In this document: in pieces, positions 1 to 64,000 of the stretch
Position numbering within the stretch: position 1 is the first letter of the stretch
Layout of the letters: the number at the start of each line of letters is the position of its first letter
Source of the DNA: Natronosalvus rutilus
GTDB lineage: Archaea; Halobacteriota; Halobacteria; Halobacteriales; Natrialbaceae
Length of the DNA stretch: 64,000 nt
Direction: 5' to 3'
Assembly: GCF_024204665.1 (NCBI RefSeq)
Contig: NZ_CP100355.1
Coordinates: forward strand, 2,027,451 to 2,091,450
Made by a program: the position numbers and the translations under genes
The notes under the pieces: generated by a model
Told to the model about the DNA's origin: nothing
Database searches by the model: none
Seen by the model: only the letters and a program-made list of their open reading frames with translations

Positions 1-327
1 TCTCCCGCACGGAGTCGCTATGATACTAACTTGCTTCGTCCGTTAACTGATCGCTCTATACTGCGAAACCACTACTTCTGGTTTGTTGACTTGCATCTTG
101 TGAAACAGTTGCGCCGTTCTATCTTGCAGTACCTCGACAAACTACTGAGTTGTTGTCAGAGGTGTAGTGGGAGAGACAGAGGTTCGATTCATCGCAACGA
201 GTTGTTGTTGGCAATCGTTGCCCGAACCGGTCAACGAGGGTGAATTCGACATGTGAAATAGTTGCAAATAGAATAACTCAGTCATAATAACTGGATAGTA
301 AAGGGACTCAGTGATGGTGACAGGGGT
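1..327. other. Left-edge stretch without a recognisable gene
   Basis: No supported gene was found. The stretch is more A/T-rich than the genes to its right. It presumably holds the promoter of the PQQ-propeller gene; the A/T-rich segment at about 260-300 is the best candidate. Short open frames here look like chance. Confidence 0.4.
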
Positions 328-1944
328 ATGCACGATGTGCATCGCCGTTCGGTCCTTGCAGCAGGTGCAGCGCTTTCGACAGGAATTGGACTCGCCTCGA
401 GTGGGGTAGGCGCGTCCGACGTCGATGGGGACCTCCCCGACCCGTCGCTGGTCCCCAATCCGGAGATGGACGAAGACTGGGCGTCGCACCGTGGTGACGC
501 CGGCCACGCCAGGTTCATCGAGGACGGGTACGAGTTCGACGGCGACTCGCTCGAGGTCGCCTGGTCCGTCGACCAGACGGGCTCCATCGAAATCGGTGAC
601 GACAACGTGTACACGACGGCGGTCGCCGACGACACCGTGTACACGACGACGACGGACGGGGTCATCGCCCTCGACGCGGCAGATGGCTCGCTCCTCTGGG
701 AGAACACCGATATCGACGCGCACAGTCCCGCGGTAGTCGGTGAGACGGTGTATCTCAACGGCGGCGAGATTGTAGCGCTCAATCGAGACGATGGCAGCGT
801 CCGCTGGGAGAGCACGCTCGGTGCCGAGGAGTGGACGGGAAACCACACGGTAGCGTACGACAGCGTCTTCGCCGTCGTCGACGGCACTCTGTACGCGCTC
901 GAGGCTGACGACGGGTCGGTCCGATGGCAAAAAGACACGGCCGTCGTCGAGTCGAGCGAAGGTGACGAACAGGAGTCCGGATTTATCACCGGGACCGCCG
1001 CAGCGAACGGCGTCGTCTACGCCGGTACGGAGGACGGCACTCTCGCGTTCGATCACACGACTGGAGAGACCGTCTGGCAGAACTGGCGAGGGTACTATAG
1101 CTACAACTCAGGACACGATATCTACGCGACTGAGAAGGCGGTTCTCGCCGAGTTGTCGGGGGAGGAAAACCCCCTCTACGATGCACAAACTGGAGAGTTG
1201 CTGAACCATGTCTCGTCGCGTTCCGGACGGGCGCTCAGCAACGAATCCGCGATCGGAGGAGACGATAATGGCTACGGCAGTTACTCGGTCCACGGCGACG
1301 AGTACGACTGGAGTATCGACGTCACGTACACCTACGGGGAGGCCGTTTTCAGTGGCGAGACCGTCTACGTCTACTTTGAGGTGGACGGCCACAACTACGG
1401 AGACCGGGATTACGATCAGAAACTCGTCGCGCTCGACAAACGCGACGGGAGCGAGAAGTGGACGCTCTCGAAAGACGACGCACCGGTCGGACACATTCGG
1501 GCGATCAGCGGCAAGACGATATACGTCGAACACGAAGAGGAACTCTTCGCGCTTCGAGAACAGACGGACGACGAAGACGACTCCGCCGACGAGGGAGACG
1601 GAACCGACGACGAGCAAGATGACGCAGACGACGGCGACAACACCGACGACACCGGTGACGAGGAGACGTCGGACGAAGATGAGGAGTCTGGCGACGGCGA
1701 CAGCTGCGAAGTTCCCGGCGACGAAAACGACGACGGCGAGAACACGACCGGATCCGACGACGACGACGAGAACGCAACCGACTCCGACGACGGAGACGAT
1801 GGGGCTACCGAGTCCGAAGAACGCACCTACCAGACCGACGCAGACGAGTCACCCGGCTTTACGACCGGCGCAGGAATCTTCAGCGGACTCCTCGGCCTCG
1901 AGTGGCTGCGCCGGCAGTCGAATACGGACGAACCGGACGAGTAA
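328..1944 (+). CDS. Secreted PQQ-like beta-propeller protein with PGF-CTERM-type anchor
   Basis: A 538-residue exported protein. The N-terminus has a twin-arginine-like signal (RRSVLAAGAALSTG from residue 6) followed by a small hydrophobic stretch. The body carries repeated PQQ/WD-like blades of the form 'ALDAADGSLLWE', 'ALNRDDGSVRWE', 'ALEADDGSVRWQ' and 'ALDKRDGSEKWT', typical of eight-blade PQQ propellers. From about residue 410 comes a very acidic Asp/Glu/Gly/Ser/Thr spacer of some 90 residues. It is followed by 'PGFTTGAG', a hydrophobic segment and a basic RR, which matches the PGF-CTERM sorting signal processed by archaeosortase A. Known for the family: such domains act as scaffolds or bind quinone cofactors. 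Inferred: a cell-surface propeller anchored after C-terminal processing. No quinone-dehydrogenase active site was identified, so an enzymatic role is not claimed. Confidence 0.82.
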   Translation: MHDVHRRSVLAAGAALSTGIGLASSGVGASDVDGDLPDPSLVPNPEMDEDWASHRGDAGHARFIEDGYEFDGDSLEVAWSVDQTGSIEIGDDNVYTTAVADDTVYTTTTDGVIALDAADGSLLWENTDIDAHSPAVVGETVYLNGGEIVALNRDDGSVRWESTLGAEEWTGNHTVAYDSVFAVVDGTLYALEADDGSVRWQKDTAVVESSEGDEQESGFITGTAAANGVVYAGTEDGTLAFDHTTGETVWQNWRGYYSYNSGHDIYATEKAVLAELSGEENPLYDAQTGELLNHVSSRSGRALSNESAIGGDDNGYGSYSVHGDEYDWSIDVTYTYGEAVFSGETVYVYFEVDGHNYGDRDYDQKLVALDKRDGSEKWTLSKDDAPVGHIRAISGKTIYVEHEEELFALREQTDDEDDSADEGDGTDDEQDDADDGDNTDDTGDEETSDEDEESGDGDSCEVPGDENDDGENTTGSDDDDENATDSDDGDDGATESEERTYQTDADESPGFTTGAGIFSGLLGLEWLRRQSNTDEPDE

Positions 1945-2250
1945 CAGGAGTTGTCGAGTGCGGTGAATCTCGACGAGAGTCGGTAGAACCCGACGAACTC
2001 GCTGGCCTGACATCCGCATGCGTGCTACCCGGTAGTTTCGCCAGACGCAGGCAGCTGTCAACCCAGAAGTGATCTCGTTAACACGGATCGAGTGATCCAG
2101 ATACCCGCTCCTCGAGCATTTGTCGTTGCAACATTTGCGCTGTGAGTTCAGCACAACGCTACAACGTATCACCGCACGAGGGCGTCAACAATAACAATAC
2201 CTGCTGTGTGTCGATGAACGAGCGACAGGCCCTTCGTGATGACTACCCGA
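1945..2250. other. Intergenic stretch between convergent genes
   Basis: About 300 bases separate the 3' ends of the propeller gene and the oxidoreductase gene. I see no RNA gene, no convincing open frame and no strong hairpin. Confidence 0.4.
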
Positions 2251-3489
2251 CTATTGATCCTGGCTCGGCGCGAGTTCGTCGAGGTCGACCTGCTTCTCGA
2301 GGAGGACCTCGGCCTGGTCGGCGACGATACGCTGTTGGCGCATGAGCTGTTTGAGCTTACTCTGGGCGGAGAGGTCGCCGATGAGGACACCGCCGATGAC
2401 CTTGCCGTCCTTGAACGCGATGCGGCGCCACTCAGTGTCTGAGTAGCGGCGTTCGGCGTGTTCGTCGCCCAGGGTGGGATGGCCGAACGAGAGGAACGGG
2501 AAGTCGAAGTGGGTAATCGAGTACGAGGAGACCCACTCGAAGGGCTCAGCCTCCTCGTCGGCGGCCATGTTGATGCCTGCGACTCGACCCTGCTCTTTGG
2601 CCGAGCCCCACGAGCCGTTCTGGGCCTGCTCTCCTAGGAGAACGTCGTAGAACTGCGTCAGGTCGCCCGCCGCGTAGACGTCCTCGAGGTTCGTCTGCAT
2701 GTACTCGTCGACGACGATGCCGTTGTCCTGCTCGAGGTCGGTGTCGTGGAGGAACTCGGTGTTGAACGTCAGGCCGATCGCGACGCCGGCGAAGTCACAC
2801 GGGTAGCGGTTGCCGTCGCCGCCGATGGCGGCCTCGACGCGGCCGTCGTCGTCGACTTCAAACTCGCTGACGCCGCTGTCGAAGATCGGCTCGACGCCCA
2901 CGCTTCGCATCCCGTCGTGCATGATCTCGGCGCCGTCAGCCGAGAGCGCGTAGCGCCACCAGCGGTCCCCGCGCATCAGGAACTTGCCGTCGACGCCCTG
3001 GGAGCCACAGACTGCCGCGAAGTCGATGCCCAACAACCCGGCCCCGACGATGACGGCGTCGTCGGCCGCTTCGGCACTCTCGCGGATCTTCCGGGCGTCC
3101 TGGAACGTCCAGAAGTGGTGGACGCCCTCGGCGTCGCTGTTTTCGACCGGCAACTGCGTGGGCGTCCCGCCCGTCGCGATCAGCAGTTTGTCGTAGGGAA
3201 TGTCGTCTTTTTCGTGGGTGCGGACGACCTTCTCGTCGGTGTCGATCGTCGTCACGTGCGTGTTTAGCGATAGGTCGATGTCGCGCTCGTCGTACCAGTC
3301 CTCGTCGTGAATCGAAATCGGCGCCTCGGGCAGTTTGCCCTTAGCGTGTTCTTTGATCAGGATGCGATTGTACAGCGGTTCGCCCTCATCGGTGATGACG
3401 GTGATCGACGACTCCGGATCCTCCTCCCGGAGTGTCTCCGCGGCCGAACTGCCGGAGATCCCGTCCCCGATGATAACGTACTCGGTCAT
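2251..3489 (-). CDS. FAD/NAD(P)-dependent oxidoreductase (nitrite/rubredoxin reductase-like)
   Basis: A 412-residue pyridine nucleotide-disulfide oxidoreductase-fold protein. An N-terminal FAD Rossmann motif lies in 'YVIIGDGISGSSAAE' (residues 4-18). The sequence 'LLIATGGTPTQLP' is the usual second FAD strand, 'AVIVGAGLLGIDFAA' is the NAD(P) Rossmann motif, and 'VYAAGDLTQF' is the FAD-ribityl motif. There is no redox-active CxxxxC pair, so it is not a disulfide reductase. The length and layout fit the NirB-N/rubredoxin-NAD reductase/ferredoxin reductase group. The partner protein is unknown: no ferredoxin or nitrite reductase gene is adjacent. The C-terminal part (from about residue 320) is probably the dimerisation region of this family. 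The ATG at 3489 precedes the FAD motif by three residues, as expected. Confidence 0.85.
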   Translation of the reverse strand: MTEYVIIGDGISGSSAAETLREEDPESSITVITDEGEPLYNRILIKEHAKGKLPEAPISIHDEDWYDERDIDLSLNTHVTTIDTDEKVVRTHEKDDIPYDKLLIATGGTPTQLPVENSDAEGVHHFWTFQDARKIRESAEAADDAVIVGAGLLGIDFAAVCGSQGVDGKFLMRGDRWWRYALSADGAEIMHDGMRSVGVEPIFDSGVSEFEVDDDGRVEAAIGGDGNRYPCDFAGVAIGLTFNTEFLHDTDLEQDNGIVVDEYMQTNLEDVYAAGDLTQFYDVLLGEQAQNGSWGSAKEQGRVAGINMAADEEAEPFEWVSSYSITHFDFPFLSFGHPTLGDEHAERRYSDTEWRRIAFKDGKVIGGVLIGDLSAQSKLKQLMRQQRIVADQAEVLLEKQVDLDELAPSQDQ

Positions 3490-3684
3490 GTCGGGAAATT
3501 TCGTAACGGGGGTTAAAGTCGGTTGCTATCTGGACTACCCTCGAACTCGATACGCCATCGTCGAGTAGTCTCGTCGCGGGCGTCGCTCGTTCGTCATCCA
3601 GGAGTCGGACATACTATATTTTCTATAGCTAGACGACCCGTCCACTCCACATCGCTCATTAGGCTCGAGTCCGTCCGCTCGAGT

Positions 3685-4281
3685 ATGAAACTCCGCCAGA
3701 ACGCCCGTCACTTCGCCTCTCGGAAGGCCCTCGAGACCCCAGTCGTTCGCTCGGTAGCCATTTCGGGTCTCGTCCGCCTCCACACGAAGATCTTCCTGGG
3801 GAAGGCCGACCCGGCCCGCGCCGACGAGCGCAAGGCCCACCTCGACGGCCTCTTCGAGGCGACGATGGACAGCTACCTCGAGGCCCTTCGCGCCGGGTAC
3901 TCCGAGGCCGAGGCCCGCGAAATCACGCACATCCAGGCGAACTTCGACTTCTACAACCACGGCTGGACCGAGATGATGGAGTTCCCTGCCGACGAACTCG
4001 AGGATCACTACGACCGGTACTACGACTTCTTCGCGACCTGGGGGATCACGATCGATCGACCCCTGGGCGAGTTCAGACCCGACGGTGGGCTTCCGGAGGC
4101 GCCGTCGACGCCCGAGCGCCTCGAGAATCCCGTGCATCCCCACGCCGAGGGCGGGTTCGCCGACGATGTCTACGTCGAAAACGAGGACGGCGAACTGGTC
4201 GTCGGCGGCCAGGACGAGCCAGAGAACGTGGACGTGTCGAGAGCTGTTGGCGTGAACGACGAGTCGCTCGAGGAAGAGTAG
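3685..4281 (+). CDS. Conserved haloarchaeal protein, DUF6149-like
   Basis: A 198-residue soluble, acidic protein beginning MKLRQNARHFASRKALETP. I prefer the ATG at 3685 over an upstream in-frame extension to 3523, which gives an atypical Ser/Arg-rich head. The N-terminal 45 residues are basic and amphipathic. The middle ('HLDGLFEATMDSYLEALRAG...EITHIQANFDFYNHGW') is predicted helical. The C-terminus is an acidic tail (ending SLEEE) and probably disordered. I believe this matches a haloarchaea-specific uncharacterised family (DUF6149), but that is from memory. It has no neighbour in an operon. No function is assigned. Confidence 0.65.
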   Translation: MKLRQNARHFASRKALETPVVRSVAISGLVRLHTKIFLGKADPARADERKAHLDGLFEATMDSYLEALRAGYSEAEAREITHIQANFDFYNHGWTEMMEFPADELEDHYDRYYDFFATWGITIDRPLGEFRPDGGLPEAPSTPERLENPVHPHAEGGFADDVYVENEDGELVVGGQDEPENVDVSRAVGVNDESLEEE

Positions 4282-4319
4282 CCGTTAGGTTGTCCGAGGT
4301 CGAATAGCGGAAAACGACC

Positions 4320-4769
4320 TCACCTTCGGAATGGACGGTACCGAGGAAAGTGGTGCCGTCGAATCGATTCCACGATCAGCGCCACCTCTCCGACCCCGAA
4401 CGCCAGTGCGAGCAATCCGTTCGTGCTAGTCCAGTCGACGTTCGTCTCTCGAGGAATGACGTGATACTGTCCGTCTCGGGAGACGACGCGACCGTCGCCC
4501 CACGCGATGGCGACGGTCTCGTCGTCGTCGAATCGATATCGTTCACCCTCGACCGCGCCGTCGACGATCCGCCGGTGCTCGGTCGATAGTTCGTCGTACC
4601 GAGCGACTCCGTACCGATCCATCTCCTCCGAGACCTCACCGCCGTCCGTAGCGGTTTCCTCGAGGGCAATTTCGTACTCCACCGCAGCGAGTCCACTGAG
4701 TGTAGCCGGGAAGAAGAGTACGAAACCGAGAAAGAGCATGCCGAAGTGGAGCCACTCTCTTCGGATCAT
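4320..4769 (-). CDS. Small membrane protein, two transmembrane segments
   Basis: A 149-residue protein starting MIRREWLHFGMLFLGFVLFF. A longer in-frame start at 4892 exists, but its extra residues run through the A/T-rich promoter-like region 4770-4830, so 4769 is chosen. One hydrophobic helix sits near residues 8-28. An extracytoplasmic-looking acidic domain follows ('EEMDRYGVARYDELSTEHRRIVDGAVEGERYRF' region, quoted in part only by position 45-78). A second hydrophobic segment ('GLLALAFGVGEVALIVESI') precedes a basic C-terminus. The family is not recognised. Haloarchaeal proteins of this layout are common next to unrelated genes. No function is claimed. Confidence 0.6.
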   Translation of the reverse strand: MIRREWLHFGMLFLGFVLFFPATLSGLAAVEYEIALEETATDGGEVSEEMDRYGVARYDELSTEHRRIVDGAVEGERYRFDDDETVAIAWGDGRVVSRDGQYHVIPRETNVDWTSTNGLLALAFGVGEVALIVESIRRHHFPRYRPFRR

Positions 4770-4909
4770 AGTGTGCTTACATATTAAAATCATAAATAAT
4801 TTACCAAATATGGGGATTATTAAATATGCTGATAGGGAAGATACGCCAACGTCGACCCGTACGACAGTGTTCGTTGGCGGTGTCGTCTTCACCTCACCCG
4901 GTCGTCACG

Positions 4910-5917
4910 TCAGTTCTTCCCCGGCGCAGGCCACCGCGGATCGATTGGTTCTTCGATTCGCTCGAGGTCACCCTCCGTCAACTCGACCCCGACGGCCCCG
5001 ACGTTCTCCTCGAGGTGGTCGATCGACCGCGGGCCGACGATCGGCGCGTCGACGACGTCCTTGTGGAGGAGCCAGGCCAGCGATACCTGCGCGGCGGTCG
5101 CGCCCCGCTCTTGGGCGAGCTCCTCGATGACTTCGAGAACGTCCCAGTTCTCGTCGGTGAAACGCCGTCTCGTGTACTCGTCGGTCGCGGCCCGCCCCTC
5201 GTCGGGGTCGTCGTCCTGATCGTACTTTCCGGTCAGGAAGCCGCCGGCCAGCGGCGACCAGGGGATGACGCCGACTCCTTCGCCCGCGCACACGGGGAGG
5301 AGGTTCGCCTCCTCGTGGCGATCCACGGCGTTGTACTCCGGTTGCATGCAGACAAAGCGCTCGAGGTGCTCGACGTCGGCGGTGTACAGCGCCTTCGTGA
5401 ACTGGTAGGCTGTCATCGTGCTCGCGCCGACGTAGCGAACGACACCCTCATCGATCAGGGCGTCGAGCGCGCGCAGGGTCTCTTCGATGGGCGTCTCCTC
5501 GTCCCACCGGTGGATCTGGTAGAGGTCGACGTAGTCGGTCCCGAGGCGCTCGAGACTCGCTCGACACTGGTCGAAGATGTGCTTCCTCGAGAGACCCTGT
5601 CGGTTCGGTCCGTCGCCCATGCGTCCGAACACCTTCGTTGCTATCGCGAGTTCGTCCCGGTCGTAGGGCTCGATCGCCCGACCGACGATCTCCTCGCTCT
5701 CCCCGCGGGAGTAGACGTTGGCCGTGTCGAGGAAGTTGATCCCGAGATCCAGCGCGCGCTCGACGATCTCGATCGATTGCTCCTCGTCGTCGATCATCCA
5801 GGGCTCGGCGCTCCCGAAGTTCATGCAGCCCAGACAGAGACGAGAGACCTCGAGTCCCGTCTCGCCCAGGGTCGTGTACTCCATCTCGTCGGCGTAGCCG
5901 ATCGTCCGATCCGCCAT
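4910..5917 (-). CDS. Aldo/keto reductase
   Basis: A 335-residue NAD(P)H-dependent aldo/keto reductase with the (beta/alpha)8 barrel signatures of the family. 'FLDTANVYSRGESEEIVG' carries the catalytic Asp and Tyr, 'LAIATKV' the catalytic Lys and 'LYQIHRWD' the active-site His. 'GVIPWSPLAGGFLTGKY' is the late-barrel motif and 'VGPRSIDHLEENV' the phosphate-binding region for NADP. The start at 5917 is about 27 bp from a TATA-like T-run (near 5944), which suits a leaderless transcript. An internal Met at 5884 (MEYTTLGETG) is the alternative and matches many homologues better. The substrate is unknown: the family reduces diverse carbonyls, and no neighbouring gene narrows it. Confidence 0.88.
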   Translation of the reverse strand: MADRTIGYADEMEYTTLGETGLEVSRLCLGCMNFGSAEPWMIDDEEQSIEIVERALDLGINFLDTANVYSRGESEEIVGRAIEPYDRDELAIATKVFGRMGDGPNRQGLSRKHIFDQCRASLERLGTDYVDLYQIHRWDEETPIEETLRALDALIDEGVVRYVGASTMTAYQFTKALYTADVEHLERFVCMQPEYNAVDRHEEANLLPVCAGEGVGVIPWSPLAGGFLTGKYDQDDDPDEGRAATDEYTRRRFTDENWDVLEVIEELAQERGATAAQVSLAWLLHKDVVDAPIVGPRSIDHLEENVGAVGVELTEGDLERIEEPIDPRWPAPGKN

Positions 5918-6075
5918 ACCCTGTCACACATCGGTGCCCGACAAAAGGGTGCGGGTGGGGGCGGCGTCTCGAGTTCTCGAGGGCTGCGAGCGCGGCCACC
6001 GAACGCCGCCCGTCGTCCCTGCCGATTTCCGAGTCGCTAAGTACCCCGGCACCAGCCGTTTGACCACCGTCTCGC

Positions 6076-7365
6076 ATGTCTCTCGATTCGAACGACCGCT
6101 CGATCGCCGGTTTCACCATGGCGGGCCACGCCCTCGTCCACTGGTTCGAGACCTCGATCCCGATCTTCCTCGTCGTCTGGCTCGCCGAGTTCGACGTGAG
6201 TGTCACCCTCGTCGGGTTCGTCGTCGCGCTGGGGTACGCCCCCTTCGGCATCGGTGCCCTTCCTGGCGGCGTCCTCGCCGATCGGTACGGCCCGAAGCGG
6301 CTCATCCTGCTCTGTCTGCTTGGGATGAGCCTCGCCTTCGTTACCCTCGCGGCGGCCTCGATTCTGGAGTCCATCTATGCCGTCGCCGTCGGCCTCCTGC
6401 TGTGGGGTGTCGCCGCCAGCATCTACCACCCCGCCGGACTCGCGCTCATCAGCACGGGCGTCGAGGAGCGCGGGACCGTCTTCGCCTGGCACGGCATCGC
6501 CGGCAACTTCGGCATCGCCCTCGGGCCGTTCGTCGCCGCCACGCTGTTGATCGTCCTCGAGTGGCCCGTGGTCGCCGCCCTGCTGGCGGTCCCCGGTTTC
6601 GTCGCCGTCGCCTACGGGCTCAGTGCGAACTTCGACGCGACCGCGGCGGTCGCAGACGACGTCGATGCCGGGCCGGACGAGGCGCTCTCGCTGCCGGAGT
6701 TTCTCGCCAACTCCCGGGCACTATTCGCCAGCGCTTTTGCCATCGTCTTCGTCCTCGTCACCTTCGAAGGCCTGTACTACCGCGGCGTGCTCACCTACCT
6801 GCCCGAGATCATGACCGGCCTGCCAGCGCTCGAGGGCCTCGAACTGTTCCCGACGCTCGAGCAGTACGACATCGACCCCGGCTTCTACGTCTACGTCGGT
6901 CTGCTGGTCGTCGGTATGGCCGGCCAGTACGCCGGCGGAAAGCTCACGGACCGCGTTCCTGCGGCCCGCGGCTTGGCTGCACTCTTCGCCGTCCTGGCCG
7001 CCCTCGCGCTCGCGTTCGTCCCCGTCGTCGACCGCGGGCTGGGCGCCCTGCTCGCCCTCTGTGGCGTCCTGGGCTTCGTCCTGTTCGCAATCCAGCCGTT
7101 CTACCAGAACGCCGTCGCCGTCTATACGCCTGCCGACAGTCGCGGGCTCTCCTACGGCTACACCTACCTCGGGGAGTTCGGACTCGGCGCGACCAGCATC
7201 GCCATCGGCGGATTTCTGCTCGGCGAGGCGGGCCTCGCGACCTTCTTCGTCGCGCTCGCTGGCTTCGCCCTCGTCGGGGCCACCCTGTCGGCCGCGCTCG
7301 CACTCGGCCTCGACCGCCTGTTCGACCGAACGGACGCGGACTCGAGCGCCGATGCGAAGGCCTAG
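6076..7365 (+). CDS. Major facilitator superfamily transporter
   Basis: A 429-residue integral membrane protein with about twelve hydrophobic helices in two halves of six. The loop between helices 2 and 3 reads 'GVLADRYGPKRLIL', the canonical MFS motif A (GxxxDrxGrkr). The corresponding second-half loop is 'AGGKLTDRVPAARG'. An acidic cytoplasmic linker lies near residues 195-215. The C-terminal 15 residues are acidic. The opening 'GHALVHWFETSIPIF' resembles MFS members annotated as sugar-phosphate or fosmidomycin-resistance-like permeases, but the substrate cannot be read from sequence. Divergent from the aldo/keto reductase with a 158-bp spacer that holds a TATA-like 'ctaagtac' about 40 bp before the ATG. 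Confidence 0.88.
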   Translation: MSLDSNDRSIAGFTMAGHALVHWFETSIPIFLVVWLAEFDVSVTLVGFVVALGYAPFGIGALPGGVLADRYGPKRLILLCLLGMSLAFVTLAAASILESIYAVAVGLLLWGVAASIYHPAGLALISTGVEERGTVFAWHGIAGNFGIALGPFVAATLLIVLEWPVVAALLAVPGFVAVAYGLSANFDATAAVADDVDAGPDEALSLPEFLANSRALFASAFAIVFVLVTFEGLYYRGVLTYLPEIMTGLPALEGLELFPTLEQYDIDPGFYVYVGLLVVGMAGQYAGGKLTDRVPAARGLAALFAVLAALALAFVPVVDRGLGALLALCGVLGFVLFAIQPFYQNAVAVYTPADSRGLSYGYTYLGEFGLGATSIAIGGFLLGEAGLATFFVALAGFALVGATLSAALALGLDRLFDRTDADSSADAKA

Positions 7366-7383
7366 CGCGCTGCTTCGAACCGG

Positions 7384-7572
7384 TCAGTCGGCTTCTTCCT
7401 CCTGAGGGGCGGTTTCTGGATAGCGGACCTCACGGAACTCCGTCGACCCGCACCGACAGCCGTTCTTCGTTCCGATCGGTTGCAGTTTTCCGTCGGGCCA
7501 GCTCGTGGCAGCGTAGGCGGTTCCGCAGGCAGAACATTCGACGAGCGTGCGCTCGCGTTTACCGGAGGGCAT
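7384..7572 (-). CDS. Small zinc-ribbon-like protein
   Basis: A 62-residue protein with two cysteine pairs, 'CSAC' (residues 13-16) and 'CRC' (about residue 39-41), spaced like a small treble-clef or zinc-ribbon knuckle. The C-terminal tail is acidic (PQEEEAD). Haloarchaea encode many such 50-70 residue zinc proteins; some have been tied to stress and biofilm phenotypes, most are unstudied. Convergent with the MFS gene 18 bp away. Its upstream neighbour on the same strand is the broken regulator at 7641-8299. Start ATG at 7572 is the only one that keeps both Cys pairs. Confidence 0.7.
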   Translation of the reverse strand: MPSGKRERTLVECSACGTAYAATSWPDGKLQPIGTKNGCRCGSTEFREVRYPETAPQEEEAD

Positions 7573-7640
7573 TGTTCGTGTATTCGACGGAGAGCGAGCA
7601 TCAGGATTGCTTCGCGTTATACAAAACCCTTTTAAACGAT

Positions 7641-8299
7641 CTATCGATCCGAGCGGCCTGTCTCGGAGAGCGTACTCCCCAGAATGTGTTTTATTCCGCG
7701 CCGAAGGCGAGAGGCGACGGCCTGCTGGGAGATGCCGAGTTCGTCGCCGACCTCTGCCATCGTCACCTCCCGGGGGGTCTCGAAGTAGCCGCGATCGAAG
7801 GCGAGAACCAGCGCCTCCTGCTGGGGGTCAGTGAGTGCTGCCTCTGTGTCCGTCTCGACAGGTGTCAACGCGTGGAGGCTCGTCAGGTGACCGGCACGTC
7901 CAGCTCCCGACAGCGTTGCTGGAAGGCCGCGATGTCGCTTCGGTCGTCGCCGCGAACGTCGAACGTCCACTCCTGGTTCGTGCCGACGGCTTCGATGAGC
8001 GGTATCTCCGTCTCTGTGAGTACACTGAGCACGCCCGAATACTCGACCGCCCACTCGACGCGCAGCAGATACTCGTCCGCGACGGAGTCGACGAGACGGA
8101 TGTCTCTGACGCCGGGGTGTTCGGTAAATGCCTCCTCGATGTCGTCGACGACGGTTCCTCGTACCCAGAAGTAGGGTATTACCACGTCCTGGGCGGGGAT
8201 GATCCGCTCCAGCGTGACCGTCACGTCCGGCAGCTGCTCGAACACGGTCCCCAGTGGGAACTGACTCGAGGGGACGGTAAACGTCGCTTCGGTGGCCAT
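7641..8299 (-). pseudogene. Bat-type HTH regulator interrupted by a one-base frameshift
   Basis: Two adjacent frames together make one bacterio-opsin-activator-like (HTH_10) transcription regulator. Frame 1 (8299 to 7883, 138 residues) begins MATEATFTVPSSQFPLG and is the usual N-terminal sensor-like domain, ending '...RCRELDVPVT' and a TGA at 7885-7883. The next frame continues at once with 'LTSLHALTPVETD' and ends with the HTH_10 domain ('MAEVGDELGISQQAVASRL') before a stop at 7641. Adding one C near 7885-7886 would give one 219-residue protein of normal family length. So the gene is either inactivated by a single deletion, mis-sequenced, or read by slippage. Domain order and both halves are otherwise intact, which argues for a recent event. 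The target genes are unknown. Confidence 0.82.
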
Positions 8300-8513
8300 C
8301 GTTGAGTCTGTTTGTTGTCACCGGCCTTCGATTTTGTGGAGTGGATCGATACGAGAGACGTAGTTCGTACGGCCCATTACCGACAGGGAGTCTCGCCCGA
8401 CGAGGGTGTCCGTATGCGGACGGCCCCGACCGGACCCGTCCACCTCGGGGTGAAACGGAGACTCGGCCGCAGCGGACCACACCAATTTTGTCCGCGCAGT
8501 CGAACCCTCGAGC

Positions 8514-8999
8514 ATGATCGAGGCGACGCTCTGTTTCGTCGTGGACGGCGACGACGTGCTCCTCATCGAGAAGCGACGTGGACTTGGCGAGGGGTGGTAC
8601 AACGGACCCGGCGGCAAACTTGAGGACGGCGAGACGCTGCGAGAGTGCGCCGCTCGCGAAGTTCGCGAGGAAGTCGGCCTCAGGATCCCCCTCGAGGCAC
8701 TCGAGCAGGCCGGCGAGCTCACGTTCACCCTCGACGGGGAGGTCCACACGGTCTGTCACGTGTTCCGAACGGAGACCTACGACGGCGAACCGGTAGCGAC
8801 CGAGGAGGCCCACCCCGAGTGGGTTCCGATCGAGGACGTGCCCTACGATCGCATGTGGGATGACGATCGCCTCTGGCTGCCCGCGGTGCTCGAGGGCGAT
8901 ACCGTCGAGGGAACCTTCGCATTCGAGGGCGGACGACCACTCGACGACGCCGAGTTCGTCGACTACGACCTCGAGCGCGGCGCGTCGTTCGAGGAGTGA
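8514..8999 (+). CDS. Nudix hydrolase (MutT/8-oxo-dGTPase-like)
   Basis: A 161-residue Nudix protein. The Nudix box GX5EX7REUXEEXGU is complete at residues 34-56 (G34, E40, R48-E49, E52-E53, G55). This is the Mg-binding catalytic site that cleaves nucleoside diphosphates linked to another moiety. The short form, with 'LCFVVDGDDVLLIEKRRGLGEGWYNGPGG' features spread over residues 6-34, most resembles the 8-oxo-dGTP diphosphatase (MTH1/MutT-like) members. True substrate cannot be told from sequence. ATG at 8514 follows a T-run 'caattttg' about 25 bp upstream, consistent with a near-leaderless mRNA. It converges with the molybdoenzyme gene. Confidence 0.88.
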   Translation: MIEATLCFVVDGDDVLLIEKRRGLGEGWYNGPGGKLEDGETLRECAAREVREEVGLRIPLEALEQAGELTFTLDGEVHTVCHVFRTETYDGEPVATEEAHPEWVPIEDVPYDRMWDDDRLWLPAVLEGDTVEGTFAFEGGRPLDDAEFVDYDLERGASFEE

Positions 9000-9023
9000 G
9001 CCCATCGGTGCACACGACCCGGC

Positions 9024-10289
9024 TTATTCGCTAACGTCCTTGCCGTTGTCGGTACGGACCTCGATGTCCACGCCGTTCGGTTCGTACGCGTTCGCAGCAT
9101 ATCCTCCTTCGTTCCAGGGGTACTCGTCGGTCTCGAGGGCGTCGCGCCAGGCGTCCGGTCCGGATATTCGCGACGGCTGTCGTCGGTTCAGGTCGTCGGC
9201 GGCGCGCGACAGCAGGGTGTGACGTCCTGGCCGGGCGTCCCAGTCGTACCGAAAGAGTCGCCACGCGCCCGCGTAGTCGGGACCGAACAGTTCTGCATCG
9301 TTCCAGGTATCGCCGCCATCGGTGGAGACCTGGACGCGGTCGACCGCGTCGTCGCCCGCCCAGGCGACGCCGCGCACCTCGACCATCTCGTCCGGCCGTA
9401 CGTCGACGGGTGATTCCCCAGAGGGGGCGCCGATCAGCGACATGACGTTCGCGTCGAACGTGTAGGGGTGCTCGACAGCCCCCTCAAGCTGGTCCCACGT
9501 ATCGTACGTGTCGACGGTCTTGTTCTGATTGGATTCGACTCCCTCGGGGTGCACGCGATAGGACTCCTGTTGCCAGTAGGCGTGTTCCCCAGGGCGCTCG
9601 AGGCTCCCCTCGGTCACCATCGAGTCCATGACGCGGAGTTCCTCGACCCACTTGACGTTGTTGACGCCGTACCAGCCGGGAACGATCAGGCGGACGGGGT
9701 AGCCGTGTTCTCGCGGGAGCGGTTCGCCGTTCATTTCGTAGGCGAGGAGGCAGTCGTCGAGGGCTTTCTCGAGCGGAATCGATCGAGCGAAGACGTCGTC
9801 GCCATCGGACGGATCGCCACCGACGGCGGTGAGCCACCGCCCGTCGGATGCCGACACGCCGTGATCTCGCAGAATCGAACTAACGGGCGTCCCGGTCCAG
9901 AACGCGGTGGCCGCGGCCTCGCAGTCCCACTGGACGCTGCCCGTCTCGGGCCGGTGCTGGCCGCGGCCGTTGCCCGCACACTCCATCGTGTGGGCGACCG
10001 CGACCGTCGGATACTCATCCCTGACGTCGGCCATCGAGAGGGTTCCCTCGAGCCCCCCGGTGAGCGAGACGGTCCACGCGTCGGCGTCTGCGTCCGGAAT
10101 GTCGTTTCGATGGCAGACGAAGTGTTCCTCGATCGGTGTCAGCCAGTTCGCGAACGTGCGTCGGCTCGCAGCCCCGAGGACGGTGTACTTGTCGGCTTCG
10201 TCTCTCGTCTCCGCGACGCCGCCTGCCTTCGCCTCGACGATCGCGTCGATCTCGCGGTGACGGGCTTCCCGCGCTCGTTCTGTGGCCAT
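9024..10289 (-). CDS. Sulfite-oxidase-like molybdopterin enzyme
   Basis: A 421-residue protein with the oxidoreductase molybdopterin-binding fold followed by a Mo-co dimerisation (Ig-like) domain. 'VAHTMECAGNGRGQH' carries the cysteine that ligates molybdenum in the sulfite oxidase family. 'YPVRLIVPGWYGVNNVKWV' is the highly conserved segment around the cofactor, and 'DRVQVSTDGGDTW' marks the dimerisation domain. There is no Tat or Sec signal and no heme domain, so it is probably cytoplasmic. Start 10289 (MATERAREARH) is preferred to an upstream in-frame start at 10334. Known reaction in the family: sulfite to sulfate or S/N-oxide reduction; the substrate here is not certain. No molybdenum cofactor genes are adjacent. 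Confidence 0.87.
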   Translation of the reverse strand: MATERAREARHREIDAIVEAKAGGVAETRDEADKYTVLGAASRRTFANWLTPIEEHFVCHRNDIPDADADAWTVSLTGGLEGTLSMADVRDEYPTVAVAHTMECAGNGRGQHRPETGSVQWDCEAAATAFWTGTPVSSILRDHGVSASDGRWLTAVGGDPSDGDDVFARSIPLEKALDDCLLAYEMNGEPLPREHGYPVRLIVPGWYGVNNVKWVEELRVMDSMVTEGSLERPGEHAYWQQESYRVHPEGVESNQNKTVDTYDTWDQLEGAVEHPYTFDANVMSLIGAPSGESPVDVRPDEMVEVRGVAWAGDDAVDRVQVSTDGGDTWNDAELFGPDYAGAWRLFRYDWDARPGRHTLLSRAADDLNRRQPSRISGPDAWRDALETDEYPWNEGGYAANAYEPNGVDIEVRTDNGKDVSE

Positions 10290-10380
10290 AGGTGTACAGC
10301 CCACAGACAGCGCAAAATAGCTATCACTCGCCACCCGAGGTTCACCGATCCGATCTCTCGAGTCGACGACCGCGTGCCGG

Positions 10381-11361
10381 TCAGGGAATCAGCACCACCT
10401 TCCCCACACTCTTTCGATCCTCGATGAACTGGTGGGCCTCGATCGCGTCCTCGAGCGCGAACGTCTCCCCGACGATCACCTCGAGTTCGCCGTCGGCCAG
10501 CCCCTGGGTCAGATCCGGAATCGCCTGCATGATCCGGGCGGGGTCGTGACGAGACGCCTGGCCGAGGTGGAATCCAATGACGGACTTGTTCTCGAAGAGC
10601 AGGCGCCGGTTCTCGGCACTCGCGGGCACGCCGCTGGCCACGCCGTAGGTGACCAGCCGCCCGAAGTGCGCGAGGGCGTCGAGGCTCCGGTCGAACACGT
10701 CGTCGCCGACGCTCTCGAGGACGAGGTCGACGCCCTCGCCGTCGGTCGCCTCTTCTACGGGGTCGCGAAAGTCGACCTCGGTGTACTGGATCGGATGGTC
10801 ACACCCGAGGTCGGCCGCCAGCTCGAGTTTCTCCTCGGTGCTCGCAGTGCCGAAGACCTCCGCGCCGGCCCGCGAGGCCAGTTGAACGGCCGCCGTGCCG
10901 ACGCCGCCCGCAGCGGCCTGGATCAGGACGGACTCGTCCTCCTCGAGGCCGCCCCACTCGAACAGGCAGGAGTGGGCGGTCAGGAACTGGACGGGGAAGC
11001 CGGCGGCCTCCTCGAAGCTCATCCCGTCGGGGATGGGCAAGAGCATCTGCGCGTTGGCGGTGGCGTACTCGGCGTACCCGCCTCCGCCGAGCATGCCGAC
11101 CACGCGGTCGCCTTCCTCGAGGTCGACGCCCTCGCCGGTAGCGTCGACGGTTCCGGCGGCTTCCATCCCGGGGACGTACGGCGGTTCCGGCCCACCCGGA
11201 TACACGCCGCGTCGTTGCATGACGTCCGCGAAGTTGATCCCCGCGGCCTCGACGGCGATTCTGACCTCGCCCGGACCCGGTTCCGGAACCTCGCGTTCGG
11301 TGTACTCGAGTCGGTTGCTGTCGCCGTACTCGTTGACTTCGATGGCATGCATGCTGGTCAT
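10381..11361 (-). CDS. NADPH:quinone oxidoreductase, zinc-independent MDR family
   Basis: A 326-residue medium-chain dehydrogenase/reductase. The GroES-like N-terminal domain has 'GINFADVMQRRGVYPGG', a hallmark of quinone oxidoreductases (QOR). The cofactor domain has 'VLIQAAAGGVGTAAVQLA', the AxxGGVG NADPH motif. Catalytic zinc cysteines are absent, as expected in the QOR subgroup. The C-terminal 'LEDAIEAHQFIEDRKSVGKVVL' (positions about 300-322) is the usual ending. Probable role: NADPH-dependent reduction of quinones or enones. Two close starts are possible, 11361 (MTSMHAIEV) and 11352 (MHAIEV); I list the first. A longer in-frame extension to 11550 overlaps the proS promoter region and is rejected. 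Confidence 0.87.
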   Translation of the reverse strand: MTSMHAIEVNEYGDSNRLEYTEREVPEPGPGEVRIAVEAAGINFADVMQRRGVYPGGPEPPYVPGMEAAGTVDATGEGVDLEEGDRVVGMLGGGGYAEYATANAQMLLPIPDGMSFEEAAGFPVQFLTAHSCLFEWGGLEEDESVLIQAAAGGVGTAAVQLASRAGAEVFGTASTEEKLELAADLGCDHPIQYTEVDFRDPVEEATDGEGVDLVLESVGDDVFDRSLDALAHFGRLVTYGVASGVPASAENRRLLFENKSVIGFHLGQASRHDPARIMQAIPDLTQGLADGELEVIVGETFALEDAIEAHQFIEDRKSVGKVVLIP

Positions 11362-11479
11362 GGTGTTCGAGTGGACGGTTCGTCCCCTCGCCGCATAAAT
11401 GGCCGACAACCGGAGGGAACCGGCGCCGGGTTTCTCGAGAGACGGTGAGGACTCGAGACGCTCGCACACCTTCGCATCG

Positions 11480-11485
11480 TTTAAG
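11480..11485 (+). promoter_or_regulatory. TATA-like box of proS
   Basis: The A/T-rich 'tttaag' is centred about 27 bp before the proS ATG (11510) in otherwise G+C-rich DNA. This is the spacing expected for a leaderless haloarchaeal transcript. Confidence 0.5.
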
Positions 11486-11509
11486 AGCGCGCTGGCAGAC
11501 TGTCGAGGT

Positions 11510-12997
11510 ATGAGCGAAGAATCACAGGAACTCGGGATCACCGAGTCCAAGAATCATCGACCCGGCGAGTGGTACGCCGAGGTCGTACAGAAGGCCGGCC
11601 TGGCGGACTACGCCCCCATGGGCGGCTTCATCGTCACGAAACCCCGCGGCTACGCGCTGTGGGAGACGCTCCAGGACACCCTCGACGGCTGGTTCAAGGA
11701 GACTGGCGTCACGAACGCCTACTTCCCCCTGTTCATCCCCGAGAGCTACCTTGAGCGCGAGAAGGACATCGTCGAGGGATTCGACCCCGAGGTGGCGTGG
11801 GTGACCCACGGCGGGCACAACGAACTCGAGGAGCGCCTCGCCGTCCGCCCCACCAGCGAGTCGATCATCGCGCCGTTCATGGCCGAGTGGACCCGCAGCC
11901 ACCGCGACCTCCCCATGCGGCTCAACCAGTGGTGCTCGGTCGTTCGGTGGGAGGCGACGGACACGAAGCCGTTCTTCCGCACGAAGGAGTTCCTCTGGCA
12001 GGAGGGCCACACCGCCCACGAGACCGACCAGGGAGCCTGGGAGGAAGTGTGGACCCGCCTCGAGCAGTACGAACGCGTCTACGAGGAACTGTTCGCCATC
12101 CCCGTCCTGAAGGGGAAAAAGCCCGAACACGACAAGTTCCCCGGCGCCGACACCACGACGACCGTCGAGTGTCTGATGCCCGACGGCAAGTCCGTCCAGG
12201 GCGGCACGAGCCACCACCTCGGCCAGAGCTTCGCGGAGGCGTTCGACATCACCTTCGCGGACGAGGACGAGGAGGAGCGTACGGCGTACACGACCTCGTG
12301 GGGGCTCTCCTGGCGCGCACTCGGGGCGCTCATCATGACCCACTCCGACGACCAGGGGCTCGTCTTGCCCCCCACCGTCGCACCCACGCAGGTCGCCATC
12401 GTCCCCATCTGGCAGGAAGACACCGCGGAGCAGGTCCTGGGCTACGCGAACGAGGTCGCCGAGGACCTCGAGGCCGCGGGCTTCCGTGTCGAACTCGACG
12501 ACCGCGACGAGCGCAATCCCGGCTTCAAGTTCAACGAACACGAACTCGAGGGCGTCCCTCTCCGGATCGAGATCGGCCCCAACGAGGCCGACGACGGCGA
12601 GGTCACCCTGGTTCACCGTCCGGACAACGAGAAGACCGTCGCCAACCGCGAGGGCGTCGCCGATACCGTCGACGAACACCTCGACGAAATCTACGAGAAA
12701 CTGTACGAGGCCGCCCGGGAGAACCTCGAATCGAACGTGCGGACGGCCGACAGTCCCGAGGAGATCATGGGGACGATTGGGCGCCACGGCGGCTACGTGA
12801 AGGTGCCGTGGTGTGGCGATCAGGCCTGCGAGGAAGCCATCAAAGAGAAGGTCTCCGCGGAGATCGTCCTCCAACCCCTCGCCGAGGAGAGCGCCGAGAC
12901 CGACGGCGAGGCTGCCGCGCCCGAGGACGAGGACGCTGCCTGTACGGTCTGTGGCGAGCACGCCGACCAGTTAGCGTACTTCGCCAGAACGTATTAG
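11510..12997 (+). CDS. proS: Prolyl-tRNA synthetase, archaeal/eukaryotic type
   Basis: A 495-residue class II aminoacyl-tRNA synthetase charging tRNA-Pro. Motif 2 region ('LRLNQWCSVVRWE'-like, here 'MRLNQWCSVVRWEATDTK') and the proline-site 'FFRTKEFLWQEGHTAH' are intact. Motif 3 is 'SWGLSWRALGALIMTHSDDQ' in part. The anticodon-binding domain begins at about residue 300 ('VAPTQVAIVPIW'). The C-terminal ProRS-specific domain has 'WCGDQACEEAIKEK' and ends 'CTVCGEHADQLAYFARTY', giving the zinc-type cysteine set and the conserved C-terminal Tyr of the archaeal form. It lacks the bacterial editing insertion. An acidic Ala/Glu linker near residue 465 is a halophilic feature. Start at 11510 is supported by the TATA spacing. 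Confidence 0.96.
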   Translation: MSEESQELGITESKNHRPGEWYAEVVQKAGLADYAPMGGFIVTKPRGYALWETLQDTLDGWFKETGVTNAYFPLFIPESYLEREKDIVEGFDPEVAWVTHGGHNELEERLAVRPTSESIIAPFMAEWTRSHRDLPMRLNQWCSVVRWEATDTKPFFRTKEFLWQEGHTAHETDQGAWEEVWTRLEQYERVYEELFAIPVLKGKKPEHDKFPGADTTTTVECLMPDGKSVQGGTSHHLGQSFAEAFDITFADEDEEERTAYTTSWGLSWRALGALIMTHSDDQGLVLPPTVAPTQVAIVPIWQEDTAEQVLGYANEVAEDLEAAGFRVELDDRDERNPGFKFNEHELEGVPLRIEIGPNEADDGEVTLVHRPDNEKTVANREGVADTVDEHLDEIYEKLYEAARENLESNVRTADSPEEIMGTIGRHGGYVKVPWCGDQACEEAIKEKVSAEIVLQPLAEESAETDGEAAAPEDEDAACTVCGEHADQLAYFARTY

Positions 12998-13513
12998 AAC
13001 AGTTACCCTACTAACCCCCTTCAACTGTCATAGCGTTCGGGACTGACCTCGTGAACACCTTCTAGTGAAGGTCTCCTACCGGGGAAGACCGGTGTTGCTT
13101 TTCAATGGTTTAGTACAATTGATAGACGTTTTCGCTCAAAACAGTCATGAGACGGTTCACACGGCTGACTACGTTCGCCTCTCTATAGCCCGTTGCAGGG
13201 GTTCAAAATCAGTTCAGCGCCAACCCCTCGGTTCGCTCGAGCGAGTCGCCCTCGAGCACGCGTGACACTGCCTCGTCGATCGCCTGATTCCCCGTTTCGT
13301 AAATCACACGTCAGTCGTTGGTTGATGACAACAGGAGTCCGTGCACGCGACAGACAGCATCCCTCGACGCCCACCTCTCTCCCTGTCGTAGGATCGGTGT
13401 CGGGTACCCTCCCCCCGCCGCCAGTTCTTCTACTGGAGCATGTCTGTCGCAAGTTCGATCCGTCCTTCCACATTTCCACACTAATTTGTACCGTCTCATG
13501 GTATTGTCCGGCG
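12998..13513. other. Intergenic region with a hairpin and a possible gene fragment
   Basis: About 515 bases between proS and the CNNM gene. A perfect 6-bp stem with a 4-base loop lies at 13057-13072 (arms accttc/gaaggt), 60 bp after proS. On the minus strand, 13209-13310 reads 'ETGNQAIDEAVSRVLEGD' and ends at a stop. It looks like the C-terminal end of a lost gene because a stop codon lies just upstream in frame. It cannot be assigned. Confidence 0.35.
13057..13072. terminator. Small perfect hairpin downstream of proS
   Basis: The arms accttc and gaaggt pair perfectly around a 4-base loop. No T-tract follows directly; a short T-run occurs some 35 bp later. It could aid proS mRNA termination or be a relic of a mobile element end. 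Confidence 0.3.
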
Positions 13514-14584
13514 ATGGAGCCATTCGAGATCAGTCTACGGATCGCGGCGGGGATACTCCTCATCGGGCTGAACGCGTTTTTCGTCGCGATCGAGTTCGGT
13601 CTGACACGCGCCCGGCAGTACTCCAAAGAAGAGTTCGATACGCCGTCACTGCAACTCGCGTGGGAAATGACCGACGACCTCGAGTTCTACCTGACGACAT
13701 GTCAGATCTGGATTTCCGGAACCAGTATCGCGTTAGGGATCGTCGCCGAACCCGGGTTGGCAGCGCTATTCGAGCCGTTGTTCGAGAATACGGCGCTCGC
13801 CTCGGTCGGGGCTGGGTCATTACTCGGATTCTTTCTAATTAACCTCGTCCACCTCACCCACGGTGAACAGACGCCCACGTATCTCGGTGTCGAACGTTCG
13901 AGGCAGGTCTGTCAGTACGGGGCACGGCCGCTGTACTGGTTCGCCAAGGTGCTTGCTCCAGCGATCTGGTTCGGTGACTGGATTGCGAAGGGGACGCTCG
14001 GCCTGTTTGGCATCGAAATGACCGGGGCGTGGCGTGAAACCGAACAGGAGGTCATCGAGTCTCGTGCCGACCTCCGGAACCGACTCGGGTCAGTCCTCGA
14101 CGAAGGCGATCTCCCGGACGAGCGCCGCGAGGAAGTGATGAACGCGCTCTATATCGGTGAGCAGTCCGTCAGCGAAGTGATGGTTCCGTCCGACGAGATC
14201 GTCGCCGTATCGACCGAAGACGATTCCGAAGTGAACTTCCAGAAGATGGAAGACCGACCGCAGACACGGTATCCGCTGGTCGGCGATGACCTGACCGATT
14301 TCCGTGGCATCGTCTACACTCCAGTCCTACTCAGACACCGCGAGGAAGTGGCCGACGGTGACATCGATTTCGCCGAATTGGCAGCGCCGCCGATGACGCT
14401 CTCGCCCGACGCGGACGTCAGTGATGCAATCGATCAGTTCCAGACGGAAGGTCAGGAACTCGCCCTCGTAATCGAGGACGGGGACGTCGTTGGGCTGGTC
14501 ACCGTGACCGATCTGCTAGAGGCAATTATGGGCGACATCGAGGATCCGCTCGATCGCGAGCACGTCGAAGCCTCCGACGAGTGA
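13514..14584 (+). CDS. CNNM/CorC-type membrane protein with CBS pair
   Basis: A 356-residue protein of the DUF21 (CNNM transmembrane) plus CBS-pair family. Hydrophobic helices near residues 8-28, 65-85, 95-120 and 140-160 make the DUF21 domain. 'GEQTPTYLGVERS' matches the conserved 'GE..PK.la' loop after the second helix. Two CBS motifs follow ('VSEVMVPSDEIVAVS', 'APPMTLSPDADVSDAIDQF...LVTVTDLLEAI' in part). The C-terminal CorC/HlyC transporter-associated domain is missing, so this is the shorter archaeal form. Family members are linked to Mg2+ efflux or homeostasis; substrate here is inferred only. The ATG at 13514 is chosen because the hydrophobic domain starts directly after it; the open frame to 13193 has a non-membrane Arg/Pro-rich head. 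Confidence 0.82.
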   Translation: MEPFEISLRIAAGILLIGLNAFFVAIEFGLTRARQYSKEEFDTPSLQLAWEMTDDLEFYLTTCQIWISGTSIALGIVAEPGLAALFEPLFENTALASVGAGSLLGFFLINLVHLTHGEQTPTYLGVERSRQVCQYGARPLYWFAKVLAPAIWFGDWIAKGTLGLFGIEMTGAWRETEQEVIESRADLRNRLGSVLDEGDLPDERREEVMNALYIGEQSVSEVMVPSDEIVAVSTEDDSEVNFQKMEDRPQTRYPLVGDDLTDFRGIVYTPVLLRHREEVADGDIDFAELAAPPMTLSPDADVSDAIDQFQTEGQELALVIEDGDVVGLVTVTDLLEAIMGDIEDPLDREHVEASDE

Positions 14585-14629
14585 GAGCGAACCCTGGGGA
14601 AGATTGCCTGCTATTCTGATCGAGCTTTT

Positions 14630-15084
14630 ATGGCCCTATATGCCGTGATTGGGCCACATATACGACAACGATTCTGGTTCCGACGGACGGGAGTGACTCG
14701 AGTACTGCTGCCGTAGAACGCGGTGTCAGTAACGCGAAACCCCATGCAGCGACCGTCCACTTTCTACACGTGATAGACGCCGGGACAGAGATGGCCGCCT
14801 CCGGAAGCATCGCACCTGAACTCACAGAAACGCTTGACCAGGAGGCAAGCGAGATCCTCGAGACGGCCTCGAGGAAGGCTGACGAAGTTGATGTGGCTGC
14901 CGAACAGGTTGTGCTCGAAGGCGTCCCTCACGAAGTGATCGCCGAGTACAGTACCGACAATGAAGTCGATCTCATCGTTATGGGGGCAAGTGGTCGGTCC
15001 GGGATCAAGGACCACCTGCTGGGAAGTTCGACGGATCGTGTCATCAGATCAGTTGATACGTCTGTTCTCGTAGCACGCCCCTGA
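14630..15084 (+). pseudogene. Universal stress protein with frameshifted N-terminus
   Basis: A UspA-fold ATP-binding protein. The body 'ILVPTDGSDSS...' is open from 14671 to 15084 and carries the ATP motif 'GASGRSGIKDHLLGSSTDRV' (G-2x-G-9x-GS). The correct frame has no ATG, GTG or TTG between the upstream stop (14617) and the P-loop-like 'VPTDGS'; the first GTG is 14770, too far in. An ATG at 14630 is in another frame. If the 20 bases 14636-14655 were absent, translation from that ATG would read MATYTTTILVPTDGS, a normal USP start. So the 5' end seems broken by a small insertion, or translation starts at a non-standard codon. Follows the CNNM gene by 45 bp. Confidence 0.65.
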
Positions 15085-15651
15085 CAAGAACGGTGCGACT
15101 CACGTCGGCAATCGAGTGTCAGGCAAGTTCTCGAAACCGCTGCCCGACACGGGGGCGTACTGGTTCGACCCGAAACGCAAGTCGTCGACTCTGAGAACTC
15201 TCAAGATTCCGTGGGCCTGACCCTCCGTGGAGGATTGAACAGGTGGGAACGGAGTGGCCGTGAGCCTGACCTCGGGAACGGACGCCACGTCTCGCCAGTC
15301 TGGGATGAGACGGGATTCGACGTACTCGGCCCCGAACGTAACGAAGGAGACCAGTAACTGGTACGGTACGAGGTGAAAGCACTTCCCGGGAGCGGTTCGA
15401 AAGCGAAAGTACATCTCTCGAGTGACCAGTTCGCGGCCTATCGCGCTGTCCAATCGAAGTCAGGTTCGGAACCCGACGAGCGGTATCGCGGGGACTGGAA
15501 ACTCGTCGGGTTCGACCCATTAGCGCCTCGATTGAGATACGTGACGACGATGCACGAGCACGCCGTTCCGTCCTCGGTTATTGCACGACGGGCAATAGCC
15601 AGTCAGCAGAGTCATCACCGTGAAAGTCGATATCAACTCGTGGGTACCAAA
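15085..15651. other. Region of gene debris, no intact gene recognised
   Basis: No intact gene. On the plus strand a frame ending at about 15358 reads 'NGRHVSPVWDETGFDVLG', a protein-like C-terminus without a matching start. Nearby, about 15085-15217 reads 'LPDTGAYWFDPKRKS' in another frame. These look like decayed ends of unknown, possibly transposon-related, genes. A 15-bp sequence at 15144-15158 recurs at 16847-16861. Confidence 0.35.
15144..15158. repeat. 15-bp direct repeat, left copy
   Basis: The sequence ccgacacgggggcgt is identical to 16847-16861, in the same orientation. The two copies bracket the DUF4177 and membrane-protein genes at a distance of 1.7 kb. Confidence 0.5.
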
Positions 15652-15837
15652 ATGCACCAGCAATGGGAATACAAGACACTCGAACCGCCAAAGGGTTTGA
15701 CCAAGCGAGAGACGGTCGATCCAACAGACGAACTCAACCGCCTAGGTGAAGAGGGCTGGGAACTCACAGCGACGATCAGCTACGACGGTGGCGGCACGAA
15801 ACTACTCCTGTTCAAACGCCCAGTCACTCATGAGTGA
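15652..15837 (+). CDS. DUF4177 family small protein
   Basis: A 61-residue protein starting MHQQWEYKTLEPPKG. The pattern 'WEYKTLEPP...LNRLGEEGWELTATI...LLLFKRP' is the DUF4177 signature: a beta strand with WEY, a helix ending in G-EGWEL and a final strand with the Lys-Arg end. The family is small, widespread and of unknown function. Its stop overlaps the start of the next gene by 8 bases (15830-15837), which indicates translational coupling and a shared mRNA. No signal peptide is seen, so it is likely cytoplasmic and perhaps bound to the membrane partner. Confidence 0.82.
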   Translation: MHQQWEYKTLEPPKGLTKRETVDPTDELNRLGEEGWELTATISYDGGGTKLLLFKRPVTHE

Positions 15838-16825
15838 GCTCTCGACGGCCAACACGCTCCGTGAGCGGACGGACGTCAACAAGTACTGGTTCTGGTTGCT
15901 GCTCGAGGCCAACCGGTGGATCGTCGCCAGTGGGCTCGCGTTCCTGATCTTCTTCGTGTTCATGATCTGGGGCGTGATGAAGCCGGTGTCGTTGTACTCG
16001 ACCATGCAGTCGAGCGACATGGTCGAGACAGTATTCGCCGGGCTCGTCGGCGCGATCATCACGGGAACGACGCTCGTGGTCACGATCAATCAGCTCGTCC
16101 TCTCCCAGGAAATCGGCTCGCTCGGGAGCCAGCGCAGTCGGATGGATGTGACGATGGATTTCCGCCAGAACACCGACAGCCTCCTCGGAACGACCACGCC
16201 TGCCAATCCCGCGGCGTACCTCAGCGAACTCATCGAGGTAAGCGAACAGCGAGCGACAGCTCTTCGAAAGTCACTCTCCGAAACCGAGAACGAGGACCTC
16301 CAGGAGAAGGTAGACACGTACGTCGATGATCTTCTGGAGAACGCCGACCATGCACTCGTTCGCCTCGAAGACAGCGATTTCGGCACCTTCGACGTCATAT
16401 CGCCCGCTCTCGACTACAACTACGATCGGAAGATGCACGATGTCCGGCGACTCGGGATGGAGAACGAGGACGACCTCACGAACGAGCAACGAGGCGCGTT
16501 CAGAGACCTCCTGGAGGCGCTCACAATGTACGGACCAGTCCGCGAGTACATTAAGGACCTATACATCCAGTGGGCACTGGTAAAACTCTCGCGTGCCATC
16601 CTGTACGCCGCAGTGATTGCACTCACCGTCGCTGGGGGGATGGTCGTCTTCGTCGACCCGTCAACGTTCAGTGGCACGTTCCTCGGCATCGAGAGCGTTC
16701 TCTGGGTTGTGAGCGCCGCGTTTGCCATCTCAGCGCTGCCATTTCTCCTGTTTACGTCCTACATCCTGCGGCTCGCGACGCTCGCCAAACAGACGCTCTC
16801 GATGGGACCGCTCATGCTTAGCTAA
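15830..16825 (+). CDS. Four-helix membrane protein of unknown function
   Basis: A 331-residue protein beginning MSELSTANTLRERTDV. Hydrophobic segments lie near residues 24-48 and 62-85, and again near 250-275 and 285-310. Between them sits a long cytoplasmic-looking helical domain (about residues 95-240) rich in Glu/Asp/Arg/Leu ('LSELIEVSEQRATALRKSL'). The layout, two helices, a large helical domain, two helices, is seen in many uncharacterised haloarchaeal proteins. It starts inside the DUF4177 gene (8-base overlap), so the two probably work together. No channel signature, catalytic motif or nucleotide-binding motif is visible. Confidence 0.75.
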   Translation: MSELSTANTLRERTDVNKYWFWLLLEANRWIVASGLAFLIFFVFMIWGVMKPVSLYSTMQSSDMVETVFAGLVGAIITGTTLVVTINQLVLSQEIGSLGSQRSRMDVTMDFRQNTDSLLGTTTPANPAAYLSELIEVSEQRATALRKSLSETENEDLQEKVDTYVDDLLENADHALVRLEDSDFGTFDVISPALDYNYDRKMHDVRRLGMENEDDLTNEQRGAFRDLLEALTMYGPVREYIKDLYIQWALVKLSRAILYAAVIALTVAGGMVVFVDPSTFSGTFLGIESVLWVVSAAFAISALPFLLFTSYILRLATLAKQTLSMGPLMLS

Positions 16826-17079
16826 TCTCCGTCGGAAATTTGCTTTCCGACACGGGGGCGTGCGTTTTCGGGATCACTTGAGGGGGCAATCACTCCCAGC
16901 TGTTTCAGCTCGACGTGCCGACCACCCATCCCCTCCAGGGGACGGACACCGTCGCCTGCGGGATTCCCCGGAATTTTCGTTGGCATAATGATGAACCCGT
17001 CCAGCGACGTAGACAAGTCCGCAGGTACGACGGAGATTCGTGACTTCGGGTGCTCTCGAGTGGAAGCGCGTCGGCCACC
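16826..17079. other. Short unassigned region
   Basis: A minus-strand frame (about 16822-17016) reads 'GDGVRPLEGMGGRHVELKQL' and has a protein-like composition, but it has no recognisable family. It ends inside the preceding gene's stop, so it is not annotated as a gene. It may be decayed mobile-element sequence. Confidence 0.3.
16847..16861. repeat. 15-bp direct repeat, right copy
   Basis: Identical to 15144-15158 (ccgacacgggggcgt), 22 bases after the stop of the membrane-protein gene. Confidence 0.5.
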
Positions 17080-17612
17080 TCAGTCTACCAGCGCCCCGCA
17101 CGATACGTTCACCGGCGTGCCGGTGATGGTGCGAGCGCGATCCGAAGCCACGAGGGCAGCGACGTCACCTACGTCGGATACTGTCGCCGTGCGGGGCAGG
17201 AGTGCGTCCGCTCTCGTCTTGGCAACGAGCTTCTCCCGCCCAGAGAAGTCGTCGTCAGGAACTGCGTTTGCGTCGCAGTCGTGATCGGGTGGGTGAAGTC
17301 CTCGACCGAGATCTCCATCAACGGTTCCTGGACGTCACCGTACGTGATGAGGTTGAACGAGACGTCGATGCGGCCGGTCTCGTCCACTACTGCGTCGACG
17401 AATTCGTCGACAGCCTGCTCGTCAAGAGCGTCGACGATGGCGGTGTCCGCCTCACCTCCGTCCGAGCGAATGTCCTCGGCGACGGCGTCGAGCGTCGCCT
17501 CGGTTCGACCGGCGAGGAAGACCCGGGCCCCTTCACGTGCGAAGGTGCGGGCAACGGCGCCTCCGATCGACCCGCCACCGCCATATATCACGGCGACCTT
17601 CTCTTCCAGCAT
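17080..17612 (-). pseudogene. SDR oxidoreductase with internal deletion and frameshift
   Basis: Remains of a short-chain dehydrogenase/reductase. It starts at 17612 (MLEEKVAVIYGGGGSIGGAV) behind a good Shine-Dalgarno sequence, aggaggt, seven bases upstream. The N-terminal cofactor half with GGGGSIGG and 'FNLITYGD' runs to 'TATQTQFLTTTS' at about 17245. Another frame then continues with 'GREKLVAKTRADALLP...' and 'VASDRARTITGTPVNVSCG', the standard SDR C-terminus, ending at a TGA at 17082-17080. The central part with the catalytic YxxxK and the helix after it (roughly 70-80 residues by family length) is absent. The gene cannot make an active SDR. It follows the SRPBCC gene on the same strand, so it was probably the third gene of the ArsR-SRPBCC operon. 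Confidence 0.82.
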
Positions 17613-17691
17613 CACATCGACCTCCTGGTGGTGTCCCATGAGGTGTCGATCGCGGGCGGGAGTGCCGGTTCCGGAGCGACTGATTCGACCA

Positions 17692-18591
17692 TTACGATGT
17701 CTCCTCCACCAGTTCCGCGAGGTTCGACAGCGAGTCGGTCCACCCTTCGTTGGCGTCGCTCGGGGGAATGGCCTCGGGGAATCCTTCGTGGTGAACGGTT
17801 ATCTCGGTTCCCTCAGGGACTGCCTCGAAGGTGACCGTCACCGTCGTCTCGCCGGCCATCTCGGGGTCGTCGGTTTCGAATTCGTCCGTGTAGACGATGC
17901 GTTCACCGGGAACCAGCTCGAGGTAGGTGCCGCCGAAGGTCGAGCCGTACTCGGCGAGTTCCTCGGTCTCGCCCGTGAACGCCATGCGGTACGTCCCGCC
18001 CACCTCGGGCTCGAGGTGGTGGACCTCGGCGAAGAAGCCGGTCGGCGGAAGCCACTGGGCGAGTTCGTCGGGGTCGAGGAAGGCCTCGTAGACCCGCTCG
18101 GGAGACGCCTCGATGACGCGGCTCACGGTCATGCTTCGCCCCTCGTCTGTCTCGGTGTCGGTCACCAGGGCGTCGAGGTTGTCGAGGATGCTCGCCCAGC
18201 CCTCTTCGGCGCCGTCAGGCACCGAACCTGGGAACTCTTGGGTGAGTACGACTTCCGTGCCGTCTTCGGCGTCATGGAACTCGTATGTGAGATGGAGTTG
18301 CCCACCGTCGATTTCCTCGACGGTGACGAGACGCTCGTTCTCGATGACCTCCTCGAACGTGCCCTCGTTCTCGATGCCGTTCTCATCACTGGTCCAACTC
18401 ACGAACATCTCGCCGCCGGGTTCGGACTCAAGCGCGTGGACCTCCGCCTCCATGCCCTCCGGCACGAACCACTGTTCTAGCTCGTCCGGGTCGACGAACG
18501 CCCGATACACACGCTCGCGCGGGGCGTCGAACGTCCGCCGGATTGTCAGTTGGGTATCCCTGGTTGCCGCGTCGGTGTTGTGGTCGGTCAT
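17692..18591 (-). CDS. Tandem SRPBCC (AHSA1-like) domain protein
   Basis: A 299-residue protein made of two SRPBCC/AHSA1 domains. The first (residues about 15-145) has 'IRRTFDAPRERVYRAFVDPD' and 'WFVPEGMEAEV'. The second (about 155-295) has 'VSRVIEASPERVYEAFLDPD' and 'WLPPTGFFAEVHHLEPEVGG'. Both repeat the AHSA1 layout of a strand, a helix, the D-P-D...W turn and the final amphipathic helix ('GWASILDNLDALV', 'GWTDSLSNLAELV'). Such domains form a deep hydrophobic pocket that binds lipids or small ligands. The usual gene has one domain; this is an internal duplication. It overlaps the ArsR gene by 4 bases (ATGA at 18588-18591). ArsR-SRPBCC pairs are common, but the ligand is unknown. Confidence 0.86.
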   Translation of the reverse strand: MTDHNTDAATRDTQLTIRRTFDAPRERVYRAFVDPDELEQWFVPEGMEAEVHALESEPGGEMFVSWTSDENGIENEGTFEEVIENERLVTVEEIDGGQLHLTYEFHDAEDGTEVVLTQEFPGSVPDGAEEGWASILDNLDALVTDTETDEGRSMTVSRVIEASPERVYEAFLDPDELAQWLPPTGFFAEVHHLEPEVGGTYRMAFTGETEELAEYGSTFGGTYLELVPGERIVYTDEFETDDPEMAGETTVTVTFEAVPEGTEITVHHEGFPEAIPPSDANEGWTDSLSNLAELVEETS

Positions 18592-18926
18592 TTTTCTGAT
18601 TCCTCCAGGTGGATGGCCAGCGCGTCCAGCCGGTCCTCCCAGAAGACGCGGTACCGGGTGAGCCACCCAAACGCGGCGCTCAGGGGCGCAGCCTCGAGGT
18701 GGCAGCGGCGAACGCGGCCGTCCTTCTCGATGTCGATCAGGCCGGCGTCCTCCAGCACGTGGAGGTGCTTCGAGACGGCAGCGAGGGAGACGTCGTGTGG
18801 TTCGGCCAGGTCGCTGACGCTCTCTGGTCCGTCGGCCACCCGTTCGAGGATGTCCCGACGGATGGGGTGAGCCAGCGCCTGGAAGACCGTGTCGAGATCG
18901 AAATCGTCCGGCAGTCGTTCAACCAT
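18588..18926 (-). CDS. ArsR-family winged-helix regulator
   Basis: A 112-residue ArsR/SmtB-like repressor. The winged helix spans residues about 15-80 with 'ALAHPIRRDILERVADGPES', 'VSDLAEPHDVSLAAVSKHL' (recognition helix) and 'VLEDAGLIDIEKDGR'. The metal-binding CxCxxC of classical ArsR/CadC is absent, so it is not expected to sense metals; it belongs to the group paired with AHSA1-type proteins. The C-terminus ('FWEDRLDALAIHLEESEK') is the dimer helix. It is the first gene of an operon with the SRPBCC gene. A TATA-like 'ttaagta' lies at 18957-18951, about 28 bp before the ATG, so the transcript is probably leaderless. It may repress its own operon. Confidence 0.88.
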   Translation of the reverse strand: MVERLPDDFDLDTVFQALAHPIRRDILERVADGPESVSDLAEPHDVSLAAVSKHLHVLEDAGLIDIEKDGRVRRCHLEAAPLSAAFGWLTRYRVFWEDRLDALAIHLEESEK

Positions 18927-18950
18927 CCAGTTGAACGGATGTCGGGGGAA

Positions 18951-18957
18951 TACTTAA
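18951..18957 (-). promoter_or_regulatory. TATA-like box of the ArsR-SRPBCC operon
   Basis: The minus-strand ttaagta is centred 28 bp from the ArsR start. The flanks contain agttgaa twice (about 18930 and 18963) on the plus strand, 33 bp apart, which might be operator half-sites. Confidence 0.45.
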
Positions 18958-19084
18958 CCTTTTAGTTGAATTTCGTTATTGTGCAGTCTACCGGCTGCTC
19001 GCGGGAATTGAAACCATCTATACGATGATTCCTGGAGTGCCATCGACGGGAGGTATGGAAGACACGTAGTGGGACTCGAGGGAC

Positions 19085-19309
19085 CTACCCTGTTCGACGA
19101 GAACGTCTAGAACGGGATGGACTCTGAAACGGCTGTCTATCTCGTTTACGGTACTTACCGACCTGATCACGGAAACCTCTAAATGGCACTGTCTCGTTTG
19201 GCACCTCCGCTGGCGTCTGTCCGTCGAGTGACTGATGTGGTCGTTGTGTGTTGTAGTAGTGTACGAACTGTTGAAGCCATCTTCTAGCGCTCGACTGATG
19301 TCCACTCAC
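19085..19309 (-). pseudogene. Transposase C-terminal fragment (rve/DDE type)
   Basis: The minus-strand frame reads 'WLQQFVHYYNTQRPHQSLDG' and then 'QTPAEVPNETVPF'. This is the characteristic end of integrase-core (rve) transposases of the IS481/IS3 kind, where the last catalytic Glu lies just upstream. The rest of the enzyme is missing, and the frame ends in an Arg/Ser-rich tail that looks out of frame. No terminal inverted repeats could be traced. It is an insertion-sequence scar, not a live element. Confidence 0.72.
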
Positions 19310-20047
19310 GAATTATGAAAGCGGCCAACCAGTATCTTCGACGTGTGAAACCACCTCGATCAGGTTTCGCCAGACGTTACTGCCCGTAGATCACCCTGCG
19401 GCTCCGGAGTGGGTCCAGAACTGGGAGGGACCATACTATGTCCGGACAGAGGTAATAGACGACGAGTAACAGCCTACGGGTAGATCAAGCTAGGTGCCTC
19501 GAGAGCTTAGGTCGAAATATGAAGTGGTTCTCCACTACGGAAATAAGCAATTCTTGAACGACCGGACCTATTGAAGATATCCAGCGAGTTTTAACAGTAG
19601 TATTATCGTTCCCTTACATATTCTCGCCAGAACGTTCTGATTGAACGTCGCCGTTCGTCTCGTTCGTCTCGAAAGCAGTCTTTCGATCATGGATCAGGTA
19701 GTAGCGTACCTCGAGCCCTCGCCCCTGCGTGAGTGACTCACCCGAACCTAATCGTTTAGCCCCATAGTGCATATGGTTCCAGCGGTGACTACGTACTGTG
19801 GTGTTCATCCAGCGGATGAGCACTACGTGCCTCTGACACTTTCTCCGGCTGCGTTCGAGAGCGAGCGAGAGCGATGTGACTGTGACCCAGCCGTGAACCG
19901 AATCATCGGCCGTTTGCCGTTCTCTCTACGTAGTACACGCTTTCGAATGCTCGTACACCCATACGGTATTAATTCCCTAATATGACATTATAATACCCTT
20001 AGTCATAATGGAGTATCCTCTTGTGGGTGCGAATACCTCGGGTGTGT
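19310..20047. other. A/T-richer region without intact gene; gltB promoter at its right end
   Basis: About 740 bases without a supported gene. A plus-strand frame ending at 19469 reads 'PEWVQNWEGPYYVRTEVIDD' before a stop. It is protein-like but lacks a start and a recognisable family. Base composition is lower in G+C than in flanking genes. Together with the transposase scrap this suggests a decayed insertion site. Confidence 0.4.
19981..20007 (+). promoter_or_regulatory. gltB promoter with inverted repeat around the TATA box
   Basis: The TATA-like attataata (19987-19995) is enclosed by the perfect inverted 6-mers tatgac (19981-19986) and gtcata (20002-20007). The predicted start of transcription is near 20018-20022, some 26-30 bases before the chosen ATG. 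A protein bound to the inverted repeat would cover the TATA box, so this is a candidate repressor site. Confidence 0.45.
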
Positions 20048-23000
20048 ATGACACAGCCACAACGTAACTCGTCTCACGATGAGCGGGGCCTCGCCAGCCC
20101 CGTAGACGAACGGTCGAACTGCGGTCTCGGCGTCGTCATGGACCTCGACGGCGGAACGAGCCACGACGTCGTCGCCGACGGTCTCGAACTCCTCGTCAAC
20201 CTCGAGCATCGGGGCACCACCGGCGCCGAAGAGAACACCGGCGACGGCGCGGGGATCGTGCTCCAGACGCCCGACGCCTTCTTCCGCGACGAACTTACGG
20301 TCGATCTGCCGAACCAGTACGCCGTCGGCTCAATCTTCTTCCCACAGGACGACGCCCGCGAAGCGCTCGTCGAACTCGTCGAAGGCATTCTCTCCGAGTA
20401 CGGACTCGAGACCCTCGCCTGGCGGGACGTGCCGACGGAAAACGACGGCCTCGGTACGACGGCCCTCGAGTCCGAACCCGACGTCTGGCAAGTCTTTGCC
20501 TCGTCGACGGACGAACTGGCCGACGACGACTTCGACCGCCGTCTCTACGTCGCCCGGCGCGCGCTCGAGAACGCGGTCGAAACTGCCGACGTCGACGGGT
20601 CCGATCGATTCTACGTCTGCTCGCTGGACTCGAAGACACTCGTCTACAAGGGCCTCCTCAAGGGCGAGCAGGTCGCCAGTTACTACCCAGACCTCGCCGA
20701 CGAGCGCCTCGAGTCGACGTTCGTGATGGTCCACGAGCGCTTCTCGACGAATACGCTCGGTGCGTGGCACCTCGCCCATCCCTACCGCAACGTCGTCCAC
20801 AACGGCGAGTTCAACACCATCCAGGGCAACGTCAACTGGATGCGCGCCCGCGAGACAGATCTGGAGAGCGACGTGCTCTGCGCGGAACCACGTTCCGCGG
20901 ACGACGCGAGCGGCGAGAAACCGCGAGGGGGGCTCGAGGCCGTCAAACCCGTCATCAACGACCCCGATCAGTCCGACACCGCGAGCGTCGACAACGCGGT
21001 CGAACTGTTGTTGCAGGACGGCCGTGACCTCCCGCACGTACTCCGCATGCTCGTTCCCGAGGCCTGGCGCGGGGACGAGCAGATGGATCAGGCGCGCAAG
21101 GACTGGTACGACTTCCACGCCTCGCTCGTCGAACCGTGGGACGGCCCCGCGCTCGTCGCGGCGACCGACGGCGAACGCGTCGGCGCCGTCCTCGACCGGA
21201 ACGGCCTGCGCCCCTGCCGGTACGACGTGACAACCGACAACCGCCTGATCGCCGCCAGCGAGGCCGGGGCGCTCGAAACCCCGCCAGAGAAAATCGCCGA
21301 GCGCGGGCGGCTCCAGCCCGGCCAACTGTTCCTGGCCGACCCGAACGAGGGCCGGGTCATCCCGGACGAGGAGGTCTTCGACGGCCTCGTCGACGACCGC
21401 TACGGCGAGTGGCTCGCGTGCGAACAGGTTCACGTCGACGATCTCCTCGAGACGGCCGACCCGGAACCACGCCAGGCCATCGACGGACTGCGCTCCCACC
21501 AGGCCGCGTTCGGCTACACCCACGACGAACTCGAGAACCTGATCGAGCCGATGATGCAGAAGGGGAAAGACCCCATCGGCTCGATGGGCGACGACACGCC
21601 GCTGTCGGTGTTGACCGAGTTCAACCGGCCGCTGTTCTCGTACTTCAAACAGCTGTTCGCCCAGGTTACGAACCCGCCACTCGACTATATCCGCGAGGAG
21701 CAGGTCACCTCGCTCGAGTCCCGACTGGGATTCCAGCGCAACCTGCTCTCGGAGTCGCCCGCACACGCCCGCCAGCTGGTCCTCGACTCGCCCGTCCTCA
21801 CCGACGCCGAACTCGAGGCGATCCGCGATTGCGAGAAAAACGACGTCACGGCGGGGGCGGTCGACGTCACCTACGAGCGCTCGGAAGCTGCCGACAAGCC
21901 CGACGGCGAGGCCCTCGAGACCGCCATCGAGCGCGTCCGCGAGGACGCCGTTTCGACCATCGAGGCCGGTAACGACGTCGTGATCCTCTCCGACCGCGCC
22001 GTCGACGACGACCGCGTCGCGATCCCCAGCCTGCTCGCGATGGGTGCCGTTCACCACCACCTCGTGCGTAACGGCCTGCGCAACCATGCCGGGATCGTCC
22101 TCGAGTCAGCCGATCCGCGAACCGTCCACCACGTCGCGACGCTGGTCGGCTACGGCGCCGACGCGATCAACCCGTACCTCGCCTACCAGACCATCGAGGA
22201 CCTCACGGCCGGCTCCGACGGCGCGGACACCGGCGTGGCCATCGACGCCTACGTCGGCGCGCTCGAGGACGGCCTCCTGAAGATTATGGCGAAGATGGGC
22301 ATCTCGACGGTCGAGAGCTACCAGGGCGCCCAGATCTTCGAGGCCGTCGGCCTCGACTCGAGCCTGGTCGAGGAGTACTTCGAGGGGACCGAGAACCGCA
22401 CCGAGGGGATCGGCCTCGCCGAAATCGAAGCGGACCTCCTGGAGCGCCACACGACCGCCTTCGGCGACGAGGCGACCCTCGACCGCCAGGGCGAGTTCGA
22501 GCACCGCTCGGGCGGGATCCACCACCAGTGGAATCCCCAGTCCGTGGGTACGCTCCAGCAGGCCGTTCGCTCCGGCGACTACGAGCGCTACCAGGAGTAC
22601 GCCGAGGGGATCAACGACCAGTCCGCCGACCTGCGGACCCTCCGCGGACTCCTCGAGTTCGATTCCGACCGCGAGTCGATCCCGCTCGAGGACGTCGAAC
22701 CCGTCGCCGACATCGTCGGCCGCTTCTCGACGGCCGCGATGAGCCTCGGGAGCCTCTCGCCCGAAGCCCACGAGAACAACTCCGTCGCGATGAACCGCAT
22801 CGGCGGGAAGAGCAACTCCGGCGAGGGCGGCGAACCGCCCGAACGCTTCGGCACCGAGCGCGAGTGTACCGTCAAGCAGGTCGCCTCGGGCCGCTTCGGC
22901 GTCACCAGCACGTACCTCTCGAGCGCGGACGAACTCCAGATTAAGATGGCTCAGGGATCGAAGCCCGGCGAGGGTGGGCACCTCCCGGGTCAGAAGGTCA

Positions 23001-24646
23001 ACGAGATGATCGCCCATGTCCGCAAGTCGACGCCCGGCGTTGGGCTCATCTCGCCGCCACCGCTGCACGACATCTACTCCATCGAGGACCTGAAACAGCT
23101 GATCTTCGATCTGAAGGCGGCCAACGAGGCCGCCGACATCAACGTCAAACTCGTCTCCGAGGCCGGTATCGGCACCATCGCCGCGGGCGTCGCGAAGGCC
23201 AACGCCGACGTGGTCCACATCTCGGGCCACTCCGGCGGCACCGGCGCCTCACCCCGGACCTCGATCAAGCACGCCGGACTCCCGTGGGAACTCGGGCTCG
23301 CCGAGGCGAACCAGATGCTGTGTGTCACCGGCCTCCGCGACCGCATCCGCGTTTCCGCCGATGGCGGGATGAAGACCGGACGCGACGTGGCCGTCGCCGC
23401 CCTGCTCGGCGCCGAGGAGTACGTCTTCGGCACCGCCTCCCTCGTCGCCGAGGGCTGCGTGATGGCTCGCCAGTGTCACAAGAACACCTGCCCGGTCGGC
23501 GTCGCCACCCAGCGCGAGGACCTCCGCAAGCGCTTCCCCGGCGAACCCGAGCACGTCATCAACTTCATGACGTTCATCGCCCAGGAACTGCGCGAGATCA
23601 TGGCCGACCTGGGTTTCGAAACCGTCGAAGAGATGGTCGGACACGTCGAGGTCCTCTCCCAGCGCGAGGACGTCGACCACCCGAAGGCCCGATCCGTCGA
23701 CCTCTCGGCCGTCTTGGCCGAACCCGAAGGCGACGTCCGGACCAAGATTCGGGAACAGGACCACGGCCTCGAGGATCACCTCGACCGAGCCCTCATCGAG
23801 GAGGCCAGCGCGGCCATCGAGGACCGGACCCCCCAGACCGTCGAAACCGAGATCAGGAACGTCGACCGCGCCGTCGGCACCATGCTCTCGAACCGGGTGT
23901 CGAGCCGCTACGGCGAACCCGGACTCCCCGAGGATACCCTCACCGTCGACCTCGAGGGTACCGCCGGCCAGAGCTTCGGCGCGTTCCTCGCCCACGGCGT
24001 CTCGTTCCACCTCGAGGGCAGCGCGAACGACTACGTCGGCAAGGGACTCTCGGGCGGGAAACTCACCGTTCGGACGCCCGAAACGGCCGCCTACGACCCG
24101 ACTGAGAACGTCGCCATCGGCAACGTCGCGCTCTACGGCGCGACCGGTGGCGAACTGTACGTCAACGGCGTCGCCGGCGAGCGCTTCGCCGTTCGCAACT
24201 CGGGCGCCAAGGCCGTCGTCGAGGGCGTCGGCGATCACGGCTGTGAGTACATGACCGGCGGCGTCGTCGCCGTCCTCGGCGAGACCGGAACCAACTTCGC
24301 CGCGGGGATGTCCGGCGGCGTCGCATACGTCTTCGACCCCGACGCGGCACTCGAGCGCAAGGCCAACACCGACATGGTCTCGCTCCACGAGGACCTCGAC
24401 GAGGCCGACGAGGCCATGCTCGAGCGCCTGCTCGAGAACCACGTCGCCTACACCGGGTCCGAGCGCGGGCAGGACCTCCTGGCGAACTGGGGGCGCGCCC
24501 TCGAGTCGTTCGTGAAGGTCATGCCCGAGGCCTACCACCAGGCGATTACCGAGGACGGCCGAGACGACGTCCGCGCCGAACTTCCCCAGTCGCCCACCGT
24601 CGAATCAGACCATGGATCGGCCGGGTTCGCCGCGAGCGACGACTGA
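20048..24646 (+). CDS. gltB: Glutamate synthase, large subunit
   Basis: A 1532-residue glutamate synthase that transfers glutamine amide nitrogen to 2-oxoglutarate. The class II (Ntn) glutaminase domain starts at Cys25 ('NCGLGVVMDLDGG'), so the first 24 residues would be removed as a propeptide. The FMN/2-oxoglutarate barrel includes 'GGKSNSGEGGEPPERFG' and 'VHISGHSGGTGASP'. The 3Fe-4S cysteines are in 'GCVMARQCHKNTCPVGVAT'. The C-terminal GXGXG beta-helix domain is present ('GKGLSGGKLTV', 'GERFAVRNSGAKAVVEG'). No gltD lies nearby, so the enzyme may be ferredoxin-dependent. An earlier in-frame TTG at 20021 exists; ATG 20048 is preferred. It is single-gene and on the strand opposite the repair operon. 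Confidence 0.95.
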   Translation: MTQPQRNSSHDERGLASPVDERSNCGLGVVMDLDGGTSHDVVADGLELLVNLEHRGTTGAEENTGDGAGIVLQTPDAFFRDELTVDLPNQYAVGSIFFPQDDAREALVELVEGILSEYGLETLAWRDVPTENDGLGTTALESEPDVWQVFASSTDELADDDFDRRLYVARRALENAVETADVDGSDRFYVCSLDSKTLVYKGLLKGEQVASYYPDLADERLESTFVMVHERFSTNTLGAWHLAHPYRNVVHNGEFNTIQGNVNWMRARETDLESDVLCAEPRSADDASGEKPRGGLEAVKPVINDPDQSDTASVDNAVELLLQDGRDLPHVLRMLVPEAWRGDEQMDQARKDWYDFHASLVEPWDGPALVAATDGERVGAVLDRNGLRPCRYDVTTDNRLIAASEAGALETPPEKIAERGRLQPGQLFLADPNEGRVIPDEEVFDGLVDDRYGEWLACEQVHVDDLLETADPEPRQAIDGLRSHQAAFGYTHDELENLIEPMMQKGKDPIGSMGDDTPLSVLTEFNRPLFSYFKQLFAQVTNPPLDYIREEQVTSLESRLGFQRNLLSESPAHARQLVLDSPVLTDAELEAIRDCEKNDVTAGAVDVTYERSEAADKPDGEALETAIERVREDAVSTIEAGNDVVILSDRAVDDDRVAIPSLLAMGAVHHHLVRNGLRNHAGIVLESADPRTVHHVATLVGYGADAINPYLAYQTIEDLTAGSDGADTGVAIDAYVGALEDGLLKIMAKMGISTVESYQGAQIFEAVGLDSSLVEEYFEGTENRTEGIGLAEIEADLLERHTTAFGDEATLDRQGEFEHRSGGIHHQWNPQSVGTLQQAVRSGDYERYQEYAEGINDQSADLRTLRGLLEFDSDRESIPLEDVEPVADIVGRFSTAAMSLGSLSPEAHENNSVAMNRIGGKSNSGEGGEPPERFGTERECTVKQVASGRFGVTSTYLSSADELQIKMAQGSKPGEGGHLPGQKVNEMIAHVRKSTPGVGLISPPPLHDIYSIEDLKQLIFDLKAANEAADINVKLVSEAGIGTIAAGVAKANADVVHISGHSGGTGASPRTSIKHAGLPWELGLAEANQMLCVTGLRDRIRVSADGGMKTGRDVAVAALLGAEEYVFGTASLVAEGCVMARQCHKNTCPVGVATQREDLRKRFPGEPEHVINFMTFIAQELREIMADLGFETVEEMVGHVEVLSQREDVDHPKARSVDLSAVLAEPEGDVRTKIREQDHGLEDHLDRALIEEASAAIEDRTPQTVETEIRNVDRAVGTMLSNRVSSRYGEPGLPEDTLTVDLEGTAGQSFGAFLAHGVSFHLEGSANDYVGKGLSGGKLTVRTPETAAYDPTENVAIGNVALYGATGGELYVNGVAGERFAVRNSGAKAVVEGVGDHGCEYMTGGVVAVLGETGTNFAAGMSGGVAYVFDPDAALERKANTDMVSLHEDLDEADEAMLERLLENHVAYTGSERGQDLLANWGRALESFVKVMPEAYHQAITEDGRDDVRAELPQSPTVESDHGSAGFAASDD

Positions 24647-24793
24647 CGCTAACGCGTCGAGCACCAGTACTGAGGGCGATTTTTGTGTGTGCGCGCTTTC
24701 CACGACTTCCGGTGAGCGGTCGAACGAACCGACGAAACCCGTGTGGATCTCCGCCGCTTACCAGACTCGAGTGCTGCCGGTACGGGCACCGTG

Positions 24794-27700
24794 CTACGAG
24801 TCGTCGAACGACGGTGCGCATCCGAGGGACCGATGCGGACAGGTCCGACAGTGCGACCCCGGCGTCGTCTCGGCGTAGATCGGTCGATCTAGCGCCTCGA
24901 GTCCGCGTCGAACCGCCTCCCAGTCGGGCGTCGTCGACCGCGAGTGGATGGCGACCCGGGGGCCCTCGACAGGTCCGACGTACACGTAGCCGACGGCGTC
25001 GACGGGCTCGCCGAGCCGGCGTTCACAGGCCCGGGCGTACAGCGAAAGCTGGAGGGCCGCTTCGGGGTCGATCCGTTCGCTCGTCGCCTTGTAGTCGAGG
25101 ACGACGAGCCGTCCGTCGGGTGCCCGTCGGACCGTATCCACGTAGCCGACGACCGAGCCGTCGACGCCGGGCACGTCGTCGACCGTAAACGACAGTTCGG
25201 CGGCGAGTTCGTCCCACGCGTGAACCGGCGCCTCGAGGTCGGGTTCTCGAGCGTCGAAGTACCGATCGATACACCGGTGGACTTCCTTCTCGTATCCTCG
25301 TTTCCCGCGGGCCGTGAGCCGTCTGGTGGCCGCCCGACGCCACTCCCCGGGGCTCGAGTACTCCCGGTAGAACGCTTCCTCGGCCACGGCGTGAAAGACC
25401 GTGCCGACGAGTCGCGGGTTCGACTCGCGGCCCGTTCGATTGTCAGCCGGGGACGACTCGATTCGCCGTCGACTGACGTCACCCGGGACCGGATCGTCGG
25501 GCGCCCCGACGACGTACTCGAGGTAGTGCTTTCGCGGACACTCGTCGTGGGTCGCCAGCGCGCTGTAACTGTGCTCGAGTGCTTCGGGAAACCGATCGCG
25601 TCCCGACTCCGAGAACGCGTCCGGGGCGAATCGCGAAGCCGTCGTATCCAGCGCTCCGACTCGTCGCCCCGCCGGCGCGTCGAGTTCGGGGACTGTGGGG
25701 GCGGCGTCCGCAGCCGGTAGCAGCGTTCGGTTCCGAAGCTGTCGCCCGAGTCGGTGGACGACGTCGAGCGCCTCGTCCGTCTCGAGCGTCCGGTAGCCGT
25801 CGGTACCGAGGTAGTTGATCGCGCCGGTGGTGTGCGTCGACGGTTCGGCGAGCGAGTCGGTGACGTCGACGACTGTTTCGGGGTACGTTTCCTGTACCCG
25901 GTCAAACGCCGTCACCAATTCCGACCAGAGGTTCATCCGCTCGCCGGTAACCGACCACTCGATCGCGGAGGGGAGACACGCGTCGGCCGTGGGGGCGGCG
26001 AGGTCGCCGTCCCCGCCCTCGTAGTCGTAGTTCGAGCCGAATACGAGCAGGTGGTTCTCCGCCCGGGTGAGCGCGACGTGGAGAACGCGCCAGGATTCGG
26101 CCGTCGGCTCCGCGGCGAGATCCGCACACAGCGGCGAGTCGACGGTCGGGTCGAGCGTCGCGGCGAGCAGGCGATACCGGGCCCCGTAGGCGTAGTCTCG
26201 CCGAACGCACCACTCCTCGTCCGAGAGGTACGGCGCGAGGACCGTGTCGAACTCGAGGCCCTTGGCTTGGTGTACCGTCATGACGTCGACGGCGTCCGCA
26301 GACGTGGTTCCCTGTTGGCGGTCGCTCGATCCGCCCGCCAGCACCCGCTCGAGCGCGTCGACGAACCGGGTCGAGAGCGACTCGAGCACGTCGGTGCCGG
26401 TCCTGGCGTCGACGAACCGTTCGATCCGCTCGAACGTCTGGCGGTCGTCGGGACCCAGAAACCACTCGACGTTCGTTCGCTCCCGGAACTGTCGGAGAAA
26501 CGGCGCTATCGGGTAGGCGTTCTTCGCCGCCGCTAGCGCCTCGAGGTCTGTGCGCGCCCGCTCGAGTCGGTCCGGTTCGTCGAAGGGTTCGGCCTCGAGG
26601 TCGGCCTCGAACAGCGCGTCGTACAGCCGACGGTTGCGGCGGTGGAGGCGGGAGAGATCGGCTTCACGTACTCGATAACGTGTGAGAAGCACTCGTCGAA
26701 GGTGCGTGTCGGCGTCGTGATCGACTAGCACGCGGAGGTACGAGAGAACCGTCTGGGTGCCCTCCGACACGGATCCTGTCGCCGAACCCGACCGCTCGCA
26801 GGGAATCTGGCGCTGCTCGAGTTCTGCGGCGATATTGCGTGCCTGTGCGTTCGTCCGAACGATGACCGCGATGTCTTCGAGCGTTCGCTCCGGGACGGAT
26901 CCACAGTCGCCGTTCAGGAGTCGTGAAATCGCCGTCCCGACCTGTTCGGGTATCGACGACTCGAGTTCGTCGCTCTCGACTTTCAGCACCCGGTGGGGCG
27001 GGTTCGCCTCGTCGTACGACCCCTGCGTCCGTCCGTGCTCCCGGAGCGTCTTCGAGGGCTGGGTGCCGTACGAACAGTGGTTCGTCAGGTCCAGTATTTC
27101 CTGTTTCGACCGAAAGTTCAACTCGAGTTCGACCGACTCGTGGTCGTCGTAGTTCGCACCGAGGCGCTCGAGGCCCCTGGGGTCGGTCCCGCGCCAGCCG
27201 TAGATCGCCTGGTCCGTGTCCCCGATGGCGAGGAGTTCTGGTCGATCCGGGCCGCGCGTCAGTTCGGTGACGAGCGTCCACTGGGTCGCGTCGGTGTCCT
27301 GGAACTCGTCGCAGTAGACGTGGCTCCACCGGCGGGTGATCCCCTCGGCGACGGCCTCGTCTTCGAGCAGGCGCGTCGCCGTCCGAACGAGTTCGTCGAA
27401 GTCGACCGCGCCGTCGGTCTCGAGCCTCGCCCGATAGTCGGCGTATATTTCGGCGTAGTGGCTGGCCTGTCGGAGCACGGCCACGTAGTGCTCGAGTCGG
27501 CCGAACGGCGTCTGTTCGATGGTCTTCGCCCCGTCCCGCCAGAGTTCGTTGCCGAAGAGGACGGGTGGCAGGTGCTTCGTCGACGGGTCGTCGAGCGACA
27601 TCGCTTCCCGCGTTATCGTCACGCACGCCTGAAGCGTCCGGAGGTAGGCGTCGATCTCTCGCACCACCGGATCGTCGCGAAACGCCGCCGGCCCTTCGGC

Positions 27701-28426
27701 GATTTTCTCTCGACAGAACGTCAACAGCGTGCCGTACTCGACGAGCGCCTCGCGAATTTCCGTGACGTGTTCCTCCCGATTGAAGTACCGAATCGCCTCG
27801 TTGTCGAACGACAGCGCCTCTCTCGCCTCGCCGCGGAGCCACAGGAGCAGTTCCTCGAGGAGGTCGAGCATCCGTTCGTCGGGCAGGGCGTCGGAGAGGG
27901 CGTCTGGGTCGATCTCTTCGCGACTCATCACCGAGACGAAGTGGTCAACCGATCCGGCGAGCGTCGACGGAGTGGCCGATTTTGTCGGTGCCACGTCGAC
28001 CGCCGCGAAGTCGTACTCGTACTCGGCGAGGAGCCGGTTGAGTAGCCGTCGTCGCTTCCGCTCGGTGACGACCTCGAACGACGGGGAGAGCCCGAGATAG
28101 TAGGCGTACTCTCGAACCAGCCGGTAGCAAAACGAGTGATACGTGTGGACCTCGATCGCTGCGGCGACGGACGGCTCGAGTCGCTCGGCGATCGACGCTC
28201 GAATGCTCGCGGCCGCTTCGTTCGCGAACGTCACGACGAGCACGTCGGAGGGGTCGACGGCCCGGTCCTCGAGCGCCCGTTCGATCCGCGCCAGCATCGT
28301 GGTCGTCTTTCCGGTACCGGCGCCCGCGTCGACGGACGTGCACGCGGCCTCGCTCGCGATGACGGCGGGCTGATTTCCTTTCGGGGCTGGGCCCGGGGTC
28401 GACCTCGAGAGCCGGTGGTCATCCAT
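24794..28426 (-). CDS. UvrD/AddA-like helicase-nuclease with Fe-S cysteines
   Basis: A 1210-residue superfamily 1A helicase fused to a RecB-type nuclease. Helicase motifs in order: Q motif 'GNQPAVIA' (17-24), Walker A 'GAGTGKTT' (35-42), motif Ia 'VVTFANEAAASI', motif II 'YCDEFQDTD', motif III 'AIGDTDQAIYGWRG', motif IV 'LELNFRSKQEI', motif V 'VMTVHQAKGLEFDTV' and motif VI 'HVALTRAENHLLVFG'. The C-terminal third has the PD-(D/E)XK core: 'GTVFHAVAEEAFY', 'VVGYVDTV', 'LVVLDYKAT' and 'AALQLSLYARA'. An upstream 'HDECPRKHYLEYV' and the terminal C1193, C1196, C1203 suggest an iron-sulfur staple. It is the last gene of a three-gene operon, overlapping its neighbour by 8 bases. Inferred role: motor and nuclease of an AddAB-like end-resection complex. 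Confidence 0.9.
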   Translation of the reverse strand: MDDHRLSRSTPGPAPKGNQPAVIASEAACTSVDAGAGTGKTTTMLARIERALEDRAVDPSDVLVVTFANEAAASIRASIAERLEPSVAAAIEVHTYHSFCYRLVREYAYYLGLSPSFEVVTERKRRRLLNRLLAEYEYDFAAVDVAPTKSATPSTLAGSVDHFVSVMSREEIDPDALSDALPDERMLDLLEELLLWLRGEAREALSFDNEAIRYFNREEHVTEIREALVEYGTLLTFCREKIAEGPAAFRDDPVVREIDAYLRTLQACVTITREAMSLDDPSTKHLPPVLFGNELWRDGAKTIEQTPFGRLEHYVAVLRQASHYAEIYADYRARLETDGAVDFDELVRTATRLLEDEAVAEGITRRWSHVYCDEFQDTDATQWTLVTELTRGPDRPELLAIGDTDQAIYGWRGTDPRGLERLGANYDDHESVELELNFRSKQEILDLTNHCSYGTQPSKTLREHGRTQGSYDEANPPHRVLKVESDELESSIPEQVGTAISRLLNGDCGSVPERTLEDIAVIVRTNAQARNIAAELEQRQIPCERSGSATGSVSEGTQTVLSYLRVLVDHDADTHLRRVLLTRYRVREADLSRLHRRNRRLYDALFEADLEAEPFDEPDRLERARTDLEALAAAKNAYPIAPFLRQFRERTNVEWFLGPDDRQTFERIERFVDARTGTDVLESLSTRFVDALERVLAGGSSDRQQGTTSADAVDVMTVHQAKGLEFDTVLAPYLSDEEWCVRRDYAYGARYRLLAATLDPTVDSPLCADLAAEPTAESWRVLHVALTRAENHLLVFGSNYDYEGGDGDLAAPTADACLPSAIEWSVTGERMNLWSELVTAFDRVQETYPETVVDVTDSLAEPSTHTTGAINYLGTDGYRTLETDEALDVVHRLGRQLRNRTLLPAADAAPTVPELDAPAGRRVGALDTTASRFAPDAFSESGRDRFPEALEHSYSALATHDECPRKHYLEYVVGAPDDPVPGDVSRRRIESSPADNRTGRESNPRLVGTVFHAVAEEAFYREYSSPGEWRRAATRRLTARGKRGYEKEVHRCIDRYFDAREPDLEAPVHAWDELAAELSFTVDDVPGVDGSVVGYVDTVRRAPDGRLVVLDYKATSERIDPEAALQLSLYARACERRLGEPVDAVGYVYVGPVEGPRVAIHSRSTTPDWEAVRRGLEALDRPIYAETTPGSHCRTCPHRSLGCAPSFDDS

Positions 28427-29495
28427 CGAAAGCCACCTCGCTCGAGAGGTATTTCGTACAGCAAACGGCGTACGGACACGTCGGGCAGACGTCGCGCTTG
28501 ATCTGGTCCCACCGGGATTCGAACGCTTCGTCGTCGACTCCGGCGATGGCGGCGGTCGCCACCTGTCGCAACCGATCGTCGACGGTCTGGTTTCGGTGTT
28601 CGTGTGTCATCCCGAACGTGTGATGGTCCAGGTAGGGTTCGGTGAGATCCACCGGCTCGAGGCTCGTTTCGACGCGCTCGCGAAGCGGGTTGACGGTCAG
28701 CCGGTCCCGATCGAGGACCGGGACCTGGACGTACCGACAGGTACGGGCGTCCGTGAGGGACAGGCGGTCACGAAGCGTCCGCAATCCATCGAGAGCGGCA
28801 GCCGTCTCGAGCAGGGTGGCGACCATTTCGGGGGCGAAATCGGCCCGGTCTGGATCGAAGTGTCCGGCGAACCGATCGGCGACGTCGCCGTCCCACGCGG
28901 CTCGATAGCGAAGTATCCCCAGGTGAGCGGCGGTCGGGACGAACCGAACCCCGACGAACGACGAGCCCTCGAGGACGGCGTAATCGATCGGCACATCGAT
29001 CTGGAGCGGGGAGGCCTCGTCGTCATCAGCCGTCGGTCGAGTCGCCATCACCGTCGATCGAAGCGGTAAATCTGGACCGACGAGTTCGCCGTCGGCGCCG
29101 CTCGCCCTGGTGGCGTACAGGCACTCGGCGTGGTCGGTACCGATGACCTCGACGTACGCCCGGATCGTCGCCTCGAGCACTCGACGCTCGTGTCGTCGCT
29201 GGGCACGTGAGTGGACTCCCTCGCCGTAGTCCGCCCAGCGGTCGGCGAACCGGTCCAGCGCACGCGCCTCGAGCGTGTCGACGTCCCCCGCACGAAGGGC
29301 ATCACAGATGGCCGTTCGGAGCAACTCGAGTCGGGCCGTCTGCGGAACGTCGTCGCCCGTGTGCAGGCCGTACTCGTGGGCGTATCGGTACCGTTGCGGA
29401 CACCGGAGGTGGGTTCGCACGCCGTCGATCGAAATCTGTGGGGCCTCGGCGCTCGATGGCGTCGTCGCGTCGGTCTCGGTGAAGTTCCCCGTCAT
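28419..29495 (-). CDS. Fe-S-staple PD-(D/E)XK-like protein, probable split AddB nuclease domain
   Basis: A 358-residue protein starting MTGNFTETDATTPSS at 29495; an in-frame extension upstream to 30026 lies within the neighbouring gene and is rejected. The N-terminal 'THLRCPQRYRYAHEYGL' has C32, and the end has 'DVCPTCPYAVCC' with C337, C340 and C346. This C...CxxCx5C pattern is the iron-sulfur staple of AddB and Cas4 nucleases. The core catalytic region looks altered: 'QIDVPIDYAVLEGSSFVGVR' keeps the Asp but has VGVRF where a V-D-Y-K type motif is expected. It may therefore be a structural or DNA-recognising domain. It overlaps the upstream AddB-like gene by ATGA (4 bases) and the helicase by 8 bases. 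The assignment as a detached AddB C-terminus is inference from order, size and staple. Confidence 0.75.
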   Translation of the reverse strand: MTGNFTETDATTPSSAEAPQISIDGVRTHLRCPQRYRYAHEYGLHTGDDVPQTARLELLRTAICDALRAGDVDTLEARALDRFADRWADYGEGVHSRAQRRHERRVLEATIRAYVEVIGTDHAECLYATRASGADGELVGPDLPLRSTVMATRPTADDDEASPLQIDVPIDYAVLEGSSFVGVRFVPTAAHLGILRYRAAWDGDVADRFAGHFDPDRADFAPEMVATLLETAAALDGLRTLRDRLSLTDARTCRYVQVPVLDRDRLTVNPLRERVETSLEPVDLTEPYLDHHTFGMTHEHRNQTVDDRLRQVATAAIAGVDDEAFESRWDQIKRDVCPTCPYAVCCTKYLSSEVAFDG

Positions 29496-31774
29496 CGGCT
29501 TACCTCCCCCGCTGCAAACTCGAACTGCGTGTACACGGCGTCCCGGATCGTCTCGTCGACGTCTTCGTGCTCCAGGGCGAGGGCGAGCTCCTGGATTCGC
29601 TCCGCCGTGGCATCGAGGTCGACGGGTTCGCCTATCGACGCACGGCCCAGGAGTGTCTCGAGATCGGTCCAGGGCACCTCGAGAGCGGCTTCGAGGGTTC
29701 GTTGCCGCCCGTAGCTGACGTGGTCTCGGCGTTTCACGTTGACTGGCTCGAGATCGATCCCGGGCATAACTGTGAGTTCGCGAACGAATCGGGACTCGTC
29801 GTGGGTTCGTCGGAGGCCCTCGGTTTCGCGCTCGTACGAACAGCAGTAGAGCCGGGTCCGGGCTGCCCGAGAACCGAGAGCGAGACGTCGACGTGCCCGT
29901 TCGGCGTGATATGTCTCGAAGCGATCGGCAACGGCCGACCCGTCCGTGACCGTGGCGAACGTCTCCTCGAGCGTCGATGAGGAGGGGTCGGTCACGGCGG
30001 GGTAGGACGGCATCGAACGAAGCCACGCCGTCGGAAACAGCGGCGTGAGAAACTGCGTCCCGGGGTAAGTGTCGTCGATCAGATCAACCAGGAACACGAC
30101 CTCCCGCGAGTCGTACGCCAGTTCATCGACCGGACAGACGGTCACCCCACCGCCCGGTGCTCGCGTCTCGATGGCGTGGACGTGCGGGGCGTCGTACTCG
30201 ATCGTTCGCTGGAGCATTCGTCGGAGGCCCTGCCAGTCGGGGGCGACGAGGTCCGTCCGCTCGACGAACCGGGCGATTTCGAGGACCCGGCGGATGCTCT
30301 GAAACTGCTCGCGGGCGTCGATCCACGGTTCGTCGCGGGCGATGCGCGCCTTCACGTTCGTTCGCTGGATCCACGACTCGAGTGCGGTCGTCACCGACTG
30401 CCCGTGGGCGGCTTCGACGTCCCGCGGAGAAAATTCCTCGATGCGGGCTTCGAGTCTGGCGGTGACGGGTTCGGCTATCTCGGTCGGGTCGTGTCCCTGC
30501 TCGAGAGTACAGTGCGCTTCGATGACGGCGTAGAGTTCGCTAACGGCGGGATCGTCCGCCAGGGAGGGCGTACCGATCGTAGCCGTGGGAACGCCCACGT
30601 CGCGAAGGAGCCGTCGCGTCCGGGGAACGTGTTCCGCTCGTGGGACGGCGACCGCGAACTCGTCGAACGACCAGTCGAATCGGTCGCGGAGAGACTGGAT
30701 TTCGCTGGCGACCCACCGCACCTGCGCTCGAGCGGTTTCCGTTCGGAGTCGGTACGCTCGAGCAGTCGTGTGCTCGTCTTCGTTCTCCTCTTTTCGTTCG
30801 TTCTCCTCCCCGCGCTCGTCTTCGGCTTCGTCGTCCTCCTCGTGCTCACCCTCGTGCACGGCTTCGGAATACTGGTCGTGATCGTTCTCGCCGACCGTTC
30901 CAGTCGCCAGCACTCGAGTGATCGCGTCGTGGGCTGGCTTCGATTCGGGTTGTCGCGTCGGCGGCCGGACCTCGAGGCCGTCCGCGATCGATTCGAGCGA
31001 ACCTGGTTCGACTCGCGTCCGCTCGACGCTCGCGTGGCGCTGGCCGACGCAGACGAGGTCGGCCTCCCCGGTCAGCGCTGCGAGATAGCGCCTGTCGAGG
31101 CGGCGAAACTCCTCGAACTGTACGGCGAGAACGGCGTCGAACGAGTCCGTGGTCCGTTCGCGGAGGCCGTCAGCGTCGGCCTCGAGCAGGTCGACCACTC
31201 GCGGGATCACGTCTGCCCGTTCGACGAAGCCTCGAGAGTCGAGTTCGTCGTGGAACCGGTCGTTCATCGCGTAGAGGAAGGCGAGACAGGGGTGGATGGC
31301 GTCCCCGTCTCGATCCCCCGTGGCGTCGAACTGTTGTCGGGTCGCCTCGAGCAACAACCGTCCGACGTCGCGGGCGAAACTGTCGTGCTCGCTCGCGCGT
31401 TCGAGGTACGGCGGCACGTCAAGACTCGCGCCGGCGACGACCAGCGAAATGAGTTCGATCCGTTCTTCGTACTCGAGGCGCTCGAGTGTCGGGTCGTAGG
31501 TCTCGAGGACTTTCGAGGCGTGCTCGGGAAGTGATTCGACTCGCGGGCCGCTGACGGCGTTCCGGGCCGCGTTTGGGTCGTCTATCGTCTCGAGAAGGAC
31601 TCGCTCGAGGCGGTCGAACCCCGCCGGGTGGCGCTTGAGGACGAGGACGTTTTTCGATCCGTGGGACTCGACGAGCGCGGCGTACTCGTCGGCGACGCGC
31701 TCGAGGAGGTCGTGGCGAGGGTACGGGAGGGCGACGAGCGTCCCCTCGAGCGTCGGGGACTCGGGTGTCGGCAT
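29492..31774 (-). CDS. AddB-like helicase-fold subunit without ATP site
   Basis: A 760-residue protein, first gene of the repair operon. It has no Walker A lysine motif. It does show AddB-like landmarks: 'SFDAVLAVQFEEFRRLDRRY' then 'ADLVCVG' (residues 211-244) match the motif II/III-equivalent strand 'v.vdGF.dF...'. 'EVVFLVDLIDDTYPGTQFLT' matches the late 'GLneG.fP' strand, and 'RRLALGSRAARTRLYCCSYE' resembles an inactive motif VI. Residues 308-335 are an Asp/Glu-rich insert, probably a halophilic loop. With the next gene it sums to 1118 residues, close to a bacterial AddB (about 1150). AddB proteins hold an inactive helicase that scans for the recombination hotspot. Function is inferred by this architecture; sequence similarity is weak by eye. 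Confidence 0.68.
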   Translation of the reverse strand: MPTPESPTLEGTLVALPYPRHDLLERVADEYAALVESHGSKNVLVLKRHPAGFDRLERVLLETIDDPNAARNAVSGPRVESLPEHASKVLETYDPTLERLEYEERIELISLVVAGASLDVPPYLERASEHDSFARDVGRLLLEATRQQFDATGDRDGDAIHPCLAFLYAMNDRFHDELDSRGFVERADVIPRVVDLLEADADGLRERTTDSFDAVLAVQFEEFRRLDRRYLAALTGEADLVCVGQRHASVERTRVEPGSLESIADGLEVRPPTRQPESKPAHDAITRVLATGTVGENDHDQYSEAVHEGEHEEDDEAEDERGEENERKEENEDEHTTARAYRLRTETARAQVRWVASEIQSLRDRFDWSFDEFAVAVPRAEHVPRTRRLLRDVGVPTATIGTPSLADDPAVSELYAVIEAHCTLEQGHDPTEIAEPVTARLEARIEEFSPRDVEAAHGQSVTTALESWIQRTNVKARIARDEPWIDAREQFQSIRRVLEIARFVERTDLVAPDWQGLRRMLQRTIEYDAPHVHAIETRAPGGGVTVCPVDELAYDSREVVFLVDLIDDTYPGTQFLTPLFPTAWLRSMPSYPAVTDPSSSTLEETFATVTDGSAVADRFETYHAERARRRLALGSRAARTRLYCCSYERETEGLRRTHDESRFVRELTVMPGIDLEPVNVKRRDHVSYGRQRTLEAALEVPWTDLETLLGRASIGEPVDLDATAERIQELALALEHEDVDETIRDAVYTQFEFAAGEVSR

Positions 31775-31850
31775 TGCGGTATGCCACGGAGTAGTGACTG
31801 TATGGTACTTAAACCTGTACCCGACGTGGCCGGTTACTGGCTTCTCTGGC

Positions 31851-32303
31851 TCACGACGCCTCGACCACCGTCAGATACGTCACGTACACGAGCGCGGCGG
31901 CAACGAGCGAAATCGCGACGACGGTGACGCCGACGAAGTTCTCGAGGAAGACCGCCGGATCGTCCATGATGTACGCACCGCCTTCGACCGCGAGGACGAA
32001 CAGGGCGCCGTAGAGAGCCGCGACTGCCATGGCGCGGGCGATGGCGACGACGAGCCCGGCCCGGCGGCTGTTGAGGAGTTCGACGACGAACAGCAGGGCG
32101 ATCGCGAGCAAGTAGAACGGCTCGGGAAGGGCCTGCCCGAGTCCGTAGGGCCCTCGAATCGCGAGCCAGCCGTAGTACGCGAGCGCCAGCAGGACGCCGG
32201 CGACGAACGTCATCGCGACGCCGTATCCCGTCGTGTCGTCGACGCGTGGGCGCCTCGGCTGTGTCGCGTCGTCGCTCGAGTCGGACGGTTCTGGTGCGGC
32301 CAT
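31851..32303 (-). CDS. Four-helix membrane protein, haloarchaeal
   Basis: A 150-residue protein with a hydrophilic head of about 28 residues (Asp/Ser/Pro/Arg) and four hydrophobic segments near residues 30-48, 62-80, 85-108 and 122-145. The head has no signal-peptide features. It is transcribed on the same strand as, and just before, the AddB-like gene, with a 76-bp gap that holds an A/T-rich patch, so it is probably separate. No family is recognised. Confidence 0.65.
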   Translation of the reverse strand: MAAPEPSDSSDDATQPRRPRVDDTTGYGVAMTFVAGVLLALAYYGWLAIRGPYGLGQALPEPFYLLAIALLFVVELLNSRRAGLVVAIARAMAVAALYGALFVLAVEGGAYIMDDPAVFLENFVGVTVVAISLVAAALVYVTYLTVVEAS

Positions 32304-32458
32304 CGTGTATCGTGGTACGTAGGACCGCGAGCGGGTTAGTTCTCGAGGGTACGTTCATCACGTTTGATGCGCTGCGGAGGTGCGTTAACGAGGCAGACAC
32401 GTCGATGACCTGCTGGTCGCCCTCGAGCGGGCCAGGCTGTCACCCCATGGCGTGAGAA

Positions 32459-32466
32459 TATTTATA
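32459..32466 (+). promoter_or_regulatory. TATA box of the CBS-domain gene
   Basis: tatttata stands out in G+C-rich DNA, 24-31 bp before the ATG at 32490. The transcript should be leaderless or nearly so. Confidence 0.6.
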
Positions 32467-32489
32467 GCCGGACTTCAATACCACTACGT

Positions 32490-32888
32490 ATGGACGACAT
32501 TTTCGTTGCCAGATTAATGAGTTCGGATCTCGTAACAGTCGCACCCGACACCCTCGTCGAGAACGCCGGCCAGACGATACTCGAGAACTGCATTAGCTCA
32601 CTCGTCGTCGTTGACGACGACGGACGCCTCGAGGGAATCCTGACGACGACCGACTTCGTCACGATCGTCGCCGAGAGTTTCCCGAAAGCGGAGACGACCG
32701 TCGAACGCTACATGACGACCGACGTCGTGACCGTCTCACCCCAGCAGCCGATCACCGAGGTGGCGAACGTGATGCTCGAACATGGGGTCCACCATCTGCC
32801 GGTCGTCGACGAGGACGAGGGCGTCGTCGGTATCGTCACGACGACCGATCTGGCGGGGTACCTGACGACGATGCGGGCGTCGGTGTAG
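32490..32888 (+). CDS. Stand-alone CBS-domain pair protein
   Basis: A 132-residue protein that is only two CBS motifs (one Bateman module). Copy 1: 'LMSSDLVTVAPDTLVENAGQ' to 'LEGILTTTDFVTIV'. Copy 2: 'YMTTDVVTVSPQQPITEVAN' to 'VVGIVTTTDLAGYL'. Bateman modules bind adenosine nucleotides such as AMP, ATP or SAM and regulate partners. There is no fused enzyme, so it acts in trans. Haloarchaea carry many such short paralogues. It is a single-gene unit with its own TATA box. Confidence 0.88.
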   Translation: MDDIFVARLMSSDLVTVAPDTLVENAGQTILENCISSLVVVDDDGRLEGILTTTDFVTIVAESFPKAETTVERYMTTDVVTVSPQQPITEVANVMLEHGVHHLPVVDEDEGVVGIVTTTDLAGYLTTMRASV

Positions 32889-33322
32889 GTACTGTACTGG
32901 TCGATTTGGCCACACAGAGAACGTATTTCTACGACTCGAGAAGATGGCAAGCGTCGTGCTCGAGAATCGATAGTCGAGACTCAACGCAGTCGCCAGTCGG
33001 CCCAACGCTGCCCGTGTCTTCGTGAACCTGAACACCGCGTAGACGCCCCGAAACTTCCGTTCGTCGATCCCGTTCTGTCGTCTTACTCGCGGATTTGCTA
33101 TACTGTTATGTGGTTTATTCACGTCTCGAGAAGTCGAAACTGCCAGTTCAGCGTTGAATATGGAATTCGAGACCCCGTACACTCGCGGAGTCAACTAGAC
33201 GATCGAAAGAGAGCGCGGCTCCGATCACGCAGATAGTACGACGACGGACGTTCACTCGCGACGGGCACCGCTCACCCGATTCGAACCTGTCGCTCGTTCG
33301 TTCTGACGTTCGAACAGAAAGA
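32889..33322. other. Intergenic region between the CBS gene and tRNA-Thr
   Basis: About 430 bases with no supported gene. A minus-strand open frame around 32940-33150 reads somewhat like protein ('RFTKTRAALGRLATALSLD') but has no known family and no clear start. A/T-rich 'gctatactgttatgtggtttattc' parts near 33095-33120 may hold promoter elements, although the tRNA gene is read from the other side. Confidence 0.3.
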
Positions 33323-33394
33323 GCCAGTAGAGGGATTTGAACCCTCGACCTAATCCTTACGAAGGATTCGCTCTGCCAGCTGAGCTATACTGGC
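33323..33394 (-). tRNA. tRNA-Thr (anticodon CGU)
   Basis: On the minus strand a 72-nt cloverleaf folds. The acceptor stem pairs GCCAGTA (33394-33388) with TACTGGC (33329-33323). The D arm is 'agctcagctggcagagc'. The anticodon stem aatcc/ggatt encloses the loop ttcgtaa, giving anticodon CGU for ACG codons. The T arm is 'gagggttcaaatccctc'. There is no intron and CCA is not encoded. Identity as threonine comes from the anticodon. Confidence 0.95.
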
Positions 33395-33537
33395 GCAGGT
33401 GTCTGCGTCCACTTCTACGTAGGACCGATAGCCGGCATAAGGATTGCGAATCGAGTCTGCCGCTCGGGTCGGGTTCGATCTCTCGCCTGGAGCCAGGTTC
33501 GGGCTCCGCTCACCGCGGCTGGATTTCAGCCATCACC

Positions 33538-34566
33538 TCATCGCCGCTCGAGGCGCACGTCCAGGCAGACGTTGAGTTCGTGAGGCGCGTAGGATCGAAC
33601 GACCCGCTGGGTCTCGACGCTCACCTCGTACTCGGATTCGGCTGCCGCGCGAATCGCTCGCTCTCCCGGTCCGAAGGGATCGTCCTCGTGCTGGATGTCA
33701 TAGTAGTGAATCACGCAGTCATGGCCGGCAATCGTCACCGCGGACTCGAGGAATGTGTCCGCGCTGTGAGGGAGGTTCATCACGATCCGGTCGGCCCAGC
33801 CCTCGTAGTCGGGGGCGACCTCGCGGACGTCAGCGTCGATCGCCGTCACTCGATCCGCGACGCCGTTCCGGTCGGCGTTCTCCCGGAGGTACTCGATCGC
33901 GACCTCGTTGACGTCGACGCCGACGCACTCGGCGCCGTGTCTGGCGAACGGGATCACGAACGGGCCGACGCCGGCGAACATGTCGAAGACGCGCTCGCCC
34001 TCGCTCGCCTGCTCGACGACCCGGTGGCGTTCCGTGGCGAGACGCGGCGAGAAGTACACCGACGCGAGGTCGAGTGCGAACTCACAACCGTACTCCCGGT
34101 GGACGACGGTCGTCCCCTCTCCGGCGACCACGTCCCAGTCACGCACGCGGGTCTCGCCCTTGATTTTCGAGGCCTTGTTCAGGACTGTCTCGAGGGGCAG
34201 GTCTGACGCGAGGATAGCGTCGGCAATCTCCTGCGCCCGCTGGGAGTCGTCTTCCTCCAGGAGCGCGGTATCGCCCAGTCGTTCGTAGGAGGGTTCGAAG
34301 CCGAGGAGATCCGCGGGCATCGTCTGCGTGTCACGTGTGGGTACGCCCTGGTCGACGAGCGTGTAGTCGACCTCGAGATCCGAGAGCAGGGCGTCTACCG
34401 GGCCTTCGCTCGAGTCCGAACTCGATCCCGAATCGTCGAGCGGCACGTAGAGCCAACCGTCCTCGACGGTAATCTCGAACTCGTCGGCGATCAGGTCCGC
34501 GTCGGCGAGCCGACTCCGAACAGTCTCGCCGTGCTCGGGGCGAACGCGGACACACGGCACGTCCAT
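33538..34566 (-). CDS. trm5: tRNA (guanine37-N1)-methyltransferase Trm5
   Basis: A 342-residue class I methyltransferase that puts m1G at position 37 next to the anticodon. After an N-terminal domain (about 1-75, MDVPCVRVRPEHGETV), 'YERLGDTALLEE' is typical of the Trm5 D2 region. 'EYGCEFALDLASVYFSPRLATE' (in part, about 180-200) precedes the SAM motif 'VFDMFAGVGPFVIPFARHGA'. The catalytic 'IVMNLPHSADTFL' has the NLP signature of Trm5, which separates it from the related Taw2/TYW2. 'IHYYDIQ' is the usual late strand. m1G37 on tRNA-Phe is the substrate of Taw1, whose gene lies 2.3 kb away. The reading prevents +1 frameshifts in all organisms that have it. Confidence 0.92.
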   Translation of the reverse strand: MDVPCVRVRPEHGETVRSRLADADLIADEFEITVEDGWLYVPLDDSGSSSDSSEGPVDALLSDLEVDYTLVDQGVPTRDTQTMPADLLGFEPSYERLGDTALLEEDDSQRAQEIADAILASDLPLETVLNKASKIKGETRVRDWDVVAGEGTTVVHREYGCEFALDLASVYFSPRLATERHRVVEQASEGERVFDMFAGVGPFVIPFARHGAECVGVDVNEVAIEYLRENADRNGVADRVTAIDADVREVAPDYEGWADRIVMNLPHSADTFLESAVTIAGHDCVIHYYDIQHEDDPFGPGERAIRAAAESEYEVSVETQRVVRSYAPHELNVCLDVRLERR

Positions 34567-34631
34567 ACCTCCCGTCGCTGCTCCGACGTCCTAACGGTGA
34601 CGTTTTGTCGCTCGCGTCGGAAGCCCGGCCC

Positions 34632-35081
34632 ATGGCAGGTCGGACGGAACTCACGACACTCGAGACGGTCCAGGAATCGCGGTCGTGGCTGTTCACGGTT
34701 CGCGACCGCTACGGCGAGGCCGAGGAGGCGATCCTCGTTCCCTGTGAGGACGGCGTCGAGGGGTGGATCAACCGCTGTATGCACGAACCGCAGCGACTCG
34801 ACGTCGGCCGCGGCGTCGCGATGCGCGACGACGAGATCATCTGTCCGCGACACGGCTCGATGTACGACGCCTGTTCGGGGGCGTGTGACAACGGCGAAGC
34901 CGCCGGCACGCGCCTCGTCGGTGTCGACGTGACCGTCGAGGACGGCCGGGTCTTCCTGACGGATTCGATATACCAGTTCGACCACGAGGGCGGCCTCGAG
35001 GACGACGGAGAGGCGGACGAAAACGAGAGCGACGAAGACGGCGACGGCGGTCCGTCGTCGACCTCGCACATCTCTTTTTGA
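34632..35081 (+). CDS. Rieske [2Fe-2S] protein
   Basis: A 149-residue soluble Rieske-fold protein. Cluster ligands: box 1 'RCMHEPQ' (C49, H51) and box 2 'CPRHGSMYDACSGAC' (C71, H74), in the CxH...CxxH arrangement of bacterial-type Rieske ferredoxins. No membrane anchor or signal is present, so it is not the bc1-type subunit. The tail (residues about 120-149) is Asp/Glu-rich and ends SSTSHISF. Start 34632 (MAGRTELTTLE) is chosen rather than the TTG at 34605. It is divergent from trm5 with a 65-bp gap. It probably acts as an electron carrier to an unknown oxygenase or reductase. Confidence 0.9.
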   Translation: MAGRTELTTLETVQESRSWLFTVRDRYGEAEEAILVPCEDGVEGWINRCMHEPQRLDVGRGVAMRDDEIICPRHGSMYDACSGACDNGEAAGTRLVGVDVTVEDGRVFLTDSIYQFDHEGGLEDDGEADENESDEDGDGGPSSTSHISF

Positions 35082-35153
35082 GAGGGGTCAGTCGGCAGTT
35101 TTCGAGGCGCCTCTCTAGGCCTCGAGCGGAGCCGAGAAAAACAGATCCTGGGA

Positions 35154-35846
35154 TCAGTCGAGATACCCGAGCACGTCGCTGCCCTCGAGATAGACGAAAT
35201 CGTGTCGGTCGGCGTAGGCGCGCGCGTCTACAGGCGCGAGTGCCTCGCCAGTCCGGTCGTCGAGCATCTCACAGACGACGACGGCGGGCGGCAGGTCGGC
35301 CTCGAGGGCCAGCGTGACGCCCAGTTCGGTGTGGCCCTCGCGTTGTGCGAGGAGGTCGGGGGCCGCCCGGAGCAAATGGACGTGACCGGGGACGCGAAAC
35401 TCCTCGGCGAAGTCGGTTTCGTCCGGGTCGGCGGCGGCCTCGCCGAGCGACTGGATCGTCAGCGACCGGTCGTTGTCGGTGACCCCGGTGTAGGTGTCCC
35501 GGTGGTTGACCGTCACGGAGAACGACGAGCGCTCGTCGTAGCCCAGGTCGTGGCCGGCCGTCGCCGGGTGGTCGACGGCGTCGTCGTAGAACGGGAGGTC
35601 GAACGCGTCGGCGACCGCGTCCTCGAACGCGACGCAGACGAGGCCGCCAGCGTCATTGCGCAGGCGAGAGACGGCCTCGGGCGTGACGGCGTCGGCGTGG
35701 TAGATCAGGTCGGTCTCGCCCTCGCGGTCGGCCGCGTCGTGGACGAGAATCGGCTCGCCAGCCTGCAGGCGCTCGAGGGCCGATTCGACGCTCGCGGTAG
35801 TTGTCAGCGGTTCCTGGCGGGGGTTGGTGGTGTCTGATCCGTTCAT
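35154..35846 (-). CDS. ribB: 3,4-dihydroxy-2-butanone 4-phosphate synthase
   Basis: A 230-residue RibB that converts ribulose 5-phosphate to dihydroxybutanone phosphate and formate for riboflavin synthesis. 'ILVHDAADREGETDLIYHAD' is the conserved metal-binding and active-site loop (E and D residues). 'FSVTVNHRDTYTGVTDNDRS' is the second signature. 'HVHLLRAAPDLLAQREGHTE' has the catalytic His-Glu pair ('GHTE'). No fused GTP cyclohydrolase II (RibA) domain is present. It starts one base after the stop of the riboflavin kinase gene (TAACATG), so the two share an mRNA. Confidence 0.94.
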   Translation of the reverse strand: MNGSDTTNPRQEPLTTTASVESALERLQAGEPILVHDAADREGETDLIYHADAVTPEAVSRLRNDAGGLVCVAFEDAVADAFDLPFYDDAVDHPATAGHDLGYDERSSFSVTVNHRDTYTGVTDNDRSLTIQSLGEAAADPDETDFAEEFRVPGHVHLLRAAPDLLAQREGHTELGVTLALEADLPPAVVVCEMLDDRTGEALAPVDARAYADRHDFVYLEGSDVLGYLD

Positions 35847-35847
35847 G

Positions 35848-36552
35848 TTAGCGGTCTCCGACGGTGATCGTCACGTGGTCGCCGTCCTCGAGGTCGAGTT
35901 CGTCGCGCAGTTTCGCGGGCGCGATCAACTCGAGCTGGTCCTCGTCGTGGTGAGTTCGTTCGGGGGCGATTGCGTGGGCGGTCTCGTAGACGTCGCCGTC
36001 GGCCGTCTCGACGGTGGCGGGGTGACAGACGGCGGGGCCGTAGGTGCGTTCGTCGTTCTCCCAGCCGTCGATTGGGATCGACTCGAGGGAGGCCATCGCC
36101 CGGCGCCGTCGCATGCTCTCGTCCTGGAGGTCGACGTTGAGCGTCCCGGGGAACGGCTCGTAGCCCAGGCGGTCGGAAAACTGGCGGCTGTAGCCGGGCA
36201 GCGAGATGTAGTGGCGCCCCTCGCCCATGCCGCTGGTCACGACGCCCTCGAGTTCGACCTCGGGATCGGCCTCGAAGAGTCGTTTGTACTCCTCGTACTC
36301 GGTGCGAAGCGCGCCCTCGCCCGCGTCGGTGACGACGACCCACTGGCCGTCGGCGACGGTGTCGCGCTCGAGGTAGCCTGCGCTCTCGAGACGCTGGAGA
36401 CGCCGCGAGGCGGTCTGGTTCGACGCCTCGAGTCGATCCGCGAGGGCCGAACAGGAGATTTTGAGGTCGCCCTCGAGACCGCCGTCGAGCGCGAGGAGTT
36501 TGAGCACGGCGAGTTCGTCGTGCCCGACGGTGGTCGATACGGTCTCGTGCAT
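35848..36552 (-). CDS. rbkR: RbkR: HTH regulator fused to CTP-dependent riboflavin kinase
   Basis: A 234-residue two-domain protein. Residues about 10-90 are a winged helix ('[20 protein letters not shown]', '[20 protein letters not shown]', '[12 protein letters not shown]'). Residues about 98-234 are the archaeal riboflavin kinase RibK: '[20 protein letters not shown]', '[14 protein letters not shown]' (CTP and Mg site) and '[19 protein letters not shown]'. In archaea this fusion has been described as RbkR, which makes FMN and also represses riboflavin genes. Start 36552 (MHETVSTT) is preferred over a longer frame to 36810, because a TATA-like 'cttatgcc' lies about 28 bp upstream. It is cotranscribed with ribB. 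Confidence 0.9.
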
Positions 36553-36824
36553 ACGCGACGCTTCGCCCCTTCGTGGCATAAGCGTACCGAATGTGGCACG
36601 CATCCCAAAACTGTTATGGCGTTGTCGGCGGTTTATCGCTCGACGGTCCGAGGTCCTCTCGAGAATGCGTTTCGACTCCATCGGTATGTATCGATCGGTC
36701 CGTCCCATTTTCGAGACCGCCAGCCGTGGTACTGCTTCGAGAGGCGGGTCTTCCCCCAGTTGGGCTGTCGTCTCGACACTGACGGTCGGTGGTGATCCGA
36801 TCGAAGCCAAAAGGAGGAGAGCAC

Positions 36825-37865
36825 TCAGTCGCTCGAGACGGTGTCGCGCTCCCAGAACTCACTGTCCTTCTTCAGCTTCGGGACCCACGTGTCGCTCGTC
36901 TTCGAGAGCAAGGCGACGCGCGAGGCGGGAACTTCCTTCACCTCGGTGAACTCGGGCATGTGGGAGGCGACCTCGCGCGCGAACTCGGCGACATCCTCGT
37001 GATCCGGCATCGAGGATCGATCCAGCCGGCCGCGGGAGTGCCCGACGTGCATATACGCCTTCAACTCGACGAAATCGGGATCGGCCCGCTGGTAGAAGGC
37101 GGCGTACCAGTCCGGGTCGCGCATGTTCTCGCCGTCGATCAGCGTCGTCCGCAGGACCGTACGCGTCTCGTCCTTCTCGGCGAGCACGTCCATCGTCTCG
37201 ACGAGGTGCTCCCAGGCGTCGTCCTCCATGGCTTTGACGACCTGGTCGAATGTCCAGCGCTCGGGAGCGTCGACGCTGACGTACAGTTGCGTCGGGTCAC
37301 ACTCTCGCAGGACCTCGGGACGGGTACCGTTCGAGACGAGGAACGTCGTGACGTCTCGGTCGTGGAACGCCTCAAGTAGCTCGGGGAGATAGGGATACAA
37401 GGACGGCTCGCCGTCGAGACTGATGGCGACGTGACGGGGCTCCATCGCCTCCTCGAACACGGGCCGGGGGACCTGGTCGTTGCCGCCGAAGCCCGAGAGC
37501 AGCTTCTTCTGGAGGCGGATCGAGGCGTCGACGACGGCCTCGGGGTCGTCCCACTCGACGCCCTCGAGTTCGTAGGCGTGGCCGTTGTGGTCGCGCCAGC
37601 AGAAGACGCAGCGCTCGTTACAGCGGACGACGGGCGTCATCTGGATACAGCGGTGTGATTCGATGCCGTACCAGATGTTTTTGTAGCACTTGCCCTCGCC
37701 ACGAAGGGCGTTGGCGGTCCACCCGCAGGTCTGGGCGGCGGTGTGGTTCTCGTGGTGGTAGTTCGGCGAGTCGACCTGCATCGGTCCGCCACCGTCGTCC
37801 TCGTCTACGTCTACGTCGCCGTCCTCCGACGACGCGTCGGCCCCGGAATCCGCGGCGTTGCTCAT
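36825..37865 (-). CDS. taw1: 4-demethylwyosine synthase Taw1 (TYW1), radical SAM
   Basis: A 346-residue radical SAM enzyme that adds a two-carbon unit from pyruvate to m1G37 of tRNA-Phe to form imG-14. The radical SAM cluster ligands are C82, C86 and C89 ('CNERCVFCW'). A second set, C47, C60 and C73, matches the additional [4Fe-4S] cluster of Taw1. '[18 protein letters not shown]' and '[13 protein letters not shown]' are typical barrel segments, and '[19 protein letters not shown]' in part follows. The N-terminal acidic 30 residues are a halophilic tail. Start 37865 ([10 protein letters not shown]) follows a more basic, unlikely extension. Trm5, which makes its substrate, is encoded nearby. 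Confidence 0.93.
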
Positions 37866-37941
37866 GATGGAACGCGATTGGACGCCCGCGAGTAAAAGGC
37901 GTGTGGTGTGGTGCCAGCGGTTTCTACGAGCGGCGGTCGAG

Positions 37942-38628
37942 TCACTCGCTACGTCCACGAATCCGCTCGAGCACGCTCAGCGTCCCGTCAGCGTGACCCG
38001 TCTCGAGCACCTCGTCGGCCGCTGCCTTCGCCGCGTCGTCCGCATTGGCGACGGCGAAACTCCGACCCACGGCCCCGAACGTCGAGACGTCGTTCTCGGA
38101 GTCGCCGACGGCCACCGCGTCCTCGAGGCCGAAGCCGACGTGCTCGGCCAGGCGGGCGACGCCGCGGCCCTTGCTCGTCTCCGGGCTGACGACGTGGTAG
38201 GCGTAGCCGGTGTCCAGCACCTCGAGGCCGTGCTCGGCGGCCAGTTCCCGGAGGGGACCTTCGGGTTGCTCGCGATTGACGGCGACCTCGGTCTCACGCC
38301 AGCGGTTGACCGTGTCCTCGGGTCCCCAGCCGAGGTCGTAGCCGGCGTCCCGGTAGGCCTCCGCGACGGCCTGGGCGGCGGCGCGGTCGGCGGTGTAGTG
38401 AACGGACTCGCCGGTGTAGACGACGCCGCCGTTCTCGGCGACGACGAGTTCGGGAAGCGCCGCGAAGTGACAAAGGGCGACAGGATACGGGAACGCTTTT
38501 CCGGTGGCGACGACCACCGGAGCGTCCCACTGGAGCAGCGGGTCGAAGATACGAGGGTCGATTCCCCACCCCTCCGGGCGGGTGAGCGTGCCGTCGATGT
38601 CGAGGACGAGCGGCGGGTCGGCGGTCAT
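37942..38628 (-). CDS. pgp: Archaeal phosphoglycolate phosphatase, HAD family
   Basis: A 228-residue HAD phosphatase of the Cof/archaeal PGP type (class IIB cap). Motif I 'LVLDIDGTLT' has D10 and D12. Motif II is 'VVVATGKAFPYP', motif III Lys is in 'SPETSKGRGVARLAEH', and motif IV is 'VAVGDSENDVSTFGAVG' with the two metal Asp residues. The length and 'SKGRGV' wording match the archaeal phosphoglycolate phosphatase described from Thermoplasma. It hydrolyses 2-phosphoglycolate, from DNA repair or other sources. Lies upstream of taw1 on the same strand, 76 bp apart. Confidence 0.85.
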   Translation of the reverse strand: MTADPPLVLDIDGTLTRPEGWGIDPRIFDPLLQWDAPVVVATGKAFPYPVALCHFAALPELVVAENGGVVYTGESVHYTADRAAAQAVAEAYRDAGYDLGWGPEDTVNRWRETEVAVNREQPEGPLRELAAEHGLEVLDTGYAYHVVSPETSKGRGVARLAEHVGFGLEDAVAVGDSENDVSTFGAVGRSFAVANADDAAKAAADEVLETGHADGTLSVLERIRGRSE

Positions 38629-38801
38629 ATCGAAAGGTGCTCGAGGCGAGGCCTAAAGGAATCGGTCTTCGATCGCAGTTGTGCATGCCGCGATTTGGGT
38701 ACTACGATGGCCGAGATAAAATCACTCCTCGAGTCGGGAATTACTGGTCCGGACTGAAGGTCGCTGCTGTGAGTGGAACCTAAAAGGGCGGTGATCAGAG
38801 G

Positions 38802-39869
38802 TCAGGGCGTCGGGACCCAGACCGTCGTCGGGAAGATGCCGAGGAAGAACGCCACGGCGATCAGAATCGTCCCAAAGACGATGGCCGCCGCGGGCGGGTC
38901 CCAGTGGGTATCGCCATGGGCGTAGAACACCCGCTGGAAGGCTTCCCCGAACAGCGCACAGACGATCCCGAAGATAGCGGCGACGATCAGGGCGACCTCG
39001 TTGCTGGTCCCCGCGAGAACCGCGTCGCCGCTCGCGACGACCGCGAGCGCGGCCGTCGAGGACGGGAGCGTGATGTGGTGTGTGACCGGAATCTTCTCGA
39101 CGCCGCAGTTGAGGAAGACGAGGGAGGCAGCGCTGATACCGAACGCCAGGAACGGACTCTCGGTGACGAGTGCCGTGTACCCGCCCAGGAGGCCGCCAGC
39201 CAGGCCGATCATGGCGACGTGGTCCCACTTGTACTGGTGGGGGAGCCACGGTTCGACGGCGAGACGCGAACTCTGGGCCGCTGCCTCCGTCTCTGCTCCC
39301 GCGTCCACCTCGCCGCCGTCGGTAATCGCTCGCGTCTCCTCGCGCTCAAATGGCGTCATGTCGAAGTAGCCCGTGCCCCGGACTTTCCCGATGATGCTGT
39401 AGCCCAGGATCAGCCGGTGAAACAGCGCCGAGAGGACGACCCCCATCGCGATTGGGTCCCAGGGCAACCCGAGCGTCCCCGAGGTCACCTGGAGGACGTA
39501 CCCGAGGACGCCGAAGGCCCCGCCCACGGCAAGGACGTCGGGTTTCGTCCCGAGGGCGTAGGCGATGTTCTTCGCCTCGTGGAAGTCGAAGGCAGTGTCG
39601 ATGTAGCCCCGGCGAGCGGCGTAGGCCGTCGCCGCAGCACCGCCGGCGAAGCTGATCGCCGGGGAGAACGGCGGGCCGAACGCGACATCGTTCGTGATCG
39701 CCCCGGCGTCTTGATTGACCAGCGTCGCTGCCTCACCCGCGATGACCATGAAGCCCGTAAAGATGAACGCCGGGAGTGCGCCGAGGGCTGCTCCGAACGC
39801 GCCGCCGCCGAACGCGGCGATGAGCATCTCGAGGTCGAGGAGGGCCTCCAGGAGCTCACCGAGGACCAT
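38802..39869 (-). CDS. Multi-pass membrane protein of the glycerol operon, candidate facilitator
   Basis: A 355-residue membrane protein with about eight hydrophobic helices and one long hydrophilic loop near residues 165-215 ('FEREETRAITDGGEVDAGAE'). Two parts show similar wording, 'LPWDPIAMGVVLSALFHRLI' and 'THWDPPAAAIVFGTILIAVA', which hints at an internal duplication. It is not a MIP-type aquaglyceroporin: no NPA motifs were found. It begins 2 bases after glpK stops, so it is cotranscribed with glycerol kinase. In other haloarchaea an unusual membrane protein beside glpK has been proposed as the glycerol facilitator. The transport role here is inferred from context alone. Confidence 0.72.
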   Translation of the reverse strand: MVLGELLEALLDLEMLIAAFGGGAFGAALGALPAFIFTGFMVIAGEAATLVNQDAGAITNDVAFGPPFSPAISFAGGAAATAYAARRGYIDTAFDFHEAKNIAYALGTKPDVLAVGGAFGVLGYVLQVTSGTLGLPWDPIAMGVVLSALFHRLILGYSIIGKVRGTGYFDMTPFEREETRAITDGGEVDAGAETEAAAQSSRLAVEPWLPHQYKWDHVAMIGLAGGLLGGYTALVTESPFLAFGISAASLVFLNCGVEKIPVTHHITLPSSTAALAVVASGDAVLAGTSNEVALIVAAIFGIVCALFGEAFQRVFYAHGDTHWDPPAAAIVFGTILIAVAFFLGIFPTTVWVPTP

Positions 39870-39871
39870 GG

Positions 39872-41410
39872 TCAGTCGCCTCCGTCAGTGGCCCAGCCGA
39901 GCGAGCGCTCGACGGCGTCACTCCAGCGACTGTACATGCGATCGGCTTTCTCCGGATCCATCTCGGGAGTGAACTCGCGGTCGACCTGCCAGTTGTCGCG
40001 CAGTCCCTCGACGTCGCCCCAGTACCCGACCGCCAGGCCGGCCGCATAGGCCGACCCCAGGGCCGTCGTCTCGTCGACGACGGGACGGGAGATCTCCGAG
40101 CCGATGATGTCCGACTGGAGCTGGCAGAGGTAGTTGTTCTTGACCGCGCCGCCGTCGACCTTGAGATCCTGCATCTCGATGCCCGAGTCGGCTTCCATCG
40201 CCTCGGCGACGTCTCGCGTCTGGTAGGCGATGGACTCGAGGGTCGCGCGGACGACGTGTTCCTTCCGGGTACCGCGGGTCATCCCGACGATGGTGCCGCG
40301 GGCGCGCTGGTCCCAGTGCGGGGCGCCCAGCCCCGTGAACGCGGGGACGAAGTAGACGCCGTCGGTCGAATCGACGCTCCTGGCCAGTTCCGCCGTCTCG
40401 GCCGGATCGTCGATCAACGTCATATCCTCGAGCCACTCGATCGCCGCGCCGGTGATGAATATGGCGCCCTCCAGAGCGTACTGGACGGGTTCGCCCGAGC
40501 GCTGGAAGCCAATTGTGGTGAGCAGGCCGTGTTCGGACTCGACGGCTTCCTCGCCGGTGTTCATGAGGAAGAACGAGCCTGTCCCGTAGGTGTTCTTGGC
40601 CTCGCCGGCGTCGAAACAGGTCTGGCCGAACAGCGCCGCCTGCTGGTCGCCGAGCGCGCCCGCGACCGGGATCTCGGCCTCGAGGAAGCCGTCCGGGTCG
40701 GTCGTTCCGTAGGTGTCCTCGTCGCTCGAGGGGCGAACTTCCGGGAGCATCTCCCGGGACACGTCGAACTCCTCGAGCAACTCGTCGTCCCACTCGAGGT
40801 CGTGGATGTTGTAGAGCATCGTCCGCGAAGCGTTCGTTACCTCGGTGATGTGGTTGCCCGTGAGGTTGTAGATCAGCCAGGTGTCGATGGTCCCGAAGAG
40901 GACCTCGCCCTCGGCCGCGCGGTCCTGGATGTCCGATGGCCGGGTACGCTCCATCTTGATCGGGTCGGCGTTCTCGAGGAGCCACTCGGCTTTCGTCGCC
41001 GAGAAGTAGGCGTCGGCCTCGAGGCCGGTCTTTTCACGGATCGTGTCGACCATGCCGTCTTCCTCGAGTTGCTCGACGCGACTGGTCGTCCGGCGGTCCT
41101 GCCAGACGAGCGCGTTGTGCACCGGTTTTCCGGATTCCGCGTCCCAGAGCAGCGTCGTCTCGCGCTGATTGGTGACGCCGATGGCCTCGAGCTGGTCCGG
41201 GCTGATCCCGGCCTGGCCGAGTGCGCTCGTGATCACCGATTTGGTGTTCTCCCAGATCTCCATCGGGTCGTGTTCGACCCAGCCGGGTTCCGGGTAGATC
41301 TGTTCGTGTTTCTCGTACGCGTTGGCGACGACCTGACCGCTGTGGTCGAACACCATGAATCGCGTGCCGGTCGTACCCTGGTCTACTGCGCCGACGTATG
41401 TGTCTGTCAT
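39872..41410 (-). CDS. glpK: Glycerol kinase
   Basis: A 512-residue FGGY-family kinase that makes sn-glycerol 3-phosphate from glycerol and ATP. The N-terminal phosphate loop is 'YVGAVDQGTTGTRFMVFDHS'. 'GVTNQRETTLLWD' and 'NALVWQDRRT' are FGGY segments. 'TYGTGSFFLMNTGEEAVESE' is the second ATP site and 'YFVPAFTGLGAPHWDQRARG' is the FGGY signature 2. The C-terminal tail 'WSDAVERSLGWATDGGD' is slightly longer than bacterial forms. It is the first gene of a leftward operon with the membrane protein. Divergent from glpA across a 327-bp A/T-rich region. It traps glycerol, a major carbon source in hypersaline water. Confidence 0.96.
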   Translation of the reverse strand: MTDTYVGAVDQGTTGTRFMVFDHSGQVVANAYEKHEQIYPEPGWVEHDPMEIWENTKSVITSALGQAGISPDQLEAIGVTNQRETTLLWDAESGKPVHNALVWQDRRTTSRVEQLEEDGMVDTIREKTGLEADAYFSATKAEWLLENADPIKMERTRPSDIQDRAAEGEVLFGTIDTWLIYNLTGNHITEVTNASRTMLYNIHDLEWDDELLEEFDVSREMLPEVRPSSDEDTYGTTDPDGFLEAEIPVAGALGDQQAALFGQTCFDAGEAKNTYGTGSFFLMNTGEEAVESEHGLLTTIGFQRSGEPVQYALEGAIFITGAAIEWLEDMTLIDDPAETAELARSVDSTDGVYFVPAFTGLGAPHWDQRARGTIVGMTRGTRKEHVVRATLESIAYQTRDVAEAMEADSGIEMQDLKVDGGAVKNNYLCQLQSDIIGSEISRPVVDETTALGSAYAAGLAVGYWGDVEGLRDNWQVDREFTPEMDPEKADRMYSRWSDAVERSLGWATDGGD

Positions 41411-41737
41411 TGGTAGTCACCCGTTGTGTCGCTCGGTTGCGAACATCTTTACCGACGATCCGGTATTACTGATAAACAACACCAACGATCGGTATAAACA
41501 TTGCCCAATATGTAAGTCGATATTTATGTATTTCTCGGGATAATCTCAGAGAACGAAACTATTCGTGCTGGAATATGCCGAGTAGACGCATTTATGGGGC
41601 CATTTCTCGTCCGTACTCGTCTGACCCACGAGAACTCCTGACACGACAACTAACTATCTGGAAAAACGGTGATTGTTACGGGTGTTGGCTGACCACCGAT
41701 AAAATAATGGCGCGTCGCCACGTCGTTGGGTCAACGG
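41411..41737. promoter_or_regulatory. Divergent glpK/glpA promoter region
   Basis: This A/T-rich 327-bp region holds control elements for both operons. gataaaataa at 41698-41707 is the likely glpA TATA box, about 35 bp before its ATG. Two related sequences, accgacgatccggtat (41451-41466) and accaacgatcggtat (41481-41495), are offset by 30 bp, three helical turns, near the glpK side. They may bind a regulator. No gene fits between them. Confidence 0.5.
41451..41495. repeat. Paired direct repeats, candidate operator
   Basis: Two near-identical copies, 41451-41466 and 41481-41495, are offset by 30 bp in the shared glycerol promoter region. They differ by one substitution and one base gap. Confidence 0.45.
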
Positions 41738-43510
41738 ATGGCATACGATACGGAGGTACTCGTCGTCGGCGGCGGCTCCACCGGCTGTGGCATCGCCCGG
41801 GACCTGGCGATGCGCGGCCTCGAGGTGACGCTCGTCGAGCGGGGAAACCTCACACACGGGACGACCGGGCGGATGCACGGCCTGTTACACAGCGGGGGCC
41901 GCTACGCCGTGTCGGACCAGGCCAGCGCGAAGGAGTGTATCGAGGAAAACGAGGTCCTACGCGACATCGCCGGCCACTGCGTCGAGATGACCGGCGGACT
42001 GTTCGTCCAGCGCCCGGAGGATCCGGACGACTACTTCCAGGAAAAGCTGCGTGGGTGCAAGGCGTGTGACATTCCCGCGCGCGCCCTCTCGGGGCGGGAA
42101 GCCCGCGAGATCGAACCCTATCTCGCCAAAGACGTCGAGCGGGCGATTCAGGTGCCCGACGGCGCGATCGATCCCTTCAGACTCTGTGTGGCCAACGCAA
42201 TCGACGCCGAATCCCACGGGGCACGCGTCGAAACCCACGCCGAAGTGATCGACTTGCTTCGCGAGGGCGACGACGTCTACGGCGTCGAGGTCCGCCACGA
42301 CTCCGGCCCCGGAAAACGATCCCACCGATCGCCCGGCACCACTGAGGAGATCACGGCCGAATACGTCGTCAACGCGACCGGCGCGTGGGCCGGGCAGATC
42401 GGCGAGATGGCCGACCTCGAGGTCGCTGTCCGCCCCTCGAAGGGCGTCATGACCATCATGAACGTCCGCCAGGTCGACACGGTCATCAACCGCTGTCGGC
42501 CGAAGGGCGACGCCGACATCGTCGTGCCTCACGAGACAACTGCCATCCTCGGCACCACGGACGAGGAAGTCGACGATCCCGACGACTACCCCGAGGCTGG
42601 CTGGGAGGTCGACCTGATGATCGACACCCTCTCGGAACTGGTACCGATCCTATCGGAGGCCCGCACGATCCGCTCGTTCTGGGGGGTCCGCCCGCTGTAC
42701 GAACCACCGGGAACCGGGACGGTAGACCCCACGGACATCACCCGGGATTTCTTCCTGCTCGATCACGCCGAGCGCGACGGCGTCTCGGGAATCACCAGCA
42801 TCGTCGGCGGCAAGTTCACCACGTACCGGATGATGGCCGAGCAAATTTCTGATCACGTCTGTGAGAAACTCGGCCATCGGGCTACCTGCGAGACTGCGAG
42901 CGAACCGCTCCCAGGAAGCGAGAACCTCGAGACCCTCGAGGACGCGATGGACGACTTTGGCCTGCGTTCGCCGATCGCCCGACGGAGCAAACAGCGCCTC
43001 GGGAGTCGCTCGCAGGAGGTACTCGGAACCACTGATCCGAACCCGGTCGTCTGTACCTGCGAGGGCGTCACACGCGCCGAAATCCAGGACGCCATCGAGC
43101 AGTCCGGCTCCGACCTGAACGCCGTGCGAATCCGGACCCGGGCGTCGATGGGCAACTGCCAGGGCGGCTTCTGCTGTCACGTCATGGCCAACGAACTCCA
43201 CCCCGAGTACGACGAGCCGACGGCTCGAGCCGCCTACGACGAACTCTTCCAGGAGCGCTGGAAGGGCGAACGCCACGCGCTCTGGGGCGAACAGCTCTCC
43301 CAGGCGATGCTCACCTACGCGCTCCACGCGACGACGTTCAATGCCGACGGTGATCCGGCTCGAGTCGGCGGCGACGAGTCGGTCGACTTCGGCGCGTTCG
43401 ACGGTGGACGGCCGGACTCGGTTCGGGAAGCGACCGGGGGAATGGCGACCGACGGCGGTCCTCGAGACTCCCGACGGTTAGGCGAGGATCCGGACGGAGG
43501 TGATCGCTGA
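41738..43510 (+). CDS. glpA: Anaerobic glycerol-3-phosphate dehydrogenase subunit A
   Basis: A 590-residue flavoprotein that oxidises glycerol 3-phosphate to dihydroxyacetone phosphate. The FAD motif is '[18 protein letters not shown]' (8-25). '[20 protein letters not shown]' is the family's FAD contact loop, and '[13 protein letters not shown]' is the second motif. After a DAO domain, residues about 425-490 are a BFD-like [2Fe-2S] domain: '[17 protein letters not shown]' and 'NCQGGFC' provide the four cysteines. Start 41738 ([10 protein letters not shown]) is chosen over a TTG 12 bases earlier. First gene of a rightward operon; the next gene begins one base after its stop. It passes electrons through GlpB and GlpC to the membrane. 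Confidence 0.95.
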
Positions 43511-43511
43511 A

Positions 43512-44819
43512 ATGGCCATTACCGACGACGTGTTCGTCATCGGCGGCGGACTCGCCGGCGCGACGGCGGCGCTCGCCGCGGCCGAACGGGGCGTCCAGGT
43601 TCGCCTGCTCAGCTACAAGCAGAGCACGCTCCGCCACGCCAGCGGGCTGATCGACGTGCTCGGGTACGCGCCCGACGGCCAGGGGCCGCTCGCCGACCCC
43701 TTCGACGCGCTCGAGTCGCTCCCGGTGGGCCACCCCTACGAGCGCGTGGGCGGCGATTCGGTTCGCGAGGCACTGCTCTTCTTCGACGCGATCGCAGGGG
43801 ACACCTACGCGGGCGAGCACACGGACGCCAACGCGCTCGTCCCTACCTCGAGCGGCGCGATCAAGCCCACGGCCCGCTACCCCGCCGGCGTCGCGCCCGG
43901 GGTCGCGAGCGATCCCAGCGACGCGCTGCTCGTCGGCTTCGAAACCCTCCCCGAGTTCGACGCCCCGCTCGCCGCGGCCCACCTGGAGGACACCGGCGCT
44001 CCGTTCGAGGCCCGCGGCGTCACCCTCTCGTTCCCGGGCATCCGGCGCGACGACGCGAAGGTGACCCGGTACGCGCACCTGCTCGACCGCGACGAGGCCG
44101 TCGACATCGGCCGCGGCGAGACCTTCGCACGGGCCGCGTTGGCCGCCATTGTCCGCGACCAGCTCGAGGGCGAGTCCCGGGTGGGGTTCCCGCCGATCCT
44201 CGGGGACGACAATCACGCGACCGTCCGCCGTGACCTCGAGGAGCGCCTCGGCGTCGACGTCTTCGAAGTACCTTCGGGGCCGCCAAGCCTGCCCGGAATG
44301 CGCCTCGAGGACCGCCTGTACGACGCGCTCGAGGACGCTGGCGTTCGCGTCACGACGGGCGTCCCGGTCGTCGACTACGAGGGGGTGGAAAGCGGACGCA
44401 GCGGCTCGAATTCGAGACGAATCGAACACGTCCTCGTTGATCGCAAGGGCCAGGACGTTCCCTACCGCGCCGACGAGTACGTCCTCGCCACCGGCGGCCT
44501 CGTCGGCAAGGGCGTTCGATCCGACCGCGAGCGGGTCTTCGAACCCATCTTCGACTGTCACGTCGAGGCGTCGCCGGACCGCTACGACTGGTTCGACGGC
44601 GACGCCTTCGGCGACCACCCGTTCGCTCGCTTCGGCGTGACCGTCGACCGCGAGTTGCGCCCGCTCGACGCCGAGGGCGACCTCGAGTTCGCGAACCTGC
44701 GAGCGGCGGGTGCCGTCCTCTCGGGGTACGACTTCGCCGCCGAGAAGTCCGGCAGTGGCGTCTCGCTCGCCACTGGATTCGTCGCGGGCGACCGGGCCGG
44801 ATCGGAGGTTCGCGGATGA
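43512..44819 (+). CDS. glpB: Anaerobic glycerol-3-phosphate dehydrogenase subunit B
   Basis: A 435-residue GlpB flavoprotein. 'DDVFVIGGGLAGATAALAAA' is the FAD-binding start. 'LRHASGLIDVLGY' and 'FPPILGDDNHATVRRDLEE' in part follow the family pattern, and 'EYVLATGGLVGKGV' is the late FAD strand. GlpB sits between the catalytic GlpA dimer and the membrane-associated GlpC. The ATG at 43512 follows the glpA stop by one base (TGAAATG), so translation is coupled. Its own stop overlaps a downstream ATG by four bases (44816-44819). Confidence 0.92.
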   Translation: MAITDDVFVIGGGLAGATAALAAAERGVQVRLLSYKQSTLRHASGLIDVLGYAPDGQGPLADPFDALESLPVGHPYERVGGDSVREALLFFDAIAGDTYAGEHTDANALVPTSSGAIKPTARYPAGVAPGVASDPSDALLVGFETLPEFDAPLAAAHLEDTGAPFEARGVTLSFPGIRRDDAKVTRYAHLLDRDEAVDIGRGETFARAALAAIVRDQLEGESRVGFPPILGDDNHATVRRDLEERLGVDVFEVPSGPPSLPGMRLEDRLYDALEDAGVRVTTGVPVVDYEGVESGRSGSNSRRIEHVLVDRKGQDVPYRADEYVLATGGLVGKGVRSDRERVFEPIFDCHVEASPDRYDWFDGDAFGDHPFARFGVTVDRELRPLDAEGDLEFANLRAAGAVLSGYDFAAEKSGSGVSLATGFVAGDRAGSEVRG

Positions 44820-45031
44820 GCCGATCGGTTCGTTCGCGTGCTGGCCCGGACGCGCTGTACGGACCGTACGCGGCCTCGAGTGACCCCTCGAGCAGTGCGT
44901 GCAAGCAGTGGCGGCCGGATCGACGGTCGACCGAGACTTACAGTAGAAACGAGTTTCAGAGCCAGGCCCAGAGCCACAGTCAGATTCAGAGACGGATCCA
45001 ATTTCAAATCAACATGACGGTGATTCTATGA
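44816..45031 (+). CDS. Small ORF joining glpB and glpC by ATGA overlaps
   Basis: A 71-residue open frame that starts within the glpB stop (ATGA at 44816) and stops within the glpC start (ATGA at 45028). Exact four-base overlaps on both sides are what translational coupling needs. The protein has no known domain. Residues 48-59 are a Gln/Ser repeat from six tandem hexamers in the DNA (44957-44992). Composition (Arg/Ser/Gln, little acid) is unlike haloarchaeal proteins, which argues that it may serve only to carry ribosomes to glpC, or may not be a functional protein. Confidence 0.4.
   Translation: MSRSVRSRAGPDALYGPYAASSDPSSSACKQWRPDRRSTETYSRNEFQSQAQSHSQIQRRIQFQINMTVIL
44957..44992. repeat. 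Six imperfect CAGnnn hexamers between glpB and glpC
   Basis: Units are cagagc, caggcc, cagagc, cacagt, cagatt and cagaga. They keep the small ORF in frame and might have expanded by slippage. Confidence 0.7.
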
Positions 45032-46578
45032 GCGACGCGGAACGACCGACCGACGACCACGTCCCGGGCGACGACGAGTTCGACCCCATCGAGGTCTTTC
45101 CGGAGGCCGACGAGATGGACCTCAGGCCGGGGGCGGACAACTGCTACAAGTGCTCGACCTGCGACACCAACTGCCCGGTCGCGGAGGTCGACGACGAGTT
45201 CCCCGGGCCGAAGTTCCAGGGACCGGAGCAGTGGCGGCTGAAGCGCCAATCCGACCAGGATGTCGACGCCTCGATCATGAAATGCTCGAACTGCATGCGC
45301 TGTGACCACGCCTGCCCCTCGGAAGTGCCGCTCTCCCAGATGCACAACAGCGCTCGCGGGGAGTACGTCGAGGAGCGGATGAGCAAGCGTTCGCTCGAGT
45401 ACTGGCGAAACCGGCTGCTCTCGAACTACCGGCTGATGGCGCACCTCGGGAGCAAGGTCCCCCGGTTGACGAACTTTGTGATGGGGCTCACGCTCACCAG
45501 CGTGTTCAACGAGAAGGTTCTCGGCATCGCGGGCGAACGCGAGTTCCCCGAGTTCGCCACCGAGACCTTCCGGGAGTGGTGGCGAGCACGGGGTGGCCAC
45601 GAGGTCTCGAGAGAGCGCGCCGAGGCGGCCCGCGATCGTCGCGGTGAGTCCGGTGCTGATAAGAAAATCGCCTACTTCCACGGCTGCTACTCGAACTACA
45701 ACACGCCCGAGGTCGGCAAGGCCCTCGTGCGGGTGTACGAACACTTCGGCTACGAAGTAGTGGTGCCAGAGCAGCGCTGTTCGGGGACGCCGATGTTCGC
45801 GAACGGCATGCTCGACGACGCCCGCCGGGCCGCCGACACCAACGTCCCTGAACTCGCGGCCGCCATCGAAGACGGCGCCGACGTGATCGCCTCCTGCACC
45901 TCGTGTTCGATGTCGCTTCGCCAGGAGTACCCCGAACTGTTCGACATCGACGGCGTCGACGACGTCTCGAGCAACACCTGGGAGGGCCTCGAGTACCTCC
46001 GCGTCCACGAGGATCTCGAGGGCGAACTCGCAGGGACGCGTGCCGACGTGCCGAACCTGGCCTACCACACTCCCTGTCACGCCCGCAATCAGGGACTGGA
46101 CGGACAGGCCATCGAGGTGCTGACGACCATCGACGGCGTCGAGGCCCAGGACGTGGGCGAGTCCTGTTCTGGAATTTCGGGCACCTACGGCTGGAAGGAA
46201 GAGCACTACGAGACCTCGATGCAGATCGGCGAGGAGATGTTCGAGCACATGGAACGCGCCGACGGCGACACCGGTCTCACCGAGTGTCCGACCTGCGCAA
46301 TGCAGATGGAACACGGGACGGGCTACGAGATCAAACACCCACTCGAGGTGCTCGAGGCGGCACTCGTTCCGGACTCTCCGGAAACCGCGCGTGCGACGAC
46401 GGATGGCGGCGTCGACGAGGTGGGCGAGGCGGGCCGTCGAGACGAGGTACGCGGATCGGATCGCGAAGGCGGAACGGACGAAGCGGACCGCGAAGACAGG
46501 ACGGACGAAGCGGACCACGAAGATAGGACGGGCAGACCGGACCGCGAAGGCCAGAACGAGCCGTCCGGAGCGAACTGA
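45028..46578 (+). CDS. glpC: Anaerobic glycerol-3-phosphate dehydrogenase subunit C
   Basis: A 516-residue iron-sulfur subunit. Two ferredoxin-like CxxCxxCxxxC sets are seen: C39, C42, C45, C49 and C86, C89, C92, C96. Two CCG (cysteine-rich) domains follow, 'FHGCYSNYNTPEVGKALVRV' with 'CSGTPMF' and 'YHTPCHARNQGLDGQAIEVL' with 'SCSGISGTYG'. 'ECPTCAMQMEHGTG' is the last cysteine motif. It links the GlpAB dimer to the membrane quinone pool. The C-terminal 65 residues are not part of the family: they are an acidic/basic tail with four 9-residue repeats encoded by 27-bp units. The stop overlaps the next ATG by one base (TGATG). Confidence 0.94.
   Translation: MSDAERPTDDHVPGDDEFDPIEVFPEADEMDLRPGADNCYKCSTCDTNCPVAEVDDEFPGPKFQGPEQWRLKRQSDQDVDASIMKCSNCMRCDHACPSEVPLSQMHNSARGEYVEERMSKRSLEYWRNRLLSNYRLMAHLGSKVPRLTNFVMGLTLTSVFNEKVLGIAGEREFPEFATETFREWWRARGGHEVSRERAEAARDRRGESGADKKIAYFHGCYSNYNTPEVGKALVRVYEHFGYEVVVPEQRCSGTPMFANGMLDDARRAADTNVPELAAAIEDGADVIASCTSCSMSLRQEYPELFDIDGVDDVSSNTWEGLEYLRVHEDLEGELAGTRADVPNLAYHTPCHARNQGLDGQAIEVLTTIDGVEAQDVGESCSGISGTYGWKEEHYETSMQIGEEMFEHMERADGDTGLTECPTCAMQMEHGTGYEIKHPLEVLEAALVPDSPETARATTDGGVDEVGEAGRRDEVRGSDREGGTDEADREDRTDEADHEDRTGRPDREGQNEPSGAN
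46459..46566. repeat. Four 27-bp in-frame repeats at the end of glpC
   Basis: Units 46459-46485, 46486-46512, 46513-46539 and 46540-46566 encode DREGGTDEA, DREDRTDEA, DHEDRTGRP and DREGQNEPS. They form the charged tail of GlpC. Confidence 0.85.
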
Positions 46579-47756
46579 TGGACCTCGCGGAACGAATCGC
46601 CCGTCGGCGAACCGCCCAGCCGCATTCGGGGTTCGTCCTCGACCGGGAGGTGCTGAGCCCTACTGTCCACCGCAGTGAGCCCGTCGGCCGCGGTTCGACC
46701 CTCGAGGCGCTCCTCGACGCCGTCGAACCCGCTTTCAGCAACTCTCTGCCGGAACCGTTCGCGGTCGTCGGGCCCGCCGGATCCGGAACGTCGGCCGTGA
46801 TCACCGCGCTCTTCGCCGCGCTGACGGCGGAGCTGGGCGACTCGACTCGAGCGATCGGGACGACGACGCGCGCCGGCAGCGACCGGCGGGCGATCCGGTT
46901 CGTCTACGTCGACGCCCGCCGAACGACCAGCGCGTTCGCCTTCTATCGGGCCGTTCTCTCGTCGCTCTCGACGGATTCCGTTCCGACCAGCGGCGTCGGG
47001 ACGGACGACCTCCACGATCGTCTCGCCGCGCGACTCGCCCGGCCCGACCGCCGGGCGGTGATCGCCGTCGACCACCACGACGAACCGGAAACGATTGACG
47101 TGGCGAGGGTTCGGGAGTTACTCGAGGCGGTCGACGAGAGCACGACGGTCATCCCGATCGGGCGGCGAGCGCCCACCGGGTGGGACGGGTCCGTCGTCGA
47201 GGTCCCGGCCTACCGCCAGCACGAACTCGTCGACGTGGTGACCGAGCGAACCGCCGTGGGACTGGCCGCCGGCACGCTCGACCACCAGGCAGTCCGGTCG
47301 CTGGCGGAGTGGGCCGACGGCAACGCTCACGACGCGCTGGCGGCGGTGTTCGGCGCTGCGTACCTGGCGACGGAGGCGGGCGCCGAAACGATCGACGACC
47401 GCCACCTCGAGGCCGCGAAGGCGGACGTGCCGGGTGGCGGCGTCCACGTCGACCGGGCACTGGCCCTGCCGGAATCGCGCCAGCGCGTACTCGTCGCGCT
47501 GATCCAGGTTTGCGATGACGAGACCGACCGTCGATCGATTCGTACCCTTTCGGACGACATCGCCCGTTCGTCGTCACTGACGAGCGGGACCGTCAAGCGA
47601 TTTCTGTACGAACTGGCCGACAGAGGACTACTCGAGCGGGTGTCGATCAACGAGGCGGTCGGGAGCGAAGGAGGGAGTGGGGGTCGCCGCCCGAGCACGC
47701 TCGAGCCGCGATTCCCGACGATTGCGTTCCAGGCGCTGACGACGGCTCAGGAGTAA
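46578..47756 (+). CDS. Degenerate Orc1/Cdc6-like AAA+ protein coupled to glpC
   Basis: A 392-residue protein with the Orc1/Cdc6 layout: a short N-terminal segment ('VLSPTVHRSEPVGRGSTLEA'), a AAA+ domain and a C-terminal winged helix ('VLVALIQVCDDETDRRSIRT', 'LTSGTVKRFLYELADRGLLE'). The Walker A is 'GPAGSGTS' (65-72), so the catalytic Lys is replaced by Thr71. Walker B reads 'AVIAVDHHDE', with His where a second acid is usual. It is therefore unlikely to be an active initiator ATPase. It starts on the last base of the glpC stop (TGATG), placing it in the glycerol operon. It may instead be a DNA-binding regulator. There is no origin-like A/T-rich repeat region around it. Confidence 0.75.
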   Translation: MDLAERIARRRTAQPHSGFVLDREVLSPTVHRSEPVGRGSTLEALLDAVEPAFSNSLPEPFAVVGPAGSGTSAVITALFAALTAELGDSTRAIGTTTRAGSDRRAIRFVYVDARRTTSAFAFYRAVLSSLSTDSVPTSGVGTDDLHDRLAARLARPDRRAVIAVDHHDEPETIDVARVRELLEAVDESTTVIPIGRRAPTGWDGSVVEVPAYRQHELVDVVTERTAVGLAAGTLDHQAVRSLAEWADGNAHDALAAVFGAAYLATEAGAETIDDRHLEAAKADVPGGGVHVDRALALPESRQRVLVALIQVCDDETDRRSIRTLSDDIARSSSLTSGTVKRFLYELADRGLLERVSINEAVGSEGGSGGRRPSTLEPRFPTIAFQALTTAQE

Positions 47757-47883
47757 CCGAGCGCTCGAGAACGTTCCTCTCTCGCCCGCTTTAATTTCTA
47801 TAGTTTAGCCACGCAATAGCAGTGGTTCCGTAACGACCCGGGGCGAACGCGAGGTTATCCTCGGCGAGCGCGTATCTCGATCC

Positions 47884-48753
47884 ATGCCGACCGTCCAGAC
47901 CGACGATATCGAGACCTACTGCGTCGTACGCGGTGAGGGTCCACCTGTCGTCTTCGTTCACGGGATGATCATGCGTTCGACGATGTGGGAACCGCAGATG
48001 AGTGCCCTCGAGGACGCGTTCAAAACGATCGCCTACGACGTCCGCGGCCACGGCCGGACCGGCGGTTCCGACGTCTCGCCGTACTCGATCGACCTTTTCG
48101 CGTCGGATCTCGAGGCGCTGCTGGACGCCCTCGGAATCGAACGGGCGGTCGTCTGTGGACTTTCGATGGGCGGAGCTATCGCACAGACGTTCGCCGCGAC
48201 CTGCCCCGAGCGGGTGGCCGGACTCGTGCTCGCGGACACGTTTCCGACCGGACCGATGCCCACGACGCTCCGACTCGCGGTGGCGAACATCCGGTTTCTC
48301 GCCCGACTGGATCGTCTCGTGGGCTACGAGACGTTGAACTGGTGGCAGCTTCGGGTCGGGGACAGACTCCTACCCGGCGTCTCGGGCGATCGGACGACCG
48401 TCCAGGGGCTCGTCGAGGACGGCCCAACAATATCTCACGCGGAGTTCGTCAAGATCGCCGACGCAACCGCCCGGTTCCCCCGGATCGAACTCGAGTTCGC
48501 CGGCCTTTCGGCACCGACGCTCGTACTGCACGGAGAGCACTTGCCGATGGCCAACGAGTCGCTCACCGCTCGACTGGTCGAGCAGCTCGCACACACCGAG
48601 CCGACTGTTCTCGTGGTTCCTAATAGCGGACACGCGTCGAACATCGACAATCCCGAATATTTCACGTCGGCGCTGCGCACGTTCCTGACCGAACGGGTGT
48701 ACGACTACGCGGTTGAGGACGTGGATCCGGACCGTGAACTCGAGTGGCCCTGA
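47884..48753 (+). CDS. Alpha/beta hydrolase
   Basis: A 289-residue alpha/beta-hydrolase fold protein. 'PPVVFVHGMIM' holds the oxyanion His-Gly. 'VVCGLSMGGAIAQTFA' has the nucleophile elbow G-L-S94-M-G. The catalytic His is in 'VVPNSGHASNIDNPEYF' near residue 250. 'APTLVLHGEH' is the usual acid-bearing strand. The closest general type is the esterase/haloperoxidase/3-oxoadipate enol-lactonase group; substrate unknown. The last 20 residues are acidic. It has its own start 128 bp after the Orc-like gene, with an A/T-rich patch 'tctatagtttag' near 47800 that might be its TATA element, though that is rather far upstream. Confidence 0.85.
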   Translation: MPTVQTDDIETYCVVRGEGPPVVFVHGMIMRSTMWEPQMSALEDAFKTIAYDVRGHGRTGGSDVSPYSIDLFASDLEALLDALGIERAVVCGLSMGGAIAQTFAATCPERVAGLVLADTFPTGPMPTTLRLAVANIRFLARLDRLVGYETLNWWQLRVGDRLLPGVSGDRTTVQGLVEDGPTISHAEFVKIADATARFPRIELEFAGLSAPTLVLHGEHLPMANESLTARLVEQLAHTEPTVLVVPNSGHASNIDNPEYFTSALRTFLTERVYDYAVEDVDPDRELEWP

Positions 48754-48824
48754 GCACGGTCTCGGGCAGGCTGAGCGCCATCGAAGCGTCGTCGATTTGC
48801 GACAATCGGTCTTCTGCCATCGCG

Positions 48825-49709
48825 CTACTCGAGCACCCGGCTTCGTAGCCCCTTCGGAACGGCGTTCGCGATCATCGTGCGATCGTAGCGACCGGTCCGC
48901 AAGAGGCCGAGACAGAAGACGCCAGCGACGGCGGCCGCGATCCAGTTGCCATAGAGCAGGTTAATCGAGCCCCACAGGAGCACGAAGCTCACCAGGTCGT
49001 CCAAGATGAACGGACACTCCCGGACGCGCTCGAGCAGTGCCTCGCGGTCGAAGGCGAGGTCGATAAGAATCACGGCGACGGTGCCCGAGAGGAGCCACCC
49101 GACGTAGTTCGAGAGCGGAACACCGTAGTAGACGCCCGCCTCGAACGCCCAGAAACCGATCGAGACCGCCGCGGGGTCGAGCACGAGGTCGACGGCGACG
49201 ACGGCGGCGACGGCGGCCGGGAGCCGGACCAGCGGGTTCGCGGCCCGCTGGCCGAAGACGAGTACCGTGAGGAGGTAAGCATTGAGTACGAGTGGGACGA
49301 AAAACAGCGGCAGGGCTAGCGGAATCTCTCCAAACAGCATCGGCCCGAGCGAGATTGCGTACTCGAAGTCGCCGTAGGGCCAGCCGGTACGCACGCCCAG
49401 CAGTTCGACGCCGTAGGTGTAGGCCGTGAGCAGGCCGAGCCAGCCGAGCGCCCGCCAGCCGATCCGTGGCAGGAGCCCCACCACGAGGGGCGAGCGCATC
49501 ACGAGCGTGCCGAAGAGGATCAAAAGTGGGTTGTACGCGAGCGGTTCCGGAATTACCCCTTCAGCGCTCCCGACGAGGCTGATTGCGCCCACCAGCGGAA
49601 AGATCACGGCGATAGTGAAGCGGTTCTCCAGGACGAGCGCCTCGAGGCGACGCTGGATCCGTTCTCTGCCTGCCCGATTCGGGGCCGCCTCGGTCCCGCC
49701 GTCAGCCAT
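48825..49709 (-). CDS. cruF: Bisanhydrobacterioruberin hydratase
   Basis: A 294-residue integral membrane protein of the CruF/DUF422 carotenoid hydratase family with about seven or eight hydrophobic helices. 'YTYGVELLGVRTGWPYGDFE' is the family's conserved segment (Glu, Thr-Gly-Pro-Tyr-Gly). 'VLDPAAVSIGFWAF' and 'GVYYGVPLSNYVGWLLSG' are the others, each carrying conserved Asp/Trp/Tyr. In Haloarcula japonica CruF adds water to the ends of bisanhydrobacterioruberin to give bacterioruberin. It is the last gene of crtD-lyeJ-cruF and overlaps lyeJ by 8 bases. It is likely in the cytoplasmic membrane. Confidence 0.93.
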   Translation of the reverse strand: MADGGTEAAPNRAGRERIQRRLEALVLENRFTIAVIFPLVGAISLVGSAEGVIPEPLAYNPLLILFGTLVMRSPLVVGLLPRIGWRALGWLGLLTAYTYGVELLGVRTGWPYGDFEYAISLGPMLFGEIPLALPLFFVPLVLNAYLLTVLVFGQRAANPLVRLPAAVAAVVAVDLVLDPAAVSIGFWAFEAGVYYGVPLSNYVGWLLSGTVAVILIDLAFDREALLERVRECPFILDDLVSFVLLWGSINLLYGNWIAAAVAGVFCLGLLRTGRYDRTMIANAVPKGLRSRVLE

Positions 49710-50574
49710 AGAATACCCCCCAGAGCCCGCCCATCGTCAGCGCCATGCCGACGACCGTGTTGATCGCCGGGAACCACCAATAGGCTCGCGAGACGGCCAC
49801 GCTCGAGGTCGCCACGCCCAAGACGAAGAGCGGGTAGATGCCGAGCAGTAGTCCTAGACGGTAGTCGAGTGCCCCGAAGGCGAGAGCGGCGGCGAGCCAG
49901 CAGGCGACGCAGTAGGCGTAGGTGCGCCGTTTCCCCAGCACGGTCGCGGTCGTCCGAATCCCCGCCCGGCGATCGGGTTCGATGTCGGGAACGGCCGAGA
50001 AGGTGTGCATGCCCATCGCCCAGAGCCAGGCCCCGGCCAGCGCGAGCAGCGGAGGCTGGGAGCCAGAGATGGCGGCGTAGGCGGCCGCGCCGGGTGCAAT
50101 ATAAAGGCCGTTCGAGATCGAGTCGAGCAACGGTGTCGTCTTGAATCGAAGCGGCGGGGCGCTGTAGCCAGCACCCAGCAGGAGGAAGACGGCGATCCAG
50201 GGCCACGACGGTGCCGGAAGCCACGGGAGCAGCACTAGCGGGACGAGTGCGCACGCGACGACGGCAACGGGAACGAATCGCTGCCCCTCGTAGCGCCCTT
50301 CGCGATCCTCCTTCTTCGGATTCTCGGCGTCGATTTCCCGGTCGTACACGTCGTTGATCCCGTACAGGAAGACGTTCGCCGGGATCAGGAAGTATGCGAC
50401 CAGGACGATCGCGGTGGGTGAAAGCAGGTCTCCGACGTTCTCGGCGGCGTAGGCGATCCCCACCAGCACCGGCCCGGCGAGGTACAGCCAGAACCGCGGC
50501 CTCGAGAGCTTCAACAGGTACGCGAGCGGGTCGAGGAGCGGACGGTCGCTCGAGGGTCGTCGGTTGGCGGTCAC
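49702..50574 (-). CDS. lyeJ: Lycopene elongase/1,2-hydratase (UbiA family)
   Basis: A 290-residue UbiA-type prenyltransferase with about nine hydrophobic helices. The first Asp-rich motif is 'YGINDVYDREIDAENPKKED' (NDxxDxxxD). The second is 'VPDIEPDRRAGIRTTATVLG' (DxxxDxxxG). Both bind the Mg-prenyl diphosphate. In haloarchaea LyeJ adds two C5 units to lycopene and hydrates the ends, giving dihydroisopentenyldehydrorhodopin. Lies between crtD (107-bp gap upstream) and cruF (8-base overlap). The same order is known from the characterised bacterioruberin operon. Confidence 0.94.
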   Translation of the reverse strand: MTANRRPSSDRPLLDPLAYLLKLSRPRFWLYLAGPVLVGIAYAAENVGDLLSPTAIVLVAYFLIPANVFLYGINDVYDREIDAENPKKEDREGRYEGQRFVPVAVVACALVPLVLLPWLPAPSWPWIAVFLLLGAGYSAPPLRFKTTPLLDSISNGLYIAPGAAAYAAISGSQPPLLALAGAWLWAMGMHTFSAVPDIEPDRRAGIRTTATVLGKRRTYAYCVACWLAAALAFGALDYRLGLLLGIYPLFVLGVATSSVAVSRAYWWFPAINTVVGMALTMGGLWGVFYG

Positions 50575-50681
50575 GGCTGTTCACCGGGCAACGGCGCCCT
50601 CGATGCCGATTGCCAGTATCGGTTCGCTACGGTCTGAGTTCGGATCTGCGTGTCGGTCGGTGCCATCGTGGTCACCTCGAG

Positions 50682-52181
50682 TCAGGTACCAGCACGGTTA
50701 GTACCGAAATCCTCAACTACCTTCTCGGCCGTGAGTTCGCCGCTGATGAGACACATCGGGACGCCGATGCCGGGCGTGGTGTACGATCCGGTGAAGTAGA
50801 GGCCGTCGACTTCCTTCGAGCGGTGTGGTGGTCGAAAGAGGGACGTCTGTCGCAGGGTGTGGGCCATTCCCAGCGCGGTGCCCGCGAAGCTGTTGTACCG
50901 GTCGGCGAAGTCGTCGACGCTGAACGTCTCCTCGAAGACGATTCGGTCGCAGAGGTCGGTGCCGGTGTGCTCGGCGATGTCCGCGAGGACGAAGTCTCGG
51001 TACTCCTCTCGAATCTCGGGAGTGTCCTCGAGGCCCGGTGCGACCGGGACGAGCACGAACAGGTTGCTGTGGCCCTCGGGAGCGACGGTGTCGTCGGTCT
51101 CGGAGGGGACACAGAGGTAGTAGGCCGGGTCGTCCGGCCAGGCGGGCTCGTCGAAGATCTGTTCGAAGTGGTGCTCCCAGTCCGTCGGGAGCACGAGGGT
51201 GTGGTGGGCGAGGTCCGGCACGTCACCCTCCACACCGAGGTAGCACAAAAACGCGGAGGGGGCGTAGGTGCGCGACGCCCAGTAGTCGGCGTCGTAGCCG
51301 CGCTTCTCGGGCGGGAGCAGCGCTTGCTCCGTGTGGGCGTAGTCGGCGTTGCTGACCACCAGGTCCGTCTCGAGGGGTCCCTTCGGGGTTTCGACGCAGA
51401 ACGCTCCCTCGCGACCCTTGATCTCGGTCGCCGGCCGGTTCGTCTCGTAGGTGACGCCGAGTTCGCGCCCGAGGTCGGCGATGCCGTCGATGACCCCGCC
51501 GATGCCGTCTTCGGGGTACCAGACGCCGAGGTTGAAGTCGACGTGGCTCATCAAATTGTACAGCGCGGGGGTGTTTCGGGGCGACCCGCCGAGGAAGACG
51601 AGGGTATACTGCATTATCTGCTGGAGTTTCGGGTGGTCGAAGTAGTTCTCGACGTGACCCTGCATCGACCCCAGCAGCGAGAGGCCGCGAGCCTGGCGGG
51701 CCACGTCGAGGTCGAGATAGTCGCGCAGGCGCTCGCGGTCCTCGTAGACGAAGTGTTCCATCCCGACCTCGTAGTTCTCCCTCGATTTCTCGAGGTAGCG
51801 CTCTAACGCTTCCCCAGCCCCATCTTCGTAGGATTCGAACACAGCTTTGGTCCGCTCGAGGTTGCTCGTGACGTCCACCCGGTCCCCGTCCTTGAAGAAA
51901 ATTCGATAGTGGGGATCGAGGTGAGTGAGGTCGTAGTAGTCGCTCGGCGAGCGATTGAACGTTGCGAAAAACCGCTCGAACACGTCCGGCATGAGGTACC
52001 AGGAGGGCCCCATGTCGAAGCGAAAGCCGTCTTTCTCGAGGCGGCTGGCCCGTCCACCGAGTTGCTCGTTCTTCTCGATGACCCGCACCTCGGCCCCGGC
52101 GTCCGCGAGGTAGCACGCCGTCGACAGCCCGCCGATTCCGGCCCCGATCACGACGACCGACTCTCCCGCGAGCGAGTGCAT
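50682..52181 (-). CDS. crtD: Carotenoid 3,4-desaturase
   Basis: A 499-residue phytoene desaturase-type flavoprotein. 'VVVIGAGIGGLSTACYLADA' is the FAD dinucleotide motif (residues 9-28), followed by 'RVIEKNEQLGGRASRLEKDG'. 'FRFDMGPSWYLMPDVFERFF' is the family's second block. The C-terminal FAD contact is 'GLYFTGSYTTPGIGVPMCLI'. CrtD introduces the 3,4 double bonds after LyeJ elongation. It is the first gene of the bacterioruberin operon. The start at 52181 (MHSLAGESVVVIG) places the FAD motif eight residues in, as in homologues. Confidence 0.93.
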   Translation of the reverse strand: MHSLAGESVVVIGAGIGGLSTACYLADAGAEVRVIEKNEQLGGRASRLEKDGFRFDMGPSWYLMPDVFERFFATFNRSPSDYYDLTHLDPHYRIFFKDGDRVDVTSNLERTKAVFESYEDGAGEALERYLEKSRENYEVGMEHFVYEDRERLRDYLDLDVARQARGLSLLGSMQGHVENYFDHPKLQQIMQYTLVFLGGSPRNTPALYNLMSHVDFNLGVWYPEDGIGGVIDGIADLGRELGVTYETNRPATEIKGREGAFCVETPKGPLETDLVVSNADYAHTEQALLPPEKRGYDADYWASRTYAPSAFLCYLGVEGDVPDLAHHTLVLPTDWEHHFEQIFDEPAWPDDPAYYLCVPSETDDTVAPEGHSNLFVLVPVAPGLEDTPEIREEYRDFVLADIAEHTGTDLCDRIVFEETFSVDDFADRYNSFAGTALGMAHTLRQTSLFRPPHRSKEVDGLYFTGSYTTPGIGVPMCLISGELTAEKVVEDFGTNRAGT

Positions 52182-52265
52182 GGTCCCAAAGTAGTGTTGG
52201 ATCAGTGATAAACGTGTGCCTCCTTACGTAGGTATCGCTCGCGAGGGGGACTCTCGTTGCCGGTC

Positions 52266-52389
52266 GATGTGCTCGAGTAACTGACCGCCGAGGGCCGATG
52301 CGCTCGAATAACCAGCCACGGCGAGTTGAGTCGATCGAGTATCCGGCCGCGGCGAGTCGATACGCTCGAGTAACTGGCCGCCGTGAGTC
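52266..52389. repeat. Four imperfect tandem repeats of 26-36 bp
   Basis: Units 52266-52296, 52297-52332, 52333-52358 and 52359-52389 each begin gat and run through 'cgctcgagtaactggccgcc'-like sequence, many ending in gagtc. They fill the space between crtD and the SDR gene, directly in front of the SDR start (52394). Confidence 0.6.
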
Positions 52390-52393
52390 GTGC

Positions 52394-53149
52394 ATGGACG
52401 AACGGACGGTCGTCGTCACCGGCGGGACGCACGGAATCGGTCGAGCGGTCGCCAGGGCCTTCGCGGCCGAGGCGTGGACGGTCGTCGTCGGGGCTCGAGA
52501 CGCCGCCGAACTCGAGGAGACGGTCGCGGACCTCGTCTCGGAGACCGACGGGACAGTCACGGGTCTCCGAGCTGACGTTCGCGACGAGTTCGACTGCGAG
52601 CGATTGATGGAGACCACCTCGAGGGCCGGACCGAAGAGCGGAATCGACGTGGTCGTCGCCTGTGCCGGCGTCTATCATGGCGACGCGGGCGAAACGCCGA
52701 TCGACGACGAATCCTACAGCCGCTTCGACGACCACTGGCGGACGAACGCGCGCGGCGTGTTCGCCACGATCACGGAAGCCCTGCCGCATTTGAGCGACGG
52801 CGCTCGCGTGCTCGTTCCGACGAGTTCGGTTGCCCGCGACGGAAAGTCAGGATACGGCTCCTACGCCGTCTCGAAAGCGGGTGCCGAGGCGGTCGTTCGC
52901 GGGTTCGCCGTCGACACCGACTTCGTCGTCGGCTGTCTCGATCCTGGCCAGGTCGCGACGGACCTCACTGGCGGCGAGGGACGGGACCCCGCATCGGTGG
53001 CCGAACTCTTCGTCTGGGCGGCGACCGAGTGCGACCCGGATGCGCTCGACGGCGAGGTCGTCGGCCTCGCCGACTGGAAGCGGGCGACGAGAGACGAGAC
53101 GAACGACGGGATTGACAGGGAGGAAGCGACCGGCGGGATCGACGGATAG
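52394..53149 (+). CDS. Short-chain dehydrogenase/reductase
   Basis: A 251-residue classical SDR. The cofactor motif TGGTHGIG spans residues 9-16. 'DVVVACAGVYHGD' matches the NNAG strand in changed form. The catalytic Ser is in 'VLVPTSSVA' and the YxxxK is 'GSYAVSKAG'. 'VGCLDPGQVATDLTGGEG' is the usual PG motif after the catalytic helix. The last 25 residues are a charged tail. Start 52394 is chosen because the Rossmann strand begins there and the preceding sequence is the tandem repeat. The substrate is unknown. The methyltransferase gene follows by 50 bp in the same direction. Confidence 0.88.
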   Translation: MDERTVVVTGGTHGIGRAVARAFAAEAWTVVVGARDAAELEETVADLVSETDGTVTGLRADVRDEFDCERLMETTSRAGPKSGIDVVVACAGVYHGDAGETPIDDESYSRFDDHWRTNARGVFATITEALPHLSDGARVLVPTSSVARDGKSGYGSYAVSKAGAEAVVRGFAVDTDFVVGCLDPGQVATDLTGGEGRDPASVAELFVWAATECDPDALDGEVVGLADWKRATRDETNDGIDREEATGGIDG

Positions 53150-53199
53150 GGGCGACCTCGAGACCACAGGTGTTTACGGTCCCACGCCGTACGCCCGGT

Positions 53200-54015
53200 A
53201 TGACGAGACTGTCGGCGGCTGTCGGGTGGGTCCGAGCGACCATCGATCGCCAGCGCGAGACGCTCGCGAACGAGGGCGCGCTCACCTACCTTCGCACCCG
53301 CCCGCAGGCCGTCCTTGGCGCCTTCGGCACTCTGTTGCTCTCGATGGACTCGAGGCGGATGGACTCCGACGAGGTCCAGAAACGCTGGGCGGAGCGCTCG
53401 GGCGTCTACTCGCCGGAGTTCTACGCCGACATGGGGACGACCGGCGGCACAGAGTCGATCCGCTCGGTGCTTGACGCGCGCGTCGAACGTGACGCGACGA
53501 TCCTCGAGGTCGGCTGCAGTGCCGGCCGTCACCTCGAGCACCTCCGCGAGCACGGCTACGAGAACCTCCACGGGATCGACCTGAACGAGGACGCCAGCGA
53601 CGTCATGGCCGAGCGCTATCCCGAGCTAGCCGAGGACGGGACGTTCTACTGGGAACCGCTCGAGGACGTCCTCCCGCGACTCGAGGACGGCCAGTTCGAC
53701 GTCGTCTTCTCAGTGGAGGCCCTCCAGCACATCCACCCCGACAACGAGTGGGTGTTCGGCGAAATCGCCCGGGTGACCGACGACCTGCTGGTGACGAAGG
53801 AGAACGAGCCCGACGGCGATCAGTTGTTGCGGACTACGCAGGTCGAGGACTTTCCGCTCTATTTCAGGCAGTGGAAGCCGATCTTCACCGACCTGGGATT
53901 CACCCAGCTGGCCCGGACCGAGGACAGCGTCGATACGTTGCGGGTGTTCTACCGGAAGAGCGAGCCAGCGGCTGAGACGGGTGTCGACGTCGGCGAACTC
54001 GAGGAAGCACTCTGA
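53200..54015 (+). CDS. SAM-dependent methyltransferase
   Basis: A 271-residue class I methyltransferase. Motif I is 'ATILEVGCSAGRHLEHLREH' (E-V-G-C-S-A-G), with 'LHGIDLNEDASDVM' as motif II and 'QFDVVFSVEALQHIHPDNEW' as motifs IV/V. The N-terminal 80 residues are helical and hydrophobic in part ('VLGAFGTLLLSMDSRRMDSD'), perhaps for membrane contact. The start is ATG 53200; an upstream GTG at 53170 is in frame but less likely. The target (small molecule, lipid or protein) cannot be told. Confidence 0.85.
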   Translation: MTRLSAAVGWVRATIDRQRETLANEGALTYLRTRPQAVLGAFGTLLLSMDSRRMDSDEVQKRWAERSGVYSPEFYADMGTTGGTESIRSVLDARVERDATILEVGCSAGRHLEHLREHGYENLHGIDLNEDASDVMAERYPELAEDGTFYWEPLEDVLPRLEDGQFDVVFSVEALQHIHPDNEWVFGEIARVTDDLLVTKENEPDGDQLLRTTQVEDFPLYFRQWKPIFTDLGFTQLARTEDSVDTLRVFYRKSEPAAETGVDVGELEEAL

Positions 54016-54153
54016 GCCGTTTCGCTCCTTCCTGACGCCTAACTCTCGAGGTCGACTGCACCGGGTTTCTTTCCGTCTCGATCCTTTGAGGGGACCTCGT
54101 TAAGACGCGGTCACGTCCGAAACATTTTATTTCACTATCACGAACGGGTACGC

Positions 54154-54621
54154 ATGGACTCGACCGATCGTCCGATGCTAATGGCGACACTGGTCTATAT
54201 CGGTTCGGTTCTCCTCGTCGGGCTTCCCTCGACGATCGTGCTGTACATGCTGTTGTCTGACCTGCTCGTAGCTCTCGACTACGATCACCTGGTGACCGGC
54301 GGGGGCAGCGGCCTCCTGTTGGTGGGCCTCTCGCTGCTACTGGGCCTCCAGCTCGCCGTCGAGGCCGCTGCGATTCAGCTGAGCGGGCTCGAGGCACTCG
54401 GGCGCGGATCACGGCGAGTCGCGATGGCTCGGTTCCTGATCCTCACGCTCGGCGTCTTCGCCGTCCTCGCCGGGGCTACCTGGGTCGGGTTCTCGACGGC
54501 ACTCGCCGGATTCGGCTGGGCGGCGGCGATCCTCGGACTCCTCGTCGGGTTCGCCGGCGTCGCCGTCCTCTATCGCGGCGCGAGTGCGTTCCTCGCCGGG
54601 TTCCGTGGCAGCAATGACTGA
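54154..54621 (+). CDS. Four-helix membrane protein
   Basis: A 155-residue protein with four hydrophobic segments (about 8-35, 45-70, 85-115 and 118-145) and very short loops. 'GLQLAVEAAAIQLSGLEALG' carries the only marked polar stretch. The family is a conserved haloarchaeal one, without known function as far as I can tell. A 'cattttattt' TATA-like element lies about 27 bp before the ATG (near 54124-54133). It converges with ppsA, sharing a strong hairpin. Confidence 0.7.
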   Translation: MDSTDRPMLMATLVYIGSVLLVGLPSTIVLYMLLSDLLVALDYDHLVTGGGSGLLLVGLSLLLGLQLAVEAAAIQLSGLEALGRGSRRVAMARFLILTLGVFAVLAGATWVGFSTALAGFGWAAAILGLLVGFAGVAVLYRGASAFLAGFRGSND

Positions 54622-54633
54622 AGGAAGGAAACG

Positions 54634-54653
54634 CGAGTCGGAACGCCGACTCG
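54634..54653. terminator. Hairpin between convergent genes
   Basis: Arms cgagtcgg (54634-54641) and ccgactcg (54646-54653) pair perfectly around the loop aacg. It lies between the stop of the membrane-protein gene (54621) and the stop of ppsA (54658), so it can end or protect both mRNAs. There is no T-tract. Confidence 0.5.
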
Positions 54654-54657
54654 AGTT

Positions 54658-57009
54658 CTAGCGTACGGACTCGAGCAACAGCTTCTGTTCGACGCGCTTG
54701 ACCTCGTGTTGCACGTCGCGGACGGCGTCGATGTTCGCCGAAATCGAGCTGACGCCCTCGTTGACGAGGAACCGGACCATCTCGGGCTTCGAGCCCGCCT
54801 GGCCGCAGATGCTCGTGTCGATGTCGTGCTCGCGGCAGGTCTCGATCACGTCGCCGATCAGGCGGAGAACGGCCGGGTGGAGTTCGTCGAACCGGTCGGC
54901 GACGTTCTCGTTGTTCCGGTCGACCGCGAGGGTGTACTGGGTGAGGTCGTTCGTCCCGAAGGAGGCGAAGTCGATGCCCGTCTCGGCCATCTGGCCGACC
55001 GAGAGCGCCGAGGCTGGCGTCTCGATCATCACGCCCCACTTGCGCTTCTCGGGGTCGATGCCGGCTTCCTGCATGAGCCGCTTGGCCTGAAAGACGTCCT
55101 CGGCGTCGTTGACCAGCGGGAACATAATCTCGACGTTGTCGTAGCCCATCTCGAACAGGCGACGGAACGCCTCGAGTTCGTAAGCGAAGACGTCCGGGCG
55201 GTCGAGGCTGCGACGGATGCCGCGGTAGCCGAGCATCGGGTTGTGCTCGGCGGGCTCGCCCTCGCCGCCCTCGAGCTCGCGGAACTCGTCGGTCGGGGCG
55301 TCGAGGGTGCGGACGCGGACGGGGCGCGGGTAGAACTCGTCGGCGACCGTTCGGATGCCCTCGATGAGTTCGCCGACGTAGGCGTTCTCGCCGTTGTCCT
55401 CGATGTACTTCGCGGGCGTCTTGCCGAGCGAGAGGATCATGTGCTCGATGCGCAGCAGGCCGACGCCGTCGGCGCCAGTGGCGGCCGCCCGGTTGGCAGC
55501 CTCCGGAATCGAGACGTTGACCTTGACCTCCGTGGCCGTCATCGGCTTGACCGGCGACTGTGGCCGGACCTCCTCGACGGGTTCGCGGTTCTCCTCGGGT
55601 TCGCTCGCCCCCTCGAGGACCGTTCCCTTGTCGCCGTCGAGGGTGACGACCTGGCCGTCCTCGAGGACGGTACTCGCGTTCTGGGTTCCGACGATTGCGG
55701 GGACGCCGAGTTCTCGAGAGACGATGGCGGCGTGGCTGGTCATGCCGCCCTCGTCGGTGACGATGCCGGAGGCACGTTTCATCGCCGGCACCATGTCGGG
55801 CGTGGTCATCTCGGTGACGATGATGTCGCCCGATTCGACCTTGTCGAGTTCGTCGAGTTTGCGGATGATCCGGACCGCGCCGCTGGCGGTGCCGGGGCTC
55901 GAGCCGAGGCCGTCGACGATGACCTCGCCGGTTTTTGAGCTCGAGTCGGCGGATTCACCGCCGGCGACCGCCTGCGAACCGCTGCCGTCGGTGATGCCGG
56001 TCGCCGCGTCCGCCTCGACTCCGGACTGGTCGAGCCCCGAGGTTTCGACGTCGGGGTCGAACCCGCCCTCGATGGTCGTGATCGGCCGTGACTGGAGCAT
56101 GTAGATGTCGCCGTCGATCATCGCCCACTCGACGTCCTGGGGCGTGTCGTAGTGCGATTCGACGCGTTCGCCGAGTTCGACCAGTTGCTCGAGGTCGCGA
56201 TCGGAGAGCACCCGCGCGTTCCGGCGGTCCTCGTCCACCTCGCGCTCGACGGTTTCGCCAGTCTCCTCGTCCTTGACGTGCATCACCTTCTTCTCGGCGA
56301 CGGTGACGTCGACCGAGCCGTCCTCGCGGGAGACGACGTAGTTGTCCGGGGAGACGGCCCCGGAGACGACGGCCTCGCCCAGTCCCCAGGCAGCCTCGAT
56401 GATCATGGTGGGGTCACCCGTGGAGGGGTGGCTCGTGAACATAACGCCCGAGGTCTCGGCATCGACCATCTGCTGGACGACGACGGCGATGTTGACGACG
56501 GAGTGGTCGAATCCCTGCTCCTGTCGATAGTAGATTGCCCGCTGGGTGAACAGCGAGGCCCAGCACCGGCGGACGCGGTCGAGCAGGTCGTCCTCGGTGA
56601 TGTTCAGGAACGTCTCCTGTTGGCCGGCGAAGGAGGCGTCCGGGAGGTCCTCGGCCGTCGCCGACGAACGCACGGCGACGAAGGCTTCCTCGTCATCCCC
56701 AACCTCGCGGTAGGATTCGATAATCTCCTCGCGAAGCTCGTCAGGGAACGGCGTCTCGAGGATAAGTTCCTGGGCGCCGTCGGCCGCGCTCGCGAGCGCG
56801 GCCGAGTCTTCGACGTCGACGTCGACGACCTCAAATAGTTCCTCGTCGATGCCGGCGTCCTCGATGAAGCGTCGATAGGTCCCGGCGGTGACGACGAACC
56901 CGGGTGGGACGGGCAACCCAGCATTCGTGAGTTCCCCGAGGGAGGCACCTTTGCCGCCGACAGTCTCGATGTCGTCGGCGCTGATCTCGTCCAGCCAGAG
57001 TACTGCCAT
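54658..57009 (-). CDS. ppsA: Phosphoenolpyruvate synthase
   Basis: A 783-residue PEP synthase (pyruvate, water dikinase) making PEP from pyruvate and ATP for gluconeogenesis. The N-terminal ATP-grasp domain starts 'AVLWLDEISADDIETVGGKG' and contains 'AVRSSATAEDLPDASFAGQQ'. The phosphohistidine domain has 'DEGGMTSHAAIVSRELGVPA', with His as the carrier. The C-terminal PEP-binding barrel has 'MLGYRGIRRSLDRPDVFAYE', 'GVMIETPASAL' and 'SICGQAGSKPEMVRFLVN'. A low-complexity linker of about 45 Ser/Gly/Glu residues lies before the His domain (near residue 370-410). Start 57009 lies about 29 bp from the TATA-like ctttatt (57041-57035). An in-frame extension to 57189 is rejected. Confidence 0.95.
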   Translation of the reverse strand: MAVLWLDEISADDIETVGGKGASLGELTNAGLPVPPGFVVTAGTYRRFIEDAGIDEELFEVVDVDVEDSAALASAADGAQELILETPFPDELREEIIESYREVGDDEEAFVAVRSSATAEDLPDASFAGQQETFLNITEDDLLDRVRRCWASLFTQRAIYYRQEQGFDHSVVNIAVVVQQMVDAETSGVMFTSHPSTGDPTMIIEAAWGLGEAVVSGAVSPDNYVVSREDGSVDVTVAEKKVMHVKDEETGETVEREVDEDRRNARVLSDRDLEQLVELGERVESHYDTPQDVEWAMIDGDIYMLQSRPITTIEGGFDPDVETSGLDQSGVEADAATGITDGSGSQAVAGGESADSSSKTGEVIVDGLGSSPGTASGAVRIIRKLDELDKVESGDIIVTEMTTPDMVPAMKRASGIVTDEGGMTSHAAIVSRELGVPAIVGTQNASTVLEDGQVVTLDGDKGTVLEGASEPEENREPVEEVRPQSPVKPMTATEVKVNVSIPEAANRAAATGADGVGLLRIEHMILSLGKTPAKYIEDNGENAYVGELIEGIRTVADEFYPRPVRVRTLDAPTDEFRELEGGEGEPAEHNPMLGYRGIRRSLDRPDVFAYELEAFRRLFEMGYDNVEIMFPLVNDAEDVFQAKRLMQEAGIDPEKRKWGVMIETPASALSVGQMAETGIDFASFGTNDLTQYTLAVDRNNENVADRFDELHPAVLRLIGDVIETCREHDIDTSICGQAGSKPEMVRFLVNEGVSSISANIDAVRDVQHEVKRVEQKLLLESVR

Positions 57010-57034
57010 CTGTGTCTTTGTGGACACCGCATCG

Positions 57035-57041
57035 AATAAAG
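57035..57041 (-). promoter_or_regulatory. TATA-like box of ppsA
   Basis: Minus-strand ctttatt, centred 29 bp upstream of the ATG at 57009, indicates a leaderless transcript. Confidence 0.5.
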
Positions 57042-57261
57042 AAGGTTGCGAACAATGCTTACAATTTCCAACTCGAAACCGAATGAACTTCTCGAACGGT
57101 GGCCGACTCGGTCGGACGGGCAGGACCGTCCGAATCTCCTCCGAATCTCCGTACGGTGTGGTGTTTGTGAGTTCATAAGCGACCTTCATCGGTGGGTAAA
57201 TGCCTCCCGCTCCAATGAAGTCCCGAAGTGACTATACCGCTCGAGTGAGAGTCTCTCGCGT

Positions 57262-57948
57262 ATGGACCTTGCGAAGGTACTCACGCGGACGCTCCAGTAT
57301 CGGGCTATCGTGACTGGCTCGCTGATCAGCGGGTTCGTGCTCGTCGCTCTCGGCCTCGTGGTCGGCCTGTCGGGATCGATCGGCGCGTTGTTCTCGGATC
57401 CGACTAGTCCGGGGCAGGCGATCGAGGTGACGAGTCCGGTAATCACCGTGATCCTCTTGCTCCTCGGAATCGCCGTCTGGCAGTTCGGTCGAACGTTCGC
57501 GCTCCTGTACACCGTTCCGGTGGCCGCGGGCGAGGAAGCCGCCCGCCAGTTCGACCGGCAGACGCTCAAAAGCGACATCCTGCAGGGCCTCGACGGCCGG
57601 CTGACGGATCTCGAGGAGGACATCGCGGAGACCCGCCGGAGCGTCCAGGAGCTCAAGCGCGAGGAACACGCCGCGAGTTTCGACGAAGGGACGGCGCTCG
57701 AGACGGGCGCGGGCGACGAACCGTCGGCGCTCGAGTCCGGTTCCTCGACCGACGGCGCTGCCGGTCGTCGTCCGCTCGACCGCGAGGGATCCCGAACGAA
57801 CCAGGGAACGACCTCGAGTTCTCGGTCCGAATCGGGTTCGCAGACCGCCACGGGAGGGTCCGATCCGACAGGATCGGGGTCGACCCACTCGAGCGATCGC
57901 GAACGCGACGAGTCAGGGACGAATCAGGGGTCCGATCCGCTACCCTGA
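57262..57948 (+). CDS. Two-helix membrane protein with coiled coil and disordered tail
   Basis: A 228-residue protein. Two hydrophobic segments lie at about residues 18-45 and 58-85. An amphipathic coiled-coil stretch follows ('LDGRLTDLEEDIAETRRSVQ', about 110-130). The last 85 residues are Ser/Gly/Thr/Glu-rich and probably disordered. The layout suggests a membrane-bound scaffold. No family with known function is recognised. Confidence 0.68.
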   Translation: MDLAKVLTRTLQYRAIVTGSLISGFVLVALGLVVGLSGSIGALFSDPTSPGQAIEVTSPVITVILLLLGIAVWQFGRTFALLYTVPVAAGEEAARQFDRQTLKSDILQGLDGRLTDLEEDIAETRRSVQELKREEHAASFDEGTALETGAGDEPSALESGSSTDGAAGRRPLDREGSRTNQGTTSSSRSESGSQTATGGSDPTGSGSTHSSDRERDESGTNQGSDPLP

Positions 57949-58213
57949 ATCGTTCTCTCCTCGCGTCGTTCTAGTTTCTTCCATACACTGGAACGGCGTC
58001 CCGTAGCGGCAGATCCCGTGTGCTCGATCGACGGCGTGTACTCGACCGCGATCGGTCTCGAGTGATCCGGCTCGATCCTTTAAAATACCATGACGAATAT
58101 CTAAGATTAGATAGGGTTCTGGGCGCGTGCTGAATACAGGGCGCGAATGTCCCACGAAGTGAGAGCCAATCTGGATGGGGGCGTTCGATCAGTACAGGTG
58201 GAGAATGTATCAC

Positions 58214-58630
58214 TCACAATTGGGTCGTCTGTTCTATCTCATCGAAGAATGCCTTAACTCGCTCTCGGATTTCATCACGAACCGCTCGATAGGAAGATAG
58301 TGTCTCGCCCGCAGATGCCGCTAACTCCCATTGACGCGCCTCCCCATCCCATTCCTCCGGGCGGAACCGCTCGACAGAACACCCCATCGTAACGACATAG
58401 TCGACGTCTTCAATGTCGGCTGGCGTGATTTTTCGCGGTGTCCGGTCACTAATGTCGATGTCGTCCTCCTGCATGACCACAATAACCTCTTCGTGGACGC
58501 TGTCTGCTGGATTGACGCCCCCAGTTACGATTTCTACATCCATCTCCCGCTCATCTCGTTCACGCTCTGCGAAGGCGGTCGCAATCTGGCTCCGTCCAGC
58601 GTTCCCAACACAGACGAATGCAACTTTCAT
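58214..58630 (-). CDS. arsC: Low-molecular-weight phosphatase-type arsenate reductase
   Basis: A 138-residue protein with the LMW-PTP P-loop 'CVGNAGRS' (C7 to R13, CX5R). 'TPRKITPADIEDVDYVVTMG' leads to a second Cys in 'MGCSVERF', as in thioredoxin-coupled ArsC where further cysteines relay oxidation. Role: reduction of arsenate to arsenite, or phosphatase activity. It lies 39 bp downstream of the Acr3-like exporter, so they form an operon. Start 58630 (MKVAFVCVGN) is the standard one. The base composition is visibly richer in A/T than neighbouring genes. Confidence 0.85.
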   Translation of the reverse strand: MKVAFVCVGNAGRSQIATAFAERERDEREMDVEIVTGGVNPADSVHEEVIVVMQEDDIDISDRTPRKITPADIEDVDYVVTMGCSVERFRPEEWDGEARQWELAASAGETLSSYRAVRDEIRERVKAFFDEIEQTTQL

Positions 58631-58669
58631 GCTATGACGTTGCAGACCCAGCGGCAAGAGTGTGAGTGC

Positions 58670-59671
58670 TTAATCGCCTCGTGACCTATTGGAAAGTGAA
58701 ATCGGCGTCGGACGCTCCGGGAGAAGCCATGCCGGAACGACCCGTGTAAGAACGACCATTCCCGTCAGTTCGATAAGCGTCTGTGTCACGACAACGGCGG
58801 GGGCCAACTCATAGTCTGCTGGGAGTGCCAGCGCCAACGGGAGGACGACCAACGAGTTCCGGGTGACTGATGTGAACACAAGCGCGCGACTCTCCCCAAC
58901 GTCCATTTGGAGCACGCCAGCCGCAACCTTCCCGAGTACGGGCATGATAACGAGAAATGCGATGTATACTGGGACGACGATTGCAATCTGGCCGATTGAA
59001 TCCTGTACTCGGGGAAGTTGAGAGGCGATGACGACGAACAGCGTCATGCCCATCATCGGAACGGGTAGCCACCCCATCGTCGCTTTCCAAGACTCGCCGC
59101 TCGGAGAGCGTTCCGCCCACGCTTCCGTAAGCCACGCGAGCGTCAACGGGAGTGCGATGATAACCAGAAACGCCTCGATGAACGGCCCGGCCTCGATGAC
59201 CTCAGCGACCTCCGCACCCATGAACAACCAGAGATACACCGGGAGTAACAGGAGTTGAACGAGCATTAGGGCTGGCGTTGTTGCGGTGATTTGTTCGGAG
59301 TTGCCGCCTGCAAGTTCCGCGAAGGTGATTACGTAGTCGATGCAGGGCGTCAGGAGAACCATGAACACGCCCACTAAGATGACTGGTTCTGGAGGAAGAA
59401 GTCGAGTGAGTCCCCAGACAACGACGGGGACGACGAGGAAGTTCATCGCAAGCGCCGCCGCCATGAATCGCCCGTTCGTAAACGCACGGCGAAGTCGAAC
59501 GAACGGGATTTCGAGAAAGGTCACGTACAGGAGAACCGCCAGTATAGGGTCAATGAGTTGTTCGATGAATGTAGTCGAACTCGGACGGCTCACCCCCACT
59601 CCAATCGCTAACACGACGGCGAGTGCGTATATGAGGACCTGACGCCGTTGGAGCCAGTCCTTCGTATCCAT
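58670..59671 (-). CDS. acr3: Acr3-like arsenite/bile acid:sodium symporter family exporter
   Basis: A 333-residue protein with about ten hydrophobic helices in the BASS/Acr3 fold. 'MVLLTPCIDYVITFAELAGG' holds the conserved Cys of Acr3 (in the fourth helix), flanked by the Thr-Pro of the family. 'FTSVTRNSLVVLPLALALP' is the late signature around helix 9. It should expel arsenite from the cytoplasm. The TATA-like gtttatc (59702-59696) is centred 28 bp before the ATG. No arsR gene is nearby. Lower G+C and codon use than flanking genes suggest horizontal transfer. Confidence 0.88.
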   Translation of the reverse strand: MDTKDWLQRRQVLIYALAVVLAIGVGVSRPSSTTFIEQLIDPILAVLLYVTFLEIPFVRLRRAFTNGRFMAAALAMNFLVVPVVVWGLTRLLPPEPVILVGVFMVLLTPCIDYVITFAELAGGNSEQITATTPALMLVQLLLLPVYLWLFMGAEVAEVIEAGPFIEAFLVIIALPLTLAWLTEAWAERSPSGESWKATMGWLPVPMMGMTLFVVIASQLPRVQDSIGQIAIVVPVYIAFLVIMPVLGKVAAGVLQMDVGESRALVFTSVTRNSLVVLPLALALPADYELAPAVVVTQTLIELTGMVVLTRVVPAWLLPERPTPISLSNRSRGD

Positions 59672-59695
59672 TCTTGTTCTACTTTGGGACTGGTG

Positions 59696-59702
59696 GATAA
59701 AC
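59696..59702 (-). promoter_or_regulatory. TATA-like box of acr3-arsC
   Basis: Minus-strand gtttatc about 28 bp before the acr3 start (59671). Confidence 0.5.
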
Positions 59703-59774
59703 TATCATCGCTATGTTCGCCTCCGTATGTATCGGTCGATTCCGATCTAAGATTGTGAAACAAACGAATTTGCT

Positions 59775-59803
59775 GTGCTGCATTCATTCTCTGTATGCAG
59801 CAC
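59775..59803 (-). terminator. Terminator-like hairpin after phzF
   Basis: Perfect 9-bp arms gtgctgcat (59775-59783) and atgcagcac (59795-59803) enclose an 11-base loop. In the minus-strand direction, downstream of the phzF stop (59855), it is followed by a T-rich tract (about 59758-59772), as in intrinsic terminators. Confidence 0.55.
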
Positions 59804-59854
59804 GCGATTCGCATCAATCTCTAAGGGTTTCAACAGAGCCTCTCGAACCGACAC

Positions 59855-60754
59855 TCAGGCCTCGAGTATGTCGTCCGCCTCCGCTTCGGGAACCTGTAAC
59901 GAGCCGTCCAGAACGGTCACCGCTCGGCCGCCAACTTGCACCTGGTCGCCGACGCGGACGCGAACGAGTCCGGGCCGGTCGACGTAGTGGCCCTGCTCGA
60001 GGCGCAGTTCCTCGGGGAAGTCGTCGAACGCGCCGAAGTGCTCGAGGTAGGCGCCCGCGGCGCCGCTCGCGGTGCCGGTCACGGGATCCTCCGGGACGCC
60101 GGCCCCCGGGGCGAACGCTCGGCCGTGGAGGGTCGACTCGGCCTCGAGCGCGTCGAACGTGAACAGGTAGACGCCCGCGGCGTCGACCCGGTTGGCGAGC
60201 GCCGCCACGGCGGTCGCGTCCGGCTCGGCCCCGCCCACGTCCGAGAGGTAGGTGATCGGGACCTGCAGGAACGGGAGGCCGGTCGAGGAGACCGCCAGCG
60301 GGAGGTCCGCGGCGACGCCCTCAAGCCCTGCCTGATCGACGCCCAGCGCGTCGGCCACCTCGCCATACCCGAGGTCAACCTCACGAATCGTTGGGTTGTC
60401 CTGGGTCATCCAGACAGTGCCGTCGGCCTCGACGTCGATCTCGAGGACCCCCACGTTCGTCTCGAGGGTCGAGGTTCCGGGCTCGAGGTCGCCGTGCTCG
60501 GCGAGCCAGGCAAAGCTAGCGATGGTTGCGTGCCCGCAGAGGTCGACCTCCTGGGTGGGGGTGAAGTAGCGGATTCGGCGGTCGGCGTTGTCGCTCTCGA
60601 GGAGGAACGCCGTCTCGCTGACGGCCATCTCGTTGGCGATGGCCTGCATCTGCGTCTCCGAGAGGTCGTTCGCGTCCGGGACGACGCCGGCGGGGTTGCC
60701 GGCCAGCGGTTCGTCGGTGAACGCGTCGACCTGCAGTACGCGTCTCGTCTCCAT
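59855..60754 (-). CDS. PhzF-family isomerase-like protein
   Basis: A 299-residue PhzF-fold protein (two diaminopimelate epimerase-like halves). 'DAFTDEPLAGNPAGVVPDAN' is the N-terminal signature with the conserved Asn-Pro. 'MAVSETAFLLES' carries the catalytic Glu. 'RIRYFTPTQEVDLCGHATIA' is the first-half motif with Cys-Gly-His. 'RAFAPGAGVPEDPVTGTASG' is the second-half motif. Family members catalyse isomerisations or hydrolyses of small acids; no phenazine genes are present, so the substrate is unknown. Start 60754 (METRRVLQVD) is followed directly by the core strand. Confidence 0.9.
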   Translation of the reverse strand: METRRVLQVDAFTDEPLAGNPAGVVPDANDLSETQMQAIANEMAVSETAFLLESDNADRRIRYFTPTQEVDLCGHATIASFAWLAEHGDLEPGTSTLETNVGVLEIDVEADGTVWMTQDNPTIREVDLGYGEVADALGVDQAGLEGVAADLPLAVSSTGLPFLQVPITYLSDVGGAEPDATAVAALANRVDAAGVYLFTFDALEAESTLHGRAFAPGAGVPEDPVTGTASGAAGAYLEHFGAFDDFPEELRLEQGHYVDRPGLVRVRVGDQVQVGGRAVTVLDGSLQVPEAEADDILEA

Positions 60755-60892
60755 GCTGGCGGCGACGGCTGACAGCCAAATGAATCCACCGACGGCCGGA
60801 CCTCGCGAGTAAGGGGATGCCGTCGGCCGACGGCTCGAGGGTGCTCGTGTACGAAGGTGGTCGTATTCGGGGCACTCGTGTCCGAACGCACG

Positions 60893-62344
60893 TCAGTTCG
60901 AATCGGCAGGTGCGTCGAAATTCGAGACTCGATCTCTTTCGACGTCGGCTTCGTCGGTTCCAACCTCACCCCCGTTGTGTACGCCGACTGGCGGCAGGTT
61001 GACCGCGGCCGCCGGCGAGGCCTCGAGATCCGTCCGTGCCGTCAGCCGATCCAGTTCTCCCTCCTCGCGGGTATCCTGGTCGATGCGCATCGAACAGAAC
61101 TCGACACCGCACATCGAACAGAAGCGAGCCTCCCTGTAGTTGTCACCGGGGAGCGTCTGGTCGTGGAACGACCGGGCGCGCTCGGGGTCGAGGGCGAGGT
61201 CGAACTGGGTCGACCAGTCGAACGCGTACCGGGCCTCCGAGAGGGCGTCGTCCCAGTCTCGAGCCCCGGGCCGACCGTTCGCGACGTCGGCGGCGTGGGC
61301 GGCGATTCGGTAGGCCGCGAGTCCGTCTCGAACGTCGTCTTTCTCCGGCAGCCCGAGGTGCTCTTTGGGCGTGACGTAACAGAGCATCGCGGTCCCGGCT
61401 CTGGCCGCCATAGCCGCCCCGATGGTGCTCGTAATGTGGTCGTATCCCGGCGCGACGTCGGTGACCAGCGGGCCGAGGACGTAAAACGGCGCGCCATCGC
61501 AGACGTCCTGCTGGCGCTCGACGTTTTCGGCGATTCGGTCCATCGGGACGTGGCCGGGCCCCTCGACCATAACCTGGACGCCCTGATCCCAGGCCCGTCG
61601 CGTCAGGTGTCCCAGCGTGTCGAGTTCGGCGTACTGCGCCTCGTCGCAGGCGTCGGCCAGCGATCCTGGACGGAGGCTATCTCCGAGGCTGAACGTCACG
61701 TCGTACTCCCCGAAGATGACGCAGATGTCGTCGTAGACCTGATAGAGTGGATTCTGTTCCCCGTAGGATTCCATCCACTTCGCGAGTATCGAGCCACCTC
61801 GCGAGACTATTCCGGTCGTTCGCCCCTCCGTCAACGGCAGGTGTTCGAGGAGGATTCCCGCGTGAATCGTCATGTAATCGACGCCCTGTCGAGCCTGCTT
61901 TTCGATTACCTCGAGCAGCAGCTCGGTCGTCAAGTCTTCAGGTGACCCGGCGCGTTTGACCGCCTCGTAGACGGGGACCGTCCCGACCGGCACGGGCGAG
62001 TGCTCGACGTTGGCCGTCCGAATGCGATCGAGGTCGCTCCCCGTCCCGAGATCCATGACGGTATCGGCGCCGTAGTGCACGGCCGTGTGAAGCTTCTCGA
62101 GTTCGGTCTCGACGTCGCTCGTCGTCTCGCTGTTGCCGATGTTGGCGTTGACCTTGGTCGCGAACGAGCGGCCGATGATCATCGGATCGAGCGCATCGTG
62201 ACCGACGTTCGCTGGAATAACGGCGCGACCGTCGGCGACCGCCTGCCGAACGGCTTCCGGGGCGCGCTGTTCTCGCTCTGCGACTCGTGCCATCGCGTCG
62301 GTGACCGTCCCCGATCGGGCAGCCTGTAGTTGCGTCTCTGCCAT
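60893..62344 (-). CDS. thiC: Phosphomethylpyrimidine synthase (HMP-P synthase)
   Basis: A 483-residue radical SAM enzyme that rearranges aminoimidazole ribotide to HMP phosphate, the thiamine pyrimidine. The C-terminal CX2CX4C cluster motif is '[11 protein letters not shown]'. '[20 protein letters not shown]' (in part), '[13 protein letters not shown]', 'TVPVYEA', 'MTIHAGI', '[11 protein letters not shown]' and 'VEGPGHVPM' are classic ThiC blocks. The tail after the cluster (residues about 425-483) is an acidic/Asp-rich halophilic extension. Start 62344 ([10 protein letters not shown]) is chosen over a TTG at 62350. It lies 28 bp from the TATA box and just past the perfect palindrome, so it is leaderless and probably repressed there. 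Confidence 0.95.
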
Positions 62345-62348
62345 GGAC

Positions 62349-62370
62349 AACCTAGTGGTACCACTAGGTT
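62349..62370. promoter_or_regulatory. Perfect 22-bp palindrome at the thiC promoter
   Basis: The half-site aacctagtggt (62349-62359) is followed directly by its exact reverse complement (62360-62370). It lies 5-26 bp before the thiC ATG and touches the TATA-like attataa (minus strand, 62375-62369). This is the classic position for a repressor operator. ThiR, an archaeal HTH-ThiN regulator of thiamine genes, is a plausible binder. Confidence 0.75.
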
Positions 62371-62438
62371 ATAATCCTTCACATCCCGATCTACAGCAAC
62401 GTACTTATCCGTCGGGCGAGTATGTACCACGATAACAC

Positions 62439-62921
62439 ATGTACGAGTGTATCCTCGTCCCGACCGACGGCTCGGTCGAGGGCGAGCGTGCAGTCGAGTA
62501 CGCCATCGACCTCGCCCGACTCCACGACGCGACGGTGCGCGCGATTTACGTGGTCAATGCGGCGAACTATGGCGGGCTGCCGATGGAGACCGCGTGGGAT
62601 GGGATCACCGACGCACTCCGGGAGGAAGGGGAAGCGGCCGTCGAGCGTGTCGTCGAACTCGCACCCGACGACGTGACTGTCGAGACACAGGTGCTCGAGG
62701 GCTCGCCCAGCCGCGTGATCGTCGCCGAGGCGCAACCGGAGAAGTGCGACCTCGTCGTCATGGGGACCCACGGACGCGGCGGCATCGACCGCCTCCTCCT
62801 GGGCAGCGTCACCGAACGCGTCGTCAGACGAGCCGGCGTCCCGGTCCTGACCGTTCGCGTCGACGGCGACCGCGACGACGAACTCGAGGGCGTGCAGAAC
62901 GCCCAGGCGACCGTCGAGTAG
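62439..62921 (+). CDS. Universal stress protein
   Basis: A 160-residue UspA-family protein. 'YECILVPTDGSVEGERAVEY' is the standard N-terminus with the Asp near the nucleotide. 'VVMGTHGRGGIDRLLLGSVT' followed by ERVV is the ATP-binding motif G-2x-G-9x-G(S/T), complete here. 'VPVLTVRV' is the last strand. A short acidic tail follows. It is divergent from thiC (94 bp between starts), with a TATA-like 'acttatc' about 33 bp before its ATG. Compare the broken copy at 14630-15084. Confidence 0.92.
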   Translation: MYECILVPTDGSVEGERAVEYAIDLARLHDATVRAIYVVNAANYGGLPMETAWDGITDALREEGEAAVERVVELAPDDVTVETQVLEGSPSRVIVAEAQPEKCDLVVMGTHGRGGIDRLLLGSVTERVVRRAGVPVLTVRVDGDRDDELEGVQNAQATVE

Positions 62922-62936
62922 CGGAATTCGACGCCG

Positions 62937-63881
62937 TTATTCGATGGGGCGAAGGTGCTCGCAGTCGCCCGTCGTCACCGTCCGCTCGCCCTCGTCGGTC
63001 GCAACCGTGAGCGCGCCGTGCCCGTCGACGTCGACGGCTCGACCGACGAGTTCGGTTCCGGCGACTTCGATCCGAACACGCTGGCCGGGCGTCGCCGCGA
63101 GGTCGCGCCAGGCGGGGATCACCGCGTCCAGGTTCGATCGGTACTCGTCGAAGGTCTCGAGCACCCGCTGGACGAACCGGCGTCGGCCGACGACCCCCGC
63201 CTCGTCGCAGATGCTCGTCGCTCCCTCGGGCAGGTCGGCGGCCTCGAGGTTGGCGTTGACGCCGATGCCGACGACGAGCCACGCGACGCGGTCGGTCTCG
63301 CCCTCCATCTCCGTCAGAATACCGGCTAGCTTGCGGTAGTCGCCCCCGTCACCCGGCACGATCACGTCGTTGGGCCACTTGATCGCCGCGTCGACACCCG
63401 CCTCTCGAGCGGCCCGCGCCGTGGCGACCGCGGCCGCGAGGGTGTAGAGGGGTGCGCGAGCGGGCGGGATCTCGGGTCGACAGAGGATACTGAGCCAGAC
63501 GCCGCCCGCAGGGGCGTCCCAGACGCGCTCGAGGCGGCCTCGTCCCCCGGTTTGCTCGTCGGCGACCACGACGACGTCGGTCTCACCGGACCCCGCTAAC
63601 TCGCGTGCGCGGTCGTTCGTGCTGGCGAGCGTCTCGTGGTACTCGACTGCGAAGGGCGCCTCGAGGCCGTACTCGATCGCCGGCCCTGAGTACGCGTCGA
63701 TCGAATCGCTGGCCAGGACGTAGCCCGATCCGGAGCTCTCGACATTGAAGCCGGCGTCCCGGAGCGCCTCAACGTGTTTCCAGACGGCCGCACGGGAGCA
63801 CTCGAGTTCGGCGGCGAGCTCCGGCCCCGACACGGGGCCATCGGCTAGCGCCTCGAGGACGGCGCGTCGCGTGTCATTCAT
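62937..63881 (-). CDS. birA: Biotin--[acetyl-CoA-carboxylase] ligase with HTH domain
   Basis: A 314-residue bifunctional BirA. Residues 1-60 form an HTH ('LADGPVSGPELAAELECSRA', 'AVWKHVEALRDAGFNVES'). Next comes the ligase domain: 'STNDRARELAGSGETDVVVV', the biotin/ATP loop 'GGRGRLERVWDAPAGGVWLS' and 'KWPNDVIVPG' with the catalytic Lys. 'GIGVNANLE' is the last core motif. A small C-terminal SH3-like domain ends '...EGERTVTTGDCEHLRPIE'. It biotinylates carboxylase carriers and may act as a repressor of biotin genes. Minus-strand ttaagta (63910-63904) lies 26 bp before the start, so the mRNA is leaderless. Confidence 0.94.
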   Translation of the reverse strand: MNDTRRAVLEALADGPVSGPELAAELECSRAAVWKHVEALRDAGFNVESSGSGYVLASDSIDAYSGPAIEYGLEAPFAVEYHETLASTNDRARELAGSGETDVVVVADEQTGGRGRLERVWDAPAGGVWLSILCRPEIPPARAPLYTLAAAVATARAAREAGVDAAIKWPNDVIVPGDGGDYRKLAGILTEMEGETDRVAWLVVGIGVNANLEAADLPEGATSICDEAGVVGRRRFVQRVLETFDEYRSNLDAVIPAWRDLAATPGQRVRIEVAGTELVGRAVDVDGHGALTVATDEGERTVTTGDCEHLRPIE

Positions 63882-63903
63882 GGTCGAGAAGGCGGTCGCG
63901 GGA

Positions 63904-63910
63904 TACTTAA
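63904..63910 (-). promoter_or_regulatory. TATA-like box of birA
   Basis: Minus-strand ttaagta at the expected 26-bp distance from the birA ATG (63881), identical to the box of the ArsR operon. Confidence 0.5.
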
Positions 63911-64000
63911 CCGGGGTGATTGCCGTTGATGGTTGGTGGGGCGATTGCAGTTCGACCAGGATCGCAACTCTGCCCGACTGGCCCGAACCCCTCGCGGCTT
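63911..64000. other. Right-edge stretch, nothing recognised
   Basis: About 90 bases upstream of birA contain no recognisable gene; the next gene presumably begins beyond the window. Confidence 0.35.

Follow-up and report, generated by a model that had tools for sequence, protein, structure and literature searches.

A conserved haloarchaeal three-gene operon that resembles AddAB with AddB divided between two proteins

We have analysed a 64,000-nucleotide stretch of the genome of Natronosalvus rutilus, a haloarchaeon of the Natrialbaceae (the window), and find in it a three-gene operon, P1-P2-P3, that reads as an AddAB-type helicase-nuclease in which P1 and P2 would together correspond to AddB and P3 to AddA. 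This family assignment, made by profile comparison, is well supported. We put at roughly 0.7 the probability that the three proteins make up a three-subunit, single-motor, single-nuclease DNA-end helicase-nuclease of the AddAB/RecBC kind, descended from an AddAB-type ancestor.

Results

Organization and conservation of the operon

The three genes lie on one strand and overlap by 4 bp (P1/P2) and 8 bp (P2/P3) in the ORFs of the window; the coordinates, lengths, strand and overlaps given for them in an earlier note on this DNA are correct. The operon and its immediate surroundings are as follows.

29492-31774, minus strand: P1, 760 aa, first gene of the trio; predicted SF1A (UvrD-like) helicase that is inactive and corresponds to AddB's N-terminal half (profiles, AF2, Foldseek)
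28419-29495, minus strand: P2, 358 aa, second gene; predicted PD-(D/E)XK pseudonuclease with an iron staple, corresponding to AddB's C-terminal half (PF12705, hhalign, AF2, Foldseek)
24794-28426, minus strand: P3, 1210 aa, third gene; AddA-like helicase of the UvrD type, with a RecB-family nuclease at its C terminus and its own cysteine staple
31806-31813, minus strand: TATA-like TTTAAGTA, about 35 nt 5' of the P1 start
32490-32888, plus strand: CBS-domain gene, divergent from the trio

The TATA-like element may be the archaeal promoter of the operon. No RecD (SF1B) gene is present within the operon. The sole RNA gene found in the window, a tRNA-Thr (CGT) at 33321-33394 on the minus strand, lies about 1.5 kb from the operon.

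All of approximately 130 complete haloarchaeal loci have the genes in the order P1-P2-P3, with overlapping or near-abutting junctions; order and junctions were kept in 33/33 loci of a first set, to which some 100 were added later. P1 and P2 are two ORFs in every one of these loci and are never fused. Across 13 close pairs, dN/dS lies between 0.09 and 0.34 for P1, P2 and P3, which indicates purifying selection on each gene. Since order and junctions are conserved and all three genes show such low ratios, the trio is not a chance arrangement, and the co-occurrence survey proposed in the earlier note found it intact throughout these haloarchaeal loci.

Searches for P1 gave matches in 31 of 61 near relatives and in 106 of 292 haloarchaeal genomes. 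Within the Natrialbaceae it is present in 64 of 74 genomes (53 of them above 1000 bits, counted by hand from the listing), and the trio is near-core in this family; it is not strictly essential, since ten of the 74 genomes have no P1. The divergent CBS-domain gene is found near 42 of 66 window-type loci and marks a recurring chromosomal site, with no claim that it belongs to the machine; gltB does not generally accompany the trio.

P3 is the predicted sole motor and, in the window clade, the only intact nuclease

The following features of P3 are all kept in the homologues aligned.

28301-28324, minus strand: Walker A, GAGTGKTT (residues 35-42); no second P-loop was found among the three proteins
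25088-25096, minus strand: intact nuclease motif D1111-Y-K1113 (127/127 sequences)
24818-24850, minus strand: second cysteine staple of the operon, C1193-xx-C1196-x6-C1203, with its partner C963 at 25538-25540 (127/127)

Pfam recognizes both the N- and C-terminal UvrD domains in P3 (UvrD-helicase, 2.1e-53) together with a PDDEXK_1 nuclease (1.6e-24), and hhalign matches it to archaeal AddA with E=9.1e-75. The P3 motor scores higher with archaeal AddA (537) than with the UvrD-Cas4-like set. A phmmer search of the PDB with the P3 nuclease domain yielded no informative match. Walker A, DEFQD/DEYQD, GDxDQ and the motif VI arginine are kept in 127/127 sequences, as are the nuclease positions H1012, D1097, D1111-Y-K1113, Q1126 and Y1130, in agreement with the earlier description of the third gene as a complete UvrD/AddA helicase with a RecB nuclease. 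That description had missed the invariant cysteine staple of P3; a search of the archaeal AddA set for a CxxC...C motif found none. Against the curated AddA/AddB models P3 reached 144.6 bits, below the cut-off of 707.65. The NCBIfam AddA and AddB cut-offs (TIGR02785, TIGR02773) were reached by no protein of the trio, and the genome itself has no match to the addB model.

Two clades and their Argonaute neighbourhoods

In a tree of the P3 sequences only, loci with a dead P2 (window-type) and loci with an active P2 (the sister clade) form one clade each, with support of 97 and 100, so that a single change suffices to explain the distribution; this is a fast tree with several long branches and outgroup rooting, and should be read with caution. 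Loci of the sister clade are often plasmid-borne, and relatives of P1 are present in 16 plasmid records; a search of viral contigs with P1 gave no relative. Public PLSDB records (H1-H8, H11-H13 and H15) annotate the sister-clade P1 as 'DNA helicase UvrD', which is contradicted by the missing P-loop of the family. A lone P1 fragment (about 310 aa, with neither P2 nor P3), on the 431 kb plasmid NC_012030.1 of Halorubrum lacusprofundi (306936-307844, locus L190), is a decayed trio.

Among 38 sister-type loci, eight have a pAgo gene (approximately 890 aa) followed by a PLD gene directly before P1; a ninth shows a distant match to pAgo, and in five others a PLD gene or its remnant is present. The five-gene clusters (L145, L146, L149, L153, L158, L161, L168 and L171) come from several haloarchaeal families, their Argonaute lies about 5 kb before P1, and the PLD gene is truncated in L168. 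A survey of the class found that all ten genomes with a pAgo at least 86% identical carry the trio, nine of them on the same contig at a distance of about 2.2 kb, and an eleventh genome has pAgo fragments beside its trio. These loci are related and do not represent independent events. They match the APAP Argonaute-PLD system, whose authors noted just 'a helicase-encoding gene' as a neighbour (PMC11442185). A different pAgo (about 33% identical) directly adjoins fused AddB-AddA genes at L228:4807-14483, L229:5780-15438 and L231:5814-15378, and at L230:4040-17884 a PLD-like gene lies between the two; the link between Argonaute and AddAB thus appears to recur.

These neighbourhoods, the plasmid records, the ten pAgo-bearing genomes and the second pAgo type beside fused AddAB would all fit a trio that acts mainly as an anti-invader helicase-nuclease in every clade, the window's included. 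We consider this the less likely reading. Neither pAgo nor PLD adjoins any of the 66 window-type loci, no related pAgo was matched in the window genome, and the trios of the window type belong to the near-core gene set of one family and have the CBS-domain gene as a recurring neighbour, which suggests resection/repair or general DNA degradation rather than accessory defence. The earlier note had proposed an archaeal AddAB-type complex for end processing or defence; the AddAB type is borne out by the profiles, while a link to defence was seen only in the sister clade.

P1 is a predicted inactive helicase that matches the N-terminal half of AddB

Scanned one by one with Pfam, NCBIfam and PADLOC, P1 had no meaningful match and P2 only matches below threshold, so that family profiles were needed. 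A profile of 33 P1 members searched against the PDB gave AddB (3U44_B) as the top sequence match (E=9.6e-6). With hhalign, P1 aligned to columns 51-616 of the fused archaeal AddB alignment with a probability of 98.9 (E=1e-17), and to the archaeal AddB N-terminal half alone with a probability of 99.0 (E=2.3e-18, score 157). The scores were 66 for AddA (E=6e-7), 88 for the UvrD-Cas4-like family and 86 for P3, and the unrelated control gltB gave no match.

The AF2 model of P1 (pLDDT 85.1) has an SF1A helicase fold, and Foldseek matches it to UvrD, AddB and AdnB; the structural check suggested in the earlier note therefore returned a helicase of the expected kind and not an unrelated fold. By E-value UvrD, Rep and PcrA come ahead of AddB, whereas by query TM-score (0.57) AddB and AdnB lead. 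Since Foldseek alone cannot separate AddB from UvrD here, the AddB assignment rests on the profiles. P1 has no Walker A, just as the earlier note had read it, no homologue carries a P-loop at the motif I position, and Pfam detects no nuclease domain. Residues 296-336 or so (30767-30889, minus strand) form a highly acidic, low-confidence linker, EGEHEEDDEAEDERGEENERKEENEDEH.

These Foldseek E-values, and some P1 homologues whose weak Rep/UvrD matches equal their weak AddB matches, are what one would expect if P1 were a separately degenerated UvrD paralogue that had become associated with a Cas4-like protein and an AddA-like helicase and so converged on the AddAB plan. Such an origin seems improbable, because P1 scores 157 against the AddB N-terminal half and at most 88 against AddA, the UvrD-Cas4-like family and P3, and because P2, as described below, indicates AddB independently.

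P2 keeps a putative iron-staple fold and has lost its nuclease site in the window clade

Two stretches of P2 need to be distinguished.

28458-28487, minus strand: staple C337-xx-C340-x5-C346, with its partner C32 at 29400-29402
28938-28985, minus strand: degenerate nuclease core, residues 171-186, in which D171 is kept and the D-x-K positions read R184 and V186

All 33 aligned P2 homologues match PF12705. With hhalign, P2 aligned to AddB columns 764-1067 (E=1.1e-7), scoring 69 against the AddB C-terminal half and about 30 or less against the nuclease domains of AddA, the UvrD-Cas4-like family and P3. Its AF2 model (pLDDT 89.5) gives AdnA, AddB and the Cas4 protein SSO0001 as top Foldseek matches, at E-values of only 5e-3 to 1e-2 with probabilities of 0.97-1.0. 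With AddB halves as the best profile matches of both P1 and P2, the comparison agrees with the proposal that genes 1 and 2 are one AddB that has been split.

The four cysteines C32, C337, C340 and C346, from which the earlier note had read an iron-sulfur staple, show no variation in the alignments of 33 and of 72 sequences and are kept in 130/131 overall. The same note had taken P2 to be a staple nuclease; the staple is there, but five of the six catalytic positions are gone in the window, with H replaced by R60, D by R184, K by V186, Q by E230 and Y by A234. The RecB-family motif is lost in 86/86 window-type P2 proteins, the first D (D171) being the sole catalytic position retained, while in the sister clade all six positions (H, D, D, K, Q, Y) are kept in 44-45 of 45 sequences. 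Judged by its residues, the P2 of the window clade is a dead nuclease in a RecC-like state that retains its putative iron-sulfur cysteines.

The invariance of D171 and the preserved fold could be taken to mean that P2 has retained nuclease activity at an active site that has moved. This is very doubtful, as the motif-I His, the motif-III Asp and Lys and the QxxxY residues are replaced in the window by R, R, V, E and A, and no conserved acidic/lysine pair stands in for them. That P2 is being lost by decay, as its catalytic loss and the lowest identity of the three proteins might hint, can practically be dismissed, since it is present in every complete window-type locus with invariant cysteines and a dN/dS of 0.11-0.34.

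Comparison with fused archaeal AddAB and other helicase-nucleases

Searches with TIGR02773 and follow-up searches revealed a fused AddB of about 1040-1130 aa, with DYK present, whose gene overlaps or abuts that of AddA in other haloarchaea and in other archaea of the phylum; in the haloarchaeal set its cysteine staple is readily recognized. Archaeal AddAB is therefore diverse, with the split form as one of its variants, and the reading of the trio as the archaeal AddAB was sound in its AddAB likeness but incomplete, as ordinary fused AddAB also occurs in archaea. The haloarchaeal AddB profile matches 67 of 292 haloarchaeal genomes. Replacement of the trio and fused AddAB by one another was considered and rejected, since the two (106/292 and 67/292) co-occur at about the chance level in a hand comparison. 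Two non-haloarchaeal loci (L199:8506-15009 and L200:9174-15663) encode a UvrD-Cas4-like protein followed by a protein of about 1100 aa without a P-loop; the latter was tried as an unsplit homologue and rejected, as hhalign detected no resemblance to either P1 or P2.

The fused archaeal AddAB (L212-L223) shares with the trio its phylum, the domain plan, the position of the AddB gene before the AddA gene and, in the haloarchaeal set, the CxxCx5C staple spacing; it differs in that AddB is one chain with an intact DYK and that no CxxC...C staple was found in AddA. Bacterial AddAB of the Bacillus subtilis type likewise joins an SF1A motor-nuclease to an adjacent inactive-helicase/iron-staple partner, the best profile match of P1 and P2. 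In the trio, however, that partner is two proteins with a dead nuclease in the window clade, the AddA-like subunit has a cysteine staple of its own, and the NCBIfam AddA/AddB cut-offs are not reached. The RecB-RecC part of RecBCD resembles the trio in its single intact nuclease and in a RecC-like part inactive in both helicase and nuclease domains, but the trio operon has no RecD, spreads the RecC-like function over two proteins and retains the cysteine staples.

Mycobacterial AdnAB is also a pair of SF1-type helicase-nucleases, in which AdnA and AdnB each combine a helicase and a nuclease domain in a single chain. Foldseek ranks AdnA first for P2, yet P1 has neither a P-loop nor a nuclease domain. 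In the UvrD-Cas4 fusion family a UvrD motor is joined, as in P3, to a cysteine-bearing Cas4-like nuclease, and its members occur stand-alone or in restriction-modification contexts (PMC5704561); P3, in contrast, is accompanied by P1 and P2, and its motor is nearer archaeal AddA. With the APAP system (PMC11442185) part of the sister-clade trios share one run with the pAgo and PLD genes, which are absent beside window-type trios. No paper describing the split AddB form was found in a search of the literature outside subscription journals, which is weak evidence for novelty.

Discussion

We propose that the AddB of an AddAB-type ancestor became two polypeptides. P3 would then be the sole motor and sole intact nuclease, in the role of AddA or RecB, and P1 an ATPase-dead helicase scaffold that may guide or scan a strand, in the role of the AddB N-terminal half or RecC. 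The P2 of the window clade, its catalysis lost, probably serves in end binding or strand guiding, like the dead nuclease domain of RecC. Such a complex would unwind double-strand ends and leave the strands to be degraded by the P3 nuclease alone, in a RecBC-like mode. In bacterial AddAB there is one SF1A motor, the AddA nuclease acts on the 3' strand and the AddB nuclease on the 5' strand (PMC4824097), and the dead nuclease domain of RecC has turned into a non-catalytic strand hoop (PMC1185551). From this division of strands, the RecC precedent and the dead P2, the window complex is expected to use one nuclease.

A broader and more tentative scenario, to which we give somewhat less than even odds, is that an AddAB ancestor gave rise to a haloarchaeal three-protein RecBC-like machine, that one lineage exchanged the second nuclease for a purely structural iron-sulfur subunit, and that the nuclease-intact form was recruited to Argonaute immunity, perhaps for unwinding invader DNA or producing guide fragments.

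End resection in Haloferax has been credited to Rad50-Mre11 in a review that reports HerA-NurA to be absent there (PMC7776575). Our search for NurA gave a match above the Pfam cut-off in the window genome (C1:3681376-3682314), and the control of the same search was also positive in Haloferax volcanii, in contrast to that report. With haloarchaeal end resection unsettled, a Natrialbaceae complex of the AddAB/RecBC type would be a candidate archaeal end-processing machine. A dead P2 with intact cysteines would further uncouple the staple's structural role from catalysis in a naturally occurring enzyme. In the sister clade, the unnamed 'helicase' beside haloarchaeal Argonautes is, by its sequence, predicted to be a complete helicase-nuclease, and the trio may thus offer a possible answer to how these Argonautes reach double-stranded DNA.

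Follow-up and report, generated by a model that had tools for sequence, protein, structure and literature searches.

In bacteria, the glp genes are controlled by GlpR, a protein of the DeoR family, in response to glycerol-3-phosphate. Among archaea, Orc1-2 of Saccharolobus islandicus is an Orc1 protein that is not an initiator and regulates the DNA damage response (PMC9738581). In that study, mutation of its Walker A motif strongly reduced the DNA complexes, and a hydrolysis mutant was lethal (PMC9738581). Glycerol catabolism is a main carbon route of haloarchaea, and a 2025 study describes its switching as not fully understood (PMC12853182). No paper linking an Orc1-type protein to glycerol genes was found among the open-licence literature, and the words "glycerol" and "Walker" are both absent from Wu et al 2012 (PMC3528665). 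In the present study, we analysed the last gene of the glpABC operon of Natronosalvus rutilus within a window of 64,000 nucleotides (the whole stretch of DNA that was analysed), together with its relatives. We propose, with a probability of about 0.82, that the protein is an Orc1/Cdc6-derived transcription regulator of glycerol genes acting through a dyad between glpK and glpA. This proposal is based on the fold, the linkage to glp genes, the dyad, the joint presence of dyad and gene across genomes, the ugp and Haloferax loci, and the signs of selection. It offers a candidate regulator and a predicted operator at named bases (Table 1).

Table 1. Positions of the genes, protein motifs and predicted operators in the window
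Feature	Positions	Strand	Basis and remarks
Orc1/Cdc6-like AAA+ winged-helix protein, proposed glycerol regulator	46578-47756	+	392 aa; ORF, Pfam/NCBIfam, AlphaFold2
Degenerate Walker A, residues 65-72, GPAGSGTS	46770-46793	+	Thr71 for Lys; sequence, alignment
Walker B region, residues 164-171, VDHHDEPE	47067-47090	+	Asp165 kept; His166 replaces catalytic Glu
C-terminal winged-helix domain, residues 291-392	47448-47753	+	AlphaFold2; conservation
glpA, anaerobic glycerol-3-phosphate dehydrogenase subunit A	41738-43510	+	NCBIfam equivalog; ATG 41738 preferred to TTG 41726
glpB	43500-44819	+	NCBIfam equivalog
glpC	45028-46578	+	NCBIfam equivalog; stop shares one base with regulator start
glpK, glycerol kinase	39872-41410	-	Divergent from glpABC
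"glpF" slot gene adjoining glpK	38802-39869	-	355 aa; kept in cluster over the order
Predicted operator 1, TTTAC-N19-ATAAA	41448-41476		Perfect; 37 bp before glpK start codon
Predicted operator 2, GTTAC-N19-ATAAA	41675-41703		One mismatch; 34 bp before glpA ATG 41738

Fold, ATPase site and genomic neighbourhood

The first-pass annotation, made from the sequence alone, had read in this protein the domain order of Orc1/Cdc6. This order (AAA+, Cdc6-type lid, winged helix) was borne out by Pfam, by TIGR02928 and by the AlphaFold2 model. Pfam gave AAA_16 at 4.8e-12, with Cdc6_lid under its own cut-off, and the best NCBIfam match was TIGR02928 orc1/cdc6 (78.5 bits, 4.3e-22; cut-off 181.3). The other NCBIfam ORC1 models also scored far under their cut-offs, and every curated Orc1 cut-off was missed. 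A PDB search by sequence alone was weak (best 2qby_A, E 1.7e-4). The AlphaFold2 model, with 40 aligned sequences as input, had a mean pLDDT of 91.2 and a pTM of 0.88, and archaeal Orc1/Cdc6 was ranked first for it by both Foldseek (2qby_A, E 8.9e-18) and VIA-align (2v1u_A, Z 23.2 over 331 residues; 2qby_A, Z 22.6). Hence, the modelled structure is Orc1-like, as the first reading of the gene had assumed. The most conserved stretch is helix 336-348 of the winged-helix domain (mean majority frequency 0.95). In five orthologues (G026, G048, G055, G084 and G091) from the clade with Thr at residue 71 (Thr clade), the match is split in two around residue 204 with no break in the reading frame, which points to in-frame insertions separating the AAA+ core from the lid.

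The P-loop without its lysine was found as first described, with Thr at residue 71, and the Walker B motif, which had been called degenerate, reads AVDHHDE. In AAA+ proteins, the residue after the Walker B Asp is canonically Glu. All 166 aligned sequences of this family carry Asp-His at these positions, so that ATP hydrolysis is probably absent or weak throughout. At residue 71 the same alignment has Thr in 93 and Lys in 73 sequences, these totals and the 166 being redundant counts from two partly overlapping source sets; Thr is fixed in all 93 aligned sequences of the Thr clade. A maximum-likelihood protein tree was built from the three true Orc1 proteins of this genome and 110 family sequences, to which a filter at 90% identity was applied except in four cases. 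In this tree a single change accounts for the Thr group (support 91), whose sister is a Lys-type protein of Halopiger goleimassiliensis encoded directly after glpC (L138; support 99). The tree is a quick one without bootstraps, and the regulator stands far from the other Orc1 proteins of the genome, with a long-branch warning at this outgroup and an unsure root.

The first-pass annotation had staked its reading on the absence of an intact Walker A from this locus in related genomes, and here it must be corrected, since both L138 (GPQGAGKS) and L056 (GPSGSGKT) keep the lysine directly after glpC. The degenerate Walker A as the ancestral state of the locus was rejected on account of these relatives and of the tree. 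The change from Lys to Thr is a single event in one Natrialbaceae clade. Therefore, recruitment to the glp genes came first and loss of the lysine later. From the sequences compared, Walker B had already changed when the gene joined the glp genes, and the loss of the lysine is a last step confined to this clade. It is plausible that the ancestor of the family was a working initiator.

Loss of so central an ATP-binding residue might also mean that the Lys-less copy is a pseudogene in decay, left over from a regulator that was useful in the past. We regard this as very improbable, because pairwise dN/dS is 0.07-0.21 in 7 pairs, the P-loop columns are 92% conserved with Thr fixed, and helix 336-348 is conserved at 95%. 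Furthermore, no internal stop was seen among the family matches listed in the Natrialbaceae and order searches, and the predicted operators are kept at 46 of 46 loci.

The gene was confirmed to start on the final base of the glpC stop codon (TGA at 46576-46578, ATG from that A). Among the 30 closest loci, stop and start overlap by 1 base in 15 and by 4 bases in 1, and are separated by 0-28 bases in 7, the glpC stop being left unplaced by the script in the other 7. The C-terminal tail of GlpC (46400-46575) is charged, of low complexity and repeat-like (EADREDRTDEADHEDRTGRPDREG), and the GlpC alignment of most relatives reaches only about residue 450-480. On the other side of the cluster, a Pfam search at 1e-5 matched no family to the gene in the "glpF" slot. 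A membrane protein is described beside glpK in Haloquadratum (PMC5496347).

A homologue (1e-15) was found in 84 of 101 Natrialbaceae genomes and GlpC in 91; all 84 have GlpC, and all 10 genomes without GlpC also have no homologue. Over the order, 198 of 293 genomes have the homologue, and in a sample of the phylum the 19 positive genomes (of 196) all come from the same order. The family is limited to this order in the samples searched. A search of a plasmid collection returned 4 records and was of little use. In the best 80 of 219 relatives, to which all neighbourhood counts refer, at least one glp gene lies in the examined flank of 77 loci, at varying positions. All 47 Thr-type loci have the gene directly after glpC. 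The 33 Lys-type loci have it after glpC (4), after the glpF slot (19), after glpK (2), between glpA and glpK (3) or convergent with glpC (2); no glp gene was seen at the remaining 3, one of them at a contig edge. Thus, the expectation that the same paralogue always follows glpC is true for the Thr clade and a few others and fails elsewhere, and the more general idea of an Orc1-type paralogue recruited to glycerol metabolism is borne out by the order-wide linkage. A gene that keeps moving without leaving a given pathway is more probably a working partner of that pathway than a passenger. That the protein is still a replication initiator or a plasmid-type Orc, placed in the operon by chance, could be argued from its Orc1 fold and its similarity to TIGR02928. 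This is hardly credible for a protein that misses all curated Orc1 cut-offs, has neither the Walker A Lys nor the Walker B Glu, is kept with glp genes over the order, and is distant in the tree from the Orc1 proteins of its own genome.

Predicted operators and their co-occurrence with the gene

Between the divergent glpK and glpA genes lies a 29-bp dyad, TTTAY-N19-RTAAA. The 64-kb window has 3 dyad matches against 0.23 expected; the third, with one mismatch (57172-57200), is away from glp genes and may be due to chance. Over the 4.31-Mb genome, the perfect dyad occurs at 4 places only and the reversed control pattern at 1. As to a genome-wide regulon, the 3 other perfect dyads (L183, L185 and L186) have no clear adjoining glycerol gene and may be chance matches. 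The relaxed pattern was found at 12 places, glpK, glpA and ugpB among them, against 7 for the control.

The glpK-side dyad is present at 46 of 46 Thr-clade loci, and the glpA-side copy, mostly with G as its first base, at 43 of 46. In the Lys clade, one or more perfect N19 copies occur at 36 of 48 loci, and N20 occurs in some. A TATA-like hexamer precedes the glpK-side dyad at 41 of 46 Thr-clade loci and at 24 of the 38 Lys-clade loci that have this dyad. The spacing between the two is exactly 16 bp in 64 of these 65 cases (Thr clade 41/41, Lys clade 23/24).

We found that the dyad goes together with the gene. When the 420 bp before glpA were searched, perfect dyads (N19 or N20) turned up at 45 of 46 Thr-clade loci and at 23 of 25 and 22 of 32 loci in two Lys-clade sets. 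Where glpA is present and the gene absent (no homologue match at 1e-15), the same test gave 0 of 6 Natrialbaceae loci and 0 of 30 loci from the rest of the order, and one mismatch had to be allowed for a dyad at 1 of these 36. The 6 loci represent 6 of the 7 Natrialbaceae genomes with GlpC but no gene, the seventh (G088) ending at a contig edge, and the 30 are the best GlpA loci from 80 of 85 gene-less order genomes searched outside the Natrialbaceae sample, 40 of the 80 having GlpA. For the rows fitting one GlpA tree (built with FastTree), gene and dyad were both present in 91 and both absent in 36, with the gene alone in 13 and the dyad alone in 0; this table leaves out L176, the loci of the non-glp kind, and all rows in which GlpA or the upstream DNA was short. 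The 13 loci (of 104 with the gene) that have no perfect dyad near glpA show one mismatch (9), two (3) or three (1). Gene presence needs 16 changes on the GlpA tree, and among 11 supported independent pairs the dyad went with the gene in 8.6 on average and against it in 0.0 (median p 0.004). At the gene-less locus L182, the TATA-like box is kept and an intact dyad is absent. A candidate operator that is found together with the gene now lends support to the regulatory role suggested in the first-pass annotation. In one Natrialbaceae genome without the regulator, a Fic protein of 384 aa with a C-terminal HTH lies between the divergent glpK and glpA (L178:2498-3649).

Outside the glp cluster, the genome has a paralogue (C1:537360; 40% identity) that keeps the Walker A Lys and is the last gene of a ugp-type operon for glycerol-3-phosphate uptake (L174:6996-12536), with a glycerophosphodiesterase gene nearby. 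The UgpB-like binding protein of this operon has UgpB as its best NCBIfam match (1.9e-44, under cut-off), and the UgpC-type ATPase is over cut-off. The ugpB promoter of this genome carries GTTAC-N19-GTAAA, and a dyad with at most one mismatch (in one case with N20) stands before ugpB in 4 of 4 cases (this genome and three relatives), against 1 of 356 background tiles. At a paralogue that is not ugp-linked (L062), the N19/N20 dyad is absent. Two Haloferax species, H. marisrubri (L169) and H. sulfurifontis (L172), have no glp gene in the examined flank; there, a TATA-like box and a dyad with one mismatch stand before the regulator gene itself. This promoter is very similar to the one that serves glpK in H. 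prahovense, an arrangement that a deletion of glpK and its neighbour from between promoter and regulator could have produced (L169:9830-12681). At L169, an FBPase-like gene lies 3' of the regulator.

As the co-occurrence is correlative, the dyad might be bound by some other factor that was lost along with the gene, for example a TrmB-like protein or a DeoR-type GlpR of haloarchaea, and the Orc1-like protein would then be a passenger or a cofactor. The GlpR of Haloferax volcanii is known as a sugar regulator (PMC12853182). However, GlpR (NF041397) is over cut-off in 9 of the 36 genomes that lack gene and dyad alike and in only 2 of the 8 gene-bearing genomes tested, and none is over cut-off in the present genome. 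In addition, the dyad tracks the regulator family to three kinds of locus, namely glp, ugp and the regulator's own promoter in Haloferax. GlpR was therefore rejected as the owner of the dyad, and ownership by any other regulator is considered improbable.

Proposed regulation of glycerol genes

Rather than a single odd gene, we describe here a family of candidate regulators that derive from Orc1, extend over the order and have a predicted operator; the proposed role of the family comes from comparison of genomes. The protein would bind the predicted dyad in the divergent promoter region as a dimer. Its targets would be the glycerol kinase gene, the dehydrogenase genes glpABC and its own gene, which is the last of that operon. 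The glpK dyad starts 16 bp after the TATA-like box and would cover the transcription start, which favours repression. The common targets glp and ugp would point to glycerol-3-phosphate or glycerol as the signal. Repression relieved by one of these two compounds is thus judged somewhat likelier than activation.

Archaeal repressors usually sit downstream of the TATA box. The glpK dyad lies there at its fixed 16 bp, which speaks against an activator that recruits TBP/TFB to the dyad when glycerol or glycerol-3-phosphate is present. At glpA, the dyad stands some 35 bp ahead of the start codon, where it could border on the core promoter, and its position is less telling for the sign of regulation. 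Furthermore, Saccharolobus Orc1-2 activates DNA-repair genes (PMC9738581), and the mechanism activating glycerol metabolism was called "not fully understood" in 2025 (PMC12853182). Activation by the Orc1-like protein is accordingly a serious minority reading, and a glycerol-relieved repressor of glpK and glpA is still preferred.

With the Walker A Lys also gone in the Natrialbaceae clade, DNA binding there is probably independent of ATP, and nucleotide binding would have been lost in the Thr clade. As mutation of Walker A weakens DNA binding in Saccharolobus Orc1-2 (PMC9738581), a regulator of the Orc type without this lysine would have to switch in another way. A rather doubtful idea for such a switch is that the P-loop without lysine (GPxGxGTS) and the D-H-H-D-E stretch form an ATP-independent sensor for the phosphate of glycerol-3-phosphate, the ligand freeing the dimer from the glp operators. 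If this were true, the Lys-less regulator and the Lys-bearing ugp paralogue would represent both stages of the change in one genome. This pair, with the lysine kept and lost, lends itself to the question of how an AAA+ switch comes to dispense with ATP.

Comparison with known systems

If the proposal is right, the Orc1 fold is used here as an ordinary local metabolic regulator, and haloarchaeal genes named Orc1/Cdc6 should not be counted as initiators before Walker B is checked. The fold is common to the regulator and the archaeal Orc1/Cdc6 initiators (TIGR02928; 2v1u, 2qby) over nearly the whole length (Z 22-23), whereas the regulator has altered Walker motifs, a score far under the cut-off and glp neighbours. 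Bacterial GlpR does the same job as that proposed for the Orc1-type regulator with an unrelated protein fold. Haloarchaeal GlpR (NF041397), a winged-helix regulator of carbon metabolism, has weak local similarity to the DNA-binding part of the regulator (19.8 bits; cut-off 300), but it belongs to a different family and its presence does not follow the dyad. The nearest parallel is Saccharolobus islandicus Orc1-2, which has the same AAA+ and winged-helix Orc1 architecture and, like the role proposed here, serves as a transcription regulator and not as an initiator. According to PMC9738581, Orc1-2 regulates the stress response globally, depends on both the binding and the hydrolysis of ATP, and uses a short ANTTTC element. 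In contrast, the regulator of the glp cluster would be a local metabolic one with a 29-bp dyad, in a family without the catalytic Glu and a clade without the Walker A Lys.
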